Source of the DNA: Polytrichum commune
Taxonomy: Eukaryota > Streptophyta > Polytrichopsida > Polytrichales > Polytrichaceae
Length of the DNA stretch: 64,000 nt
Reading direction: 5' to 3'
NCBI GenBank assembly: GCA_950295325.1
Contig: OX485803.1
Coordinates: 6,636,001 to 6,700,000 of the forward strand
How positions within the stretch are numbered: the stretch's first letter is position 1; the number at the start of each line of letters is the position of its first letter. Shown here in pieces: positions 1 through 64,000 of the stretch. The translations under genes and the position numbers were made by a program. The notes below the pieces were generated by a model, which had not been told where the DNA came from, did not search any database, and was given only the letters and a program-made list of their open reading frames with translations.

Positions 1-282
1 GTGGAGATTTCGAGCTCTGCCTCTCTTTCAACTTGCGAAAACCTAAAAGTCTCGATCCAAATGGGTGGTGTAAGCAACGAACTCACCTGAAACTAAGATA
101 TGCAGCGTTGCCTAGCACTCCATGTGGGCGCCGTGATCGGAGTGCAGCGATGCCTCGAAATTCCTTCGCTCGCTGAATTACAGCAACTGATGTGAAGAGA
201 AGAGATTGCAGTCTTCCGAATTAGGGTTTACGGTGCCAGGTATGAGGGTCTCAAGAGTATCCTAGGTGCAGGTGCTTAGCTT
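1..282 (-). other. Possible 5' exon of a gene running off the left edge
   Basis: A segment of moderate GC. Read on the minus strand it carries a good donor-like site (CAG then GTGAGT near position 90) and a telo-box-like AAACCCTAA near 222-230, an element common near plant transcription starts. No convincing protein was read. This may be a 5' UTR exon of a minus-strand gene lying mostly outside the window, but that is inference from one splice-like site. Confidence 0.2.
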
Positions 283-720
283 GGGCCATACTAAGGTAAC
301 CAGGTCTTAAATGGACACTTTTCTCTCTCTTCACCCACTTCCCGTACCATATGAAGCACACAATCAGCGCGAGATGATTAACAAATCCAAATCGTGCCCA
401 TAGTCACTATCCTCATAATCATCGGAGCTCGTATGTATATTTTTAATTCATTGCCAAAGTGAAGATTTCTGAGCTATTAAATGATCATATAAGTCCCCCC
501 TCCTCCATTATTTTGATTATTACGATTAGATTGAGCACGTAGTCCAATCTTTTTTTAACAAGTGTCTTTTTGGTGTCCGTTTTTAGATTCACATCCAAGT
601 CTATAACACTTAAATATAGATGTTCATTTAAAATCAGACATTGAATTAGGCACATGAACCTTATGGTGGGACCCCGGTGTCCCATAATGCACCGGTTCTC
701 ACATAAAACCCATGTCGACA
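283..720. repeat. Dispersed repeat family F, copy 1
   Basis: The part around 290-410 resembles the inner arm of the large inverted repeat at 22.77-22.90 kb and its mirror near 23.02-23.16 kb; all share GCGAGATGATTA followed by a CAAATC-like string. The part around 485-650 resembles 7.56-7.74 kb, 46.31-46.46 kb and 55.52-55.62 kb, which share an AATCCAATCT...ACATGTCTTT-like core. It is noncoding and looks like an old dispersed mobile element whose ends I could not fix. Confidence 0.5.
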
Positions 721-1021
721 TAAAAAATGGTCAGTTGAAGGCAATCAAAACAACGTTGAGCTTATCTCGACATCATGGACACAACGTGATGTTCGAAATT
801 GGTTTTTATTTTCAATCACTGGCAACCACATATCCAATCATTAAAGAGGTTGCTGAACAACCAACCTCTACGAATGCTTGCTCAAGAATGCTAGGATTGA
901 CTTCTGGCCGGAATTTTTGGCATCAACAATCATCATGTTCTTCTTGGAGCGACCCATTTTGGCCTTGGGTGGACCAACAACTGGATCATCAATAATCACC
1001 ATCGTGGCAAATCACCTCGAC

Positions 1022-1824
1022 CTATCTTTTCTTCGAGCGAGTTGGGGCTAGTGGTACCATATTGCTATGCTCCATGAACCCAATCGGAACTGCAGGGTAA
1101 TACGCGAGATACTCGGGTGGGATCAAGAAATATTTCTTTGATAGCAAGGCCAACTTCTTGGACGACATAATAGAGGCATCTATTGTATGTAAACGAATCC
1201 TAAGCGACTTGTTAGCCACTTCCTCTATAGTGTCAACCGTGGATCCGAATAGATCTCGTAGAATCAATGTTCGGATGATTTCAAAATTCTTCTTGATCAA
1301 CTGGATGTGGGCGACATCGGTGTACAGAGTTGAACTGAGATGCCTCATCCTGAGATGACCTTCATTGAATTCAGAAAAAACTTTGAATGTGTAGCAGGTA
1401 AGGCAGTTCTTTGAAGTATTTGGGTAGAATGGTGTCCCAACCAGTATAGAAAGGTCGACGAGAGTCACGATGATCGATGAAGGTGACAGCAATGGACTTG
1501 ATTTCATTGACAGTATTGACGATATCCATGGGCGTGTAGAAGTTGTTGCTCCTCCTTGTGTTGCAGCACCAGGCAACAGAATATCATGATCAGCTGTGAT
1601 TTGTTCTGCCCAACACAATTATCAAAGACACTATGCAACATCTTTGGCATTTGTTCTACCGTCTTGCAGGCTAAGAGTTTCATGTGGTACATAAACTGAA
1701 GGTTGCAAAGCGCATCAACATCCTTTCGTTGGGCTGGTTCATCGTAAAAAATGACTTCGTTGATGCCACTTAAGTATGTTAGAAATAGGGTAGTAACACA
1801 ACAAGTAAGACGCCAATCATACAA
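1022..1824 (-). pseudogene. Decayed transposase-like gene, C-terminal block
   Basis: Read on the minus strand, three open frames follow one another like one protein broken by frameshifts. The first (1824 to 1504) contains FYDEPAQRKDVDALC and then DNCVGQNKSQ, whose Asp codon is at 1621-1623. The next frame carries a stretch with FIDHRDSRRPFYTGWD. A third (to 1022) carries FNEGHLRMRHLS and ends in PTRSKKR. Asp-Asn-Cys-x-Gly-Gln-Asn resembles the strand around the second catalytic Asp of RNase H-like transposases, and I recall the motif in uncharacterised, transposon-like eukaryotic proteins; that family link is recollection, not a search. It pairs with the block at 3842-4974, with repetitive DNA between. 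The frameshifts make it a pseudogene. Confidence 0.5.
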
Positions 1825-2150
1825 TTAAGATAAATATGAAACATTTTAAGTTGTCAACCAAGAATTTGGCGTGCATTAGACAATGTGTTAGTCCAATAAC
1901 ACAATAATTAGCACAAATATGGTAGCATTAGGCTAATAACACAACAATTAGGGTGTCAATTACACACTTAAGATAAAAATGAAACATTTAAGCATTTAAT
2001 CAAGCATATGGTACGGCTTAGGCTATGAGTTAGTCTAATAAGACAATAATTAATATAAATATGATAGCATTAGGCTAATAACACAACAATTACGGTGCTA
2101 ATTATACAATTAAGACAAAATGAAACATTTAAGCCGTTAATCAAGAAATT
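1790..2150. repeat. Tandem repeat, about 141-bp unit, 2.5 copies
   Basis: Three related blocks recur at about 1795, 1936 and 2077. Each carries an AACACAACAA segment, an ACAATTAAGA segment and an ATGAAACATTTAAG segment. The units are diverged. The array lies inside the gap between the two blocks of the decayed transposase-like gene. Confidence 0.6.
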
Positions 2151-3841
2151 TCAATATGATGTGCCTCCTAAACCACACTCATCGGTTAATCCATTGAACA
2201 TGGTAGATAAATTTATAGGAGCATTTTGATGCCGGAATAGATTCAAAGGCCCCAATTTAGTCTATTGGGACCCAATTTCAATTCACTAACCACAACCCTA
2301 TAGATGTCGTCCCCCATAATATTAAGTGTTGTGAAACTTAATTGTTGAGAACACCGAACATTGACCATGGTAAGTTCTATGAAACTTAACCCTCAAGACC
2401 ATTGGGCCCTAGAATCTGGCCTCACCGCTTTACATGTGACAAACTTAGGCCCCAAAAAAGTTCATAAAGTGGGGCCGGATTAAGGGCTTCAATGGGCCAG
2501 TGCTCTGGCCGGCCTCAGGCCATGTATAAAGTTGCCCTTATAATGTCAACCACAATGAAATTTTGAACCATCACATTTCAATTGAAATAGTCTGTAGATG
2601 GATGGGAGCAACCATAATGAGGCATCGCAAAGCTACCGCCAAAGTCCTCAATTTGGATTTGGATTTTGGATAGTACTGTTGAGTCTTTCTCTTCATCGTT
2701 CATTCAATGTGGTTGTCGTCAAAGTGGTTAGGGATGATGGTGGTAGGAATATTTTGAGTAGGAGCATGTTGTTTGACATATTCTTGGGGCGATCACACCC
2801 CCTTACATTTTGTAACCATGTGCGATAATGGGGTATTTAATGGGGGGATATTTATGCGATTTCCAATAAATTTTCCTCCTTATCCTTATATTTATATTTA
2901 TATTTGTAGATAAATATAAGGTGCATAAATAGAGGGTGCTAAAAATACGTAGCATTGCGAAACCGACTATGTGAGCAACAAGCATTCCATACCATTCTAA
3001 TTGTCATTCATTTGATTTCAATTAGTAGTACCAATCCTAAAGCATTCAAAGTACCATTCAAACCACAACCAATAGCACTTGGATACTAGTTAAAGGCTTA
3101 CCTTGCAAGACCATACCCAAAATCCCAAAAATAACTCATAATCACAAAACCAACAAAGAAGAGACGAACCATGAAAACTAATCCCTAAATCAAATACAAG
3201 CAATTTTTTTTTGCAAAGGATGGCCACTTTGCACCATCAATTTCTATGAAAGAAACCCTAGAAAATGCTAAAAAAAAAATGTGAGCTTGACGATCAAGGA
3301 CTAAGGTTGTGATAAAACCAAAAATGTTTGTAGGAAGTGGTTGAGGGTGACAGTGGAGGCTGTTAGGTTCTAAGCATCAAGCGAGGTCCCACATGTTCAA
3401 CGCCATTGGAAAACCCAATGGCCGTTGAGGAGTGCCAACATATTCCTTCTCCCAAAAAAATCCCACGACATTTCCCTCCATACTAACGCGCTTGATTCAA
3501 ATTTGGATAGAAACTACACACTTCTTCATTCAAGTAGTCAAACTCATAATTATTTCACTAATCCTACTACACACATTTAGGGGGATCCTATGTCTATGAC
3601 CTTATTTTTTTTACTGATTACTAAAATGAAGGAATTATCCACCGCCTTCTTTCACATATAATTGTATAAGGGACATATTTCCAATGCTATGATAGATCTA
3701 ACGAAATTATAATTTTTACCCTAAACGAATTAAATTGACCCTAATTTTTTTCAATCTCACATGTTTTTTATTAAAATTTTCAATTTTAATAATATTTTTA
3801 TATTTTAATTTTGATAGTCACCTCCCCAAGGACGTATTCCT
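2150..3841. other. AT-rich intergenic stretch without a recognisable gene
   Basis: No coherent reading frame was found. Around 2795-2860 the sequence resembles the left end of the inverted-repeat MITE at 62.7 kb (a run of C, then TGTAACCATGTGCG, then a TATTTA/GGGG segment). The rest is poly-A/T rich, and 3725-3815 is almost pure A/T. This stretch separates the two halves of the decayed transposase-like gene, so part of it is probably inserted DNA. Confidence 0.4.
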
Positions 3842-4974
3842 TCACAAACATGGACACCGTTCTGCCTTGGGTGATGGCGGCATCAAGATGAGTCCATTTC
3901 TGTAGAAATAGCCATTCGCGCTCATCTCTGGCAAATCATTGCACTGGAGCTGGATCTCAATCCGAACACAACAATCGCAAACATCTTTGGCTGAACTTAA
4001 CAAGTGCAATCCTAGAGAATACATGTGGATGTACTAGATCCAACGTGAATAAGACATGTTCCTTGCGTTGACGACCTACATTTTTTCTGAGAATATCGAT
4101 TGTAGAGCATAGTCCATGTGATCTGCGGTTCCAATAGATATTGTTTTGGCCGACGATGAGAGCATAGAAAACCATCCTCGACCTGCCAAGTTTCTGCGTC
4201 AACCTTGAGTGCTCGCACATTGGCATCGGCAAGAGCATGGTGAGGAACATTTGGAGCGCGTCACGTATGAAGTGTTTTGAATCCTTGTTTGAGAACCTTT
4301 CGCAAATGCTGGATTTTTGAGCTTCTGACGGGAATGATCGCATCGATCTCCCGTTCCGATAGCCCAGACTGGAGCAAGGTGATCACAATCCCTTCTGATT
4401 GTTGCCATTCTCGCCCGGATTAGACAGTATCCATAGCAGCCCAATGATCTTGAATTTTGTCAATTTGTTCTTGACCAAGTTTCTTAACAGCTCGTTGTCC
4501 CGCTATGTCGTTGCAGTTACTGGGTTCACGAACTTTATGCTGTTTAACAGTTTGCACCAATCCACCGACACCGCCGGTATGGCGAACACAATTGACGCCC
4601 ACAAGTTTGGAGAGTTTCAAGGTAGTTGAGGTTTGTTCGACTAAAGCAGGCGACGAAAAATCCGATAATCCCACAGAAGGCATAAACCCTAAACCCGCAA
4701 CAGATCCCCGATGTAATGATGATACCACTGGCAAATCAAAAGCAATCTTAATGAATTCTAAAGATTTGTTGTTCCCAGCGCATCGCTATAAAGTTTGCAT
4801 CGAGATCACCTGAAACTTCTTGATCTTGTCCAGGGCAATTTGAAATTCGGACATTGAGTGTTGATTCCAATCCTCCTCACGATAACCGATGAGGGCGTGC
4901 ATTCTCTTGTTTAGCTCTTGACTACACTCTTCCTCGGTCTTCTTTGATGCCATTGCAAATAATGCGGGTGCCAA
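3842..4974 (-). pseudogene. Decayed transposase-like gene, N-terminal block
   Basis: Minus-strand frames suggest one broken protein. Its possible start is MASKKTEEECSQELNKRMHA near 4953. A frame from 4734 to 4420 is basic and ends with ...KIQDHWAAMDTV. After a stop, a third frame carries LQSGLSEREIDAIIPV, then WQVEDGFLCSHRRPKQYL and WTMLYNRYSQKK. Near 3842-4024 the frame has VCDCCVRIEIQL. The order and style (helical DNA-binding-like N-terminus, then a Cys pair) fit the N-terminal half of the same transposon-type protein whose C-terminal half is at 1022-1824. Several stops and shifts show it is dead. Assigning both blocks to one gene is inference. Confidence 0.45.
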
Positions 4975-7420
4975 GTTGCCAACACCTTCCCCCTCTCTCT
5001 ATAGGAGATACCTTCTAAACCCTAAAATAAATAATTAATGCATTTCTGGGCTCTCATTTATGTGGGACACAAGTGTCTCGTCATAAGGTTCCAATGTAAT
5101 TTATTCCTCATCATTCCAAGGCATTTGTCACGGTTATGTTTTGTAACTAATATGGATCCATGCCAAATCGGCATGTTGCACATGTGCATACGAAGTGGTG
5201 TCCTTGGCCATCCCTGCACTATCCGTTTAACGTGTAATTGTCAATGGCTAGTTGTTTCCGAAAGGTTGAACATTGACACTCACCATCCATGCGATCACTG
5301 GTCAATGTCATCATTGTGTATAGTACATACAATTATGCATGAAGTCTTTGGATCAAAATGGTTGAAATGTGAGTTTGAGAGGTACTCTATAAATTTTCTC
5401 AAGTTTTCTTGAGACTTAAATAAACATGCTCAAAATGCAATGTTAGGATATTGATATATATATATTTTTTTCATGTTGTCATATTAGGATGCGTGAGCCA
5501 AACTAGCTTTGCATAAGTTGATCCAAGAATTAGGTTGCCATGCCCCATGCGCAAACCCTACTTTACAAGTTATCTAAGTTCTCTCAAATATGTTAGGATG
5601 GCAAGAGGAGGCCAAAGGACTTTCACCTTACTTTCAAATATTAGCCTCCGGAAAAAAAAAACTAACAAAGATAAGGGAGAAGCTAGATCATGAGCATGAG
5701 CATGAGTGGGCCCTTCTTACCAATATTCTAGGGGTTGCATACATTTTTTTGGGACTATTTCAAAGGCCACATACACCCAACTAACCATATTGCAGAGGCA
5801 ACTGCCTAAAATATCCTATGTGATACCCAAATGAGCTTTTGGATATGCCCAAACAACATACAATTGTTTGCCTTTGTAAGTAGTCCAAGCCATGCCGTCA
5901 TAACACATACGGAGAGCACAAAGGTGGGTACAATCATCCAACAAATGGATCACTGTTGAGAAGTTTGGCCATCTCGTAGTCAACAAATGGATCATCTGTT
6001 GAGAAGTATGGCCATAGGATCATGGTGATGATGCATGGCATGCCACAACAATTCCATCTGGTTGGGACCCCTATTTTGTGACTTGCTAAAATCCAAATAA
6101 TTAGACTACTGAGACATTTGGGTAATAGCCTGCACCAAATCATTTACTATGACCTCAAATTATTTATTTACTTTTTGATGTAAATTTTTATTTGTTTATT
6201 TGTTTATTTTCCCGAATGCAGCATGCCAATAATGATGAAAGGTCTTTAACATATTGCAGTTAGGAGTTGCTACTTGTTCCTCAAATGACATGCTCTGTAT
6301 GGGAAACATAAATGAACAAGACATATCTGAACAATCATACTCCAAAAAAAACAAGACATGCTACAAAGCATAATTAATCCTAGTAAAATTACAGTTTTAT
6401 GAGGTATATATGATAATATCAACTCATGGTAGGGCATCGGGTCATTGGCATTACGAACGGACACTTTATTCACGCCGGCCCCTTGCTAAAAAGGGACCGG
6501 AGTTTCTATCTATCTATCTCAACTCATGATCAATGTCATAGGCCCCCACTAGTAAAATTGAAAATGCTAATAGGCCAACCACCCCAAGAGAGAAGCTTGG
6601 TGTTTCAAGATGCAGGTCCTTGATGTTTGTATCCAATCTTTCAATCCCATGACACTCCATTGAGCATCTCCATCATATTTCAATTCTTTGAACTTTTGGA
6701 CCAATTGCACAAACTCTTTCTCATAGCCTCACAAACATGTTTTTTATGTTTCTCAAAAGTTTGCTCCTACTGTAAGATAGTGTATGCTCACCTCCCTCTA
6801 TGGGTTCTTTGGGATTTCCAGAACCAAACACCCTCCGAACGCAATATAATTAGCTTGGACACTATCTGCCATGAAGCCTTTGAAATTGATGCCAAAGACA
6901 TATTGTTCTTTTTCATGAAATTGATCATGTTGAACCAAAGCAAACAATGCAAATCTAAATCTTCAAATTGCATGTTGCATAAACAATAGTCACGACCCCA
7001 CGGAAAACATGGTCATAGATGTGGCATGCCATTGTAGTCCAGCCTTGCACTCTGTATGCATGGTCAAACATCAACCAAACACCTTACAAATCTCCTCCTC
7101 AATGCATCCTCTTAACCAAATCGGCCCCGAACCAGAAGAACTACTAGACATCTTAAACAAACTACACCGTTGAGGAACTTGTCTTGGAAATTGACTATCT
7201 TGTATGAAATCTATGACTTTGGGGCCTGAGCTCCAAGATCTTGTCCATACTTCTTTTTTGTGCATAAGAAGACTTAAAGAAATGAACCTAATCTCGGATG
7301 TTTGGAGAGGAAAGGTTTTTGAACTTTCCCATGAAGTCCTTCATGGATGATGTATCAAAAGGGGTTGCAATTTCACCAACAAGCGCCAACATTGATGTCT
7401 TCTTAAGTAGATGTGTGTTA
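4975..7420. other. Intergenic stretch, no gene seen
   Basis: AT-rich with short accidental open frames only. A telo-box-like AAACCCTAAAA lies near 5016. A TATC microsatellite of a few units lies near 6506-6522. No domain, splice pattern or mobile-element end was recognised. Confidence 0.4.
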
Positions 7421-7760
7421 TTTGGATACTTTTCTTTGTGCACCCACTTCTCATAGGACATAAACACGCAAAGATGGTTAGCAAATCTAGATAATGTCCA
7501 TAGCCATTTGCCTAGTAATACTCAAGCTCATATATATACCTTTATCATTATTCTAGTGAAGCTTCTCGTGCTCATTTAGTGGTCTTGTAAGTCTTCCCAT
7601 TTATTAAGCCTGGAATGGTTTGCATATATTAAGGACGTAATCCAACCTCTATCAAACACATGTCTGTTTTTTGTTCATCCTTAGATCCATACCTAACCAC
7701 ATACCACTAAAATATAGGTGTCCAACTTATTGTTATGTTGGAATTGAGTATGTCCCCCTT
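7420..7760. repeat. Dispersed repeat family F, copy 2
   Basis: It shares the order of short matches seen at 283-720: a CACCCACTT segment, a GATGGTTAGCAAATC segment, then ATCCAACCTCTATCAAACACATGTCT and a final CTAAAATATAGGTGTCCAA-like segment. It is in the same orientation as the first copy and strongly diverged. Beyond it, to about 8870, the DNA is AT-rich with no gene seen. Confidence 0.4.
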
Positions 7761-8871
7761 GTTGGACTAGATAACCATTGAGTGAATGATGAGCTATAGG
7801 TGTGGCAAATTCTCTATCTACTTGAGTAGCTCATGGTTAGAATCCAATGGGAATTCTGGATAATATTGTGCGTTCATGAGTGTGAGACATTTTTTATTTT
7901 TTATTTTTAATAATTTTTTAAAATTAAAATTAAAATGTTTTATTTTTATTTTTTATTTTTTAATAATCCAGTGAGAGAGTTATGGAATTTTTTTTTCATC
8001 CGTAACTAAAATGAAAAATATTAAAACCTAAACGCATTTGTTATGCAAAATTTTAGGGTGTTGGTTTTAGCATCCTCTAACTAACATTGATCTACTTGGC
8101 AATCAAAATTTCTCATCAAAAGGTTTGTATGAAAAAGATTTGAAAGTGGTGATTAGGATTAATAAGGTTTGAAGAAGGTTTGCCATAGTACTCACTCAAT
8201 CTACTCAAAACTTCCCATTGATTGCCTTGCTTAATATGTATTTTAAATTCATTATTGTGCAAAAAACTTTTTATACAACAAAAAAATCTATTAATAGGTT
8301 CACATTACTTCTTCTTAGTTGCAAAAAAAAATCCATGTGTTTTAAAATTCTATCATTTTCATGTCCATCCCATTTTCAATGTGTAACAGTTTAATATTCT
8401 CATGTTTCGTTCTTCTCTTCCCAGACAAAGGTATTCAGGGATAAAGTATGAGTGATTGAGGTACTTTAAACCACTATCCTTGGACACATGCTTCTACAAG
8501 TTGCAAATGATTATTATTGAAATTAAATCATATCCATTCAGTTGTAATGATAAAAATTCTTCACGTCAAGCTTCAAAAGTCCAGTGTATTAGAAACTTGA
8601 ATTCAAAAAATCATAGGGTAATAGCGTAACATAATGGAGGCTTTGTATTTTGACAAAGTTATTACAAACCCATGTGCTTTACATATCAATTAAATAAAAA
8701 ATTGGTTGAAAATGGCCTCTTCACATGCACTAGGGGCTAACTGTTAAGAAACTATTGATTCTCATATGAAATGCACATGATACGTATTTATTTATCCACC
8801 CTGTTTAATTCCTAATGTCTTATGTGATCATAATCTTTTCGTGAGCAATTTGCTTTGACCCCTTTGACACT

Positions 8872-9090
8872 ACACTAAATATGATATTTAGTGTGACTTA
8901 TTATTTGGAACTATGCAATGCTATAACTGTCTCCTGTGTATCTCATTTTTTTTACCAACCATGGTTGAATTGGTTGTTTAGACACTATAGAACATTAACA
9001 TCTTTATTTGGTAAAAAACATATATTAATAGTAAAAAAAAGGAACATGTAACTCCGAACATTAAGTCACACTAAATATCATATTTAGTGT
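8872..9090. mobile_element. Small MITE with perfect 29-bp terminal inverted repeats
   Basis: The first 29 bases (8872-8900) are the exact reverse complement of the last 29 (9062-9090). Each end also contains an internal palindrome, ACACTAAATAT facing ATATTTAGTGT. The 161-bp interior has no ORF. The ends match the termini of the family A repeats at 18.0-18.4, 27.9-28.1, 30.8-31.1 and 55.2-55.5 kb. I could not identify a convincing target-site duplication. Confidence 0.8.
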
Positions 9091-10550
9091 GGTTTGGATA
9101 GTTTCTTGACTATTTCAACTACTCTTCTTGTTCATGTTCAAGTTTGCTATGTTTTGCCATGTGGATAATTTTGATTCAACAAAGTTAGCTATTTTTGGAT
9201 CAATTCAAATATGGGAATGTGCTCTCAACTGTTTCACAATGAAACTGGTCCACAAACCAAACTTGACATTTGTCACCTCCATAGTTTAGGGACAACATAT
9301 TCCAAACATGTTTTTTTTGTTGATCCCTATGTGCAAATGATTCCCAATTGATCTGAAAATTTGCATGACACTCAAATGCAACATATCCTAAACATCTACT
9401 GTTGGAATTTTAAGTTGCACATGTGTTCGTGGGTGTAAATCCATGTGGAAGGTGCACAACTGTGGCACCATTGCCTCAAATTGCAAAGCTTCCCAAAAAT
9501 CACAAAATAGTGGTTTCAAGATTTGTGAGATGTTACGAGTAGGTATATTACCCCTTTTTTGAATGAGGGTAACATCTTGTCAATTGGAGATGATTTGAGT
9601 AGAGGTTCGATAAAAAAACCAACCAAAATTTAACTTCTAAATTTTTGCCCCTCAAGACTACTATTGTTATTCCTATAATCTCCTACATAGTAGAACTTCA
9701 ATGTTTAAATTTTTGACTATGAGTAGTCACCTCTAGCTAGTAAAGATCTGTACAGTTGAATTTGCCAAAAAAACTTTAGATTTTTAGCTATAGTCACTGA
9801 AATTGAAGTCATGTTTTTTGGACAAAGTTGAGGGAAATTGGGCATGGGAAGTTAGTGGTTAAACACCATATTCATTAGCATTCTTATATGCAATAATCTC
9901 CTCTCTCCTAATTAGTGGACGTCCATCAGAATAATTTACACCTATATTACACCTATAATGGTCATGGTATTTAGAGTTGAACACACTAAACTCTACGGCA
10001 AGTCTCTCTAATTAGTGTGGATGCCACGAGAGTGCAAGTTTGCAGCACCCCTCACTTGATTTTTATAGGTTAAGAAAATGGCAATCCTTGGGTGACATGT
10101 ACATGGATATGGTGTCTCTTACTAACCACACTAATAATCCACCCACACCTAAAACAATTATTGATAGATTTTTAATAGAGTAGCTAGGTCACCAAGTCCA
10201 ACTACTCCATTGAGCTTGTTGTCATGAATGTTGGCTTGATCAATTCACATCCATTCATTTCATCTAACACTTGTAGTAATGCATGCCTTCTAGGAATTGC
10301 CTGCATCCATTTGTTCATCTCCTTGCTTCTCATTCCAAAAGGTAAAATTGCATGGTTATGGTAATTAATGGCTGTCACACCAGATTTCCGACTATGAATT
10401 AGTGTGGGTGCCAATTTGCAACTCTAGGTCAATAAGTTCATGGTCAACTTGCAACCTATCTACTGACTAATTGTTTTAAGTAAGTGTGGGTGATTGGGAA
10501 TTAGTGTGGCCCACACTAATTAGACAGAACAGTGTCGTCACAGCTTGTTA
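9091..10550. other. AT-rich intergenic stretch, no gene seen
   Basis: There are only short scattered frames. Several short segments built on ATTAGTGTGG recur between 10010 and 10520 and may be degraded repeat ends. No gene or RNA was recognised. Confidence 0.4.
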
Positions 10551-11640
10551 CAACGTCGATGGCCCTTGATTTCACAGGTCATTGCATTCTTCGACGTGCC
10601 TAGCGTATACTTTTCGGGAACTGTTGTTTCATTCCACCCAGTTTCTTCGTGGACCGAGGCATTCCATCTATCACCACCAATTGCAAGTTAACGTTGCGTC
10701 TTGGCATTCCACTGGAAGAAACATCTCCGGCTTAGTGAGTAGACGAAATCACACCATTTTCCATTGAAAGCCGTGTTGTGCACAAGTAGGCTTGCAGCCG
10801 CCACCTTCATTAATGACCCGAAGTTGATGGAGGGAGGGTGGATCGAGGGATGGAGCTCTAAGTCTCCTGGCATGCAGGGTTCGGCCGACATGGCTTCCCT
10901 CTTCAATCGTCAAGTGACGTAGCCGCGTCTGCCTTCTTTCGCACTCCGCATGCGGATCATCCCACGCACATCACCATCACCCTCACCGTCTTCTCATGAT
11001 TGTGCGGGATTCAGGTTCCGCCCAGCGACCATCTTCTCCTGCGGTTGCCTACTTCCAAACTGGGGATGAACGGCGCACTTGATCACTTGCAGATCACATG
11101 GGCACAGCATGTACTCATGAGTTTATGGAGTGGAGGTGCACCCGGCTTGGATTTCGTTATACGATCACGTGTGTCCAGCTCAAAAATATGCATATTGTGC
11201 AGATCTAAGAGTCTTGAGGGTGTCATCCACCAAATGCTCAATGCCGGCGTCATGGATCAGGCGGTCGGTAGCCGGGTACATGGAGGGATGGATGTCCATG
11301 GTTCCCATAACCAGGCATCCACATGTAATGTAATTCAGAAGCCCCAGCATTCTCTCGAGGCCACGACCAAGATTGCCCAATTCAATCCAGGCTCTTTCCA
11401 ACTACAGTAGCTGCCGACGATACTTAACCTCCTGACAATCACAGGAATTCGGTGGATTACGTTCGTGACGGGCGGCTTTCGAGGCTGAGGGCCTCGAGGT
11501 GGAGGACAGAAGTTGTAGCTTGGATGATATAAAGGTTAGTATGTGAGTAGGGCTCTTCACTTCCTTCGCTCGGGTTCGTGAGTCTGGTAGGCGGCGGTGC
11601 TATTGCTCTAGTCATCCAGATTTTAAGAACATTTGTGTGC
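10550..11640. other. Higher-GC segment with unrecognised minus-strand frames
   Basis: Base composition rises here relative to the flanks. A minus-strand frame at 11180-11401 reads smoothly (LGLLNYITCGCLVMGTMDIH, later HLVDDTLKTLRSAQYAYF) and a second at 10688-10906 contains PGDLELHPSIHPPSINFGS. A plus frame at 11000-11410 overlaps the first. I recognise no family. It could be a decayed gene, or the promoter and 5' region of the PHD gene downstream. No splice model was convincing. Confidence 0.25.
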
Positions 11641-11965
11641 AGATTCATTCTTGTGCACGCAGGCGTACCTTGTGTTGATCAACTCGATCTTCTGCGATTG
11701 CGAGTCCAGCCTTACTTCTCCGCAAGGTGCAGTTGATAAGTATTGATTGCTCAATTAAGAGCTTCTCGGTCGACAGCCGTTTCGACTGACGTAAATACCT
11801 GCTCGCGGCCCGTGTCCAGGTGAGGCAGCGCTTGGGGTTGATGTTGTAATTCCTGAATTTTCTGAATGAATGATGTGCTTTCTCATTTTGCATGAAGGTA
11901 GGTGCAAAGCACGAGGTGTGAATTCATGACACTTGAAGTTGTTGTTCGATTTCCTTCTGCTCAAG
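11640..11965. other. Spacer leading into the 488-bp tandem duplication
   Basis: It contains a first weak copy of the motifs that recur downstream (TTTTGCATGAAG, GGTGTGAATTCATG, CTTGAAGTTGTTGTTCGAT). This suggests that the duplication below grew from an older, shorter repeat. No gene is apparent. Confidence 0.35.
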
Positions 11966-12945
11966 CTGCTCGATCATTCTGTAGCACCCTTTTGCATGAA
12001 GATGAGTGAAACTTAGTAGAAGGTGTGAATAGATGCTCACTAGGAGACGCTTGAAGTTGTTATAATTCTGAAATTGCGGCTCTTGCATAAACTTGATGTC
12101 AAGTGGACGGTGCAAGGTCTGAATTGGTAATATGGATAGGCACACGCTTGAAGTTTGTTGGTCGAAGTCCTTCGGCTATATCTGCTTCACCAACCTGTAA
12201 TATGCTTATGCATAAAGATGAGTGAATTAAGAACATAATGTGTGATGAATTGATGCTCTTTTGCACAAGGAGACGCTTGACGTCGTTGTTCGACATTCCT
12301 TTTGCTTAAGCTGCTTCGTTCTGTAGTTTGATTTGAATGTGCGCTTAAGGGTTTAGAGTGAAAAGCAGTTTTAGGGCAGTTTTAACTATGTGTGAATTGG
12401 TGCGAATCTGCACAATGTTGAGACGGTGAGAGCAGCTTTATGTTCCGAGTAAGCTGCTCGATCATTCTTTAGTACCGTTTTGCATGTAAATTAGTGAAAC
12501 TTAGTACAAGGCGTGAATGAATGGTCACTAGGAGACGCTTGAAGTTGTTAGAAATCTGTAGTTGCGGCTCTTACATAACCTTAATGTCCAGTGAACGATG
12601 CAAGGTCTGAATTGGTAATATGGATAAGCGCACTCTTGAAGTTTGTTGCTCTAAGTCCTTCGGCTGTATCTGCTTCACCGACCTGTAATATTAATTCTTA
12701 TGCATAAAGATGAGTGAAAACCACAATGTGTGATGGATTGATTCTCTTTTGCACAAGAAGATGATTGACGTCGTTGTTCGCCATTTCATTCGGCTGTATG
12801 TGCTTCATTCAGTAGTTTTCTTTCAGTGTGCGGTTAAGGATTAAAATTGAATAGCAGTTTGAGGGTATTCTAACTATGTTTGAATGGAATTGGTGTGAAT
12901 CGAATTGGTGTGAATCCACACAATGTTGAGACGGTGAGAGCAGGT
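11966..12945. repeat. Tandem duplication of about 490-bp unit, two copies
   Basis: CTGCTCGATCATTCT begins at 11966 and again at 12454, and CAATGTTGAGACGGTGAGAG recurs at about 12413 and 12921. The two copies therefore lie head to tail, offset by 488-508 bp. Inside each copy, shorter motifs (GAGACGCTTGAAGTTGTT, CTTCGGCTATATCTGCTTCA, GCATAAAGATGAGTGAA) recur at irregular spacing, so the unit itself came from older repeats. It lies directly 5' of the PHD gene and may belong to its promoter or a 5' UTR intron. Confidence 0.75.
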
Positions 12946-13052
12946 TGGGGGTGATAGAAAGGAGTTAATTAGTGGTGTCTGGTCCTATTCGATCTGCCTA
13001 ATCGATTGATTTATTAATGTTGTGCGTCGCAGATTCGGGAAAAGTAGGAATC

Positions 13053-16000
13053 ATGGCAGCTAATGCGGAGACTGCATCTGTACCACTGTCGACACCCGAG
13101 AAATGTGTCCACTTGCATCACTATCAGAGCACCGGGAGATGGGGCGCCTGGGTGAGGTGAGTTATAGATCAACAACGTCGTTGACCCTCTCACATTGCAC
13201 CTTAAACGAAGATTTAACTTGAACACTTGCTGCTGCAAAGGGAATCTGGCCGATTGCAATCTAAGTAAGTTTTGGAGTCATCACAATGTTTCCTCCTTGG
13301 TTTGGATATTGTTCCTACACCACCATCCGGCGCCTCACTTGAAGAACTCCATGAATTTGTGTTCGCAGAGACAAAAGGATCAAAAAGGGCGCTCGCTTGT
13401 TTGTTGGTGACGTTTCTACCAACACTTTGCTTCCATCCCCGATGGATTCGTTTTCTTTCTATTCATTTGTGTCACCAGGCTCAGCTGCTCGAGTGCGGGC
13501 AAGCAGAAACTTAGTATCATATTGAGCAAAAATTAGATGTCTTCTAAGCCTAAGTAGGTGCCACTTAATTAGCATTAATTTGCAACCTAGCTCTGTCTGT
13601 TTGTGTAATTTGTAAATGATTTGTTGACATCAGGATCTGACAGTGGACTGAATTACCAACTTTGCCAGGGACACACAAGACGAGATATCTGGCAGCAAGG
13701 TGCGACTACTTTCCCCCGCACACGAAGTTCGTCAGTTTTAAGGAATTTGAATTCGTTGAGACAAGATTAGTCACAAGGAACTTGACTGTAGGGGCAATTC
13801 AGTAACTACCAAGGGAGACAGACAGTGGTACGGCGGACAATATTAAATCTGTAATTGGGTCATTGTTCGCCAAAATATTGTCCACCCTGCCCCATATTCC
13901 CCTGGTGATGGTAAATTATCTGGCCTGAATTTCTTCCCTGTGAGCAGTGTCCAATATTATAGCTCTTTCAGTGCTTTTCTGAAGTTTATGAGCTGGAAGT
14001 TGTCTGAGAAATCTGCACATGTGGTGATCTTTAATGCTGGATTAAAACTAATTACATGTTTATAGGTGCCAAGACCGGGCAAACCTCATGATCAGGCATC
14101 GCTTTCGAGGAGACGGTGACGACGAGCCTCTCAAGCTAAATTTCAAGGAGATGGATTATGAAGAAGATGAGGACCTAGTAAGTGGAAAACAAAAGGAAGT
14201 TTATGTGATTGGAAAGTAGGTCAAAGTATGAAATTTGTCTTGCTGATGTGACTGAGGTGTTGTTCAACACATTCCAAGTTGCAAAAAATCACTGGGTCAC
14301 CCAAGTCACCAAAATATAGTGTAACAAATATCGATCACATGGAACTATGGCAATTTACCACCTTAGAAGGGAAACATGGGGTACAGCGGAGTACAAACTT
14401 CAAGGTGAATGTTTCTTGAGGTGGTAAATTTTTCCAACGCGGCTTGTGCAACATCTGAACATCGATCAGAGATCTGCACACACCATGCGTCCAATTATCA
14501 TAAATCTTCTAAATTGTTTTTTTCAATGTAGCACAATGATGATTCTATTGAGAGATGTATTACAGGGTCTAAGATGATGTTTTCTAATCATGGAGGTGTT
14601 CTTGTGCAATTGTGCAGAGAAACTCTCTAACTGTGGAAGCATTTATCGAGCTTCTAATATCAGAAAGCCGCGAGTCCTACAAGAAAACAGAAAACAAAAG
14701 TAAATGTAAGATGAGAACTAATATGCCTGTGTTGTACCATTCTTCCTACGTGATCTGGCCGATCAATGTATGTTTCGAACACAATTCCAGATGGTGTGTA
14801 TCATCATGTTACCCACACGCCTCCATTCACCACGTTTTGTAGAATTTTATACCACAAGTTTCCCTAGGTGATGGAATTGTCCAAATTTCCTGGTGACGCA
14901 GCGTACGTACTGAGATTGTGATGTCATTAAGTTTCCTATTTCTCGCACCTTTACAAAACTAGTGTACACAACAAATCGCATTCATCAACACCTGGCAAAA
15001 TCTGATCCTCTGCACTTTGGTTGCCCATTTATGTTGTCAGGTCTGGAGAAGTTCCTGGCAGACGTAGAGCAGGGCCGAGTTGCGGATGAGATCGAGCCCC
15101 TAGCTCACACCTCACAGACAGAGGAGGTCAAGAGTATCAAGTAAGTAGTGACATGGGGGAAGTGAATCGCATTGATGAAATGGCAACAGTTAGAAGATGA
15201 TAATGATATTTTCTTCGAAATAACTTAGATCAACTTCTCAGCAGAAGAGAAAATGGCATGTCAGACTACAGCCATAATATAGAGTTGCTTGTGCACGATG
15301 ACACAAACTGCATTCAGATTCATCCTCAGAGTTGCGGGTGACAACAAATTATGTACATCTACGTGTTTTCTGCAAGTTTTCTGCAAGTTTGAAGTAGTCC
15401 AGCTTGTTCAATAGGAATTCGTAACTCCAGTGGTTGTGTAACAGTCCATTGCATACTTTCAAATGTCAAATGCAGACTGGAGGCGAAGCCGGATCTAAAA
15501 GGGAAGCATAAGATTACGGATATAAGAACACAAATTGAAGGAGAGCCGAGTCAGGTGGCTCCTAATGTTTCTGATGAGGAGATGGCTAAGGTATTTTGTC
15601 CAGTCCACCATTTTCAGTGCTCTCTTGATTGAAGTCTTCTCACAAATCACTTTTCTCAAACCTATGGCCTTCTTGATTTCTGGTCTCTATTCTGTCTTTG
15701 CAATTCGTGTGTCCTATTTTCGTACATCTATCCTATTCAATTTCTTCGTGCATGACAGTCTTCAAATCTCGCCTCGAGTGTTGATTTTAACCTCTTGGTA
15801 TTAGCATTAGATTCATTTTCAATAATAGTGGGGTTATTCAAGGACCAATTTTGTAAAATTGTCTTTTGTGTTGTGTCAGTTGTTTGCTGCAAAACAATAT
15901 TGCTCCATCTGCAAAAAAGTGTGGCTAAAAGATGAAGAAGGCAACTTTGTAAGTCACAGCTCACTATCGACGTCACCACATGTTGCTGTACAAAACAAAT

Positions 16001-17515
16001 TAATTTTCATATCGTTTTCATTCAGCATTTAAATCTTGAGTCTCTGTATGTATGTTGTTTCTAGTTATGAAATAAAAATGTTTTTCGTAAAATCATACAA
16101 AGGACCTCAACAAAAACAACTTGTTGGGATTCCGTTGGTTATGCTTCTTTGCAGGTTCAGTGTGATACATGCATTCTTTGGGTGCATGCTCCGTGTGCAA
16201 ATCTTACAAAGAAAAAAATGAAAGTGAGCCTCTTAGTGTACAAAATATTGAAATAAATATGCAAGCCGGTCATTTTTAGTTCCATTACATCATATATTAC
16301 ATGTATGTAGTTTGGTGTAAGTATGATTCTCTCATCCCTGAGAAATGCCAACCCTAGACTTGCTTCATCAGCCCATTGCTTCATTAGGATTTTATTTTAT
16401 TTTATTTTATTTTTATCATAAACGCAATTTTTCTATATATGCAAACTTGTGTTTTTTGCAGGAGCTGCAAAATGGAGCCTCATACCATTGCCCGGATTGC
16501 CAAAGGGCCCACAGCGTGAACATCTCTAGTGAAGATCAACAAAATCTTGATATGATCAAGCTCGCCAACAAGTACGTGCCATCAATTAGTGATATAGTTG
16601 ATCGACAACAAAGAAGATAATCCAAGCATCGATATTAAATTTGCAAGGAGGTGCGAAATGAGTAGGTGCATAGGTTGTTCTTTATCTTGCTGAAAGAAGT
16701 CTCTTGGCGAGTCCATGAATGTCTGGCATGTTTTTGGGCATGTGCAGAAAGGAGAACTCAGCGCCCACAAATAAGAATTTGCGACATTCCACAGCAATTC
16801 AGGCACCCACTAGAACGTCAAGGCATGTTACCTGACTACCCAGAGTAACCACAAGTCTATGAAATAGAGTTAAATTTCTAAGCATATTGTTTCATGTTCG
16901 GACATGTTAAGAAGTATTTGTGCACATAAATGGAACTTAAATATGCCCAGAGCATTTCTAAAACTCTAAACGTTTACTTCATTCAGGCGCAAGCGTATAT
17001 CGGACAACACAGAGCCTGCAGCCAAAGTGGCCAAGACATGTGACAGTCGCCCGGATAATATGAGGTTAGTACTTCTTAATACCCAACAGGTATCCGTCTG
17101 ATCTTTGCAGTACAATATATATCTGCTAATTATCATAGTCTAACCTTATAACTATTATATTGGACTCGCAATTGACTTAGGAAGGTGAACAGACAGCTAT
17201 GATGTGTGTATGATAGGTCCTAGGTAAGGAATAATAAGTAAACTACTGTCTAGCAACAGATGGATTGGTTAATTCGGGCCTAGGCACAATGATAACTTTG
17301 AAGGACTGACAATTTTGTCATCTTGTCTTGTGGTCAGTAGGTCTGCGAAGCAAACGGATGTAGGTTTGACTTCGATCAACGCAATTAGTCGTTGCTGCAT
17401 GGCTGAAATTGACCTGAATCTCCCATACTTTGCGGATGCTGAGCTCTCTGAAGAACATCAAGCTGCCTTCAATTTGTGCCTGCTCAAGAATTCCAACAAC
17501 ATGCCCGATGAGTGA
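13053..17515 (+). CDS. PHD-finger protein with possible EAR motif, 11 exons
   Basis: Exons: 13053-13151, 13644-13699, 14066-14177, 14618-14699, 15041-15140, 15476-15590, 15880-15948, 16155-16223, 16462-16571, 16987-17064 and 17338-17515, all bounded by GT-AG and in frame, giving 355 aa. Exons 7-9 encode a C4HC3 PHD zinc finger: C196, C199, C214, C217, H222, C225, C244, C247, with the usual Trp two before His (W220). An acidic patch lies at 83-89, a basic KRKR at 271-274 suggests nuclear import, and DLNLP at 322-326 fits the plant EAR repression motif. Such fingers usually read histone H3 tails, so a chromatin role is inferred. The N-terminal half (WTELPTLPGT, YLAARCQDRANLMIRHRF) is not a domain I recognise. 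Exons 1 and 2 and the start are the least certain: a second donor at 13157 would break the frame. Confidence 0.75.
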
Positions 17516-17935
17516 ATCGCCTTTGCAATCTCTCATCCTCTCTTGTAATAATTACCTAGTGCGTACCAGACTGATATCTAATGCAAGTAATTGGGGACTG
17601 TTGTGGACATTGATCCAACATCATCAAGTTCATGTATATGGATGAAGGGCGCAGATGGGTACCTAGGAATTGAAGGCTCCCATTCATTTCAACTTATTGT
17701 ACAATCAGCGAGATAAGAGTTAGATGTGTATATATGTAGCTCGGCCAGCTTTTGTAAAACATTTTTACCAAGAAGACATGTTAGGCAGGTTCACTTAGCC
17801 ACTTGGCAAGCCTAACTAAGTAGATGCAAGCCTTCTATGGTTACTTGAACTTTACAGAAAACGGGCTTTATTTTTTAAATAAAATAAAATAAAATAAAAA
17901 GGCTCCTGACAGGCTCTTTGACTTGAGGTTGAGAT
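17516..17935. other. 3' flank of the PHD gene
   Basis: Likely 3' UTR and intergenic DNA. AAATAAAATAAAATAAAAT near 17875-17900 is a pentanucleotide microsatellite that is the complement of the ATTTT array in the intron at about 16390-16411. No further exon was seen. Confidence 0.4.
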
Positions 17936-17939
17936 TTAG

Positions 17940-18432
17940 AGGCTATTCAAAAGTCACTGCATTGGAGTTGTGATTTGAACAATTTCAAAAAAATTGAACT
18001 TGATTGTGACCCCATTCAATATACATGCATCTGTATTGTCAGCATTCAATCTTGAAATTGAGTTGATTTTGTCTGTTGCAAGAGGCCTGAGAGCATTTGC
18101 AAAAACATGAGATGTGACACTTCTTATGAATAGGTGAACAAATATTGTCATGGATGGTGGATGAGTTCGTCCATTGGCCAAAGCCCTACCTTCTCTTGCG
18201 AGCAACTTATGATGAGATATTGTCATAGATGATTGAAATTTGGATGAAAAATCACTTCGTAAGTGACAGTGATTGCAACACTGTAACTCTTTAATTCCCC
18301 CAAACAATCTACAAGGAATGACAAAAAAATGTTGGGTTAACATTTAGTGTTGGTGACACTACACCACGGTTTACAATTGGTATTGAGCAAGACAATTAGA
18401 ATTGGTGACACTAAATATCATATTCAGTGTAA
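17940..18432. mobile_element. Family A MITE-like element
   Basis: It shares a long ordered match with 27.88-28.11 kb and with the reverse strands of 30.81-31.14 and 55.15-55.52 kb: a GATTGAAATTTGGATGAA segment, an AAGTGACAGTGATTGC segment, a TTAACATTTAGTGTTGGTGA segment, then GTATTGAGCAAGACAATTAG. It ends in ACACTAAATATCATATTCAGTGT, the family terminus. Noncoding. Confidence 0.6.
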
Positions 18433-18854
18433 GCCAAGCAAAGAAAGTGACGAAAATGGATATAAGTTCTTAGATTTCTCATGTGCCCAAAATGTCATTA
18501 TACCCAAACCTAAGTATAGTCCATCATTTACTATTATTTTCCCTACTTGCTATGCACTATGTACATCCACGTGTTGGTTCGCATGCAAACCCCCTTTGGT
18601 GGTGTTGTGAAACAAAACCTGTCCGAAAGTGTGTCCTCCATCATCCAACATCTGAGATGTTTTTCTGAAGTCATAATCATTGAGGAGAAATGATCAAACT
18701 CCTTTACCTATTAAATGGTGTCGGGGCACAATCCCAGGGGATGGATTCTTCATTGGAAACGTTAATGAGGTGTATGAGTCACTATGAAATTAAATTCCCT
18801 ATATACGAGAAGTTTGAAGAGAAAAACAAATGTATACATACTAACAACATGCCT

Positions 18855-19805
18855 CAGGGGGTGGACTCTTCATACCACGTTTGAACTAACGTGAGTCTAA
18901 GAAGGGGTATTATTTGAGGCATTAGCATACATAGTATACATAAGGGAGAGGTATTAATTCTCTCTAGTGTGTACATTTAAAAAGGTTATTAAGAATCTTT
19001 GAAGTAGAGGTAGATGTATATAAAAGGGGCCCTAAGGTTTAAAGATTTTTTGGAAAAGAGATGTGTTATTTTCATCCAATTCATATTTTCATCAATTGTT
19101 GTCATATAGTAATAGTCCTCAATGACTACCATGTATGTTCTTGTTTAGATTTGCATTTGGATTTTAAGACAAGCTAGAGGCTCTTGGAATGTTCATGTGC
19201 TCCCTTGAGTTTTGCTCTCCCAATTGTGGCTAAGTTATGGGGCTCTTGTCTTTGCTTGTTTAATGTAGTTGGTAAGTTACATGCTATGGATGCAAAAATG
19301 TTCAATGACTTTCTCATTAAAGAGTGAATATGGATTTTACATGTCATGAAGGCATATTTAATTCATGAATTATATTTTTTATCTGTAATGGAGGCATTTA
19401 TCACAACAAATTGAAAATCCTAGTATTAATACATGAGTCCATTTTCTAGCATATGTCAAAGAGAAAAACTCAAGGAAGCCAATGAGTGCTCCAAGAGCCT
19501 CTAGTTTGTAAAAACTTGAAACCCAAATGCAAACCCAAACAAGGACAAAGTCCATGATAGTCATTGAGAACGATGACCTTACAATATCAATGGATGAAAA
19601 CATGAATTGGATGAAACTAACACATTTATTGTCAACTTTTTCTCTAAACCTTAAGGTCCCCTCTTGCACATCTACCTTCACTATAAAAAATTTAATAGCT
19701 TTTTAGATGTACACGCTAAAAAATATATACTATGTACGTTAATACTCCTCCTTACACACATGTTAATTTGTACGTTATATGAAGAGTCCACCTCCCCTGG
19801 GGCCA
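18855..19805. mobile_element. Foldback element, two ~370-bp inverted arms
   Basis: The left arm (about 18855-19236) pairs with the right arm (about 19440-19805) in reverse complement with moderate divergence. Outer anchors are GTGGACTCTTCATA on the left and TATGAAGAGTCCAC on the right; inner anchors are CCCTAAGGTTTAAAG against CTCTAAACCTTAAGG. The loop is about 200 bp and AT-rich. No transposase ORF lies inside. A TIR transposon remnant or a young inverted duplication would both fit. Confidence 0.65.
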
Positions 19806-20002
19806 TAATACCCAAGATTGTCATTGCCAGCAGCCCAGACCGTTGTCTTAAGTGTAGGTCACGAGTTTTTCATCCTCTTCTGGAGTCCAGGATCCTCGAT
19901 TCACAAGCACCTTGTCACAACATGGCTTCCTCCCCATATATCCCTCCCTCAAAATACTTGCTACCTCCAAAAATTCTGAATCTCAAAATGCTGACCCCTT
20001 AA

Positions 20003-20385
20003 AGTGGTGTTACTTTGATGAATCGTAGGGAAATCTACCGAGCTCCGATCCGTTTTCGATGGTTCAAGCGCAGATGTACTACTGATTCAATTGCCTGCCC
20101 CCAAAAAATCTCCTCCAACCGAATTCGCCGAATAGAAGCAAGTCCGTGGCCATTTAACACCTAACTACCTTAACAAGTTTCGCATCTACCTCGAGTGGTG
20201 TCACTTTGATGAATCTTAGGAAAAACTACCGAACTCCGTTTTCGATGGTTCAAGCGTAGGTGTGGTTCTGATTCAATTGCCCATTTCTGAATATTTCCTC
20301 CATCCGAATCCCGTGAGCAGAAGAGTTTACAGTGTTCACTTGACACCTACCTACCTTCACGAGTTTTGCAATATCCTCTGCTAGC
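20003..20385. repeat. Tandem duplication, 191-bp unit, two copies
   Basis: AGTGGTGTTACTTTGATGAA at 20003 recurs as AGTGGTGTCACTTTGATGAA at 20194. The following segments (CCGTTTTCGATGGTTCAAGC, CTGATTCAATTGCC, ACACCTA-CTACCTT) recur in the same order. No reading frame is shared across the units. The sequence on to 21.2 kb holds no recognised gene. Confidence 0.7.
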
Positions 20386-21248
20386 TTCCTCCCCATCCCT
20401 CGACTTACTGCCTCATAATCCTTTTCAAGATGCTACCTGCTAGATTGGAAGCCTAACAATTCCGAAGAAGATATACTTACATTATTTATATACCTAGATA
20501 TATACAAAGGAGGCCGCAGACGATATAATATGTCCTACTCCCGATCCATCGGTGATTCCCCGACCATATTCTCGCGTGATCAGCTACCCCTATCTAACAG
20601 ACAGGTCTCTCGCTGCAATTCAGCGACGTTAATGCACACTTCCACCCGCCTCTTCATCAACGCGTTTCATCGAGAAATTCAATCATGCAAGCAAGTCTGA
20701 ACAATTCAACCTCACGATAGTAGGCCAAGTGTATTGTTGATAGGCCACTACCTTGTATTGAGTGATAGACAATCGATCGAAAGATACGTCTCCATAAACT
20801 CTTTGAAAGATGAAACACATTCAATTTCTCCCAGATGAGTCACATTGAGATTTAATATTTTTCATAGGTTGCTGTCACCACCAATACAGAAAGCTTGGGC
20901 CATCTATTATGTTACATAAATAGCCATCTACCATTTTATGATAGTGTGCACCTATACTAGTACAGTAGTACACCCTATTAGCAATCTAGAGTAGTACAAT
21001 GCCATCTGTTGTTGCTCGTTCATGAAAGCTTGAGGCAAAACCCGATCAGGAACGAAACCGAGAAAACAAAACGAAGTTAGCTCTTCTGGAAATCATTCAG
21101 ACTGCCATGCTCCTGCCCAGAAACAAACTCCACAATATGTCGACCACACCTCAATAATATGGACAGACACACGGAGGAGTAATATTTCTGTTTGAAGTCG
21201 CAGCCCCTAATGCTGATTCTGGACCCAAATTCACCCTGTTCTGTGATT

Positions 21249-21560
21249 TCATGCAGGAGCAACAACCAGCTCTTGTGGCTTCCTCATGGTCATCATCTTC
21301 CGGGGCAAACCAAGTGCCTTCATCATTACCTCCGTCGCATCATCTAGCTCGCAGTACTCAAGAGCCGAACATTTGAATTGCCAATCCCAAGGCTCACAAC
21401 TCAGAACCCAACCATCGGAACCATCAGAGCAACTGCAGCAAGGGTAAAAAGGGCCACAGTTCTGCCCATACTGCACGCATCCTAGAACTGGAGCCGGCGA
21501 CAGCGTGAGCAGCAAGACCAAGAGCAGGCCTAGTCCCATTACTTGCTTGCTGAGCTTCAT
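21249..21560 (-). CDS. Small secreted cysteine-rich protein
   Basis: A single open frame on the minus strand encodes 103 aa from the Met at 21560; a Met five codons upstream (21575) is also possible. Residues 8-27 form a hydrophobic signal peptide (LLLVLLLTLSP) with likely cleavage just before C28. Eight cysteines follow at 28, 35, 41, 42, 44, 55, 64 and 70, spaced C-6-C-5-C-C-1-C-10-C-8-C-5-C. The adjacent CC pair after two spaced Cys resembles cystine-knot miniproteins, but the later spacing fits no family I can name. The tail of about 33 residues has no Cys. A TATTTATG box lies about 80 bp upstream (21653-21660, minus strand). Function unknown: defence or signalling peptides are the usual roles for this layout. 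Confidence 0.55.
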   Translation of the reverse strand: MKLSKQVMGLGLLLVLLLTLSPAPVLGCVQYGQNCGPFYPCCSCSDGSDGWVLSCEPWDWQFKCSALEYCELDDATEVMMKALGLPRKMMTMRKPQELVVAPA

Positions 21561-21652
21561 GGTTGTGTACGTCACAGTCTTCTCGCTCGATCAGCGTTCG
21601 GCGCAACTGTCCGCAAATGAAAGACACACATAACAATGATGCAAGGTAGCAA

Positions 21653-21660
21653 CATAAATA
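21653..21660 (-). promoter_or_regulatory. TATA-like box of the cysteine-rich gene
   Basis: TATTTATG on the minus strand, about 80-95 bp before the ATG. Position and sequence suit a plant core promoter with a short 5' UTR. Confidence 0.3.
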
Positions 21661-21948
21661 GCTACTTGATAACCATGCATGGAGAACGGGCCCGGGTGCC
21701 TTATCTGGAACCCCGTGGCATCGATCGTAGTGTCCCACGAGGGCCTGTCAGCTTTGCTATGAACATCTGCCAGCATCGATCTTGCATGCTCATCTCGTGG
21801 GTCTCGAGGGTCTCGTGGGTCATCATATTTAGTTTGGGTGATCCTTCCATGAATTTTTTTGAGAGCGATTCGACGAGACCCGGGCCACATCACATCTTTA
21901 TTCATTCGGCAGGGCCCCTGCCTCCTTCACTCACCGGCGCCGGGCCCT

Positions 21949-23585
21949 GTCACTGAGGCGCTGTGAATGAGCCTCTTGATTTCGCGAGCATGGTGCATCC
22001 GGACCGTTGATCCACCAAGGCCCATCCAAGGGCCTCAATGATCCTAGGTGGCGGGGGTGGGGGTGCTTGCCACCAAGGTAGGTGGGGGCGGGGGTGCTTG
22101 GCACCAAGGCGGGGTGGGGCCCTGCATGTCTTTTTTCGGGGAGGCCGGCTTTAGGGTGGTGTCGGGCCTAGTGGCTAGGCGGGCTCGGTGGGCTAGGCAG
22201 CTAGGTAGGCTAGGCCTACTTACTAAATAACTACAGTAGTTGGTTGGTTACCCTTACTCTACTTACTAAATAACTAGTTGGTTACCCTTAGTTGCTAAGG
22301 GCCGGTTTACACTACGGTGGAGAAGTCCACCGGTCATGAAAAAAAGGGCGTTTCTCAATTGTGATTGGTCGAAAATGCAACTCTTGACCGGTGGGTGTTT
22401 ACACTAGGTGAAGAAAACAATGATGGTAAACTTTTCTCATGGATGATAAAATGACATGGCCGCCTACATGGCGGCACTTTTTGGAGTTGGGCTTCTCCGG
22501 AGGAGGAAGTTTCTTGTCCGGCCTCAAGAGGCCGGAGAAGCCCAACTCAATAAAAATATTTTATTGCCTTTAATTCTTCTCCGGCACATCCACCATTTGC
22601 CTCATATAACCATGTCTTGGCCAAGCATTCTTGACCGACATGAGGCCTTCTCCACCGTAGTGTAAACCGGCCCTAAGTGGCAAGGGACGGCTAAGGCTGG
22701 GTCACTTCTTTTACGTACTCACACATGAATTTACAACTTCAAAGCAATGTGGGCACTTCCAACTTCCCCCAACATTGTAAGGTAACCGGGTCTTTAAACG
22801 GACATTTTCTATTTTCACCCACTTGTACTAAGATACTAGGATGCCAAACATGCAATTAGTGCGAGATGATTAGCACATCCAATTTGTGCCCATGCCCACT
22901 TATTCACTTTTGTATTTGAAAACTTGAAATGAAAATGCTCACAATAAATAAGTATAGGAAACCATTTTCAACCCAGTAGGGTAGATGTGCATAATTTGGT
23001 TATTAAGAATTTACCATGGTTAATAAGTGGGCACGGGCACAAATTGGATGTGCTAATCATCTCGCACTAATTGCATGTTTGGCATCCTAGTATCTTAGTA
23101 CAAGTGGGTGAAAAAAGAAAATGTCCGTTTAAGACCCGGTTACCTTACAATGTTGGGGAAAGTTGGAAGTGCCCACATTGCTTTGCAGTTGTAAATTCAT
23201 CTGTGAGTACGTAAAAGAAGTGACCCAGCCTTAGTCGTCCCTTGCCACTTAGCAAGTAAGGGTAACCAACTAGTTATTTAGTAAGTAGAGTAAGGGTAAC
23301 CAACCAACTAGTTATTTAGTAAGTAGGCCTAGCCTACCTAGCTGCCTAGCCACTAGGCCCGACACCACCCTAAAGCTGGCCTCCCCGAAAAAAGACATGA
23401 GGCCCACGGCCCCACCCTGCCTTGGTGGCAAGCACTACCCCCGCCCCCACCTACCTTGGTGGCAAGCACCCCCACCCCCCGCCACCTAGGATCATTAAGG
23501 CCCTTGGATGGGCCTTGGTGGATCAACGGTCCGGATGCACCATGCTCGCGAAATCAAGAGGCTCATTCACAGCGCCTCAGTGACA
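21949..23585. mobile_element. Large inverted repeat (foldback), arms about 570 bp
   Basis: TGTCACTGAGGCGCTGTGAA at 21949 is mirrored by TTCACAGCGCCTCAGTGACA ending at 23585, and the match continues inward with high identity to about 22904 and 23023. The 118-bp spacer (22905-23022) is unique. The left arm is longer only because a 375-bp MITE sits in it. The arms contain G-rich GGTGGGGGTGCTTG-type direct repeats and several copies of TTACTAAATAACTAGTTGGT. No ORF spans it. The inner part of each arm is related to the repeat at 283-410. A transcript through it would fold into a long hairpin. Confidence 0.85.
22299..22673. mobile_element. Tourist-like (PIF/Harbinger) MITE with TAA target duplication
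   Basis: Terminal inverted repeats begin GGGCCGGTTTACACTACGG and end in its complement, CCGTAGTGTAAACCGGCCC. TAA flanks both sides (22296-22298 and 22674-22676). The opposite arm of the surrounding inverted repeat has the uninterrupted site (reverse complement TTGCTAAGTGGCAAGG near 23243-23258) with a single TAA, which proves both the boundaries and the 3-bp duplication. Three-base TWA duplications and GGGCC-type ends are typical of the Tourist/PIF-Harbinger group. It has no transposase. Confidence 0.9.
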
Positions 23586-23639
23586 CGGCTCACCACCTGG
23601 GCAATTGCGTGCGAATTCTTCCTCGTTGGAATAAGTGAT

Positions 23640-24015
23640 CGGGGAGATTTTTGGGCATAATCGGTTGAGATCCTAATGTTTGCAAGTCCAACCGGTTACA
23701 TGTTGACATCCTCCGGTTTTCCTTCATTGAATCAGGGTATATTCTATAAATTCCTTTAACATGATCGGTAATTTTCTTGCAGTCTTGAACTTCAACCGGT
23801 TATTTCTCAAACTCGACCGGTTCATCTGTAACTAACTGCCGGTTCTCCCCGATCATTGGTTGGAATCGACGTGACAATACCCGGTCAAAATTACAAATAT
23901 TCAAGTTGACATCACTTTCATTATTCTCAAGTTCATTGATGGAATTCCTTCACATGCTAAAGGAGCTTAATGACTTAAGTGACCGGGCGGCTTAAGTGAT
24001 CGGGTATTGTCACAT
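23640..24015. repeat. Family E repeat rich in AACCGGTT
   Basis: It opens with GGGGAGATTTTTGGGCATAA and contains several CCGGTT motifs. Related segments lie at 30.22-30.38 and 32.75-32.96 kb (reverse), 50.70-50.87 kb, and 51.71-51.92 kb (reverse). Near its right side GTGACAATACCCGGTCA (about 23870) faces TGATCGGGTATTGTCAC (about 23996), a second small inverted pair. Noncoding. Confidence 0.55.
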
Positions 24016-24511
24016 TAATTCCCAAGGGGAAAGAGTTCCCACACAGGGGCGGACATGAAGACCATGTAATGAAGGAGGCATAGAAGGGGTGGGGCCCAGC
24101 CGAATGAAGATGTGATCTAGCCCGGGGTGATTGGAGGATTGGACAGATGCGAGAGCCATCTGGCTGGCCATTTGATTTTAATTTTGAAGAATATCATAAG
24201 GTGCCTTCCTTTTTGACAATAGAGATGTTTTGGAGATGTTTTTCTAATTTATTTAGAGATTTCTTGTGAACCCCTAAATGCCGAATGGCATTGATTTTCA
24301 ACTGCATTTAAAAAGAATAAAAAAAATTACCATTAGGGGAGGAATGGACTCAGAAGGTGCCCACAAGTTTGGTCTCAAAAATGGATTTTCTCTAATATTT
24401 TGTCCTCAAAACTCAAATGAAAATGAGGTACGCCTCAAAGGTACCATAAACCGGAAGCACTAAACTATTGACACGTTAGGGTGTGGGCTCGTCATGGTGT
24501 AGTCCTTTAAT

Positions 24512-25134
24512 CAGGGTTGTCTATCCCGACGTCATGACGGTGTCGTGTCGTGACGGACCCCTCCGTCACGACACAATAGGGTCCACGTAGGGTCAACCTA
24601 GGGGGAAGCTAGTAGGGTGGGTAAAATACTTACCTTCTTGCCAAGGTGGCGTCCTATGTGGCAGAAAAGGCCGACGTGGACGTGGATATGCCTAGCACCA
24701 GGTAAACCATTTTGCCATTCTGTTTATCATTCTGTTAAAATCAAAGTAATAAAATATGACTAAGGAGGGTGTGGGGCGGACGGGGAACGTGGGAACGTGG
24801 GAGCGGGGTGGGCGTACGGGGGGAACGGGGCGGATGGGGTCGGGAACGGAGCTGGGAACAGGGCCGGGAACAGGGGCGGACGGGATCGGGAATGGGGCGG
24901 GAACGGGGGCGGACGGGCGCTAGTAATTTTTTCCCCACTTTACCTCTACTTTGCTGACATGTCATCACACGTGGACATCTTACATCCTACGTGTCCGAAA
25001 TGGGGTAATGTAATTACACACAGAATTCGGTAAAATTCAAGTCCGTCAGGATAAAGACAGCATCCGGCATAATGTCGTGATGGCACGACATTATGCCGAG
25101 ATTAGCCTCCGTCACGACACAATAGACATCCCTG
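24512..25134. mobile_element. hAT-like nonautonomous element with 8-bp target duplication
   Basis: The left end CAGGGTTGTCTAT faces the right end ATAGACATCCCTG, a 13-bp inverted repeat with one mismatch. The flanks are CCTTTAAT (24504-24511) and CCTCTAAT (25135-25142), an 8-bp duplication with one change. CAGGG ends and 8-bp duplications are hallmarks of hAT transposons. Subterminal TGTCGTGACGG/CCGTCACGACA motifs are repeated and could be transposase-binding sites. The interior carries a G-rich array. No transposase ORF is present. Confidence 0.8.
24763..24921. repeat. G-rich degenerate array within the hAT-like element
   Basis: About 160 bp whose plus strand is dominated by GGGG runs spaced by CGGA, AACG and similar, in loose units such as CGGGAACGGGG. 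The composition is unlike anything nearby. Many closely spaced G runs could form quadruplexes. The open frames it creates in several phases are low-complexity artefacts. Confidence 0.7.
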
Positions 25135-25347
25135 CCTCTAATACTTGTGATGTTGCCGTGACCTCCACAATGTACTTCCAAAGTCACATCGGCAAGGTTG
25201 AGTATGTTGAGGTGGTGTTTGAGTTGCCCAGTTGAAAACATAAATCATCCATTTGGATGCGGACATGGCAAGTAAAACAAAAATGGAAATCTATGTGGAG
25301 CGTAGGAGGAATCTTTCCACTGAGTGAGGGATTGGCAAGGCCGGTAC

Positions 25348-26205
25348 TAACTGTACATGCCCACTTGAGGTGTACCCACATTGGTGGAAGCTATGTGGGA
25401 TCATTCACGGTTAGGGTACTACTTTTGGCCGTCTAACGAAAAACGGATTTTTTTGGATAACTTCACATGCTTGGTATGCTTAGATTTGTATTGTGAAGCA
25501 TATTTTGGATCATACCTACATTTCATACTCCATATCGAGTACACTGACAAAGTTAATTTAGAAGGAATAGGTTCATCTAAGATATCCTTTTGATTCCTTA
25601 AAGGACATTCAGGAGTGTTGTCTTAATTGTTCACCTTAGGATCAAAGAATGAAAAGGACAACAAGAATCAATCGAAACAATCCCAAATTTTTTCCTCACA
25701 CTCATCGTTCAAGTATGTACCAATAGAACCAAATATGTATTGAATAGCAATTGCCCAACTTTACATGTGGCACCAAACATGTCCAAATATACATATACTC
25801 ACGGCCACACGTAAAAGGAACGTCTAGTATTAGAATTAGACAAAAAAAATTATATGAATGGACACATGACACTTTTACCAAGGTACCAAGATACATAACA
25901 GGAAATAATTGACCACCAATGCACACCTAAATAGCAAAAAAATGCCACTGATGTGGCCTAGGGTTTAGGGTTTAGGGTTTAGGGTGATTATTAAATAATA
26001 ATAAAAATCTTTCTTGATAAAGCTTATGAACTATCTACTTATTTATGTAAAATTTATTGATCAAATAATAGTAAATCATGATAAAAACCAAGATTAATGC
26101 GACAAAGTCCTTAAGTCCTTTGTCCCGAAAGTAGTACCCTGATCGTGAATGGCCCCATGTGTCACTGGGTACGACCTACACTATGAATATGTACACAATT
26201 TACTC
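25348..26205. mobile_element. Inverted-repeat-bounded element with ~85-bp ends
   Basis: Left end 25348-25440 carries CATTCACGGTTAGGGTACTACTT; right end about 26105-26205 carries AAGTAGTACCCTGATCGTGAATG, its diverged complement, with GTACCCA-type segments also mirrored. The interior of about 700 bp has no ORF of note and includes a telomere-repeat run. Exact boundaries and duplication were not resolved. Confidence 0.5.
25959..25985 (+). repeat. Short interstitial TTTAGGG telomere-type run
   Basis: Almost four uninterrupted copies of the Arabidopsis-type plant telomere heptamer, ending in AGGGTG. It lies inside the inverted-repeat element and is far from any gene start, so it is more likely an insertion, repair scar or element part than a telo-box. 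Confidence 0.8.
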
Positions 26206-26398
26206 ATGACAATACTAGGCAATAGATTTGAGGGTGTTTGGTGAGGTGATCTTGGTGGAAGTGGTTCATAAATGTGAGATAATCACTTTGAGACTGATCA
26301 CACTACATAGATTGTAGCCGTTGATTGAAGTCAATATGAGTGGCCCATGATACTCATATATTCTACCTTGCAATGTCTGCAATAGTTAGATCATAGTT

Positions 26399-26800
26399 GT
26401 TGATTCTTCCCAATTGTTAGCTCTTCTCAATACAAATTAGAACAAACACTAAGATATACTAATTTGTAGACAATTTACTACTCCATCTATTTGAATAAAC
26501 TTCATAATTGGGTTTGCCAAGGGAAATATGTTGGAATCAATTCATCAAACACAATATTCTTAACCATCAATGCAACTAGAACACATTGGTTTGATCAGGG
26601 CTATTGATTCCTCCCAATTTTCATGTCCTCTCGATACAAAATTAGAATTACCATAGAAATGAGGCTATTTGTCGATGTTAACTTCATCTATTTGATGAAA
26701 CATTGGAATATGATTGCTAAAGTGGATCTATTAGAAGCCATTCATAAGTGATGGTGTCCTCAACCATCAATACAAAGTGCTTGCGAAGTTCTAATCCCCC
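26399..26800. repeat. Degenerate tandem duplication, about 206-bp unit
   Basis: TTGATTCTTCCCAATT at 26399 recurs as TTGATTCCTCCCAATT at 26605, followed in both copies by CAATACAAA-TTAGAA, then TTCATCTATTTGA and CATCAATRCAA segments. It is noncoding and diverged. Confidence 0.55.
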
Positions 26801-26977
26801 CCCTTCCAAATGTGTGGAATCCGATGTTGAGGAATTGTAACATGAATTCCAAATTTCCAACCAAAATCCACCGCCTGAAACTTGTTGGAGGGTTGTTGGG
26901 TTCCCCCTCCATCGACACTAGGAGAACCACACCCTTTGTTGTTGCAAGAAATCAATCAGTTGCAGTTGTGTTCGTGT

Positions 26978-27573
26978 TTTGTAGGATGTTGTAATGGCAT
27001 TGTTTGATGAAACCAACATTGCTCGAACCTATGTTCCATCAGTGGTTCTTGATTCAAAGTGTGCACCTGTTTTTAAAAGAGGTGGTCGAATTGTGGAAGG
27101 GAAAAACCCAAGACTTGTTTCCCAATCAAACGCAAAGCAAGGGACACCAATATCGATTTGTGGCTTGATGGATCCATCTATCCAATGGATCCTTCCATTG
27201 GAATGCCTCCACCGTTCAGGACACTAAAGGCATTTTTAGAATTCGTATGTCATGAACAAGCTAGTCTATTAGGATATGTGAAGAAGTTGGCAGGTCCAAA
27301 TGGATATAGCACCAACTTAGTGAGAATTCTTCTGCACAAAGTATTAGACCACAATGTTAGTATCAAAACAAAGATTGAAAGCTTGCAACATTCCATTGAA
27401 CATTTGTTGAATGAATTGGATGTAGTGAAAAGATGTTGGGGTCTCCAAGTAGTTGAATGACAACAACTTAGAACATATGAGATGAAACCCTACCAATTGC
27501 AAAACGAGCACTTGAGAGAACAATTGCAACGTGATTTGAAAAGAAATTTGGAGGCGTACAAGCAACATCTATG
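26978..27573 (+). pseudogene. Broken ORF ending in a coiled coil, unrecognised
   Basis: After an acceptor-like TTTTGTAG at 26976-26983 one frame reads MALFDETNIARTYVPSVVLD and onward to about 27145. A shift leads into a second frame with LWLDGSIYPMDPSIGMPPPF and a helical region (KTKIESLQHSIEHLLNELD). A TGA at 27458-27460 interrupts this frame, which then continues in phase (YQLQNEHLREQLQRDLKR) to TGA at 27571-27573. One frameshift plus one nonsense codon mark it as a recent pseudogene. The heptad-like C-terminus suggests a coiled coil. I recognise no family; a transposon-associated or host-derived ORF is possible. Confidence 0.4.
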
Positions 27574-27879
27574 AAGATGTTCCAAACATTGCTTAGGAAA
27601 ATGTTAATTTGAAATGAAGGTTTTTATTCTTAGATCTAGACTAGACTTTAGATTGTGGAGGTTTATTTTTCAATCTAGATGTTAACAAAATATTTATGCA
27701 TTGAATCTATTATTGTTCATGGGACGTTTATTTAATGAAGGACACAACATAAAATCAATGAGAGTGAAGATTGTGATCTTCAATGGTGGGTGGGTGTGTG
27801 GTTTGAAAGCCCTTTGTTATTGTTTGTAAGTGGGGCATAATGCATCAAATCCATACTAGTTATCGAAACAAAATTTGGT

Positions 27880-28115
27880 GAATTTTGCATCCTGACATTT
27901 CTATAATGAAATATTGTCATGTATGATTGAAATTTGGATGAAATTTCACTTATTAAGTGACAGTATTTGCGACATTGTAAATTTGTAATGCTGAAAGAAA
28001 ATTATAAGGAGTGACAAATCATTTTACGTTAACATTTAGACTTGGCGACACTACACAAGCGATTTCCAACTAGCATTGAGCAAGACAATGAGCGTTTGTG
28101 AATACAATATTTAGT
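27880..28115. mobile_element. Family A MITE-like element, partial
   Basis: It matches the 17.94-18.43 kb copy in the same orientation from ATGATTGAAATTTGGATGAA to the terminus ATACAATATTTAGTGTAG. The left part appears truncated. Confidence 0.55.
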
Positions 28116-28149
28116 GTAGTTTTGTGCTCATGAATAATAAGCAACATGT

Positions 28150-28420
28150 CTCAGATCTTTTTGGCAGTCTTGCACTGAAGAGGAGGTGTTAGAAACAGAC
28201 CCTTAATAGAATTGCACAAGATAATGTACGTAGAGTATGCTTGCTCTTTGCAGTCGGCAAGAGCAGCAGTATTAGTGGCAGGTGGCTCAGGTTCATATCC
28301 GTTTACTATTTTAAGAAATATTTTTGATGCTGCATGAGAGATTGCATCTGCCACTTCCAGATGTGAAACTTGTTGCCATTGAAGTGGCTATCCCACTGAG
28401 CTCTTTGTCCGGAGATATGG
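28150..28420 (-). pseudogene. Ty1/copia gag remnant
   Basis: On the minus strand the frame begins FNGNKFHIWKWQMQSLMQH, continues LKIVNGYEPEPP and ends CKTAKKI followed by TGA then DM. This is the N-terminal pattern of copia-type gag: a hydrophobic FxxW(K)xxM segment, a V-x-G-x-E-P linker, and the CKTAKEIWD box. The TGA sits where the family has Trp. No LTR, protease or polymerase was found next to it, so it is an isolated dead fragment. Confidence 0.6.
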
Positions 28421-28802
28421 CGAAGAAGCAAGAAATCAACAAAATCAACATTCTCAATCAGGAAAGATCATTAAGGTAAAAAATCAAAAATAACGAATGA
28501 CCACTACTGGTGCACAAGACTCGGGGTAGAATGATTCTTGCGTGGATGCAAAATGGCTGATTTTAAAAGTGGTGGCCCAAAAAGGATGCACTGATAGGTG
28601 GGATGCACTGATTCGCTAGATAGGTGATGTTTCACACCACTTGCAATCACTTCTGGGTGCCATTGAATTAACCGTTGTGTGTGCATTTGTATGCAAAGTA
28701 CGATAATTTGATGCTCAAATTAGGGAGACACTACTATATAAGTAGGGGGTTAGACTTACTTGCCTTTCTGGGAAAATGTAACTAATTATTGACATGGAAT
28801 AA

Positions 28803-28886
28803 ACTTATGAATCAACTTGCATTCCTCATCATATTCCTCAGAATATGATGAGGAATATGATGAGGAATGCAAGTTGATTCATAAGT
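28803..28886. repeat. Perfect 38-bp hairpin
   Basis: Bases 28803-28840 are the exact reverse complement of 28849-28886, separated by only 8 bases (28841-28848). The stem contains repeated TCATCATATTCC-type short units. It lies in a gene-free stretch. Confidence 0.9.
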
Positions 28887-29068
28887 CTACTCCATCTCCA
28901 AAAAATATTGCACAAATTTCAAGCCACTCTTTCTGGCCGAATCAACTTATTTTTTCCGTTTTCCGTACACCTATCTTACTAACTACTCTATACTCCTTCT
29001 TGATGGTGGCTAGCAATGCTTCTCGAAGCTGATATTGAACTAGTAACTAAGTACTTTCTAACGAGAAC

Positions 29069-29430
29069 TACACCATTATGGTATTTAGTGTCACATGCGT
29101 AATAGTGTCACTTACCCTATTTTGAGGCGTATGCTAGGTTCCAACAATGATCAACAACTTCACCACTAGTGTCACGTCATGACACTTGGCATTCAAGTGT
29201 GCTTACAAATATCTTGGCATGAGTATGTTCAATAATGTTATGAGGTGTATGCCTATGTTCCACAATGGTCTACAAGTTGACTAAAGTGTACACAAATGAC
29301 ACTTGGCATTCGCATGCTCAAGAACATCTTCCTCTTACATACTAAAGTGTAAACTCGTGACACTATGCATATTTTATCAAAAAAACTCAGCTCCAATATT
29401 TTACAATTGTAAGACAATCCTCCAAAAGAA
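29069..29430. mobile_element. Family B repeat, copy 1
   Basis: It starts near CTACACCATTATGGTATTTAG, then TGTCACATGCGTAATAGTGT and CTATTTTGAGGCGTATGCTA. The same order occurs at 42.78 kb and, inverted, at 63.6-63.7 kb. Internally GACACTTGGCATTCG-type units repeat. Noncoding. Confidence 0.6.
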
Positions 29431-29524
29431 TTGTGACATGACACGTGTCGCCACCCTAGGGCTTGTTGGCACTTGGACACACTGCCTTGTATCGCGTTAT
29501 TTTCTTTTAATCACGGTGGGGGAC

Positions 29525-29605
29525 TTTCAAGCTCCACTAACTGAGTTAGGATGGGGGGGAAGGGGGTTTGAACCTGAGACCTCTACACCAATGCTACCCG
29601 TCACC
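29525..29605 (-). ncRNA. Possible tRNA-derived SINE head or pseudo-tRNA
   Basis: On the minus strand GGTTCAAACCC (29564-29574) matches the polymerase III B box, preceded closely by TAGCATTGGTGTAG, which looks like an A box. The distance between the boxes is too short for a tRNA with an anticodon arm. A similar arrangement occurs at 52.39-52.45 kb. Treat as a weak candidate. Confidence 0.25.
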
Positions 29606-29799
29606 TGTCATATGGCACTCGCATTGGAAATACAGTAATTAGTTGATATTTACCGTTTTATTGCAGGGCTTCACTCGATAGCGCGGCGGTCCTCAAGTAA
29701 TGTTCGGTGCTTACATTTTGCCTTCGAATTTCCAGGTAAGGCCATTGTCAAATTTAAAGCATACCTAGTTTACTAGGAAAGTGGAATCCTAGTGTGGAA

Positions 29800-30810
29800 A
29801 AGCCTCTGACATGCTTCAATCAACTGGAGTAATCAATCTACTGAAGTACCATAAGACAATCATCGGAGTATGCACAATTGTTGTTTGATAATTACATTGT
29901 ACAAGAAAACGCTAGTAGTCTTACTGACTGAAATAACAAATCTGTGCACCTCAATGCGAATCGGTGCACAAAAACCTCAAAGTAGAACGAGTAATCTACT
30001 CTTCGTCTGTTATTTTTCGAAATGCCAATCTCTGTTGTGTTGATTTCTTGCTTGAGTGTTAGACTAGTCCTTTGATGCCTACTTTGTTAGACTGTGCTCC
30101 ATTTTAGATGCGTGTTATTGCTTCAGCGACTTTAATCTTGGACTTCGATGGCGCTGGCAGCCGAGTATTGAAGTGCAGGTGTTGAAAAGAACAAGGTGTG
30201 TGGCAAGGAACAATATGAACCGGCAACTAGTTACAAGTCAATCGATTGAAATGATAAAAAGAAACCAATTCAAATTTGAAACCTTAAGCAAGAGCCTAAT
30301 CAATTTCAAAGAAGAAGAGAATGTTCTTTACTTCGCTTAAGGCATAACCGATCAACTTCTCGAAATCCGGTTCGCTTTGGAAGACTTAGGATTTTAGTTA
30401 GTTGTCTTCAAATTCTCCCTATTTTCTGGTGTGTGATATATAGTCCTAGCGTGCCAAACCTCCGACAAGATTCAATCCATTGAAGTGTTTCAATCCGTTG
30501 GAGAACCATATAACAGTCGCAGTTGAACATTATTGCTGGATTTGCAGTTTATGGGGAAGTACTAGCTTAATCACTGCCTGGAATAACAGATTTGTGCACA
30601 TCAATGCAACTCGGTGCACAAGTCTCAAAGTAGTCCAAGTGATCTACTCATCCGTCCCTCTCTTCTATCTCGAAATTCAGTCTTCCTTCCTTTTCTTGCT
30701 CCCATTCAGATGCGTCCTATTGCTTCAGCGACTTTAAGCTTGGACTTCAATGGCGTTGGCAACTGAGAGTTAAAGTACAGACCGATGTTGAAAAGGGCAA
30801 GGTGAGTGAA
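29800..30810. repeat. Direct duplication split by a family E insertion
   Basis: Copy 1 (about 29800-30198) and copy 2 (about 30470-30810) share, in order, a TGTGCAC-TCAATGC segment, ATCTACTC, and TATTGCTTCAGCGACTTTAA followed by CTTGGACTTC. The offset is about 650 bp. Between them lies a family E repeat (about 30220-30380). No protein frame is conserved between the copies. Confidence 0.65.
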
Positions 30811-30811
30811 T

Positions 30812-31143
30812 AGCTACACTAAATATGATAGTCAGTGTCACCAATTCCAATTGTCTTGCTCAATACTAACTGTAAACCACGGTGTAATTTTGGGGGGGAC
30901 TATAGATTTACAGTGTTGCAATATCTCACTTACCAAGTGATTCTTCATCCAAATCCCAATCATCCACGACAATATTTCATCACAAATTGCTCACAAGAGA
31001 GAGTAGGGTTTTGGCCAACGGATGAACTCATCCATCGTCCATGACAAAATTTGTTCACATATGCATAAGAAGTGTCATCCGAAACGTTACCATAGCGACT
31101 TAAAATACCATATGACGCTTAATATCATATGTATTAGTGTAGC
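30812..31143. mobile_element. Family A MITE abutting the PR-1 stop codon
   Basis: The left end CTACACTAAATATGATA faces the right end TATCATATGTATTAGTGTAG. The body matches the other family A copies in reverse orientation (CAATTGTCTTGCTCAATACT, AAGTGATTCTTCATCCAAA, GGATGAACTCATCCATC). Its right terminus reaches within about three bases of the PR-1 stop codon (31144-31146), so it forms the gene's entire 3' flank. Confidence 0.75.
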
Positions 31144-31671
31144 TCACTGCTCGGCGCTGGAGCCTCCAGATTGCAGGTAAGGCCGTTCGCCGTTGTAGTT
31201 GCCGGGCGGATTGTAGCTGCAGATGATGAAGGTGGCGCCATCCTTGCAAGAGACCGACGCGCAGCCGACATGCGTGGTGTCGGACCAAACGAGCTGTGTG
31301 TAGTGACCGCAAACTTTGCCGCCTGCGCAGGTGTTGCTGTTGTAGTCGTAGTAAGCCGCCTCCGACGCCCAGCTGTTCACAGCATCAGCACCGGTAAAGG
31401 TCTTCCCCTTTCCCCAGAAAAGATTCTCCCCGTATGGCCCGTGCGAGTGCACCAAAGCGCAGCTGTTCTGGTTGCGCTGCTTCTGTGCGTACTTGAGAGC
31501 GTACTGCGCAAGGTCGCCGCTCCATTCGAGCGCCTTCACGTTCACCTTCGCCCTCACTTGGTTGTGCTCTGGAAGAAAATCCTGCGAGTTTGTAGAATCC
31601 GCAGCGGCGACTGCCATCGTGATCGCTATAACAGCAAACAGTACGACGACACCGAAAGTCATCCTCGCCAT
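31144..31671 (-). CDS. PR-1 type CAP-superfamily secreted protein
   Basis: An intronless 175-aa frame. The start is the Met at 31671 because a signal peptide follows at once (hydrophobic 7-24, likely cleavage after AVAAA). The CAP domain shows FLPEHNQVRAKV (32-43), GPYGENLFWG (78-87), CGHYTQLVW (121-129) and ICSYNPPGN (150-158). Six cysteines (71, 115, 121, 137, 142, 151) match the three conserved disulfides, and H75/H123/E104-type cleft residues are present. PR-1 proteins are secreted to the apoplast, bind sterols and respond to pathogens. Residues 155-165 fit the CAPE peptide pattern PxGNxxxxxPY, but ten more residues follow, whereas PR-1 usually ends there. An upstream in-frame Met at 31776 is unlikely. 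The 3' flank is a MITE. Confidence 0.92.
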   Translation of the reverse strand: MARMTFGVVVLFAVIAITMAVAAADSTNSQDFLPEHNQVRAKVNVKALEWSGDLAQYALKYAQKQRNQNSCALVHSHGPYGENLFWGKGKTFTGADAVNSWASEAAYYDYNSNTCAGGKVCGHYTQLVWSDTTHVGCASVSCKDGATFIICSYNPPGNYNGERPYLQSGGSSAEQ

Positions 31672-31729
31672 CTTGATTCTACGATGTAAGGCAGCCTCTC
31701 CTGTTTCGGTCCACAAAACTAGCGATCGA

Positions 31730-31830
31730 TTTAAACTTCCGCCTCGTTGCTGATAAGTACCGACGTGAAGAGTCACAGAACACTTGCGATCAACTTCACC
31801 TCGGTGCTAGGAAGTATCCATGTGAAGAGT
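31730..31830 (-). promoter_or_regulatory. PR-1 promoter region with duplicated motif
   Basis: TTTAAAT on the minus strand near 31729-31735 is a TATA-like box about 60 bp before the ATG. Upstream, GTGAAGAGTCACAG occurs at about 31765 and again at about 31822 (57 bp apart). The duplicated core contains TGACTC on the minus strand, resembling bZIP-type binding sites. Regulation by such factors is inference. Confidence 0.35.
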
Positions 31831-31839
31831 CACAGATGC

Positions 31840-33573
31840 TTAACTCAGTCGAAGATCACTTAGCACAACATCTCCCTATGTAGTGTTCTGGGATGATGGA
31901 TGTGCTTTTATGAAATCCTCAAATATGCATGCAAAGTTGCAAACAGAGTCGATAGCAGTCCACATGGCATCTACGTGGACCTTCTTCCGGGCGAAAGCTC
32001 AGAGAGGGACCTACTGGTCAAAGATTGTGCCAAAAAAGTCGCCCTGGTTCGAGGAGCGAGGTCGGCTGCAGGGCCCAATGCAACAGGTGCATCGCGAGAG
32101 CTTCACAGTGCTGACAATTCAGCAAGGCTTTTTAAAACGAGTGCAACGTAAGATTGGATAAGCCCTCCGTCGGCATAGAGGTCACAAGTGTACGTGCATG
32201 CTGTCATGATTCTTAAGGATTAGCAACTTTATGTCCAGACCGACGAATCGATCAGGGAGTATGTACTACATCTGATCTTTGTACCCATGCAGAAACTGAG
32301 GTTCATGAACCACTGTGCATGACCTGCGTGGTTGACGGTGATTCTTTACGCAGTTAACTGCATATCATCCACATTTTAGACTCAAATGTTTATCCATTAT
32401 CTGACTGCAGCACTGATGAAATCATTGAAGGGAGCTTTGTGCAATTTGAAACCCGGTTTCTACATAAACACTCTTTAAGTATGCCCTGATGTATTGGAAT
32501 CCTTTATGTATATTACCATACCTGCTTTTAAAGTTCATAAATGGGGCAGTGTCTAAATTGAGCTCAGGTTAGGTAGTGCCAGATTGCAATAACCTATGCA
32601 ACAATCGAGGATGCATATGTTCATTTTGTACACTTTTCAGGAGGATATGGAAAAGGACCACATGACTACAATCAGGACCACAAGGAGCACATATTGTTCT
32701 GTAACAGCCTATTCAACTTTTTTTTATCATAGTAATTAGGTACAATTAATGGGGAGAACGACCACTAGTTACAGATGTATCAGTTGATTTTGAGGAAAAA
32801 CCGGTTAAAGTTCAAGACTTCAGGAAAATTACCGATTCATTAAGAGAAATTCACAAAACATTCTTCAATTTAATAAAAAAAAACCAAAAGTCGTCAACAT
32901 ATAACCGGTTGGTCTTGGAAACACTAGGATCTCAACCAATTATGCTCAAAAATCTCCCCGGACATAGATTAGGTACCCTATTCCTGGCTCACACAAGCGT
33001 CCTAGGTATTCTTAGTTACTGAATTTGGAAATTTATGAATTCCATCTCCTACCCTTTCCCAAGCCTCCCTTGCATCGCAAGTGCAAGGATGAACACCACA
33101 TGTGTAGACAACTCAGACAAAATAGTTAGACATTGGCAACTGGAAGATGTTGTGCACCCAAACATGCACATATAAATGCTCAAAGAATTGAAGGTCAACA
33201 TGGATATCATGTCACCATTAACCTACCACTACCCTAGATCATCTGTCAAGAGCGAAATCACCTTGCAGTGTACATTGTACCAGGAGCAGGCCTTAGCTGA
33301 GGTATGTACCAATATTCTGGTCTATTGACAGATTTTTCAAAACTACGAGCTCGCCTTGTCTCAAGCCATCACTGAGCCAGAAGATACAGTTAAAACAATG
33401 ATTGAATGTACAATATTCGTCTGGCTCTCATGACAAAAGGTTTTAAAACAAGACTGAAAGAAGCAATGTACATGCAGTGATGGCATGCAATTCTCTGGAA
33501 TAATTTCAGAATCCCTTTCACCACAGATACAAATCTAAGATTGGAAGGAACCGAAGATCCGACATACAAGTTA
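31840..33573. other. Intergenic region between PR-1 and CASP
   Basis: Two overlapping plus frames at 31883-32161 are not protein-like. A family E repeat in reverse orientation occupies about 32745-32965 (AACCGGTTAAAG to AAAAATCTCCCCGG). The 3' UTR of CASP probably extends left of 33573. Nothing else recognised. Confidence 0.4.
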
Positions 33574-36500
33574 CTAAAGTGCGGAACCACTTGTTGCGTT
33601 AGCTTTGAGGAAGTCTTTGATGTTTTCCACTGCAGCTAATTTGTATTCCATCTCCCGATCTTTGATTGCACTGGTAATACAACAATAGACACAAAGTCAT
33701 CAATAAATTTTACAAGATGCTCTTTCTAAAATAGACTCCAGAGGCGTGATGCACTAGTACAGCATCCACATTTACTGGCAAGTGCTGTCTTGTTGCTAAA
33801 GCAGGAAATGACAGGAGACATAAGACAATACCTGTGACTTAAGCTTGAAAATCTGTACATGCTTGCAAAGACCAGCAAGTGAAGACCAATGGAGTAGAAG
33901 AAGATGAATGTCCGGGCATATCTGCAGAACACACTCTACTGTAAGTCCTCAAATTTCCACTACAATCACAGTGTACAGTCCATAAGTACCAAAATGTCAG
34001 ATAAAGTCATAGCAGATGTTCTTTACTTGTTGCCAAGAAGAAAACGACCACTGGTTAAAGTAATTTTGTCACGGATCCCAAGCTCTTTGTATCTGCGCTC
34101 CTTTTCCTGTCAAGTGATTTTCAAGTCAGATGCAGAATAGCATCCACTAAACTGATCTCTGAGAATTTGATTCCAGTTATCAGGTGCATCATTGTCTAAT
34201 AGGGCAGGTTCAGCATTGAATGCAAAAGCAATATGATACACTTCAATGAACACAGAAAAACCTGCAATTGAGACATTATCCTACAAATACGCAGTAGCAA
34301 ATCACTAACAAGCCTCTTGCAATAAGTAGACATGCTTGCATAGATGAGGAGAGGACTAGAACCTTCTTGGAGAAAGCAGTAAATGGATTTATGTCGTCTT
34401 CATACATCTTCTTATATCTGCTCTCTACTTCCCCACCAGTGCCGGATTCCAAATCCTCCCCACGCTGATAGTCACAGAGAAACCCATGCCACAAGACAAC
34501 CACCCTGGTCAAGGCATATCCAGAATAATGCTGCCGGCTTTACTAAAGAAACCAGCAGTTAAGGCTATCACAAATAATCATCAAAGGAACATTGTTCACG
34601 TTGGGTCATTATTATTAACATGGCTGTGCTTGCATGTGAAACTTTCATTTCACCTGGAAACTTTGAATGAGGCACAAGACTTGAGAAAGTATGGGCAAAG
34701 TGAGGATCCACCTTTTTGCCTCGTGGCATTGGTCGATCTTGTGTATAATCCTGCACAAATCGCATCTTCTCATAAAGCTTCACATTATCAGCTTTGCTGC
34801 GCTCCAGATCTGCTGCCAATGCTTGACAACGATCTCTTGCCAGCCTTAGCTCCTGCACAAGAATCCCAAGTAAATAGGTTACTTTGACAAAACCCTACAC
34901 AAGATAAGAACTATCAATGCTGATATTCCATCGATATATGTCAGATCTAGACAAAACGAGAGTGGGTGATATTCAGGCAGAGAAAGCCCTCACTTCTTCT
35001 GTCTCCCGCAGACGCTGCCGGAAGCGATTGCGCTGGCTACAAATGACGGCCAACATCGAGTTTTGATCCTCTTCACCCGGTGTATTACCACTCCCATTCT
35101 GCTGCTTTTGAAACCAGATATATAAATTGTCAAAAACTTTGAAAAGCAAGTCCTCAACTAACAAGTTCTTAACAACACCTAGCTATGAAGCCAAACCTCT
35201 CACTTAACTCTAAACATCTCACAAACTAGTTCTACTGCAATAAAGAAAACATCAGCACTCACATTCCTACACCCCTGCAATAGAATTGTGCACTTTGCAG
35301 TAGAAGCGTGTTGAAGCATTTTTAGTCCTCAACACACATTTGGTACCTCAAACAAGTTTTGGACACCCGAGTCTGGTACATCCCAGTCGTCTGTTTGCTT
35401 GGCTGGGCGTCGATCATGAGAAGGTCCATACCCCTACAACAAGCAGGTAAATTAATGGCATGTCCTTCCCAGGCACAGCATCTTTGTGCTGTATTTTTGT
35501 TTTCTTGAAACAACCCTGGTTAATTTCTCATCCAAAATGAAACTCACTTCACAATACAACTGGACATGGGGATGATAACCTGAATTGTTGGCCGGAAAAC
35601 ATAAAAAGTCCCAAAAAAAATAGTAGGATAAAATAACATGCCTGATTTTTACAGGCCATGTGGTATTTGGTCAATGTCTTTCACGTAAGGAATATGATAT
35701 TAGAGGGTGACAAACAAGAACAAGAACAAGAACAGAAGTACAATGCAAGCCAGAGGGAGCTAGTCACTCTCAACATCCTATGCTTATGAACATTGTCTCA
35801 TTGAGGTATGTGGGCCTTAAGTGGTAACCATTCTTTATCAGACACCTATATTTGAGTGGTATATTGGCTAGGCTTGTAGTTACAGACAGTCACCAAAACA
35901 ACAGAGTGTTACAAGGTGATTAGACTTCGTGCTTAAAATATAGACACCATTCTAGGTTCAATAGTTAACACAATTGGCAGGGCCTCTGTAAAGAGACACA
36001 GAATCTTCAGTTTGACCTCTTATAACTTTCGCTTCTCAAGTCCGATTCTGAACCTTGAAATGACAATCTTTGAGTTTGCAGCTGCAAACCGAATGAGAAT
36101 ATTCCCAATCCGATACAACAGCCAGATTTGTCTGTGGAGTTGGAAGTGCCCACAGTAGGGCCACAAACCTTATGGTAAGTCCCACAATGTCAAAGTAGAG
36201 GTAGAAGGTAGCAGACTCAAAGAGTTGATGAGTACCTTCAGAATGTCCTCTTCCAGCTTAACAATCAGTATCTTTTGCTCTGCCACCTTTGCCTCTAGCT
36301 CTTTCACCTTCTCTTCAGCTGCTGATGCAGCCTCCATCCTCTCTGACAGTTGCACCTATGCAATCCACACCCCAGAACAAGTCAGTTTGTCCATGTAAGA
36401 AGCCTCTCTAATCCAACTTTGTAAGCCAGGGTAAGAGAATAAAGCTCTCCACTGATCCAGTTTCAGATAACCTGAGAAAGTAGATTCAGATGGATGTTGG

Positions 36501-39500
36501 ATCATAAATAACAAAACATTATAAATATGACACGAATTTGAGGAACTGCACCTTGACTTGTGTAAGTTCATGCTCCATCTTGCGGTTCTTATCAAGGAGC
36601 AAAGTCTCCAGTTTTCCAATGTCTTCACCACGTGTAGCAATTTCCCAGTCTTCCGCCTCGACTGAGTTATAGCCCACTGCCTGCAATTGCACCATTGCAA
36701 CCTTTAGTATCATGACAGAATAAACCAGTACCATAAATGGAGAGGAAATTCACGTACACATTTCAACTTCACTCCAAATAGAGCACCCACCTAAGAATCG
36801 TTTGATTAAATGGCTAACCAGTTCCACCTTAATAATTGCAAAAGTGTGATTCTAGTATTGTGATAATCTATAACATGCTATCTGGCCATGAGCTTTATCA
36901 TAAACAACAGTGACAAGCACTTTCACTCCTTATTGACTAATTTCCAACAGACTACACTTGAGAACATGCTGCCACAATTAATAATAAACTAAGAATCGTC
37001 AATAACTGGAGTTGCATCTGCTGACTTTCCAAGGAACAACAGCTGATACTCATGCATGACATAAAGCTAGCACTCCAGCCATAACTAATCTAACATTTTG
37101 ATAGGTTTTTGGCAAAATGAATCACAACTCTTACATGATGGACTAGTCATTTGTCGACATACAACACATGCAACACAATCTAAGAACAGTCACGAGAAGT
37201 ATAGGAACACTCCTGACAATCAGTGGAATATCTACAAAAGTGCTCTGTGCTATATAATATTGATTAAGAGAGTAGCCATCATTTTTTTATTAAGATCGTT
37301 ACCTGCAAAATTTTGACTTGTTTCCGTAAGTCCTCAAGTTGCTTGGTTGTTGGGCGTTCACTGATCTCAAGCTGGAGCCCTTCAAGGACACCATCCTGCA
37401 TTAACAACATCCTCAATTCATCAAAGTGAATATCTTTTGCCACCAGAACACATGTTCCATAGACATGGTTTCAATACCCGAAGAATACAAATCAGTGTGG
37501 TCACACCGATGGGTTTTGCCCTCATTGGAACTGCAGTTTATAGTAATGTTGGCATATACAGTTTTGAAGCCCACATCACTTCGATATCGAGACATTTTTA
37601 TAAAATGAGAGGTCCTGTCTCTGATATCATGGCTCAACCCCTCTTTTTCAAAAAGCCTAGTACTACAGCCCACATATAGTGGTATGCCAAAAAAATTCAC
37701 AACCCTAATTTCCAAATGTTTGGAAGTGTTTTCTGTCAGATGAATGGACAACCCTCAATACAGTTAATCATGAGCTCTCTGATGATCTGGACACCTGGAA
37801 TATAGTAAGGGTCTTTGCTGGGGAAAAAGAAAGGTATGAAGTACCTTCTCATTTAACAAGGCTTTCAGTTTTTTCACTTCAGCAAGATGTTGCTCACGTT
37901 CAGTGCCCAGCGTGGTTTCAATAACATGCAACTCGTGGTGAAGCTCAGATATAATTTTCTCCTTGGCAGTCAATGAGGCTTCTAAGTTGCTGCTGGCCTC
38001 CTCGTCCAACCTATACATAGGAACTTGGTTCAGCATAAAGAATTATGTTTGACAACCACATGGTTTGAAAGAAGTGTTAAGATAAGTCTCCCATATGTTC
38101 CAACCTGACCAGAGGCAGTGCCTTGTCATACCAAAGAACAAAACTATCAATGAAGCACATGTTAAAAACAAAGGACATAGGCACTACATTGATGGCAACA
38201 AATATTTCAAACTCATTCACTCAAGGACACTAACTTCAGTCTAGGTAGAACTAAGGGACATGAATTTGGATAAGCATACCGCTCCTGTAACTGTGCCTCT
38301 TGGCTATGTACTGCCTGAAGTTGTGACCTCAATTGATCCTGCCATTTCAGTATCCCAGTATCAGAGATGTATGATTTGTACGTACAAAATCACAGGACAA
38401 CAGAGAAAGAATGCACGTTTCTTCAATTTTTTAAATGTTCATAATAAGCCAGTATGGCTGTTATTAGTGAATTTGGGATACAATTGGTTATACATTTCTA
38501 GGAACGGCTTTGGGGGTTACTCGCAGTCCTATCCTACATTCCAATCTTCCTCCAGCAAAATATAAATGTATGGCACTTCTGAAACCATATCCTAAATTTT
38601 CAGAGAACAGATTGCCAAGTTTAACGTTTATAACCACTAATTTCTTGCTCCAATCAACAAGGGATACACAAAAACATTCGGAGCATGAGGTGAGATGACA
38701 GATGTGAACACTAAAAAATTATGTCCATGCTCATGTTTTGCATTCTCAAGGAAATTGACAATGAGTGTAAATGGAGTGTAGATGACCTTTTCCCTTTCCA
38801 GACTCAATAGCCGAGCCTGTGCACGATCCACTTCGTCGGTCAACAGATTAAGCTCTGATTGCTTAGCTGCACTGATCTCCTCTGCATGAGATCAAAGACC
38901 ACATACAAGAGATTAGTCCTGAATTACAAACATTGAGTATATGTATAGATGATGAAGTATATTGAAATTGGAGGGGATGGGTACAATACCAGATTGAGTG
39001 TGTAGATCAAAGAGTTGAGTCTGCCCATACTCATGAAGCCTCTGCATGTTCTGCACACTCTCTTTGGCTGCCCGCAACTGATCTTGAAGAAAATTTTCTC
39101 TGTAATACAATTATAATAAAACAAACGAAAATGACAGAATGAGAAAACTTGGTCTACAAAACCTTCTAACAGTGAATGGCTTCTTTCAATTTCAATATCA
39201 TTGTATTTAAGTGGAACTAATGCATCCCATGCAAATATTTACAGTTCACCATAGCACGCTGCAGAATTCTAAATGCCAACAGTGTTTTACCTCTCCCTCA
39301 GAGCTTCAAGACTTTTATGATTCTCCTCTGCCAGACTGCGCTGCTTCATCTCAACAATCTCCTTCACCTTCTCCTCCATCTGTACACCACAACATCCACC
39401 AGATGATACCATAAACCCATTGGCAAGTCCAAATACGATGGTTGCAATCATCATGATATCAACAAAACATTTTGAAGTACAAAGAATCTAAAACAAACTT

Positions 39501-42010
39501 GGATATAGACAAGAAGGAAATAAAAAGACACATTAGACCAGGAGTTATAAGTCTTCCTTGCACCCCATCTCTCAGAATTTCTCCTCCCTGGTGATCTATC
39601 TTATGATTCAAAAGAATAGAGTCAAGACCACATGCGGTTTACATTGACTGACCTGCTGTTCTAAAAGACGATTTCTTTCTTCCAGTCGCCTAACAGTGGC
39701 TTGTTGATTCTTGAGATGAGCAGCCTCTGAGCGATACTCCTCCAACTCTTGCTTCATCTTCCGATTCTCTGACTCCAGCTCTGCCACTCGAGTAGCCAGT
39801 TCCTGTAAACATATTCTTATTAATTATTGCAATTTTGCAGTATTGCAATTTTGCAGCTCCGTCAATCAATCTATAAACCATGTGAGTGATATTAAGAAAT
39901 ACAACCTTTCTTCTGAAGTTGCCTGATCTCTTTTTCAAATAAGTCCAGATGACAAATATGAAACTGAGAGATGTTCAACCTATCAAGGTTTCCTGTATGC
40001 TGAAATTGTTGAGAAGTGCACAGTATCTGCATATACTGGAACATCTTAAGAGACACAGCTTACTTACTGTGCCAGATGAGAGGGCAGCAACTGGGTCAGG
40101 AGCCTCATAGAGTTTTTGATAGATATTGAGGAATGCATTCTCTCCAAATTTTGCTCTCTTTGTGAGATTATCCACCTCCTCCTGATACCCCTTCAACAAA
40201 GCTGGAATAGCTTTGATCTTTTCATCATTGGAAGCTTTTTTGTAATCTACATCTCGTCCAAAAAAAAAAGAATCAGTCGATCTGAAACATCATCATGGAA
40301 TTGGTGTCTACAGGTTTTGTAAAGATCAAAACTTCACCAGATAGATAGTATGTGAACTTCAAAATCAGACTTCGCTTTGCAAATCACATAAGAGCAGGGA
40401 GGATTCAGAAGTATTACAAAGGATTAGCCAATAATGTGAATATATCTTATTGTGACAGTCCCATGAATTTCTTGGGACTTGTTCAGACCTTGATACAGCT
40501 TTAAGCTTAGAAAAACATGAACTAGGAGTACACTTGTGGAATCAAGAGCACAAGTTGCAGAACATTGAGCTTACCACGTGTGCTCTCAGCTAGCTTGCGA
40601 CGGTTCTTCAGGCTGCTTTCTTGGTTGTCCCCAATCTTCATGCCTTGCTCATCCAGCTTCACTCTCCAATTCTCCAAATCAAATTCTGGCAAAGCAATGA
40701 CGTGTAAGTTAAACTCACCAGCTCAAGCAGAGCACTAAGTCTTGGGATTCTCTATCATCAACAATTTCAACTTTGCCACACAATTTATTTCAAGTATTGT
40801 GCACAAATAAATTAGAGTAGACCACATTAATTAGGGAGTAGCTCGGAATTGAGGTGGATCATGTAGTTCAATCACTTGTCACTACACACAGTTACCATCA
40901 ACAACACACCGATTCCAAGCCAATACAAATGGGTCCCATCAGCAACACAAAATCTCCAAGTCACTCATAAGTTCAAACTCTCCCTTTGCCACCAAGTGCT
41001 TGCCTATTGTAGAAAAACAGTAATACGGAAAAACATGCAGCATCCGCATCATTTTGGATACAAAAATGTTGATGTGGTTGACATCAAAGTGGAGCAAACC
41101 ATTTTCAAAGAGTGTGGACGGTCCAGAATTACTGTTGTACACATTGTCTAGTTCACATTTTTCACATGCAGGAGCTCTGTGAACATCCAAGGGCTCACAA
41201 AGTAATCCACATTTCAAAAAGAGAGGTAGAATATAATTAAAGTTTATAAAATAACCAGATCCGTCTGCATTGTAATTCGTTTAGTAGATTCCCTCTTAAG
41301 AGACCTGGGAGTTTACTAAGATGCCTACTTTCAGAAATAGGCTGATATGAGGACATAATTATTTAAACAAGAAGAACAATATCAAGCGTACAAACTCTCC
41401 ATCAAAAGAACGCAATTTCCGTCCCTGTCTAGTCTGTGACCTAACACATTGCTTGAAACTCAGAAAACATTCCAGTGTCACATTCTTTGACTGTATAAGT
41501 CTTCTTCACATTTTGAGCCCGATTTCTAAGCATGTGTCTGGGTTGATTGCCATTCAAACACAAAATCAACAGCTTCTATTAAAACTGCCACACACAATTT
41601 TCTATATATCTCTATGGCATCTGTATTTCGCTGGTGAATTAGGTGTTCCCAGCTCAACATCGAGATGATCCTCCGCTCGCCGCTCAAGCTCTATAAGAAT
41701 TTTCAATTGTGTTCCCAGATAATGATATCCGTGACCTACACCCTTAATGTGGACTAGGTACTCACATGCTTGACATCGTCTTGCTTCCAATATACAGATT
41801 TCACTGAAATGCCCACTGCATTCCCACTGCAGCACTCTCTTTCCGTACGCACAGAACTACAATAAAGGTATCATCAGTTACGAGTGGCTTACCCTTCCAG
41901 AAGGAGAGCACCAGCGAAATGGGCGAGGCAGAATTGAAGACCTGGCGCTGCTGCACCTCCTTCTCCGCCCCATTGCCATCGCTTGGGTTTCCTCCTGCGC
42001 CGCCTTCCAT
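33574..42010 (-). CDS. CASP: CASP, tail-anchored Golgi coiled-coil protein, 19 exons
   Basis: Exons (5' to 3', minus strand): 41893-42010, 40575-40685, 40068-40246, 39653-39802, 39291-39379, 38990-39099, 38787-38881, 38280-38338, 37845-38010, 37303-37395, 36552-36680, 36236-36355, 35347-35433, 34994-35101, 34712-34852, 34363-34464, 34027-34106, 33832-33921, 33574-33670. All introns are GT-AG and in phase; the 2124-nt CDS gives 707 aa, close to the roughly 690 aa of Arabidopsis CASP. N-terminal SPISLVLSFWKEFDLE, LLKGYQEEVDNLTKRAKFGE and LYEAPDPVAAL are family blocks; most of the rest is coiled coil. C-terminal blocks are VICSQRNRFRQRLRETEE, DNVKLYEKMRFVQDY and YEDDINPFTAFSKK, then a membrane segment about 651-668 with conserved Y655 and H660. 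CASP tethers vesicles at the Golgi. The start at 42010 is chosen over 42115 by homology. The gene looks intact. Confidence 0.95.
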
Positions 42011-42560
42011 GGCACCAGCCAGTATTGCACAGCAGATACCACTCTTCCCTACTGCATCCAAGCAACAGTGATCCCTCCTGCCACTCTGCCTGAGCAAATG
42101 TTGGATCTCCGCCACCTACTTCCGCCACTACCGCATTTGCTAAGCTTAAGTTTCAGCAGCAGCGAAAGAATGAACAAAAAAAACCACAGCAAAACCACCT
42201 CAGCTCCAAAGATCCAAGTAGAGGAGGATCCTCCTATACAATTGAGCCACTAACCCTAAGCCACCAGATCGGGTGACACGAAATCACAGAGCTCGGGTTA
42301 CACGATCTCAATTTCGATGTCGAGAAGCTAGAGGTTTCTAAGACGATCTCGGAGGCCTCGAACGGCACAATCAGAGACGGGGACCTTCAAGTGTAGGTTC
42401 GCATGCGAGCTCTGTTTCAGCCGAAAGAAAGTGCAAGAGAGAGTGCCTGAGTTGGCCAAATTGCGCAAGAAAAAATGAGGAAAATGATAACAAAATGATC
42501 ATTAAGTGGAGAGTGTATGACACACGGGGGTCTTGTAAATGCGAGTGATAGAGCGCGGGG
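42011..42560 (-). promoter_or_regulatory. CASP 5' UTR and promoter region
   Basis: The DNA upstream of the CASP ATG is mixed and moderately GC-rich, then CT-rich on the minus strand. Overlapping frames here (for example 41889-42128) overlap exon 1 in another phase and are shadows. A 5' UTR start site was not identified. Confidence 0.35.
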
Positions 42561-42778
42561 AGCGTGAGAAGAGAAATCGCGATGGCGATGCCACACCGAA
42601 GGGCGACAAACTCATCGCACAACATGGCCTTCACAACCAAGGCAGGAGGCGATGGATGGATGAACAGTGGATGAACTCTCGAGTGGATGTGGATGTATTT
42701 GGAGGGAGAACGTGGGCGTTTGGATGAAACTTCATGTCACAAATTATTGGTGTCTCAAATAGAACAGATACTTCAAGC

Positions 42779-43300
42779 GCACCGTTTTGGGTATTTAGTG
42801 TTACATGCATAATAGTGTCACTTATCCTATTTTGAGGGATATGCCATGTTACACTAATGATCAACAACTTCAGTATTAATGTCACCTTATGATGTTCAAC
42901 TATGCTTATTAATGTCTTGGTATGAGTATGTTCAATAATGTTATGAGGTGTATGTCAATATTACACAATGGTCTATAAGTTGACCAAAGTGAACACAATT
43001 GACACTTGGCATTAGTATGTTCAAGAAGACTCTTGCATATTAAAACGTAAACACATGACACTTGCCATTAGTATGCTCAATAATATCTTCCCCTTGCATA
43101 CCAAAACGTATAATTATCATCTCAAGTATCCCAATGTACTATGTTAAATGTCACCATGTAAATAAATCTTCACTTCAAAAGGTTGCTTATGTTGACAAAT
43201 AATACCATATTGGCAATTAGTAGATGTGACACTTTGAGACTTCTACACGTCTAGTTTAGGCCCTTCGCAAATTATATATGTGACAGTAAATATCATGAAT
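42779..43300. mobile_element. Family B repeat, copy 2
   Basis: It begins ACCGTTTTGGGTATTTAGTG and runs in the same order as 29.07-29.43 kb (GCATAATAGTGTCACTTA, CCTATTTTGAGGGATATGCC, GGTCTA-AAGTTGACCAAAGTG). An internal unit with GACACTTG-CATTAGTATG is repeated. It extends to a TGTGACA-rich right side near 43280. Confidence 0.6.
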
Positions 43301-45540
43301 AGTATAGTGCTAACATGGCATTTTCAACATTAATTTATCCCATAGCTTTATATATAAAATACAAGCAACAATGTGACCACGTGTAATAAAGTTCATGAAA
43401 ACCATTGTAAAGTTGATGTGGCAGGAAACCAAAGGTAGGGGAAGTCAATTACCTTATATATATTCTTAGGGTATTTAAAGGGTAACTAAAAGTATAAAGT
43501 AAAAAAGTACAAAATCAAGTTATCATGATGATCATTCAACATGGTTTACAAAAAAAAATATTGAGACACATCAAGAATTGTGGTTCTTTAGATGTATATG
43601 ACATTTAATTTCATAAGAAAATGATTTCATGTTAAATCTCGAGTGCAACATATACATACAACATACTTTCAAAATAGTTTTAATGTAGATGATTCATGAC
43701 ACTCAAAAACTTCTATGTACAATGTGGCCAATTCTTAACAAGCAATATGAGCAATTCAAATCAAAGCAAAAGAGTGAGGAGTTATTTGTTTTGGAGGAAG
43801 CACGACCTTCATGAAGAAATGTGTTGTGTTGGATGGAAGATTACCCCAATGTGAACAAGTATAGAAAAATGAAACAAAATAAACACCTAGATAATGGGTA
43901 AAGATATCCATGACCCCAAATGGTCCTTGTTGGGTAACAAGTGTGAGTATTGAAGAAAAAAATTGTTGTGGGTAAGGATCATGTAAGGATACTTGGCAGA
44001 TATTGCCATTGGCTATATGCTTGAATGATTTCATGAAGACTTGCCATAGAGGAATCATATGAACAATGTTAAATGTGGTGTGCATGCCACATGTATATCT
44101 TATTATGGGAAAACACACAATAAAGGTTGAATAATGTTATGGAAATGTTGTGAGAGGTTTATGATATGAATTTGAAACCAAGAAGAAAATAATTTGGATA
44201 ATTGCAATCATAGTATAATGATGTGAAGGTCAATGGTATTTCTCCCATTAATTACTCAAGTACCCAAGACAATGCATCATGCGTTTGTGGAATGCAATCC
44301 TCCACAAATTTGCCTACCGGTATGTTGACTTGCAAAACAAGGGCGGATCATGTATTGATTTTGTTGGGTCCCCTACCAAAACTTGGTTAATTGTTAGTAA
44401 CACTCTTTGCCATATCACAAAGATATAGCAAAACATACATCATGACATGACCTAAGTGAGGCATTCCCCAACCATGTGGTTGTAATTCACACTTGTGGTT
44501 GCACAATCAATACCATAAGTGTGGGTCCTAGAAGAAACATCCATAAGCATGGCCATGCATTGCATGCACATTTTTAATCATAATAAATGAACAATTATTC
44601 TTGTATATTATGTGGAAATCATGCATTGTGCATACAGTGTCATGTCCAACATTTTTGGATTTCATATTTAGAGTTATATTGGAAAGTTTGAACTCCCTTG
44701 GCAATGTATGTGCAACCATAAATGGTCCATAATACATTGCATGTGTATTTTGCAAATTTCTCAACAATATGTATGTGGTAGTGTTTTTAATAATAATGTG
44801 CAATAATGTTAAAAATTTCTCATGTTTGATGCATAAAAGCTTCAAATGAAAACATTACTTTTGGAGGTCATAGTTTGCTCGATTGACTAACTTTTCTTAG
44901 CTGGGCATAACCCAAACAAGTTTACCTTCTACGCATAATTGAGCTTTGAATATTTGCTAGAGGATATTGTCTTGCAAGCCTTTCACAGTCTTGCAAATTG
45001 ATCTAACCCATATACTTTGGGGTTAACTGGGTTGCACTTTATTACAAGATAAGTTATTTTTCAACTTTTTCACAACAAATTACCAACATAATCTTCATGG
45101 TTGGTGGAAGTGGTAATCTTCACATATTTTGGCAATTACAAATAAAATGAACTTGATTTGCGTAAACCATCACTAAGAGTCCATTTTGAGCATTATTGGG
45201 GATTCATAAGGATTTTCTATGTATTGTGTGCAAATTATGTATTGCAAATATAATGTTTAGGCTTCAACATCAATTCATTCGTTTCTAAAATTGACAGTGC
45301 CTCGTGTTGCATAATAGTTGGTTTGAATGTGTTTCTCGGATCTTGCTCAATAATAATAATAATAATAATAATAACATGTTTTCCAAGACATAGTTATTGA
45401 AACTGTCTATCACCTTCAAAACTTTGACATGATCCTTGCAGTTTGTTGCAACTTGGTCTACAATTAAGGTACACTAATACCATGGGAAGATGAATTGGAT
45501 TCTTACATGGGTAGGGTCAATATGTGAATACCAAACTAGG
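43301..45540. other. AT-rich stretch, possible highly decayed retroelement
   Basis: A 120-codon minus frame at 43756-44118 (NICQVSLHDPYPQQ, GPFGVMDIF) and a 105-codon minus frame at 44528-44845 (YGPFMVAHTLPREFKL) faintly recall integrase-domain and post-integrase segments of gypsy elements. The match is too weak to call. An AAT microsatellite of about eight units lies at 45350-45374. No host gene seen. Confidence 0.25.
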
Positions 45541-45544
45541 AGAA

Positions 45545-45756
45545 AAACTTGTCCATTCCAATTGTCTAATGCAACTTGTCAATTGCAACTTGCGACATGA
45601 AAATGAATAAATAAAAAGAATTAGAATACTTATGGAATAACTAACAACCAGAAAACAAGCATAAATTAGTTGGTAACCAAAATGGTCAAATTATGCATTT
45701 TCCCATCAAGAGTTGCAATGAACAAGTTGGAACAATCAATTGGAATGGACAAGTTT
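45545..45756. mobile_element. Small MITE with perfect 20-bp inverted ends
   Basis: AAACTTGTCCATTCCAATTG at 45545 is exactly mirrored by CAATTGGAATGGACAAGTTT ending at 45756. The match continues inward imperfectly (AACTTGTCAATTGCAACT against AGTTGCAATGAACAAGTT). The 212-bp element has no ORF. No clear target duplication. Confidence 0.7.
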
Positions 45757-46299
45757 CCTTCCATGGAAGGTGGATGGTTGTGAGGAATCTACACCATTTC
45801 ACCAAGGGCCAAATGATTATAGTGTCTTCCTGAGAGAGGTATACACATAGGGAACTTGCCTTTGAGTGGCTCCTATCAATATAAATTGGAAACTAGATTT
45901 GTACATTCATAGTATGTGGAATTGGGGCCTAGTAAAATGGGATCAAGGTAAGGAAGAACGGGCTCCCATTCACATCGGTGCAAACTAAAGGCACCGATGT
46001 TCCTTTTATTTGATTTTGTGTATGTGGAACTCAAATAGCACATTTCTCCACAATTTTTGGGGAAATGTGTGTTGATCTAGGAATTCATTATGATTGATAA
46101 ATAATATCTTTAAGTTATTTAGTGAATACAAAATTGTAGTGCATCAAAATGCCACAAACAATTTTGGTGTTGGATTGGATCAGGAGTTGTCCCTCTCATA
46201 TGGTTAGAGTTATGAAATACAAAGATTGTCATTTCAAGTGTCACTATTGAAGATCACATGCAAAAGTTAAAAAGAGGCCCAAGTTTTGAGTGATTGCGT

Positions 46300-46465
46300 A
46301 GGATCCTTGGTTGTGTTGATTATTGGACCTAGATTTAATATTCTAAGCATGTAATCTAATTTCATCATAACACATGTCTTTGTGGAGTCCAATTTAAATT
46401 CTAAGCATTTTCCATATAGTACAGTCCACACTCAAATATAGGTGTCTAATTAAGAGGAGTGACCC
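46300..46465. repeat. Dispersed repeat family F, fragment
   Basis: Shares CATGTAATCTAATTTCATCA, ACACATGTCTTTGTGGAGTC and CAAATATAGGTGTCTAA-type segments with 485-650 and 7.56-7.74 kb. Confidence 0.4.
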
Positions 46466-46552
46466 CTATACCTTATGTGAACAATGTAACTTTGTGCTAC
46501 CATGATTGTCCAGTGTGTGGGAATCCCATGCATTTACGGACATAGATATTGA

Positions 46553-47111
46553 GGGCCGGTTTACAACATGGACCATGAAGTCGGACCATGGAAGACGGCC
46601 TTTTTCATGGTCCGACTTCCATGGTCTGATTTCTTAAAACATCAATTTACAAAGCCTTTGGGCCCCTCACTAGGTGGAAACCGAATGTGGGCCAAGAGGA
46701 ATGACGATGCACCAAAAAGTGAACATGTTGATTTTTTTAACATATGCCCAAAAAGGGCAGTTTTGAAAAATATTAAAGTTTAACCATTCTCTTGTCTTCT
46801 CTTGTCTTCATCTTCTTCCTCCCCCCCCCAAAAAAAATAGAAAAATCTTATTAATACAACATTTTCATGGCATGGGTCCTTGCTTTTTCCTACCATAGCG
46901 CCTCCTTTGCCTCTCTCACCACAAAACCCGTTGGACCGTGTCAATGGATAATGTAGGCCTTAAAATATGTCTTTTGAAGATCTCAAACTCCATGGTCACT
47001 GTGACCATTTTCCTTGGTGTAAACCGAAGTGGTCCTAGGACGAGTTCAATAGCCAATCACAAATTTTACAGGGCCTTGGGATGACTTCATGGTCCATGGT
47101 GTAAACAACCC
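46553..47111. mobile_element. Second Tourist-like MITE family
   Basis: The left end GGGCCGGTTTACAACATGGA and right end TCCATGGTGTAAACAACCC are diverged inverted repeats extending about 35 bp (ACCATGAAGTC shared). TTGA flanks both sides (46549-46552 and 47112-47115). The GGGCCGGTTTACA start is shared with the MITE at 22299, but the interiors differ, so these are two families mobilised perhaps by one transposase. No ORF inside. Confidence 0.7.
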
Positions 47112-47305
47112 TTGAGTTGAGTTTGCTAATGCGGATTTGCAAATGCCTCTCTACTAATGAATGATTTATACATCTAATCTCGTGCAAGTTGGAAGTTAGC
47201 CAAGGTTATCAAGGGAGAAATAAATCAAATTTTTGATATTTGACTATTGTTGAGGATATCGAATTTCATTTTCATGTGAAGTAATTATGGCATGATTTAT
47301 GATCC

Positions 47306-47910
47306 TCGGGGAGGTCACTAGCAAAAATCATAAAAACAACGTGCGATAAAAAATAAGGTCTAATATATTCATTGTAGATTAATTTTGCAAAAAATGTACA
47401 TATAATATAGGGGGTTTAAAAATAATGAAACATGTTTATATGTAAAATACCATCACACATAAAGGCCTCTTTTATCTAGTTAATATATAAAAAATAGTGT
47501 GGGAATAATTACTAGGGGTAGCATGTCTAGGATAGGGTCTATGCTAGTGGATGAAAAGAGGTAATTTTTTGTTGAAAAAACTTGGATGGATGACCTCGCA
47601 GACTAGCTAGCTTGAACGTAACTGAACCAACATATCAAATGTGAAGTTAATGTTCTCTACCTACTTGTTGGGAGAAGAAATTTCAGCGCGTTGTTTGAAT
47701 TGCAATCTTCTTTCCAATTTTCTTTGGCAATATAAGTAAAATAGGGCGTTTAAAATGATTCTCCCAAAATAATATAATTATCGATAGGATGTATTAAAAT
47801 ACAAGCATTTACCTGTATTTTGAAAGATACCATAACTTATAATCCTTTCTGCAAGGTAAATAGCCCCCCGATAAATAGGTCCTGAGCGCATGTGTATGCA
47901 TTAAGGTCGT
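47306..47910. repeat. Family C repeat with internal insertion
   Basis: 47306-47460 matches 63.09-63.23 kb (GATAAAAAATA-GGT, AATATATTCATTGTAGATNAA, CATATAATATAGGGGGTTT). 47800-47910 matches 63.24-63.35 kb (ATAACTTATAATC, TCTGCAAGGTAAATAGCCCC, ATAAATAGGTCC, GCATGTGTATGCA). About 340 bp between them here is absent from the other copy, so this copy carries an insertion or that one a deletion. Confidence 0.65.
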
Positions 47911-50075
47911 CATATACGGGACCTACAATATATATTGGGTTAAGGAAGCTAGTGGTTTTGACTTTGAATATTCATCAAATATATAATTGAGGCTAAAAAT
48001 ATTTTTTCTTTCATTATACCTATGTTTAGAACAAAGGCTAATATGAATATATATCTCTTATATCAACCATGTAGCCATATGTATGTGCAATAGCTTAAAG
48101 TGTTGGTTTAAGCACCCTCTATCTTATGTCATTTGGGCCCCAACAATGACATGCTTTGAATAATGAAGGAGCTTTTATCCCCAATATCATGATGAACATG
48201 GAGTGACTCAAACAAATTACACTACTATTATCATTTGAGTCCCAACCGTGACATACTTTGAAGGAGCTTTTTATCCCCAACATTATGATGAACATGGAGT
48301 GGTCAAACAAATCAGAGTTAGAGGTGCCCAATACCATTCACTTAAGAGCTTCTGTGTCATATATGGAGAAGTATAAGGCCGTGTAATTTTTTCCCATGTA
48401 GGAAGATAGAAATAAGGAGTCCGACTATAATTTTTTTTTGGGTAATTCTATTTCTTAAATCGAAATTACTGTGAATTTCTGAAACCAAAAGTTGCCCAAA
48501 AACATATTATCAATGTCTAGAGTATGCCGTGAACGCTCATTTTACTGCTCATTCCTCCTCACTTTAGTACTCAAAACCAAGCATGTGTCATGACACTATT
48601 GCTTCCAGCTTGATTGAAAGTCAATACCTATTGCACCATAAGTCCAGGTGCACCAGTATTCGAGCATCGTATATATATAGATTGGCGATTGGCAATTGCT
48701 GATCGGGATACACCACCGTCCACCATTATCATTTGCGCCCCAACAGTGACGTGCTTTGAAAATTAAAGGAGCCTGTAATATCCCCTACACACACGGATTG
48801 AACAGGGAACTGCTCCAGAGTGACATAATTAAATGGTGCCATAAATGATGAGTGTGTAGGATGGCACGGCTATTCAGGCCTTCTAGACTCAATGTAGAAT
48901 CTGGGCTTGTCTGTATAACATTTTTTTAATCATACTTAGCTGCAGTTTCTCTGGAGAGTTTTTGGGAATAACCAGTAAATATCCTAGTGATTTCAAGAGC
49001 ATAGACACTCCCCACGAACTTTCGGAGGTGTCAAACCCAGGCTGGAGCAATCTTCTAGAGAAAGTATTGAACCCGACCCAAAATTGTTGTCCGTCCCGCC
49101 CAACTTCAAAAAAAACCTTGCCCTTGTATGCTTGAAGGCCGCTTGACTACAAATCCCATATTGAGTGTACTTCACCTTCAAGGTCTAAAATCCAATATCT
49201 ATGTGCACTTTCAATTAGTAAATGAGCAATTGATTGGGAGTCCATTCTAGAAGTGAAACCATCAATGAAGCATGTAATTAACTTGGAGGTCAAAAACATT
49301 ACAAAATCCTCATTAACATCGAGGTTATAATTTTTGTGACTTACCATTTGAAATCGTCTTTGTCATTCTAAGATGACACTTAAATTAGTGTGTTGATTTA
49401 GCATGTATATTTTATAATAGTTTAGGTACAGCCTTCTACTTTCACAAGTATTCATATGCAATTGATTATAAAATGTACTAACTGGAATTAATTCTAGTAA
49501 GTTAATGTTACAATTAATTTGGCTTACTTAATTACTTAAAAATTGGAATTAATTATAGAATGTACTTATTCCAGTTATTGAGTAAGCCTAATTAATTATA
49601 AAATATACATACTGGAGTTAATTCCTTTGATTAATTTATAAATCAAATGGTAAGTCACAAAATTATAACCTCCATGTTAATGAGGATTTTGTAATGCTTT
49701 TGACCTCCAAGTTAATTACATGCTTCATTGATGGTTTCACTTCCGAAATGAAATCCCAATCAATTACTTATTTATTGATTAAAAGTGCACATATATATTG
49801 GAATTTAGACTTGAAGGTGAAGTGCACTCAATATGGGATTTGTAGTTAAGGTAGAGGGTGCTTAAACCAACACTTTAAGCTATTGCACATACATATGGCT
49901 ATGTGGTTGATATATAAAATATATATTCATATTAGCCTTTGGGCTAAACATAGGTATCAAGAAAGAAAAAACATTTTCAGTCTCAATTGAATATTTGATG
50001 AATATTCAAAGTCAAAACTACTAGCTTCCTTATACCAATCCATAGGCCCCGTGTATGGCAACCTCGCATATGATG
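47895..50075. mobile_element. Nested inverted-repeat complex
   Basis: Outer arms about 47895-48125 and 49850-50075 are reverse complements (GGAAGCTAGTGGTTTTGACT against AGTCAAAACTACTAGCTTCC up to small changes; GCAATAGCTTAAAGTGTTGG against CCAACACTTTAAGCTATTGC). Inner arms about 49140-49355 and 49640-49850 mirror each other (CATGTAATTAACTTGGAGGT against ACCTCCAAGTTAATTACATG) around an AT-rich 285-bp spacer. The left side carries an extra kilobase (48125-49140) between outer and inner arms, partly made of a short tandem repeat. No transposase ORF. Confidence 0.7.
48125..48785. repeat. Three copies of a ~75-bp unit
   Basis: CATTTGGGCCCCAACAATGA (about 48129), CATTTGAGTCCCAACCGTGA (about 48231) and CATTTGCGCCCCAACAGTGA (about 48729) each lead into a CATRCTTTGAA...AAGGAGC segment, and the first two also into GATGAACATGGAGTG. 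The first two are adjacent, the third is about 500 bp away. Confidence 0.6.
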
Positions 50076-50539
50076 AGGACCCCCACCTTCATTGCCTAGA
50101 ACCAACACAACATAGTTGGGTACTAGACCCAAACTACATCAAAGCCCAAGTAGTAGTGGTATGCAAAGCCACACGGCTACCTCCATGCATCCCTCCTGGT
50201 TCGCTTGCAAAACCATCACCTTGCATCCCGGGAACCGACCCCCTTGGGAAATGACCCTTTTGTGCTTTGTGGGCCTACCTCCTTGGCGTTGTGAATACCG
50301 TAGAATGACTAGAATAGGCATTGACAAGCCACCCTAATCCCACCTTGAACCAACCCGAGATAGAGTGGAGCCCGTTACATACCCTACATGAAGGTCATGG
50401 AGGCCGCTATGAGGTGGCACCACTAATGGCACCTAAAACCGTCACTTCGTGGGCCCAGACACTCCTACACCGCCGGGTACGGTTCAAGGTTGTAGAGTGT
50501 TGGCAATTGGAAGGCGTTTATAGGTGTTGGTTTTGGATG

Positions 50540-50870
50540 GGGTGTTGGTTTTAGCACCCTCTACCTTAAGTGGCCTTCAAGCATGTAAGGGCAATGTTTT
50601 TTGAAGTTGCACGGGGCGGGCAACAAATTTCAGTTGGGTTCAAAAATTTCTCTAGAGGGTTGCCCCAACCCGGATTTGACACCCCCGAAAGTTCGTGAAG
50701 GGGTGTTTAATGTCCGCCAAGTCCAATTACATGTTGACACCTTCAGTTTTTCTTTGTTGGATTTGGGGGTATATTCCCTAAATTCATCTACAATGATCAA
50801 TAATTTTGCTTAGGTATTGTATTTCAACCGGTTATTTGTCGAACTCAATCATCGAGAATTTGTACTCTCT
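50540..50870. repeat. Repeat related to the 49.0-kb inverted complex, plus family E
   Basis: 50540-50700 mirrors 49005-49150 (CGAACTTTCGGAGGTGTCAA against a diverged TTTGACACCCCCGAAAGTTCG) and shares AAGGGCAATGTTTTTTGAAG with 51.5 kb. 50700-50870 is a family E segment with CAACCGGTTATTTGTCGAAC. Between 50075 and 50540 only unsupported frames were seen. Confidence 0.5.
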
Positions 50871-51319
50871 TGGAGCACTACAAACATACATTCATGGAAA
50901 CATGCCATGGACACATGAACTAGAGAATTTGTGAATCTTGCACACTTGCATTGTTCTCTAATGGGAAGGGGGATGCTAAACCTCCCCCCATGAGATTTTT
51001 GAGTGGGTAGTTCAAGCCGTGCATTTAAAAACCATGTGCGGCATAATATAGGAAGGATTAAATTTGTTTGACATAAAATTTATGTAGGAATTCCAAATAA
51101 TGAAGGGTCCATCAAAAGTAGACAATCCCATGAAGAATAAGGTAGATAGGTAGATAGGTTTAATTAGGATTAATTAGGATTATATAGACTTAATTGCATT
51201 CAATTGTACTTAATTAGTTTAAATGTGTATGAATACTTTGTGAAAAGAGAAGGTATTGACTAAAATACTTTGAAATAAACAAACTAAAAACAAAACACTA
51301 ATTTTAGTTCCATTTAAGA

Positions 51320-51660
51320 ATGGCAACGACCCTTTTAATGGTAAGTCACAAAAATTATAACCTCAATGCTAATGAAGGTTTTGTAATATTTTTGACTTTC
51401 AAGTTAATTACATGTTTTATTAACAGATTCACTTCGAAAATGAATTCTCAATCAATTGCTTATTTACTCAATGTAAGTGCACTCAATATGAGATTTGTGG
51501 ATAAATGGCCTTCAAAAATGCAAGGACAATGATTTTTTTGAAGTCGGGCAGGGTGGGCAGAAGTTTTCGGTCGGTTCCAGAAAATGATGGTCGCTTGCTC
51601 TGCGAATGCGGTATCTACCTCCCCCGACAAGTTCCTAGGGGGAGGTTATAACCCAATAAA
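51320..51660. repeat. Further copy of the 49-kb repeat arm
   Basis: It shares GGTAAGTCACAAAAATTATAAC, TTCAAGTTAATTACATG, TGCACTCAATATGAGATTTG and a GAAGTCGGGCAGGGTGGGCAG segment with the arms at 49.0-49.85 kb. It is in direct orientation relative to 49.64 kb. It ends near CCGACAAGTTCCTAGGGGG. Confidence 0.55.
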
Positions 51661-51714
51661 ATGATAAGCAAATAGAGCAGGTAGTAGACTAGTGCTACTA
51701 GTCAGTTCCGACCC

Positions 51715-51925
51715 CACCAATGAACGGGTAGTGCCGGCAGTTAGTTACAAGCTAGCCGGTTGATTTTGAGAATTTCCGAATGCAATTGGAAGGTTTAGGA
51801 AGGGGTTCCGGAAGAAAATCAAGGTTTACGGAAATGGGCCGATTAAAAAAAAATGCCGGCATTAAGGCAAGTTGTACTAGAGTATCCACGGCAAATTACC
51901 GATTGAAAATTTATTTTCATGGCGG
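51715..51925. repeat. Family E repeat, reverse copy
   Basis: Contains GTTAGTTACAAGCTAGCCGG then TTGATTTTGAGAATTTCC and further CCGATT motifs in the order of the 32.75-kb copy. It lies just before the hAT remnant. Confidence 0.45.
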
Positions 51926-51988
51926 ACACCCGACCAAATATATATATTTAAGGTAAATTTTTCAATACTATGCATAGTTGGAGACTAT

Positions 51989-52315
51989 GCCTTGTTGGCT
52001 CATGTGCAATGTGTTTCTACAGCGACATGTGAGCATGCTTTCAGTGTACAGAATTTGATCAAGACCAAAGTTAGAAATAGGTTGGGTAGTAAGAATCTCG
52101 ATGCAATGCTGCGAATTGCCTTGGAAGGGCCAGATGAGGAGGTAAATGACATAATTGGTGACTCTATCCCACTTTGGAAGAAGAATAGTAAGTACCGTTT
52201 TTTGTATGCTAATCCCTCTTCTTATTTGAATTCTCCTAATACAGCGAGTGTGAGTGATGTGTCTTGTTCGTTTGGGGCAATTGATATTAAGGGCAATGGT
52301 ACGCAAATATCGTGA
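51989..52315 (+). pseudogene. hAT transposase C-terminal (dimerisation) remnant
   Basis: The plus frame contains HVQCVSTATCEHAFSVQNLI, then KTKVRNRLGSKNLDAMLRIA and PLWKKNSKYRF, ending at a stop at 52313-52315. The C-E-x-x-F-S-x-x-N-x-I-K-T-x-x-R-N-R-L pattern is the hallmark of the hAT dimerisation region, close to the ZNF862-like branch. The N-terminal zinc finger and catalytic core are absent upstream, so only the last ~105 residues remain. It may be a leftover of an element that once could mobilise hAT-like MITEs such as the one at 24.5 kb; that link is inference. Confidence 0.75.
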
Positions 52316-52384
52316 TTTTTCAATACTAACTAGCCTCTGGATAATACTTGGACCCTTTTGTGGTGCTCGTATTTTCCAAAGGCT

Positions 52385-52450
52385 AAATCCTTAGCCCTAA
52401 TATGGTAGGGGCTTTGCCAGGTTCAACTCCTGCTAAGGATACTATTTAGA
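52385..52450 (+). ncRNA. Possible pseudo-tRNA or SINE head
   Basis: TCCTTAG (52391-52397) can pair with CTAAGGA (52434-52440), bracketing a small hairpin and GGTTCAACTCC, which fits the polymerase III B box. At about 50 nt it lacks an anticodon arm, so it is not a working tRNA. A tRNA-derived SINE fragment is the likeliest reading. Confidence 0.25.
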
Positions 52451-52635
52451 TGAAAAAAAATGGAGAGTGAATGCCCACATTATTTAATCCTAAACACTTG
52501 AAAAAAAGAAGAATAAATGACAATGACACATCCACCACCAAAATATAAAACCGGCCCCACTTTAGACCTTTCGGAAATTGCATAAATGAAAAAACGAATG
52601 TCGGCTAATTGCCTAAATACATTGAGGAACTCACC

Positions 52636-52790
52636 GGACTCTGGACTCTGGACTCTACATAACTCCCCGGATTCTGGATTCTGGACTCTGGACTCTGGAC
52701 TCTACATAACTCCCCGGATTCTGGATTCTGGACTCTGGACTCTGGACTCTACATAACTCCCCGGATTCTGGATTCTGGACTCTGGACCCC
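52636..52790. repeat. 47-bp minisatellite built of 7-bp heptads
   Basis: Each 47-bp unit is GGATTCT twice, GGACTCT three times, then ACATAACTCCCC. Full units start at 52669 and 52716; partial units lie at 52636-52668 and 52763-52790. The copies are nearly identical, implying recent expansion. The two-level structure (heptads within 47-bp units) shows two rounds of slippage or unequal exchange. Confidence 0.9.
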
Positions 52791-52861
52791 ACTGCTCCAG
52801 TCTTCTCTACAAAACTCCCCAAACTCTGGACCCCACTGCTCGGCTCTCTCTCTATATAACT

Positions 52862-53033
52862 TATCAGCCCCAAGTCAGAGATCAAAATGACCAAGCCCCC
52901 CTGAAGGATTCTCGCTCCTTGAGGAGCAGTTTGTCTCCCCGTGCATATATCAGCCCCAAGTCAGAGATCAAAATCATCAAGCCCCCCTGAAGGATTCTCG
53001 CACCTTGAGGAGCAGTTTGTCTCCCCGTGCTGG
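52862..53033. repeat. 86-bp tandem duplication, two nearly identical copies
   Basis: TATCAGCCCCAAGTCAGAGA starts at 52862 and 52948. The copies differ at only a few bases (for example ATGACC versus ATCATC, CTCC versus CACC). It lies just before a higher-GC stretch that may belong to the transcription unit ending at 54766. Confidence 0.9.
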
Positions 53034-53840
53034 TGCGCCACTCGTGATCCTTTCTTTCCCCGCCTCCGCCCTTCCTGCTTCATGGGCACTTGCCCTTCAA
53101 TTTTGAATGCATCTTCACTGTGAGCTTTGTCGCATTTCACAAAACTTGCACTATTTTCTGAATGGTCGGATTCCAGGAGCGGAACTCCAGTTGTTTGTCC
53201 GGGGTGTGTGTATATGGCGTCCCTCTATTTTAATTGGTCTCCGCTTTGTTTGTCTTTCCCAAGCCCACGCACTGTCATTTGCTTAAAATTTCCATATACA
53301 TTTGGGATGCCGGAATTGAGAAATTTGTGATTGTCTGGGTTGTCGGGTTGACTACCAAGTTACTGGGTACGAATGTTAGTCTTCTTAGAGTGATATATGA
53401 GTAACGGTTCTTAGCGAACAGATGGTTTGGTACTAATCGCAATCTTCTGTGCGGCGCAGATGAGAGTTGATCGACACCAAGATCACATGAATCATCAGAT
53501 GGAAGGGTGTTCCTTTGCACAAGACTGTGGAATGGCAGTGGGAGAGTGTACACTTGATCAACACGTTCTCTTGGCTACGCATCACATAACTGGAGGTTCA
53601 AGCAGTTTTTGCTTGCATGCATGAATGTATCTATGGATTTTTTAATTTTGATTGGGGCCACTAGAAGCGGGATTTTCTACGAAGAAAAGGAACTTAAATA
53701 GTTTACTATTCCTAATCACCATGGGCAACACTTCAATGATTAATTAAAAAATGGACGGAGGTTGTGTGCACACATATAAGATAGAGCAGTTACGTTCTTA
53801 TAGAAGACTTAATCGCAGGTTTTCACTAGGGGTACTTCAA

Positions 53841-54165
53841 TTTTGGCATGCCATGACTCCTTCTAAATTTCTTTGTGCTGAATCGCTTTGGCATGCCATG
53901 GATCCTTGCTAATTTCTTTGTGCTGAATCGTTTTGGCATGCCATGGATCCTTGCTAATTTCTTTGTGCTGAATCGTTTTGGCATGCCATGGATCCTTGTT
54001 AATTTCTTTGTGCTGAATCGATTTGGCATGCTATGGATCCTTGTTAATTTCTTTGTGCTGAATCGTTTTGGCATGCCATGGATCCTTGTCAATTTCTTTG
54101 TGCTGAATCGTTTTGTCATGCCATGGGTCCTTGTTAATTTCTTTTTGCTGAATCGTTTTGGCATG
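53841..54165. repeat. 45-bp minisatellite, about seven copies, open in both strands
   Basis: A 45-bp unit starting TTTTGGCATGCCATGGATCC repeats from 53841 to 54165. Because 45 is divisible by three, one phase on each strand stays open: plus gives MPWILANFFVLNRFG and minus MPKRFSTKKLTRIHG repeated. Changes between units are few and fall in all codon positions, so I see no sign of protein selection. It lies in the probable intron or 5' region before the exon at 54432. Confidence 0.9.
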
Positions 54166-54431
54166 GAAGATGGGCAATACTGCTTTCAAAGCAGAGTTTC
54201 GATAGGAGAACGGAGAGGTTTCAAGTACACTGATCAATTCGAACTTAGAACACCCATGTCTGTCGAGATGATACTAATCATGCACTGATTGAAGTTGTCC
54301 TCCTGAATTCATCCTGGAACTACACCACTGTTCTCTCTTCCCCTCAAAATTAAAGCTCCACCGTAGGCTCTTACAGTAAATGTGAAGATGGTTGAAATCC
54401 GCTGATCACTGATCTAATTCTGTTCTTGCAG

Positions 54432-54766
54432 AATCTGCTCTGATGAACCAAATTATTCGTGACATAGAGACCAAGTGTCAGACTTTGCGAGCCATGAGTA
54501 AGCAGCTACTCCGCGTGAGAGGCTCCACCGCAGGTGTCCACTTGCTCGACAACCGCTGTGAATGTGGAGACTTTCTGCTACAGCTGGCACATGAGATCGA
54601 AACTTTACCTCCCATGGATCTCAACATCATGGACCCTATGCTGTATGCCGAGTCACTGGAAGCATTGGCCAAAGAGTTGTCCGGACCTGTTTCCATCTCC
54701 TCCAACGTTTTGAAGATGTTCATTCCTTTCCTCCTTCTGTTGGCCAGCGACATACTTGACATCTAG
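54432..54766 (+). CDS. Unrecognised terminal exon, helical protein
   Basis: After TTCTTGCAG (acceptor-like, ending 54431) the frame runs to TAG at 54764-54766. From the first Met (54443) it gives MNQIIRDIETKCQTLRAMSK and about 107 aa, including CECGDFLLQLAHEIETLP, ESLEALAKELSG and a hydrophobic tail FIPFLLLLASDILDI. The balanced composition and clean acceptor suggest a real last exon. An earlier exon may lie at about 53461-53600 (MEGCSFAQDCGMAVGECTLD) after GCGGCGCAG, but I could not join the two with confidence. No family recognised. Confidence 0.4.
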
Positions 54767-54814
54767 CTTCGCATGAAATGTGCATGCGGTATAATATATA
54801 AGTTGTTGCTTAAG

Positions 54815-55036
54815 TCAGGTAATCGCCTCAGTCCACTTTGGTGCTTGGTACTTAGCCTCCGTGAGTTCTAGTGCATAGTGAACTTGACAGTTGCTCGTCC
54901 ACTGAGCAAGGCCACTACATTCTGGACTGTGTAATAAACATAACATAAGGTATGTGGGTGGTGTTTGGTTCCTTTTCCATGTTCTCCAACTGCTACTGAT
55001 TAGATGTACACAACAAAACCCTTGTTGCATTAGCAA
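54815..55036 (-). pseudogene. Copia RNase H remnant
   Basis: On the minus strand the frame holds GLAQWTSNCQVHYALELTEA followed by KYQAPKWTEAIT. This parallels the RNase H end of copia polymerases (G-x-x-SW-x-SK-x-Q-x-x-VALSSTEAEY-x-A...EAIW). The acidic residue of the EAEY box is partly changed. It is short and lacks neighbours, so a dead fragment. Confidence 0.45.
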
Positions 55037-55149
55037 ATCTACAATAAAGCATATGCCAAAATTGGACCTCCCCTTATTTTAGTTATGGTTATCGAAAGTG
55101 CAAGTTTGTTGATTTCTTTATTGGATACATAGGCCCTTCCGATTGTGTT

Positions 55150-55520
55150 CACTATTGAGTGTAGTATAGTAGTGTAAATATGATATTTAGTGCCACCAAT
55201 TCTAATTGTCTTGCTCAATACTAATTGTAGATCAAAATATAGTGTCACCAACACTAAATGCTAACCCAATATTATTTGTCATTCCTTGTTGACAATTCGG
55301 ATCATTATAGATTTTCAGTGTTGCAATTATTGTCACTTGCCAAGTGATTTTTCATCCAAATTTCAATCATCCATGACAACATTTCATCACAAGCTGTTGA
55401 CAAGAGTAGGGTGTTGGCCAATGGATGAACTCATCCATCATACATGACAAGCTTTTTCATAAGAAGTATTCTCCAAAAAGTTACCATCCTGACATTAAAA
55501 TATCATATTAAATATAGTTA
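55150..55520. mobile_element. Family A MITE-like element, reverse copy
   Basis: It opens AGTGTAAATATGATATTTAG, then CAATTCTAATTGTCTTGCTC, a CCAAGTGATTTTTCATCCAA segment and GGATGAACTCATCCATC, and closes near TCATATTAAATATAG. It keeps the part around TTAGCATTTAGTGTTGGTGA (as complement) that the 30.8-kb copy lacks, so it is closer to the 18-kb copy. A family F fragment follows at 55525-55640. Confidence 0.6.
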
Positions 55521-55640
55521 TTAATATTTGAAGACATAATTCAATCTCTTTTAAACATGCATCTTTGTTATGTTTTCTTTTTTTTATCCTCACTGAACCA
55601 CAACCAAATCTAGGGGATCTAGGGGTCTGATGTAGAAAAC

Positions 55641-56894
55641 GAGTCACTTGGGCCCCATCTACCTTAGGGGCTTCCATTACATGATCTTGCAAGTCTCCCC
55701 TAGCTTGAGGTACATGTATAGGCTAAATCATTCTCTTGACCGTATAGAACCTCATGGCTATCTCTAGCCATTACTTAAGCATTTACTGGTCAACATGGCA
55801 ACTGCATAGGTCATGTACATACCCTGTTCCTCTCCCTCGCCTATTCTGGACAGTTGATCTTAATTAGGGATTAGATGACTTCAATGTGGGACAGATCATA
55901 TGGTTATGTTACATAACCTCACCGGTTGCCTAACTTATGGTAGTGTTACTGTTGGAGTTTCTGTTACCTAATTATAAACTAGGCATTTGACATAAGAAAG
56001 AAAGACTGTTGTTTTTATTACGAGTTTTATGGCACAGCCCTCGCATGTCATATTCCATGCTTAGGTATACCTTTCAGTTTTCAAAACAGCTTGTATGATG
56101 GTGTTTAGAAAGAGGACAATATCCACAGCCAGAGCTGTTTTATACATCAATTCAAGCATAACAGATCAGCTTGAAGGCAAGTTCTTCAAACACACTTGAT
56201 ACTGAGATTTCTGACAGGTTTGAGACCAAACTGCTCACATCGAAGCTTCTCTGGACTAGGCACAGACTGTACTAAATAAATTTAATAAGAACAAAGTTGA
56301 ATAATCCCAGCTCGAGACCCTTGTTGAGGATAAGACGGTAAGTAGGCACACGCATGCATACTTCCTAGAATTTGAATATAGCTATTAAGGTGCCTTTCTT
56401 ACATAAGTTTCGGCATTCATAACTTTATCAGAGAACTCAAAAAGTATATTCAGTGAGTCTCTTTGATTCTCAAGTGCTGAGCAAGTGCATAAGAGTGTAG
56501 GAGTGTCTGGCTTGCTTTGCTTAATCACTCAGTTTCGATGACTTGAGAAGCCCAATTGAGGGGCTCCTCATATGTAATCCCAATGCAACTTCTTCCAGAA
56601 ATAACTCTGTACTGTCTATTACTAGTATGAAATCTACATATCTTCAAAGGGAACCTCCAAAGTAGAATTGAGGCTCTCCAAAAGCTGTAATGTTAAGTTC
56701 TATACTAATCTAAAGCCTTCACTCATCTTTGAAGACGGTGAACCCCTGTAGACTAGAATGTCCAGTGACTAAGATTTCTCACCATCAAATTGTGTTAGAC
56801 TACATAAATTGTAGACTCCCTTTCCTGATTACCACTAATGGTTAACTGATGGCCAAAACCCGAGCAAGATGAGCAGAGTGCTCTCAAATGTGCA
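55641..56894. other. Intergenic stretch, no gene seen
   Basis: Mixed-composition DNA without long frames. Part may be 3' UTR of the minus-strand DA1-like gene. No mobile-element ends were resolved. Confidence 0.35.
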
Positions 56895-57583
56895 TCAAAG
56901 GATAGGAACTACATAATGACCTAGAAAGTTACCAGTACCTTTCATATGCTCAAGAACTGACACGAGCCCAAACTGTTGCACAGCTGCAATTCCCTCTCGG
57001 AATCCTCCTCCATAGATGGGAGATGAGTCTGTCGCAATCTGGTGTCGCTTTTGGGAAGCAGTGTTGACTTGTTTCCCACTTCCAGATAATCATTTCCCCA
57101 TGCTGGCTTTCTTGAGCTCTGTTGTCAACCATATTTGTGACATTACTTGACATATACCCTCCTCAACTGGAGGTCGCAGGTGGGGAAATCCTCCTACAGT
57201 CACCACCAACACCATAATTCAAGTAAGAAGACATGAAGCCCTTACCTTCCTTCACTATGAAACCAGGACTCAAGGGTGTGGCCAAATCTATTCTGGCATA
57301 CATATAATGACCGGCATTTATTGTTTTGTGCCTTGATGCACTAACAGTTGAGGACAGATGACAATCAGTAGATTTACCTTTTTTCAAATCGAGATTCATA
57401 CACCAGGATCTTAGCACTCACTTATTCCAAGTGAACTCAGTATGAAGCATCTAACCATTGACAAAGGAGTGTGATGGAGTGCGAAATAAGGTGCCTCAAC
57501 AACGATCTAGAACTTTGCACTCACCTGCCAGATGCAACCATGCATGCATAAGCTCATGTGCTATGATAGAGCCTGTGAGCAGC
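56895..57583 (-). pseudogene. DA1-type peptidase, C-terminal exons, interrupted
   Basis: The upstream exon 57525-57583 encodes LLTGSIIAHELMHAWLHLAG, carrying the zinc-peptidase HExxH (HELMH, codons at 57544-57558). After a GT-AG intron, exon 56895-57193 gives GFPHLRPPVEEGICQVMSQI and then, beyond a TGA at 57090-57092, continues in the same phase with SSPIYGGGFREGIAAVQQFG and LEHMKGTGNF to a stop at 56895-56897. Both exons align in order with the DA1/DAR peptidase, which cuts growth regulators after ubiquitin activation. The UIM and LIM parts and the preceding exon were not found upstream. The in-frame TGA (a CGA to TGA change would explain it) plus the missing N-terminus indicate a pseudogene or a truncated relic. 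Confidence 0.75.
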
Positions 57584-58600
57584 CTGCATCACCAATACCA
57601 ATATCACTCAGCACATAATCCAGTTCACCAGAAGCTATAAAATGAACTACAGAACATCAGCACATGTCTACATGAGGAACTAAACTACCTCTGCATCACC
57701 TAAAAATAGGTTATCGATTTCTTCTGCCACGTCAATCCAACCTTCCTGTAAATAAAAGTGTTCCTTAGCGTTTCCACCTCTTCGTGAGCCGAGAAACGTT
57801 GCACTTAAAAGAATATAAAATACATGAAGCAGCATAGAGTCACTTCGCAGAAAATAGAAGTGCAGAGACAGGTTTGTCCACATGAACAGTAGAAAGGAAT
57901 GCTTTTATTGATAAATCTAACCAACTCTTATTTAATATTGTATATAAAAGAATCATTTTCACATCTATGAGCTGAATGTGTAATAGTTTGTGAAACGGTG
58001 TCAAACATTGCCAAGCACTTCAGAACAAGAAAACAGAGCTGTTGAATGAGGACAGGCACGGCATCCTCCAGGCTCCCGACAAACTGTTTCTCCTCAGTTA
58101 TGAATACCATTTGCATTGCATCCTTCATGAGAGCCTGTTCATCAGACTGCTATTCAATTATCTCCTCCAGATGAAGAATTTAAGTAGGAGTATCCAAGTT
58201 CAGGTTACTAATTTTCTTTGCGAAAAACATTGATACACAACAACCACTGTGGTCCAAAGCCAGTTCTAAAATGAACATAAAATACGTCGTATAAGGATAC
58301 TCTCCAAAGTGAAAGCGAGACATGGCATGTCTGTTCTCTTACACCTCAAATTCAATGTACTTACTAATTCGTACTTTGTGGATAATTCTACAGCTCAGAA
58401 CATATTTCCAATATTAAATACAAGAAGAATATGAATTTGGCCAGCACACCTTACTTTCTCCGTCAAAATTCAATCACGGCCTTCTGCTCCCCTGCGTCCT
58501 ATAACTGCACAGAGAGTGCCTTCTTGTACTGCATCTGCATCATCGACTGCAATATCCAGCTGCAAGAAGTGTCATGCAATTCAACATTCACAAAAGTGTT
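57584..58600. other. Region upstream of the DA1-like exons
   Basis: Minus frames at 57680-57883 and 57928-58128 do not resemble UIM, LIM or the DA1 linker. One piece (EGWIDVAEEIDNLF near 57690-57760) is flanked by acceptor-like and donor-like sites and could be an exon of something else. No model supported. Confidence 0.25.
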
Positions 58601-58619
58601 CCAATAAACACACTCGCAA

Positions 58620-59285
58620 TGCAACATCCAAGAAATTAAACGCATCTCCTCTCTACTCTCTTTCCTTCATGCCTGTCATTGCAAGAATATCCTTGCTACA
58701 TCTCAACAAATCCAGTTCGCTCATAACAAGAAACCTACTGTAACAACCAGAAGTTGCAAATCCAAATTAAAATGTGTCTTCTCGATCCATCAGGTCATGC
58801 GATGAAAAAATAAGCAGACTCACAACCCAACATCCAAGAAAAATGGTGCATATCCTCTCTAATCTCTTTCCTTTCATGCCTGTTATTGCTAAAACATCCT
58901 TGCTACACAATCCTGGTGATAAACACAACAATGCACAAATCTAAAGAGATACACCCAAATGCGATGCTCTAGATTACGCATCCTATGATTTTCTACAGCT
59001 AAAAAGCAATACAATGTCCAGAAATTCATTCATAAGCCAAAGACTCCTGGCATTAGCCAACGAGGTAACACCAAATGAAATTGGCATGCTTAGAGCTTGA
59101 TTCAATCAACTAAGAAATTCCAGAAACTTCTGTTGCATTCCAAACACGAAGTTGTGCGACAAATTCCTGGTGATAAACACAAAAATGTACAAATCTAAAA
59201 ACATACTTCCGAATGCGATGCTCCAGACTGCGCACACTGAGATCCTTAATTTTCTACAGCCAGAAAGCAATACAAGACAAGGCCA
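58620..59285. repeat. Two overlapping direct duplications
   Basis: ACATCCAAGAAATTAAACGC (58626) recurs as ACATCCAAGAAAAATGGTGC (about 58830), followed by TCTCTTTCCTT-CATGCCTG in both. CCTGGTGATAAACACAACAA (about 58911) recurs as CCTGGTGATAAACACAAAAA (about 59165), followed by AATGCGATGCTC-AGA and TTTTCTACAGC in both. The offsets are about 205 and 255 bp, so two separate events are likely. Confidence 0.7.
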
Positions 59286-59825
59286 ATCAAGAAGCCACAA
59301 ACCGTTGTCCTCGCAGCCTCTTCTAGTTGCTCCATCGTAGCTCCGATTTGCAGCGGGCTTCCGTCCATCCTTCTAGTAGAGCCAATTGCCCCCGGCTCCG
59401 TTCCAAAATGACGACGATTGGAGGTACGGTTTGACTATTAGCGAGGCTGGAAGATTGGTGTACAAGCGAGGGAGGCAGCAGCGAGAGGCTCCGACGCGGG
59501 ACAGCGGTGCGAGCGAAGACACGTAGAGGACTGGAGCGAGAGCGGGAGGTGGGAAGCCATAGCCATGGCTTGTCTTCTGCAAGAGGCAGGGAACATGAAC
59601 GAGTGCTCTCGCGCATTTGCACAAGTCCCTCATCAGATGAGGTTGACCTCGTGCTGCCGTGGTACTTTAAAGTCCTAGCTGGATGCCACCTCAGCTTCAA
59701 TTTCGTCTTGCTGGAAAAGGTGCAGATCATCGACCTCGAAGGTGGAAACGCCTATAACGGATACTTTGAGAACTCAAGACCCTTAACATGTATAAAATAT
59801 ATCACAAAAGCTTCAAGAAATTAAC
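59286..59825. other. Higher-GC segment, possible first exon or promoter
   Basis: GC rises and several frames stay open on both strands (the longest, 135 codons, minus 59323-59730, is low in recognisable features). A short minus frame starts MEQLEEAARTTVCGFLIGLV near 59335. This could be the 5' end of a minus-strand gene, perhaps once connected to the DA1-like exons, but no splice chain supports it. Confidence 0.25.
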
Positions 59826-62360
59826 AAATTTCATAAGGAAGCCAATGCACTTCATAATATTATTCAACGACGTGGGTTCACATATTATAACAATTGGATG
59901 TTGGGAGTTTAGTCTAAATATGAGTTTCCTTGTGTAGATTTTCAAGCATCTATTTGTTATATTTTGAGGACACATGAAACAAGAGTTGCATGTTGAGTAA
60001 TGTTAAGTTGAGTTCATCAAAATTCAACGTTTTGTGATTTAGATATGAGTGATGAATACCAACATTTCTTTGTCATCCAAAGTGGTTAGGAAAGCCCTGC
60101 CAAAATGGACATAGTTGATTGTTGACATTTTGTCTCTCTTAGCCAATAAGCTATGTTTTAAATCCCTAGAATAATTTAATCAATGTTCATATTGTAATAC
60201 GTAGTTTCCCACTTCGGAAAGAAATAAAGGAAAAAAAAACAAACAAACAAAAAACAAACAAACAATATGTCAAAATTGGGGTCACTACCGGAATTGGCGC
60301 TTCTACCTTAACCGTATCTCCAAGTTTTTGATCAAAGGTCAACCACACATCCCAGTTTTGAGAGAGCAGGATGTTGTGTAACTACAGATCATCACATATA
60401 ACAATCATGTGTAAAAGATATCATAAACAATAACACAAAAGCGTGTGAAATATGTAGAACAACCCTCTTCTAATATGCAAGATTCTACTTTAAATGACAC
60501 ATTGAAGGTAAACATCACATTGGTGAAAGAATAACACTTTCCAACATACTTGCAATAGTTTCTTATTAGAATGGCCACACGGACATGGGTAGGGATTGAT
60601 GAATAGACATCACATGTTAGTTGGATAAGAACATTGATGTTCCTTTTCAATTTTTTAGTTCTTAGATTGGCATACTAGTAAATTGAGTTTAGTTTGGCTA
60701 ACGTGTTGAATATATGAGAATTATTTTTTCAAATTTGACAAAAGAATATCATAAAATTGCAAAATGCCTAATCTTATGCAAAATTTGCACTACATGCATT
60801 GAGCTACTCTCACTCCCCTTGGCGAACATTTTTCTTTTTTTCTTCTACGTGTAGCCTATATGGTCCCACGTGTACAAAAGGTATTTATTAACAATTGACG
60901 TACAACGAATGCATATATGGGATGGGCATTGTTATGTAAGTGTTCCTTGAGACACCCCTAAGGTTTCTCACAAAGGAGTTCATTTCATCTAGACATACCT
61001 TATACCACAGAGGGCTCTCTATGTCATCTCTACATCTGCTAGAATGTGGTTTCCACATGGACACATGTCGGTCTTAACAAATGTGAGCATGACACATGGA
61101 AATTTTTTTGATGAAAAAATAATTATTTGTGTCGCATATGTGCTTTAAAGTGCTTGTAGAGTGGGAAGAAAAACTCTATGCAAACACATGCTTGTCAATG
61201 AACTATTGGCAGAATGAATAGTGCTAGTATTTTTAGTGAATAACAATGCTATGGATAATATTTTCAACGAATAGTGCCAGGATGAACAATGCTTCCAAGA
61301 TCATTTGGTGGCACTAGTTTCATAGCATAAAGAAATTCAATATCACCTTCACTAATTTTGACAAAATATCAATAAATGAAGTTATATAAAATACCATCAT
61401 CCAAATTCATAACAATCTCCAATGGATCTTTGTGGACATTCATTTGAAAATGCAAAGGCATGCGTTTCAATCCAAAAGCATTGCTAAAATAATGATCAAC
61501 CAAGGGGCACCCAAAGTAATTGAGGGACGCAAGGTAGCATCCCTCCTTCAACTCGGCAATAATCATTAAGAGGCAGAGGAAATGATTACATGTAAGTACG
61601 CCATCCCTAATGTTCACCGAAATTTATTCGCATCCATCCGTCCTGATGGAGTCCCAGACCAAGTATTGTAGTTCACACAAATCCCATTCTATGCAATGAT
61701 ACACCCGGTCCACATGAAATGGTTGGGTTTGGCTAGAATTAGCTTGTAGTGGATGTGACTGCGTTAAACTAACATGAGACCATGCCATAATTCTCCTCCT
61801 CAATGGTGAACTCACACAAGCGGAGATTTAGAAGGGCTACAACCTCCCCGACACCTCAAGCTACATTAGCAGGGACAACCTCACAGGCTAGACGAACATG
61901 GAGCTCACCATGTACAAGCACCACCCAAGCTCACTATAAAGGGTGGGAGTTGGAGTTTTACAAATTCGCAAAGCCATGCCCAAAACACACGATTTTCTTT
62001 TGCCACGATAACATCCATGGCTATAAGAAATGCATTCCTCACCAAAGTTTGCCATTAGATGGAGTCTTCCTCCGAACTAACATCATAAATCTAGAGGATC
62101 AAGAAGGAGGGCTCGCATCTGCGGCAACATACTATGTCCAAAGTTTTGCTCTTATGGTGGTCATGAAAAGGAATCACACTTGTTATGCACAAAGGCATGT
62201 ATTTGTGGCAATCCATATACTTTTTGAAAGTGGCAATATCATTGATATTAGTTTTAGCAAAGCTATATAAAGATCAAAATAAAAATACTATGCCCCTATC
62301 CAAATTGCTTATGCCAAATAAAATTCTCCATATGTTGATAAATGACTAGGAAATAGTAAT
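59826..62360. other. AT-rich intergenic DNA with one unassigned long frame
   Basis: A plus frame at 61803-62270 (155 codons; FAKPCPKHTIFFCHDNIHGY) and a minus frame at 61369-61617 are unassigned; they lie just upstream of a LINE tail and may be its decayed body. An A-rich AAACAAACAAAC tract lies near 60229-60265. No host gene seen. Confidence 0.3.
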
Positions 62361-62379
62361 ATAAGCCAAGCCCCATCCA

Positions 62380-62643
62380 ATGCATTTTGAAAGATCTTAT
62401 GGACAAGGGATGCACAAATTAACCAAGTCCTTAAGTTTGGATCTGCATAATACATGGGCAACCTATGAAACCATATATTTTGGCCACGTACCCACACAAA
62501 ACATATATTGCACCCTTTGTCCCCTCATAGAAGTAGACACCTGGCCCCATCTACTATCTAGATGCACAAATTGACACATACATGAATTAGGAATCTCTAG
62601 ACGCAACAAAGAAATATACAAAGTAATTAGTATACTCCTCTAA
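62380..62643 (+). pseudogene. LINE (non-LTR retrotransposon) polymerase tail
   Basis: The plus frame contains YCTLCPLIEVDTWPHLLSRC, a stop at 62575, then in phase HIHELGISRRNKEIYKVISI. A C-x2-C-x7-DTWPHLLSxC-x4-HIHxLxIxRxNK string is the zinc-binding tail after the reverse transcriptase of plant LINE-type elements. Internal stops make it dead. The transcriptase core is not recognisable upstream. Confidence 0.6.
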
Positions 62644-62716
62644 AGTAAGAGGGAAATATTCTTGAATATACTAATGCCAAGTGTTGTGAGGTGACACTAA
62701 TGGGAAAGTTGTTGAC

Positions 62717-63371
62717 TCGGGGGGGTCACTCCTTCTTGTGTTATGTAATCACGTGCGTACAAAGGGTATTTTTATGGGGCTATTTACCTCCTCATTTGGA
62801 TTTTAGGGAACCCTTTAAGTAGAAAAAAAAAATTCACCAAAAATTTATCACCCTATAGGTAATTATAAAAGACACCCTCGACTATTGCAAATGATGCTAA
62901 ATTACTTATCAAAATTCAATTTACTCGTTCCGTACGAAGGCAAACTTAAGACTCCAATATGGCATGGCGTATATCCATGTTGCTATATATTGGTGAAAGA
63001 AGAGTGTACACATCATAACCCAATCGTTCAATTTTTATCCATTTTGCATGTATTATATGTGAATATACTCATTTTACTTTGAAACTTGGGGGGTTCACTG
63101 GCGAAAAATCGTAGAACGACGTGCAATAAAAAATAGGGTTTAATATATTCATTGTAGATAAATTTTGTAAAAAACTTACATATAATATAGGGGGTTTTAA
63201 AATAATGAAAAAGGATTACATGTAAAATACCATCGCATGTAAAATACCATCACACCTTTATTTTGAAAAATACCATAACTTATAATCTTTTCTGCAAGGT
63301 AAATAGCCCCCCAATAAATAGGTCCCGAACGCATGTGTATGCAAAATATAAGAGGGAGTGAACCCCCCGAG
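62717..63371. mobile_element. MITE with ~70-bp inverted ends (contains family C)
   Basis: The left end CTCGGGGGGGTCACTCCTTC faces the right end GGGAGTGAACCCCCCGAG. The match continues inward through TTTATGGGGCTATTTACCT against AGGTAAATAGCCCCCCAATAAA. The body includes the family C segment found also at 47.3-47.9 kb. No ORF. The target duplication was not clear. Confidence 0.7.
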
Positions 63372-63589
63372 CTTTGAAATAATCCCTCTATTATTTTTGT
63401 CATATTAGTTTTTTTTCTACCTCAAACCAAAAGAAGGGGTTTTCCCCTTATGCTAAATTATATATAATCACATGTTTTGCAATTTACGTAGGCTATGGTA
63501 GATTCAAAGTTTCTATAATTTTTCTTGCCAATGAATAAAAAACACCCTACAGTTGTTCTCACGTGGTTTCTACTTTTCGGCCGGTCACA

Positions 63590-63710
63590 CCCCCCCCCCC
63601 CCCCCGAGGTTGTTGATCATTAGTGTAACCTAGCGTACGCCTCAAAATAGCGTAAGTGACACTATAATGCATGTGACACTAAATACCATAAACGGTGTAC
63701 AACCCACATT
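63590..63710. repeat. C16 homopolymer and inverted family B terminus
   Basis: A run of about 16 C (63590-63605) is followed by the complement of the family B end: GAGGTTGTTGATCATTAGTG, TACGCCTCAAAATAGCGTAA, GTGACACTATAATGCATGTG, then AAATACCATAAACGGTGTAC. The long C run is a likely sequencing or replication slippage site. The rest of the window to 64000 shows no gene. Confidence 0.65.
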
Positions 63711-64000
63711 ATGCCCACCTTGCAAAGTAAGACATGGCATTACTAGCTTCTCCAAAACTTTACCCGAGCACATTAATTCAATAAAACTCTGCACATTGAA
63801 ACTTTGCTCACAAGCTAACAAATATCATGCCAACAACACACCCCGTCACACTCCCTTCCCCTCTCTCAAATAGTAAAATAAAGTAAAGTAAAATAACAAT
63901 CAACCAAATGCCAAGACAATATGTTAGGACCCTAACAAATATGCATCCACTACACCCCCCGCCCCCAAAGGACCTAACATTACAAACCCAAATAATCGTC

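Follow-up and report, generated by a model that had tools for sequence, protein, structure and literature searches.

A decayed DUF7869 gene in Polytrichum commune and the probable transposase nature of its bacterial relatives

The minus strand of positions 1022-4974 in a 64,000-nt stretch of the Polytrichum commune genome (the window, i.e. the whole stretch of DNA that was analyzed) carries a decayed gene of the DUF7869 family (PF25273). In our view, a transposase gene of a DNA transposon of the DUF7869 type has very likely decayed here into a catalytically dead copy. Taken alone, the window copy is a case of ordinary decay and demonstrates no more than the former presence of such an element in this plant genome; what is new is the assignment of the DUF7869 family. 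The PF25273 profile matches a piece of the window as well as bacterial relatives, and its name carries no function. Literature searches for DUF7869 and PF25273 returned no paper, and those with motif strings returned irrelevant papers only. Based on an Asp triad, a predicted RNase H-like topology, inverted repeats, shared tips, gene-less copies, and AWWT flanks, the most likely role of DUF7869 is that of the DDD transposase in a cut-and-paste element found in bacteria and eukaryotes.

The broken gene in the window

The locus is broken into roughly eight open pieces that occupy several frames (all coordinates refer to the minus strand unless stated), with significant matches for only two of the pieces. 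The N-terminal side is assigned tentatively to two pieces that share a frame and have a stop between them, 4789-4998 (with a likely ATG at 4951-4953) and 4423-4785 (121 aa), for which no homology was found. The frame of 4423-4785 continues with two more open pieces (4264-4419 and 4015-4260, again interrupted by a stop), which extend over 4015-4419 and were likewise unmatched. A shifted frame at 3845-4033 contains a Cys pair (AKDVCDCCVRIE), which was aligned to the family motif SDLCxxCE. The following 2 kb (1775-3820), an intron or an insertion, held no detectable DUF7869 sequence and is the expected place of the block with the first catalytic Asp. On the plus strand, a tandem repeat (1771-2147; 2.7 copies of a 142-bp unit) starts near the edge of the adjoining DUF7869 block. 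This block, the core piece at 1507-1824, includes DNCVGQNKSQ, with the codon of the second catalytic Asp at 1621-1623. It is followed in another frame by 1374-1583 (FYTPMDIV...FIDHRDSRRPF...WDTILPKYFKELP), which matches profile positions 481-540, and in a third frame by a C-terminal piece at 1025-1400 (YFLIPPEYLAYYPAVP), which by eye resembles the family end HIPxEYxDxxCPxP.

A sequence-only reading had described the locus as two halves of one protein. The halves proved to be several fragments, with an intervening 2 kb in which no DUF7869 sequence was detected. The motifs quoted in that reading are all present on the minus strand: CDCCVRIEI in 3845-4033, DNCVGQNKSQ in 1507-1824, and, in another frame, FIDHRDSRRPF in 1374-1583. 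Its Cys pair therefore exists, but the alignment with SDLCxxCE is weak (E = 6.4 when 86 local pieces were searched; 4 of 100 shuffles equalled the best row).

The DUF7869-like profile suggested by the same reading was the correct one: Pfam DUF7869 matched 1504-1824 with E = 1.2e-5 and 25.4 bits, i.e. 0.6 bits below the curated cut-off of 26 bits. When all 2878 ORFs of the window were ranked with a profile built from bacterial sequences only, 1507-1824 came first (13.9 bits, E = 0.0022) and 1374-1583 second (13.7 bits, E = 0.0025), followed by an ORF with E = 1.2. The two pieces lie in different frames, are collinear with the family, and display the DNCxGQNK box and then the W..wL..yF.eLp block in the correct order. 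In 20 shuffled windows the top score was 8.4 bits, lower than that of either piece. In tblastn searches with 11 bacterial rows, seven scored higher at the locus than anywhere else in the window; with row L010 a linked pair of matches was obtained at 1377-1623 (E = 9e-6), and E values were 0.006-0.008 for two other rows and 0.05-2.4 for the remainder. Two short pieces of a damaged gene, covering 19 and 60 profile positions, carry the link between plant and bacteria.

A chance or convergent match of the second-Asp motif in unrelated non-coding sequence would fit the sub-threshold Pfam score, the four bacterial rows for which an unrelated place in the window scored higher in tblastn, and the lack of significance of the N-terminal, Cys-pair, and C-terminal pieces when taken singly (for 1025-1400, 10 of 100 shuffles were as good). 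We consider such a coincidence highly improbable, as the window ranking was headed by two collinear pieces, independent of each other and lying in different frames, with a profile lacking any eukaryotic sequence, the best row gave the linked tblastn match, and the locus scored above all 20 shuffled windows. A PDB sequence search with the window piece yielded no match.

The plant copy is catalytically dead. Its frames are broken, and the third-Asp segment is deleted between 1507-1824 and 1374-1583, where 34 nt stand in for about 41 profile positions. A search of the 2-kb gap for the first-Asp block did not find it; the best match, IMSYFWDFG at about 3116-3142, was equalled in 15 of 100 shuffles and was discarded. 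Of the three acidic residues, only the second was thus found.

A pair of candidate terminal inverted repeat (TIR) arms (plus strand, 652-684 and 5063-5097) was not clearly above chance, since 21 of 500 shuffles did equally well, as did 6 of 208 overlapping control intervals, and tblastn with the bacterial rows detected no second copy of the locus within the 64,000-nt window. Both results would suit a pseudogene derived from a host gene, ordinary or domesticated, that has a DUF7869 domain, as would an intron in the 2-kb gap, whose edges look fairly splice-like by eye. Bacterial relatives, however, are bounded by TIRs and have short gene-less copies, and a hAT piece, a relic of another transposase, lies in the same window; a host-gene origin is accordingly improbable in our view.

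Bacterial relatives and their predicted catalytic core

A motif scan of prokaryote genomes yielded 11 bacterial DUF7869 genes, after one of 12 initial loci (L005, a 41-aa frame) had been dropped as a chance match. Incomplete or broken copies account for four of the genes (L003, L007, L010, and L012); they were kept in the alignments (L010 in one alignment only). All 10 proteins scanned against PF25273 exceeded the cut-off (E = 2.9e-9 to 4.2e-25, 37-89 bits), as did all 11 source genomes, compared with none of 14 controls. Only one full-length copy was present per source genome. Within the phylum of L006, 2 of 395 genomes gave a match (one being that of L006 itself, the other covering 45 positions); matches also occurred in 14 of 389 genomes of its order (five already known, most of the other nine short fragments), and in 3 of 42 genomes of the order of L008 (two already known), indicating that the family is sparse. 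No relatives were found in scans of viral contigs: the plant piece and the bacterial alignment gave 7 and 56 stretches, respectively, none of them related, and the motif gave a single stretch whose open frame spans just 52 aa. Plasmid and phage collections yielded no match to the L006 protein, nor to three proteins in PHROGs; for nine proteins, NCBIfam returned only matches far below cut-off.

Three Asp residues are aligned in the bacterial rows, in the motifs YSxDYAQ (D1), ADNCxGQNKN (D2), and GHTKFxPD (D3). D2 and D3 are spaced by 42 residues in all 11 rows; where D1 is present (10 rows), it precedes D2 by 79 residues in eight rows and by 83 and 73 in the other two. The PF25273 profile seems to start past the D1 block, since residues 417-605 of L004 correspond to profile positions 11-189 and its D1 is residue 392. 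The sequence-only reading had likened this motif to the second catalytic strand of RNase H-like transposases, and it coincides with the second Asp of the predicted D-D-D core; of the conserved D, D, D/E set that the reading had named as a sign of support, the bacterial relatives show three aligned Asp, whereas the window copy keeps only D2.

A predicted RNase H-like topology is seen in an AlphaFold2 model of the core (pTM 0.79), which has the order strand-strand-strand-helix-strand-helix-strand; strand 1 bears D1, and D2 follows directly on strand 4. In a PDB fold search with the core, RNase H-fold nucleases ranked near the top (terminase nuclease, Argonaute, piggyBac transposase, and NurA; E = 4e-3 and worse), with acetyl-CoA carboxylase and MutS interspersed among them. 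Searching BFVD by fold gave no match at E ≤ 1e-3, and a PDB sequence search with the alignment gave four irrelevant matches (E = 0.35 and worse).

Ends, copies, and flanks of the bacterial elements

Inverted repeats flank the gene in eight of nine bacterial loci tested. Their scores were 24-52, compared with at most 14 for 16 sham ORFs, and for each of the eight none of 200 shuffles was as good. A further inverted repeat (35/39 bp) was found at L049. In five of the eight loci with repeats, the element is 2.05-2.12 kb long. The repeats of L004 also enclose an ISL3 transposase gene and may therefore not belong to the DUF7869 gene; L010 has no left repeat and a degenerate right tip (GAAT). Membership of a little-described transposon group, as considered from the plant sequence, is supported by TIR-bounded bacterial relatives.

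Most bacterial copies have the tips 5′-TGGG...CCCA-3′, those of L004 and L049 being different. The same ends recur in differently placed copies, both within two genomes and across genomes. The Desulfocicer element L006 and its counterpart L071 (90% alike) diverge exactly at the tip, and L013 and L072 (88% alike) 4 bp past it. The L013 genome has two gene-less 125-bp copies, 96% alike, whose tips match those of L013 at 27-34 of 40 bp, and the L012 genome has two internal-deletion copies that are 99% alike up to the tip and different beyond.

Flanks were compared for nine copies, leaving out L004 and L049 with their other tips. They read 5′-AWWT-3′ at 17 of 18 ends, and in all nine copies read at both ends position -3 is A and position +3 is T. 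Because the tips were set by hand at TGGG/CCCA, free observations are limited to the three outer bases of every flanking 4-mer. The right flank of L048 consists of N. The 4-mers were identical on both sides in five copies and different in four. No empty site was seen around L013 in 5 genomes, or around L006 among the matches listed for 86 genomes, the flanks being present only in pieces. No transposition event itself was observed in the bacterial data.

Proposed mechanism and relation to named groups

Judging from the relatives, the intact enzyme would comprise 600-730 aa, with Cys pairs, a probable zinc- or DNA-binding part, ahead of the RNase H-like core. It would bind the inverted repeats, whose tips are mostly 5′-TGGG...CCCA-3′ in bacterial copies. 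The three Asp residues (D2 usually 79 residues after D1, and D3 42 further on) would hold two metal ions, and the enzyme would cut the element ends and join them to a 5′-AWWT-3′ target, possibly duplicating either all of it or only the two central bases. We infer the chemistry of the reaction as well as a cut-and-paste rather than a copy-out mode, and eukaryotic members presumably use the same kind of ends as bacterial ones. A domain of unknown function hereby gains a concrete, testable role, and the bacterial elements, being small and having clear ends, are within reach of a plasmid excision assay.

There is in our estimate an even chance that DUF7869 represents a superfamily, as yet unclassified, of DDD cut-and-paste transposons common to bacteria and eukaryotes and comparable in this to IS1016-Merlin or IS1380-piggyBac, with bacterial TGGG...CCCA ends and AWWT targets, and that the plant relic is the trace of a past invasion. 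If true, one more pair would join the short list of transposon groups spanning bacteria and eukaryotes, as that list stands in PMC10045372.

An unlikely alternative is that DUF7869 is a distant branch of prokaryotic ISAzo13 and eukaryotic Zator instead of a separate group. These are RNase H-like transposases present in both domains of life, as DUF7869 is predicted to be, and one of 10 bacterial proteins matched DDE_Tnp_ISAZ013 weakly (E = 0.018), although with 14.5 bits against a cut-off of 26.9. The third acidic residue of ISAzo13 lies in a Glu motif, whereas D3 of DUF7869 lies in GHTKFxPD. ISAzo13 and Zator resemble each other and each makes 3-bp duplications, according to PMC10045372, whereas the AWWT flanks of DUF7869 fit 4 bp or 2 bp.

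No KDZ family match and no IS1380/piggyBac Pfam match were found among 10 bacterial proteins at E 0.1. KDZ transposases with CxC clusters (PF18803 etc.) have Cys clusters ahead of an RNase H-like core, an arrangement also predicted for DUF7869; in the window, the frame of the C-terminal piece gave only a CxC2 match at chance level (E = 0.13). IS1380/piggyBac likewise has bacterial and eukaryotic members, and a 4-bp duplication is possible for DUF7869; the termini differ, being 5′-CC...GG in IS1380/piggyBac (PMC10045372) versus 5′-TGGG...CCCA. In the fold search with the DUF7869 core, the piggyBac structure 6x67 ranked 13th.

Bacterial DUF7869 proteins and their core

Bacterial relatives were sought by scanning prokaryote genomes, described as one per species and covering 84,980 species, with the back-translated motif DNCxGQNKN. 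The scan yielded 12 loci, 11 of which encode DUF7869-like proteins. L005 was rejected as a relative, its frame measuring merely 41 aa. The motif loci came from Desulfocicer vacuolatum, Desulfobacterales, other Deltaproteobacteria, and Thiomargarita (two records), as well as from MAGs labelled Nitrospirales, Legionellales, Verrucomicrobia, and Cycloclasticus. Pfam DUF7869 (PF25273) matched all ten bacterial proteins scanned (E 2.9e-9 to 4.2e-25), and in a genome search its cut-off was passed by 11 of 11 source genomes versus none of 14 control genomes. For nine of the bacterial proteins, NCBIfam had no fitting model. Counting starting genomes and short fragments, one phylum had DUF7869 matches in 2 of 395 genomes, one order in 14 of 389, and another order in 3 of 42; the bacterial group is sparse. 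Plasmid and phage collections gave no match with one DUF7869 protein as query.

Alignments of the bacterial core (10 and 11 rows) revealed three conserved Asp: (i) the first in YS[WF]D[FY][AS]Q; (ii) the second in ADNCxGQNK; and (iii) the third in GHTKFxPD. The second and third are 42 positions apart in 11/11 rows, and the first and second 79 apart in 8 of the 10 rows with the first Asp (the two exceptions have spacings of 83 and 73). A core model from AlphaFold2, built on 226 residues and 11 rows (pTM 0.79), starts with three strands, followed by helix, strand, helix, and strand; D22 falls on strand 1 and D101 directly after strand 4. A fold search of the PDB with the core favoured RNase H-kind nucleases (terminase nuclease, NurA, Argonaute, piggyBac transposase), with nothing reaching E 1e-3; acetyl-CoA carboxylase took ranks 5 and 6, and MutS was also intermixed. 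Weak fold matches of the full-length model were to Argonaute, the C-terminal half of UvrC, and two transpososome chains. Because the PDB matches lean towards RNase H yet are weak and mixed, an RNase H-like fold of the core is considered likely, not proven.

The literature search found no paper with DUF7869 or PF25273, and motif strings returned irrelevant papers only. Bacterial-eukaryotic transposon pairs described in PMC10045372 include IS630-mariner, IS1380-piggyBac, IS1016-Merlin, ISAzo13-Zator, IS256-MuDR, IS5/ISL2-Harbinger, and IS481-IS481EU; in its passages on them, none of the seven is described by DUF7869. A weak Pfam match to ISAzo13 in one of ten bacterial proteins (E 0.018) leaves room for a possible distant link. 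The DUF7869 group is thus termed unclassified relative to the databases and literature searched, Repbase and ISfinder not among them.

Terminal repeats, copies, and flanks

In eight of nine bacterial loci, inverted repeats of 30-61 bp enclose the DUF7869 gene. Their scores (24-52) were reached by 0/200 shuffles in each of the eight loci, and 16 sham ORFs scored 14 or less. Most tips read 5'-TGGG. The repeats of locus L004 are ambiguous, since a single pair surrounds both the DUF7869 gene and an adjacent ISL3 transposase ORF (239-1579, plus strand; PF01610, E 1.8e-61). In L007, the DUF7869 gene is split over two frames. A further element, L049, has a 39-bp inverted pair (35/39 alike); its ORF at 595-2787 is divergent and DUF7869-like, with YMDNGPTNKNQ replacing ADNCxGQNKN, and its repeat tips differ.

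Copies from different genomes were compared at their ends. Likeness between L071 and the Desulfocicer element L006 (90%) stops at the repeat tip, and that between elements L013 and L072 (88%) runs 4 bp past it; beyond these points the sequences differ. The 11 source genomes hold at most one full-length copy each. Short derivatives were also found. The L013 genome contains two 125-bp MITE-like copies (L073 984-1108 and L074 1152-1276), 96% alike over 129 bp, whose ends match the L013 tips at 27-34 of 40 bp. The L012 genome carries, at contig starts, two derivatives of the L012 element with an internal deletion (L058 1-118 and L059 1-118); they share the same deletion junction, show 99% likeness as far as the tip, and have different flanks. 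A lone 61-bp terminal-repeat stretch in the L013 genome (L075 1452-1512) is 87-89% similar to its counterpart in the L011 element.

Nine copies were read at both ends. Their third outward base was A on the left in 9/9 and T on the right in 9/9 (background 0.31 each), so that the flanking 4-mer is AWWT at 17 of 18 ends, the remaining one being ATGT. Left and right 4-mers were identical in five of the nine. Among six extra right ends, those of L071, L072, L012, L058, and L059 fitted this pattern and that of L010 did not. The flanks are as compatible with a 2-bp WW duplication as with a 4-bp AWWT one. No empty site was seen among the matches listed for L013 flanks against 5 genomes and L006 flanks against 86. 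An ORF of IS3-like appearance at L006 4065-4595 (plus strand) leads into the L006 element at its left tip, as though interrupted by the element's insertion; resumption of the ORF to the right was not seen.

The relic in the window

At the relic locus, open pieces in several frames extend along the minus strand from 4998 to 1022. The sequence-only reading had described two halves of one protein here; the minus-strand pieces and DNCVGQNKSQ, carried by piece 1507-1824 (-), were recovered, but in several frames rather than as two halves. Its suggestion of a DUF7869-like profile held, in that PF25273 matched piece 1507-1824 with E 1.2e-5 over profile positions 23-87 of 192, at 25.4 bits, 0.6 bits under the curated cut-off. 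With stops as X, DUF7869, at that very place, was the sole Pfam family matched by the long frames (E 0.0026). The other relic pieces had no Pfam match at E <0.1, and no second DUF7869 copy was seen elsewhere within the 64-kb window.

Of the 2878 open pieces in the window, a profile built from bacterial proteins, without eukaryotic sequence, ranked 1507-1824 first (13.9 bits, E 0.0022) and 1374-1583 second (13.7 bits, E 0.0025); the third had E 1.2, and the maximum in 20 shuffled windows was 8.4 bits. The two pieces are collinear with bacterial profile positions 421-439 and 481-540. Between the matches, 34 nt replace about 41 profile positions, and therefore strand 5 and the third-Asp stretch have been lost; by eye, about 26 residues are gone and the frame is shifted. 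A search of the 2-kb gap (1775-3820) did not find the first-Asp block, the best match there being equalled by 15/100 shuffles. Either an intron or an insertion could account for this gap. A 142-bp tandem repeat (1771-2147) starts near the edge between DUF7869 block and gap; it may indicate an insertion boundary or be intronic. The Cys piece aligns weakly with the family's SDLCxxCE, and the C-terminal IPPEYLAYYPAVP resembles the family by eye only. A candidate inverted pair flanking the relic (652-684 / 5063-5097) was equalled by 21/500 shuffles and 6/208 overlapping control intervals, and its outer tips are not TGGG. With the third-Asp stretch missing and the first-Asp block not found, the copy in the window is a relic of a dead gene. 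Of the conserved D, D, D/E that the sequence-only reading named as a check, the bacterial relatives have three Asp, with a likely RNase H-like fold; in the relic only the second Asp is present.

Other features of the window

Three of the features below, a hAT piece, a CAP/PR-1-like ORF, and a TAGGGTT array, agree with the plant origin assumed in the sequence-only reading, without proving it. A short dispersed repeat, about 70% alike, occurs at 527-626, 7625-7724, and 35842-35936, one copy adjoining the 3' side of the relic. A piece of the hAT transposase C-terminal dimerisation region lies at 51881-52312 on the plus strand (PF05699, E 0.0033, under the curated cut-off). At 53841-54165, 7.2 copies of a 45-bp unit are open on both strands. 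A TAGGGTT array (3.9 copies, 25959-25985), of the plant-type telomere unit, is found in the interior of the window, and an intact-looking ORF for a CAP / PR-1-like secreted protein at 31147-31806 on the minus strand (PF00188, E 2.1e-23).
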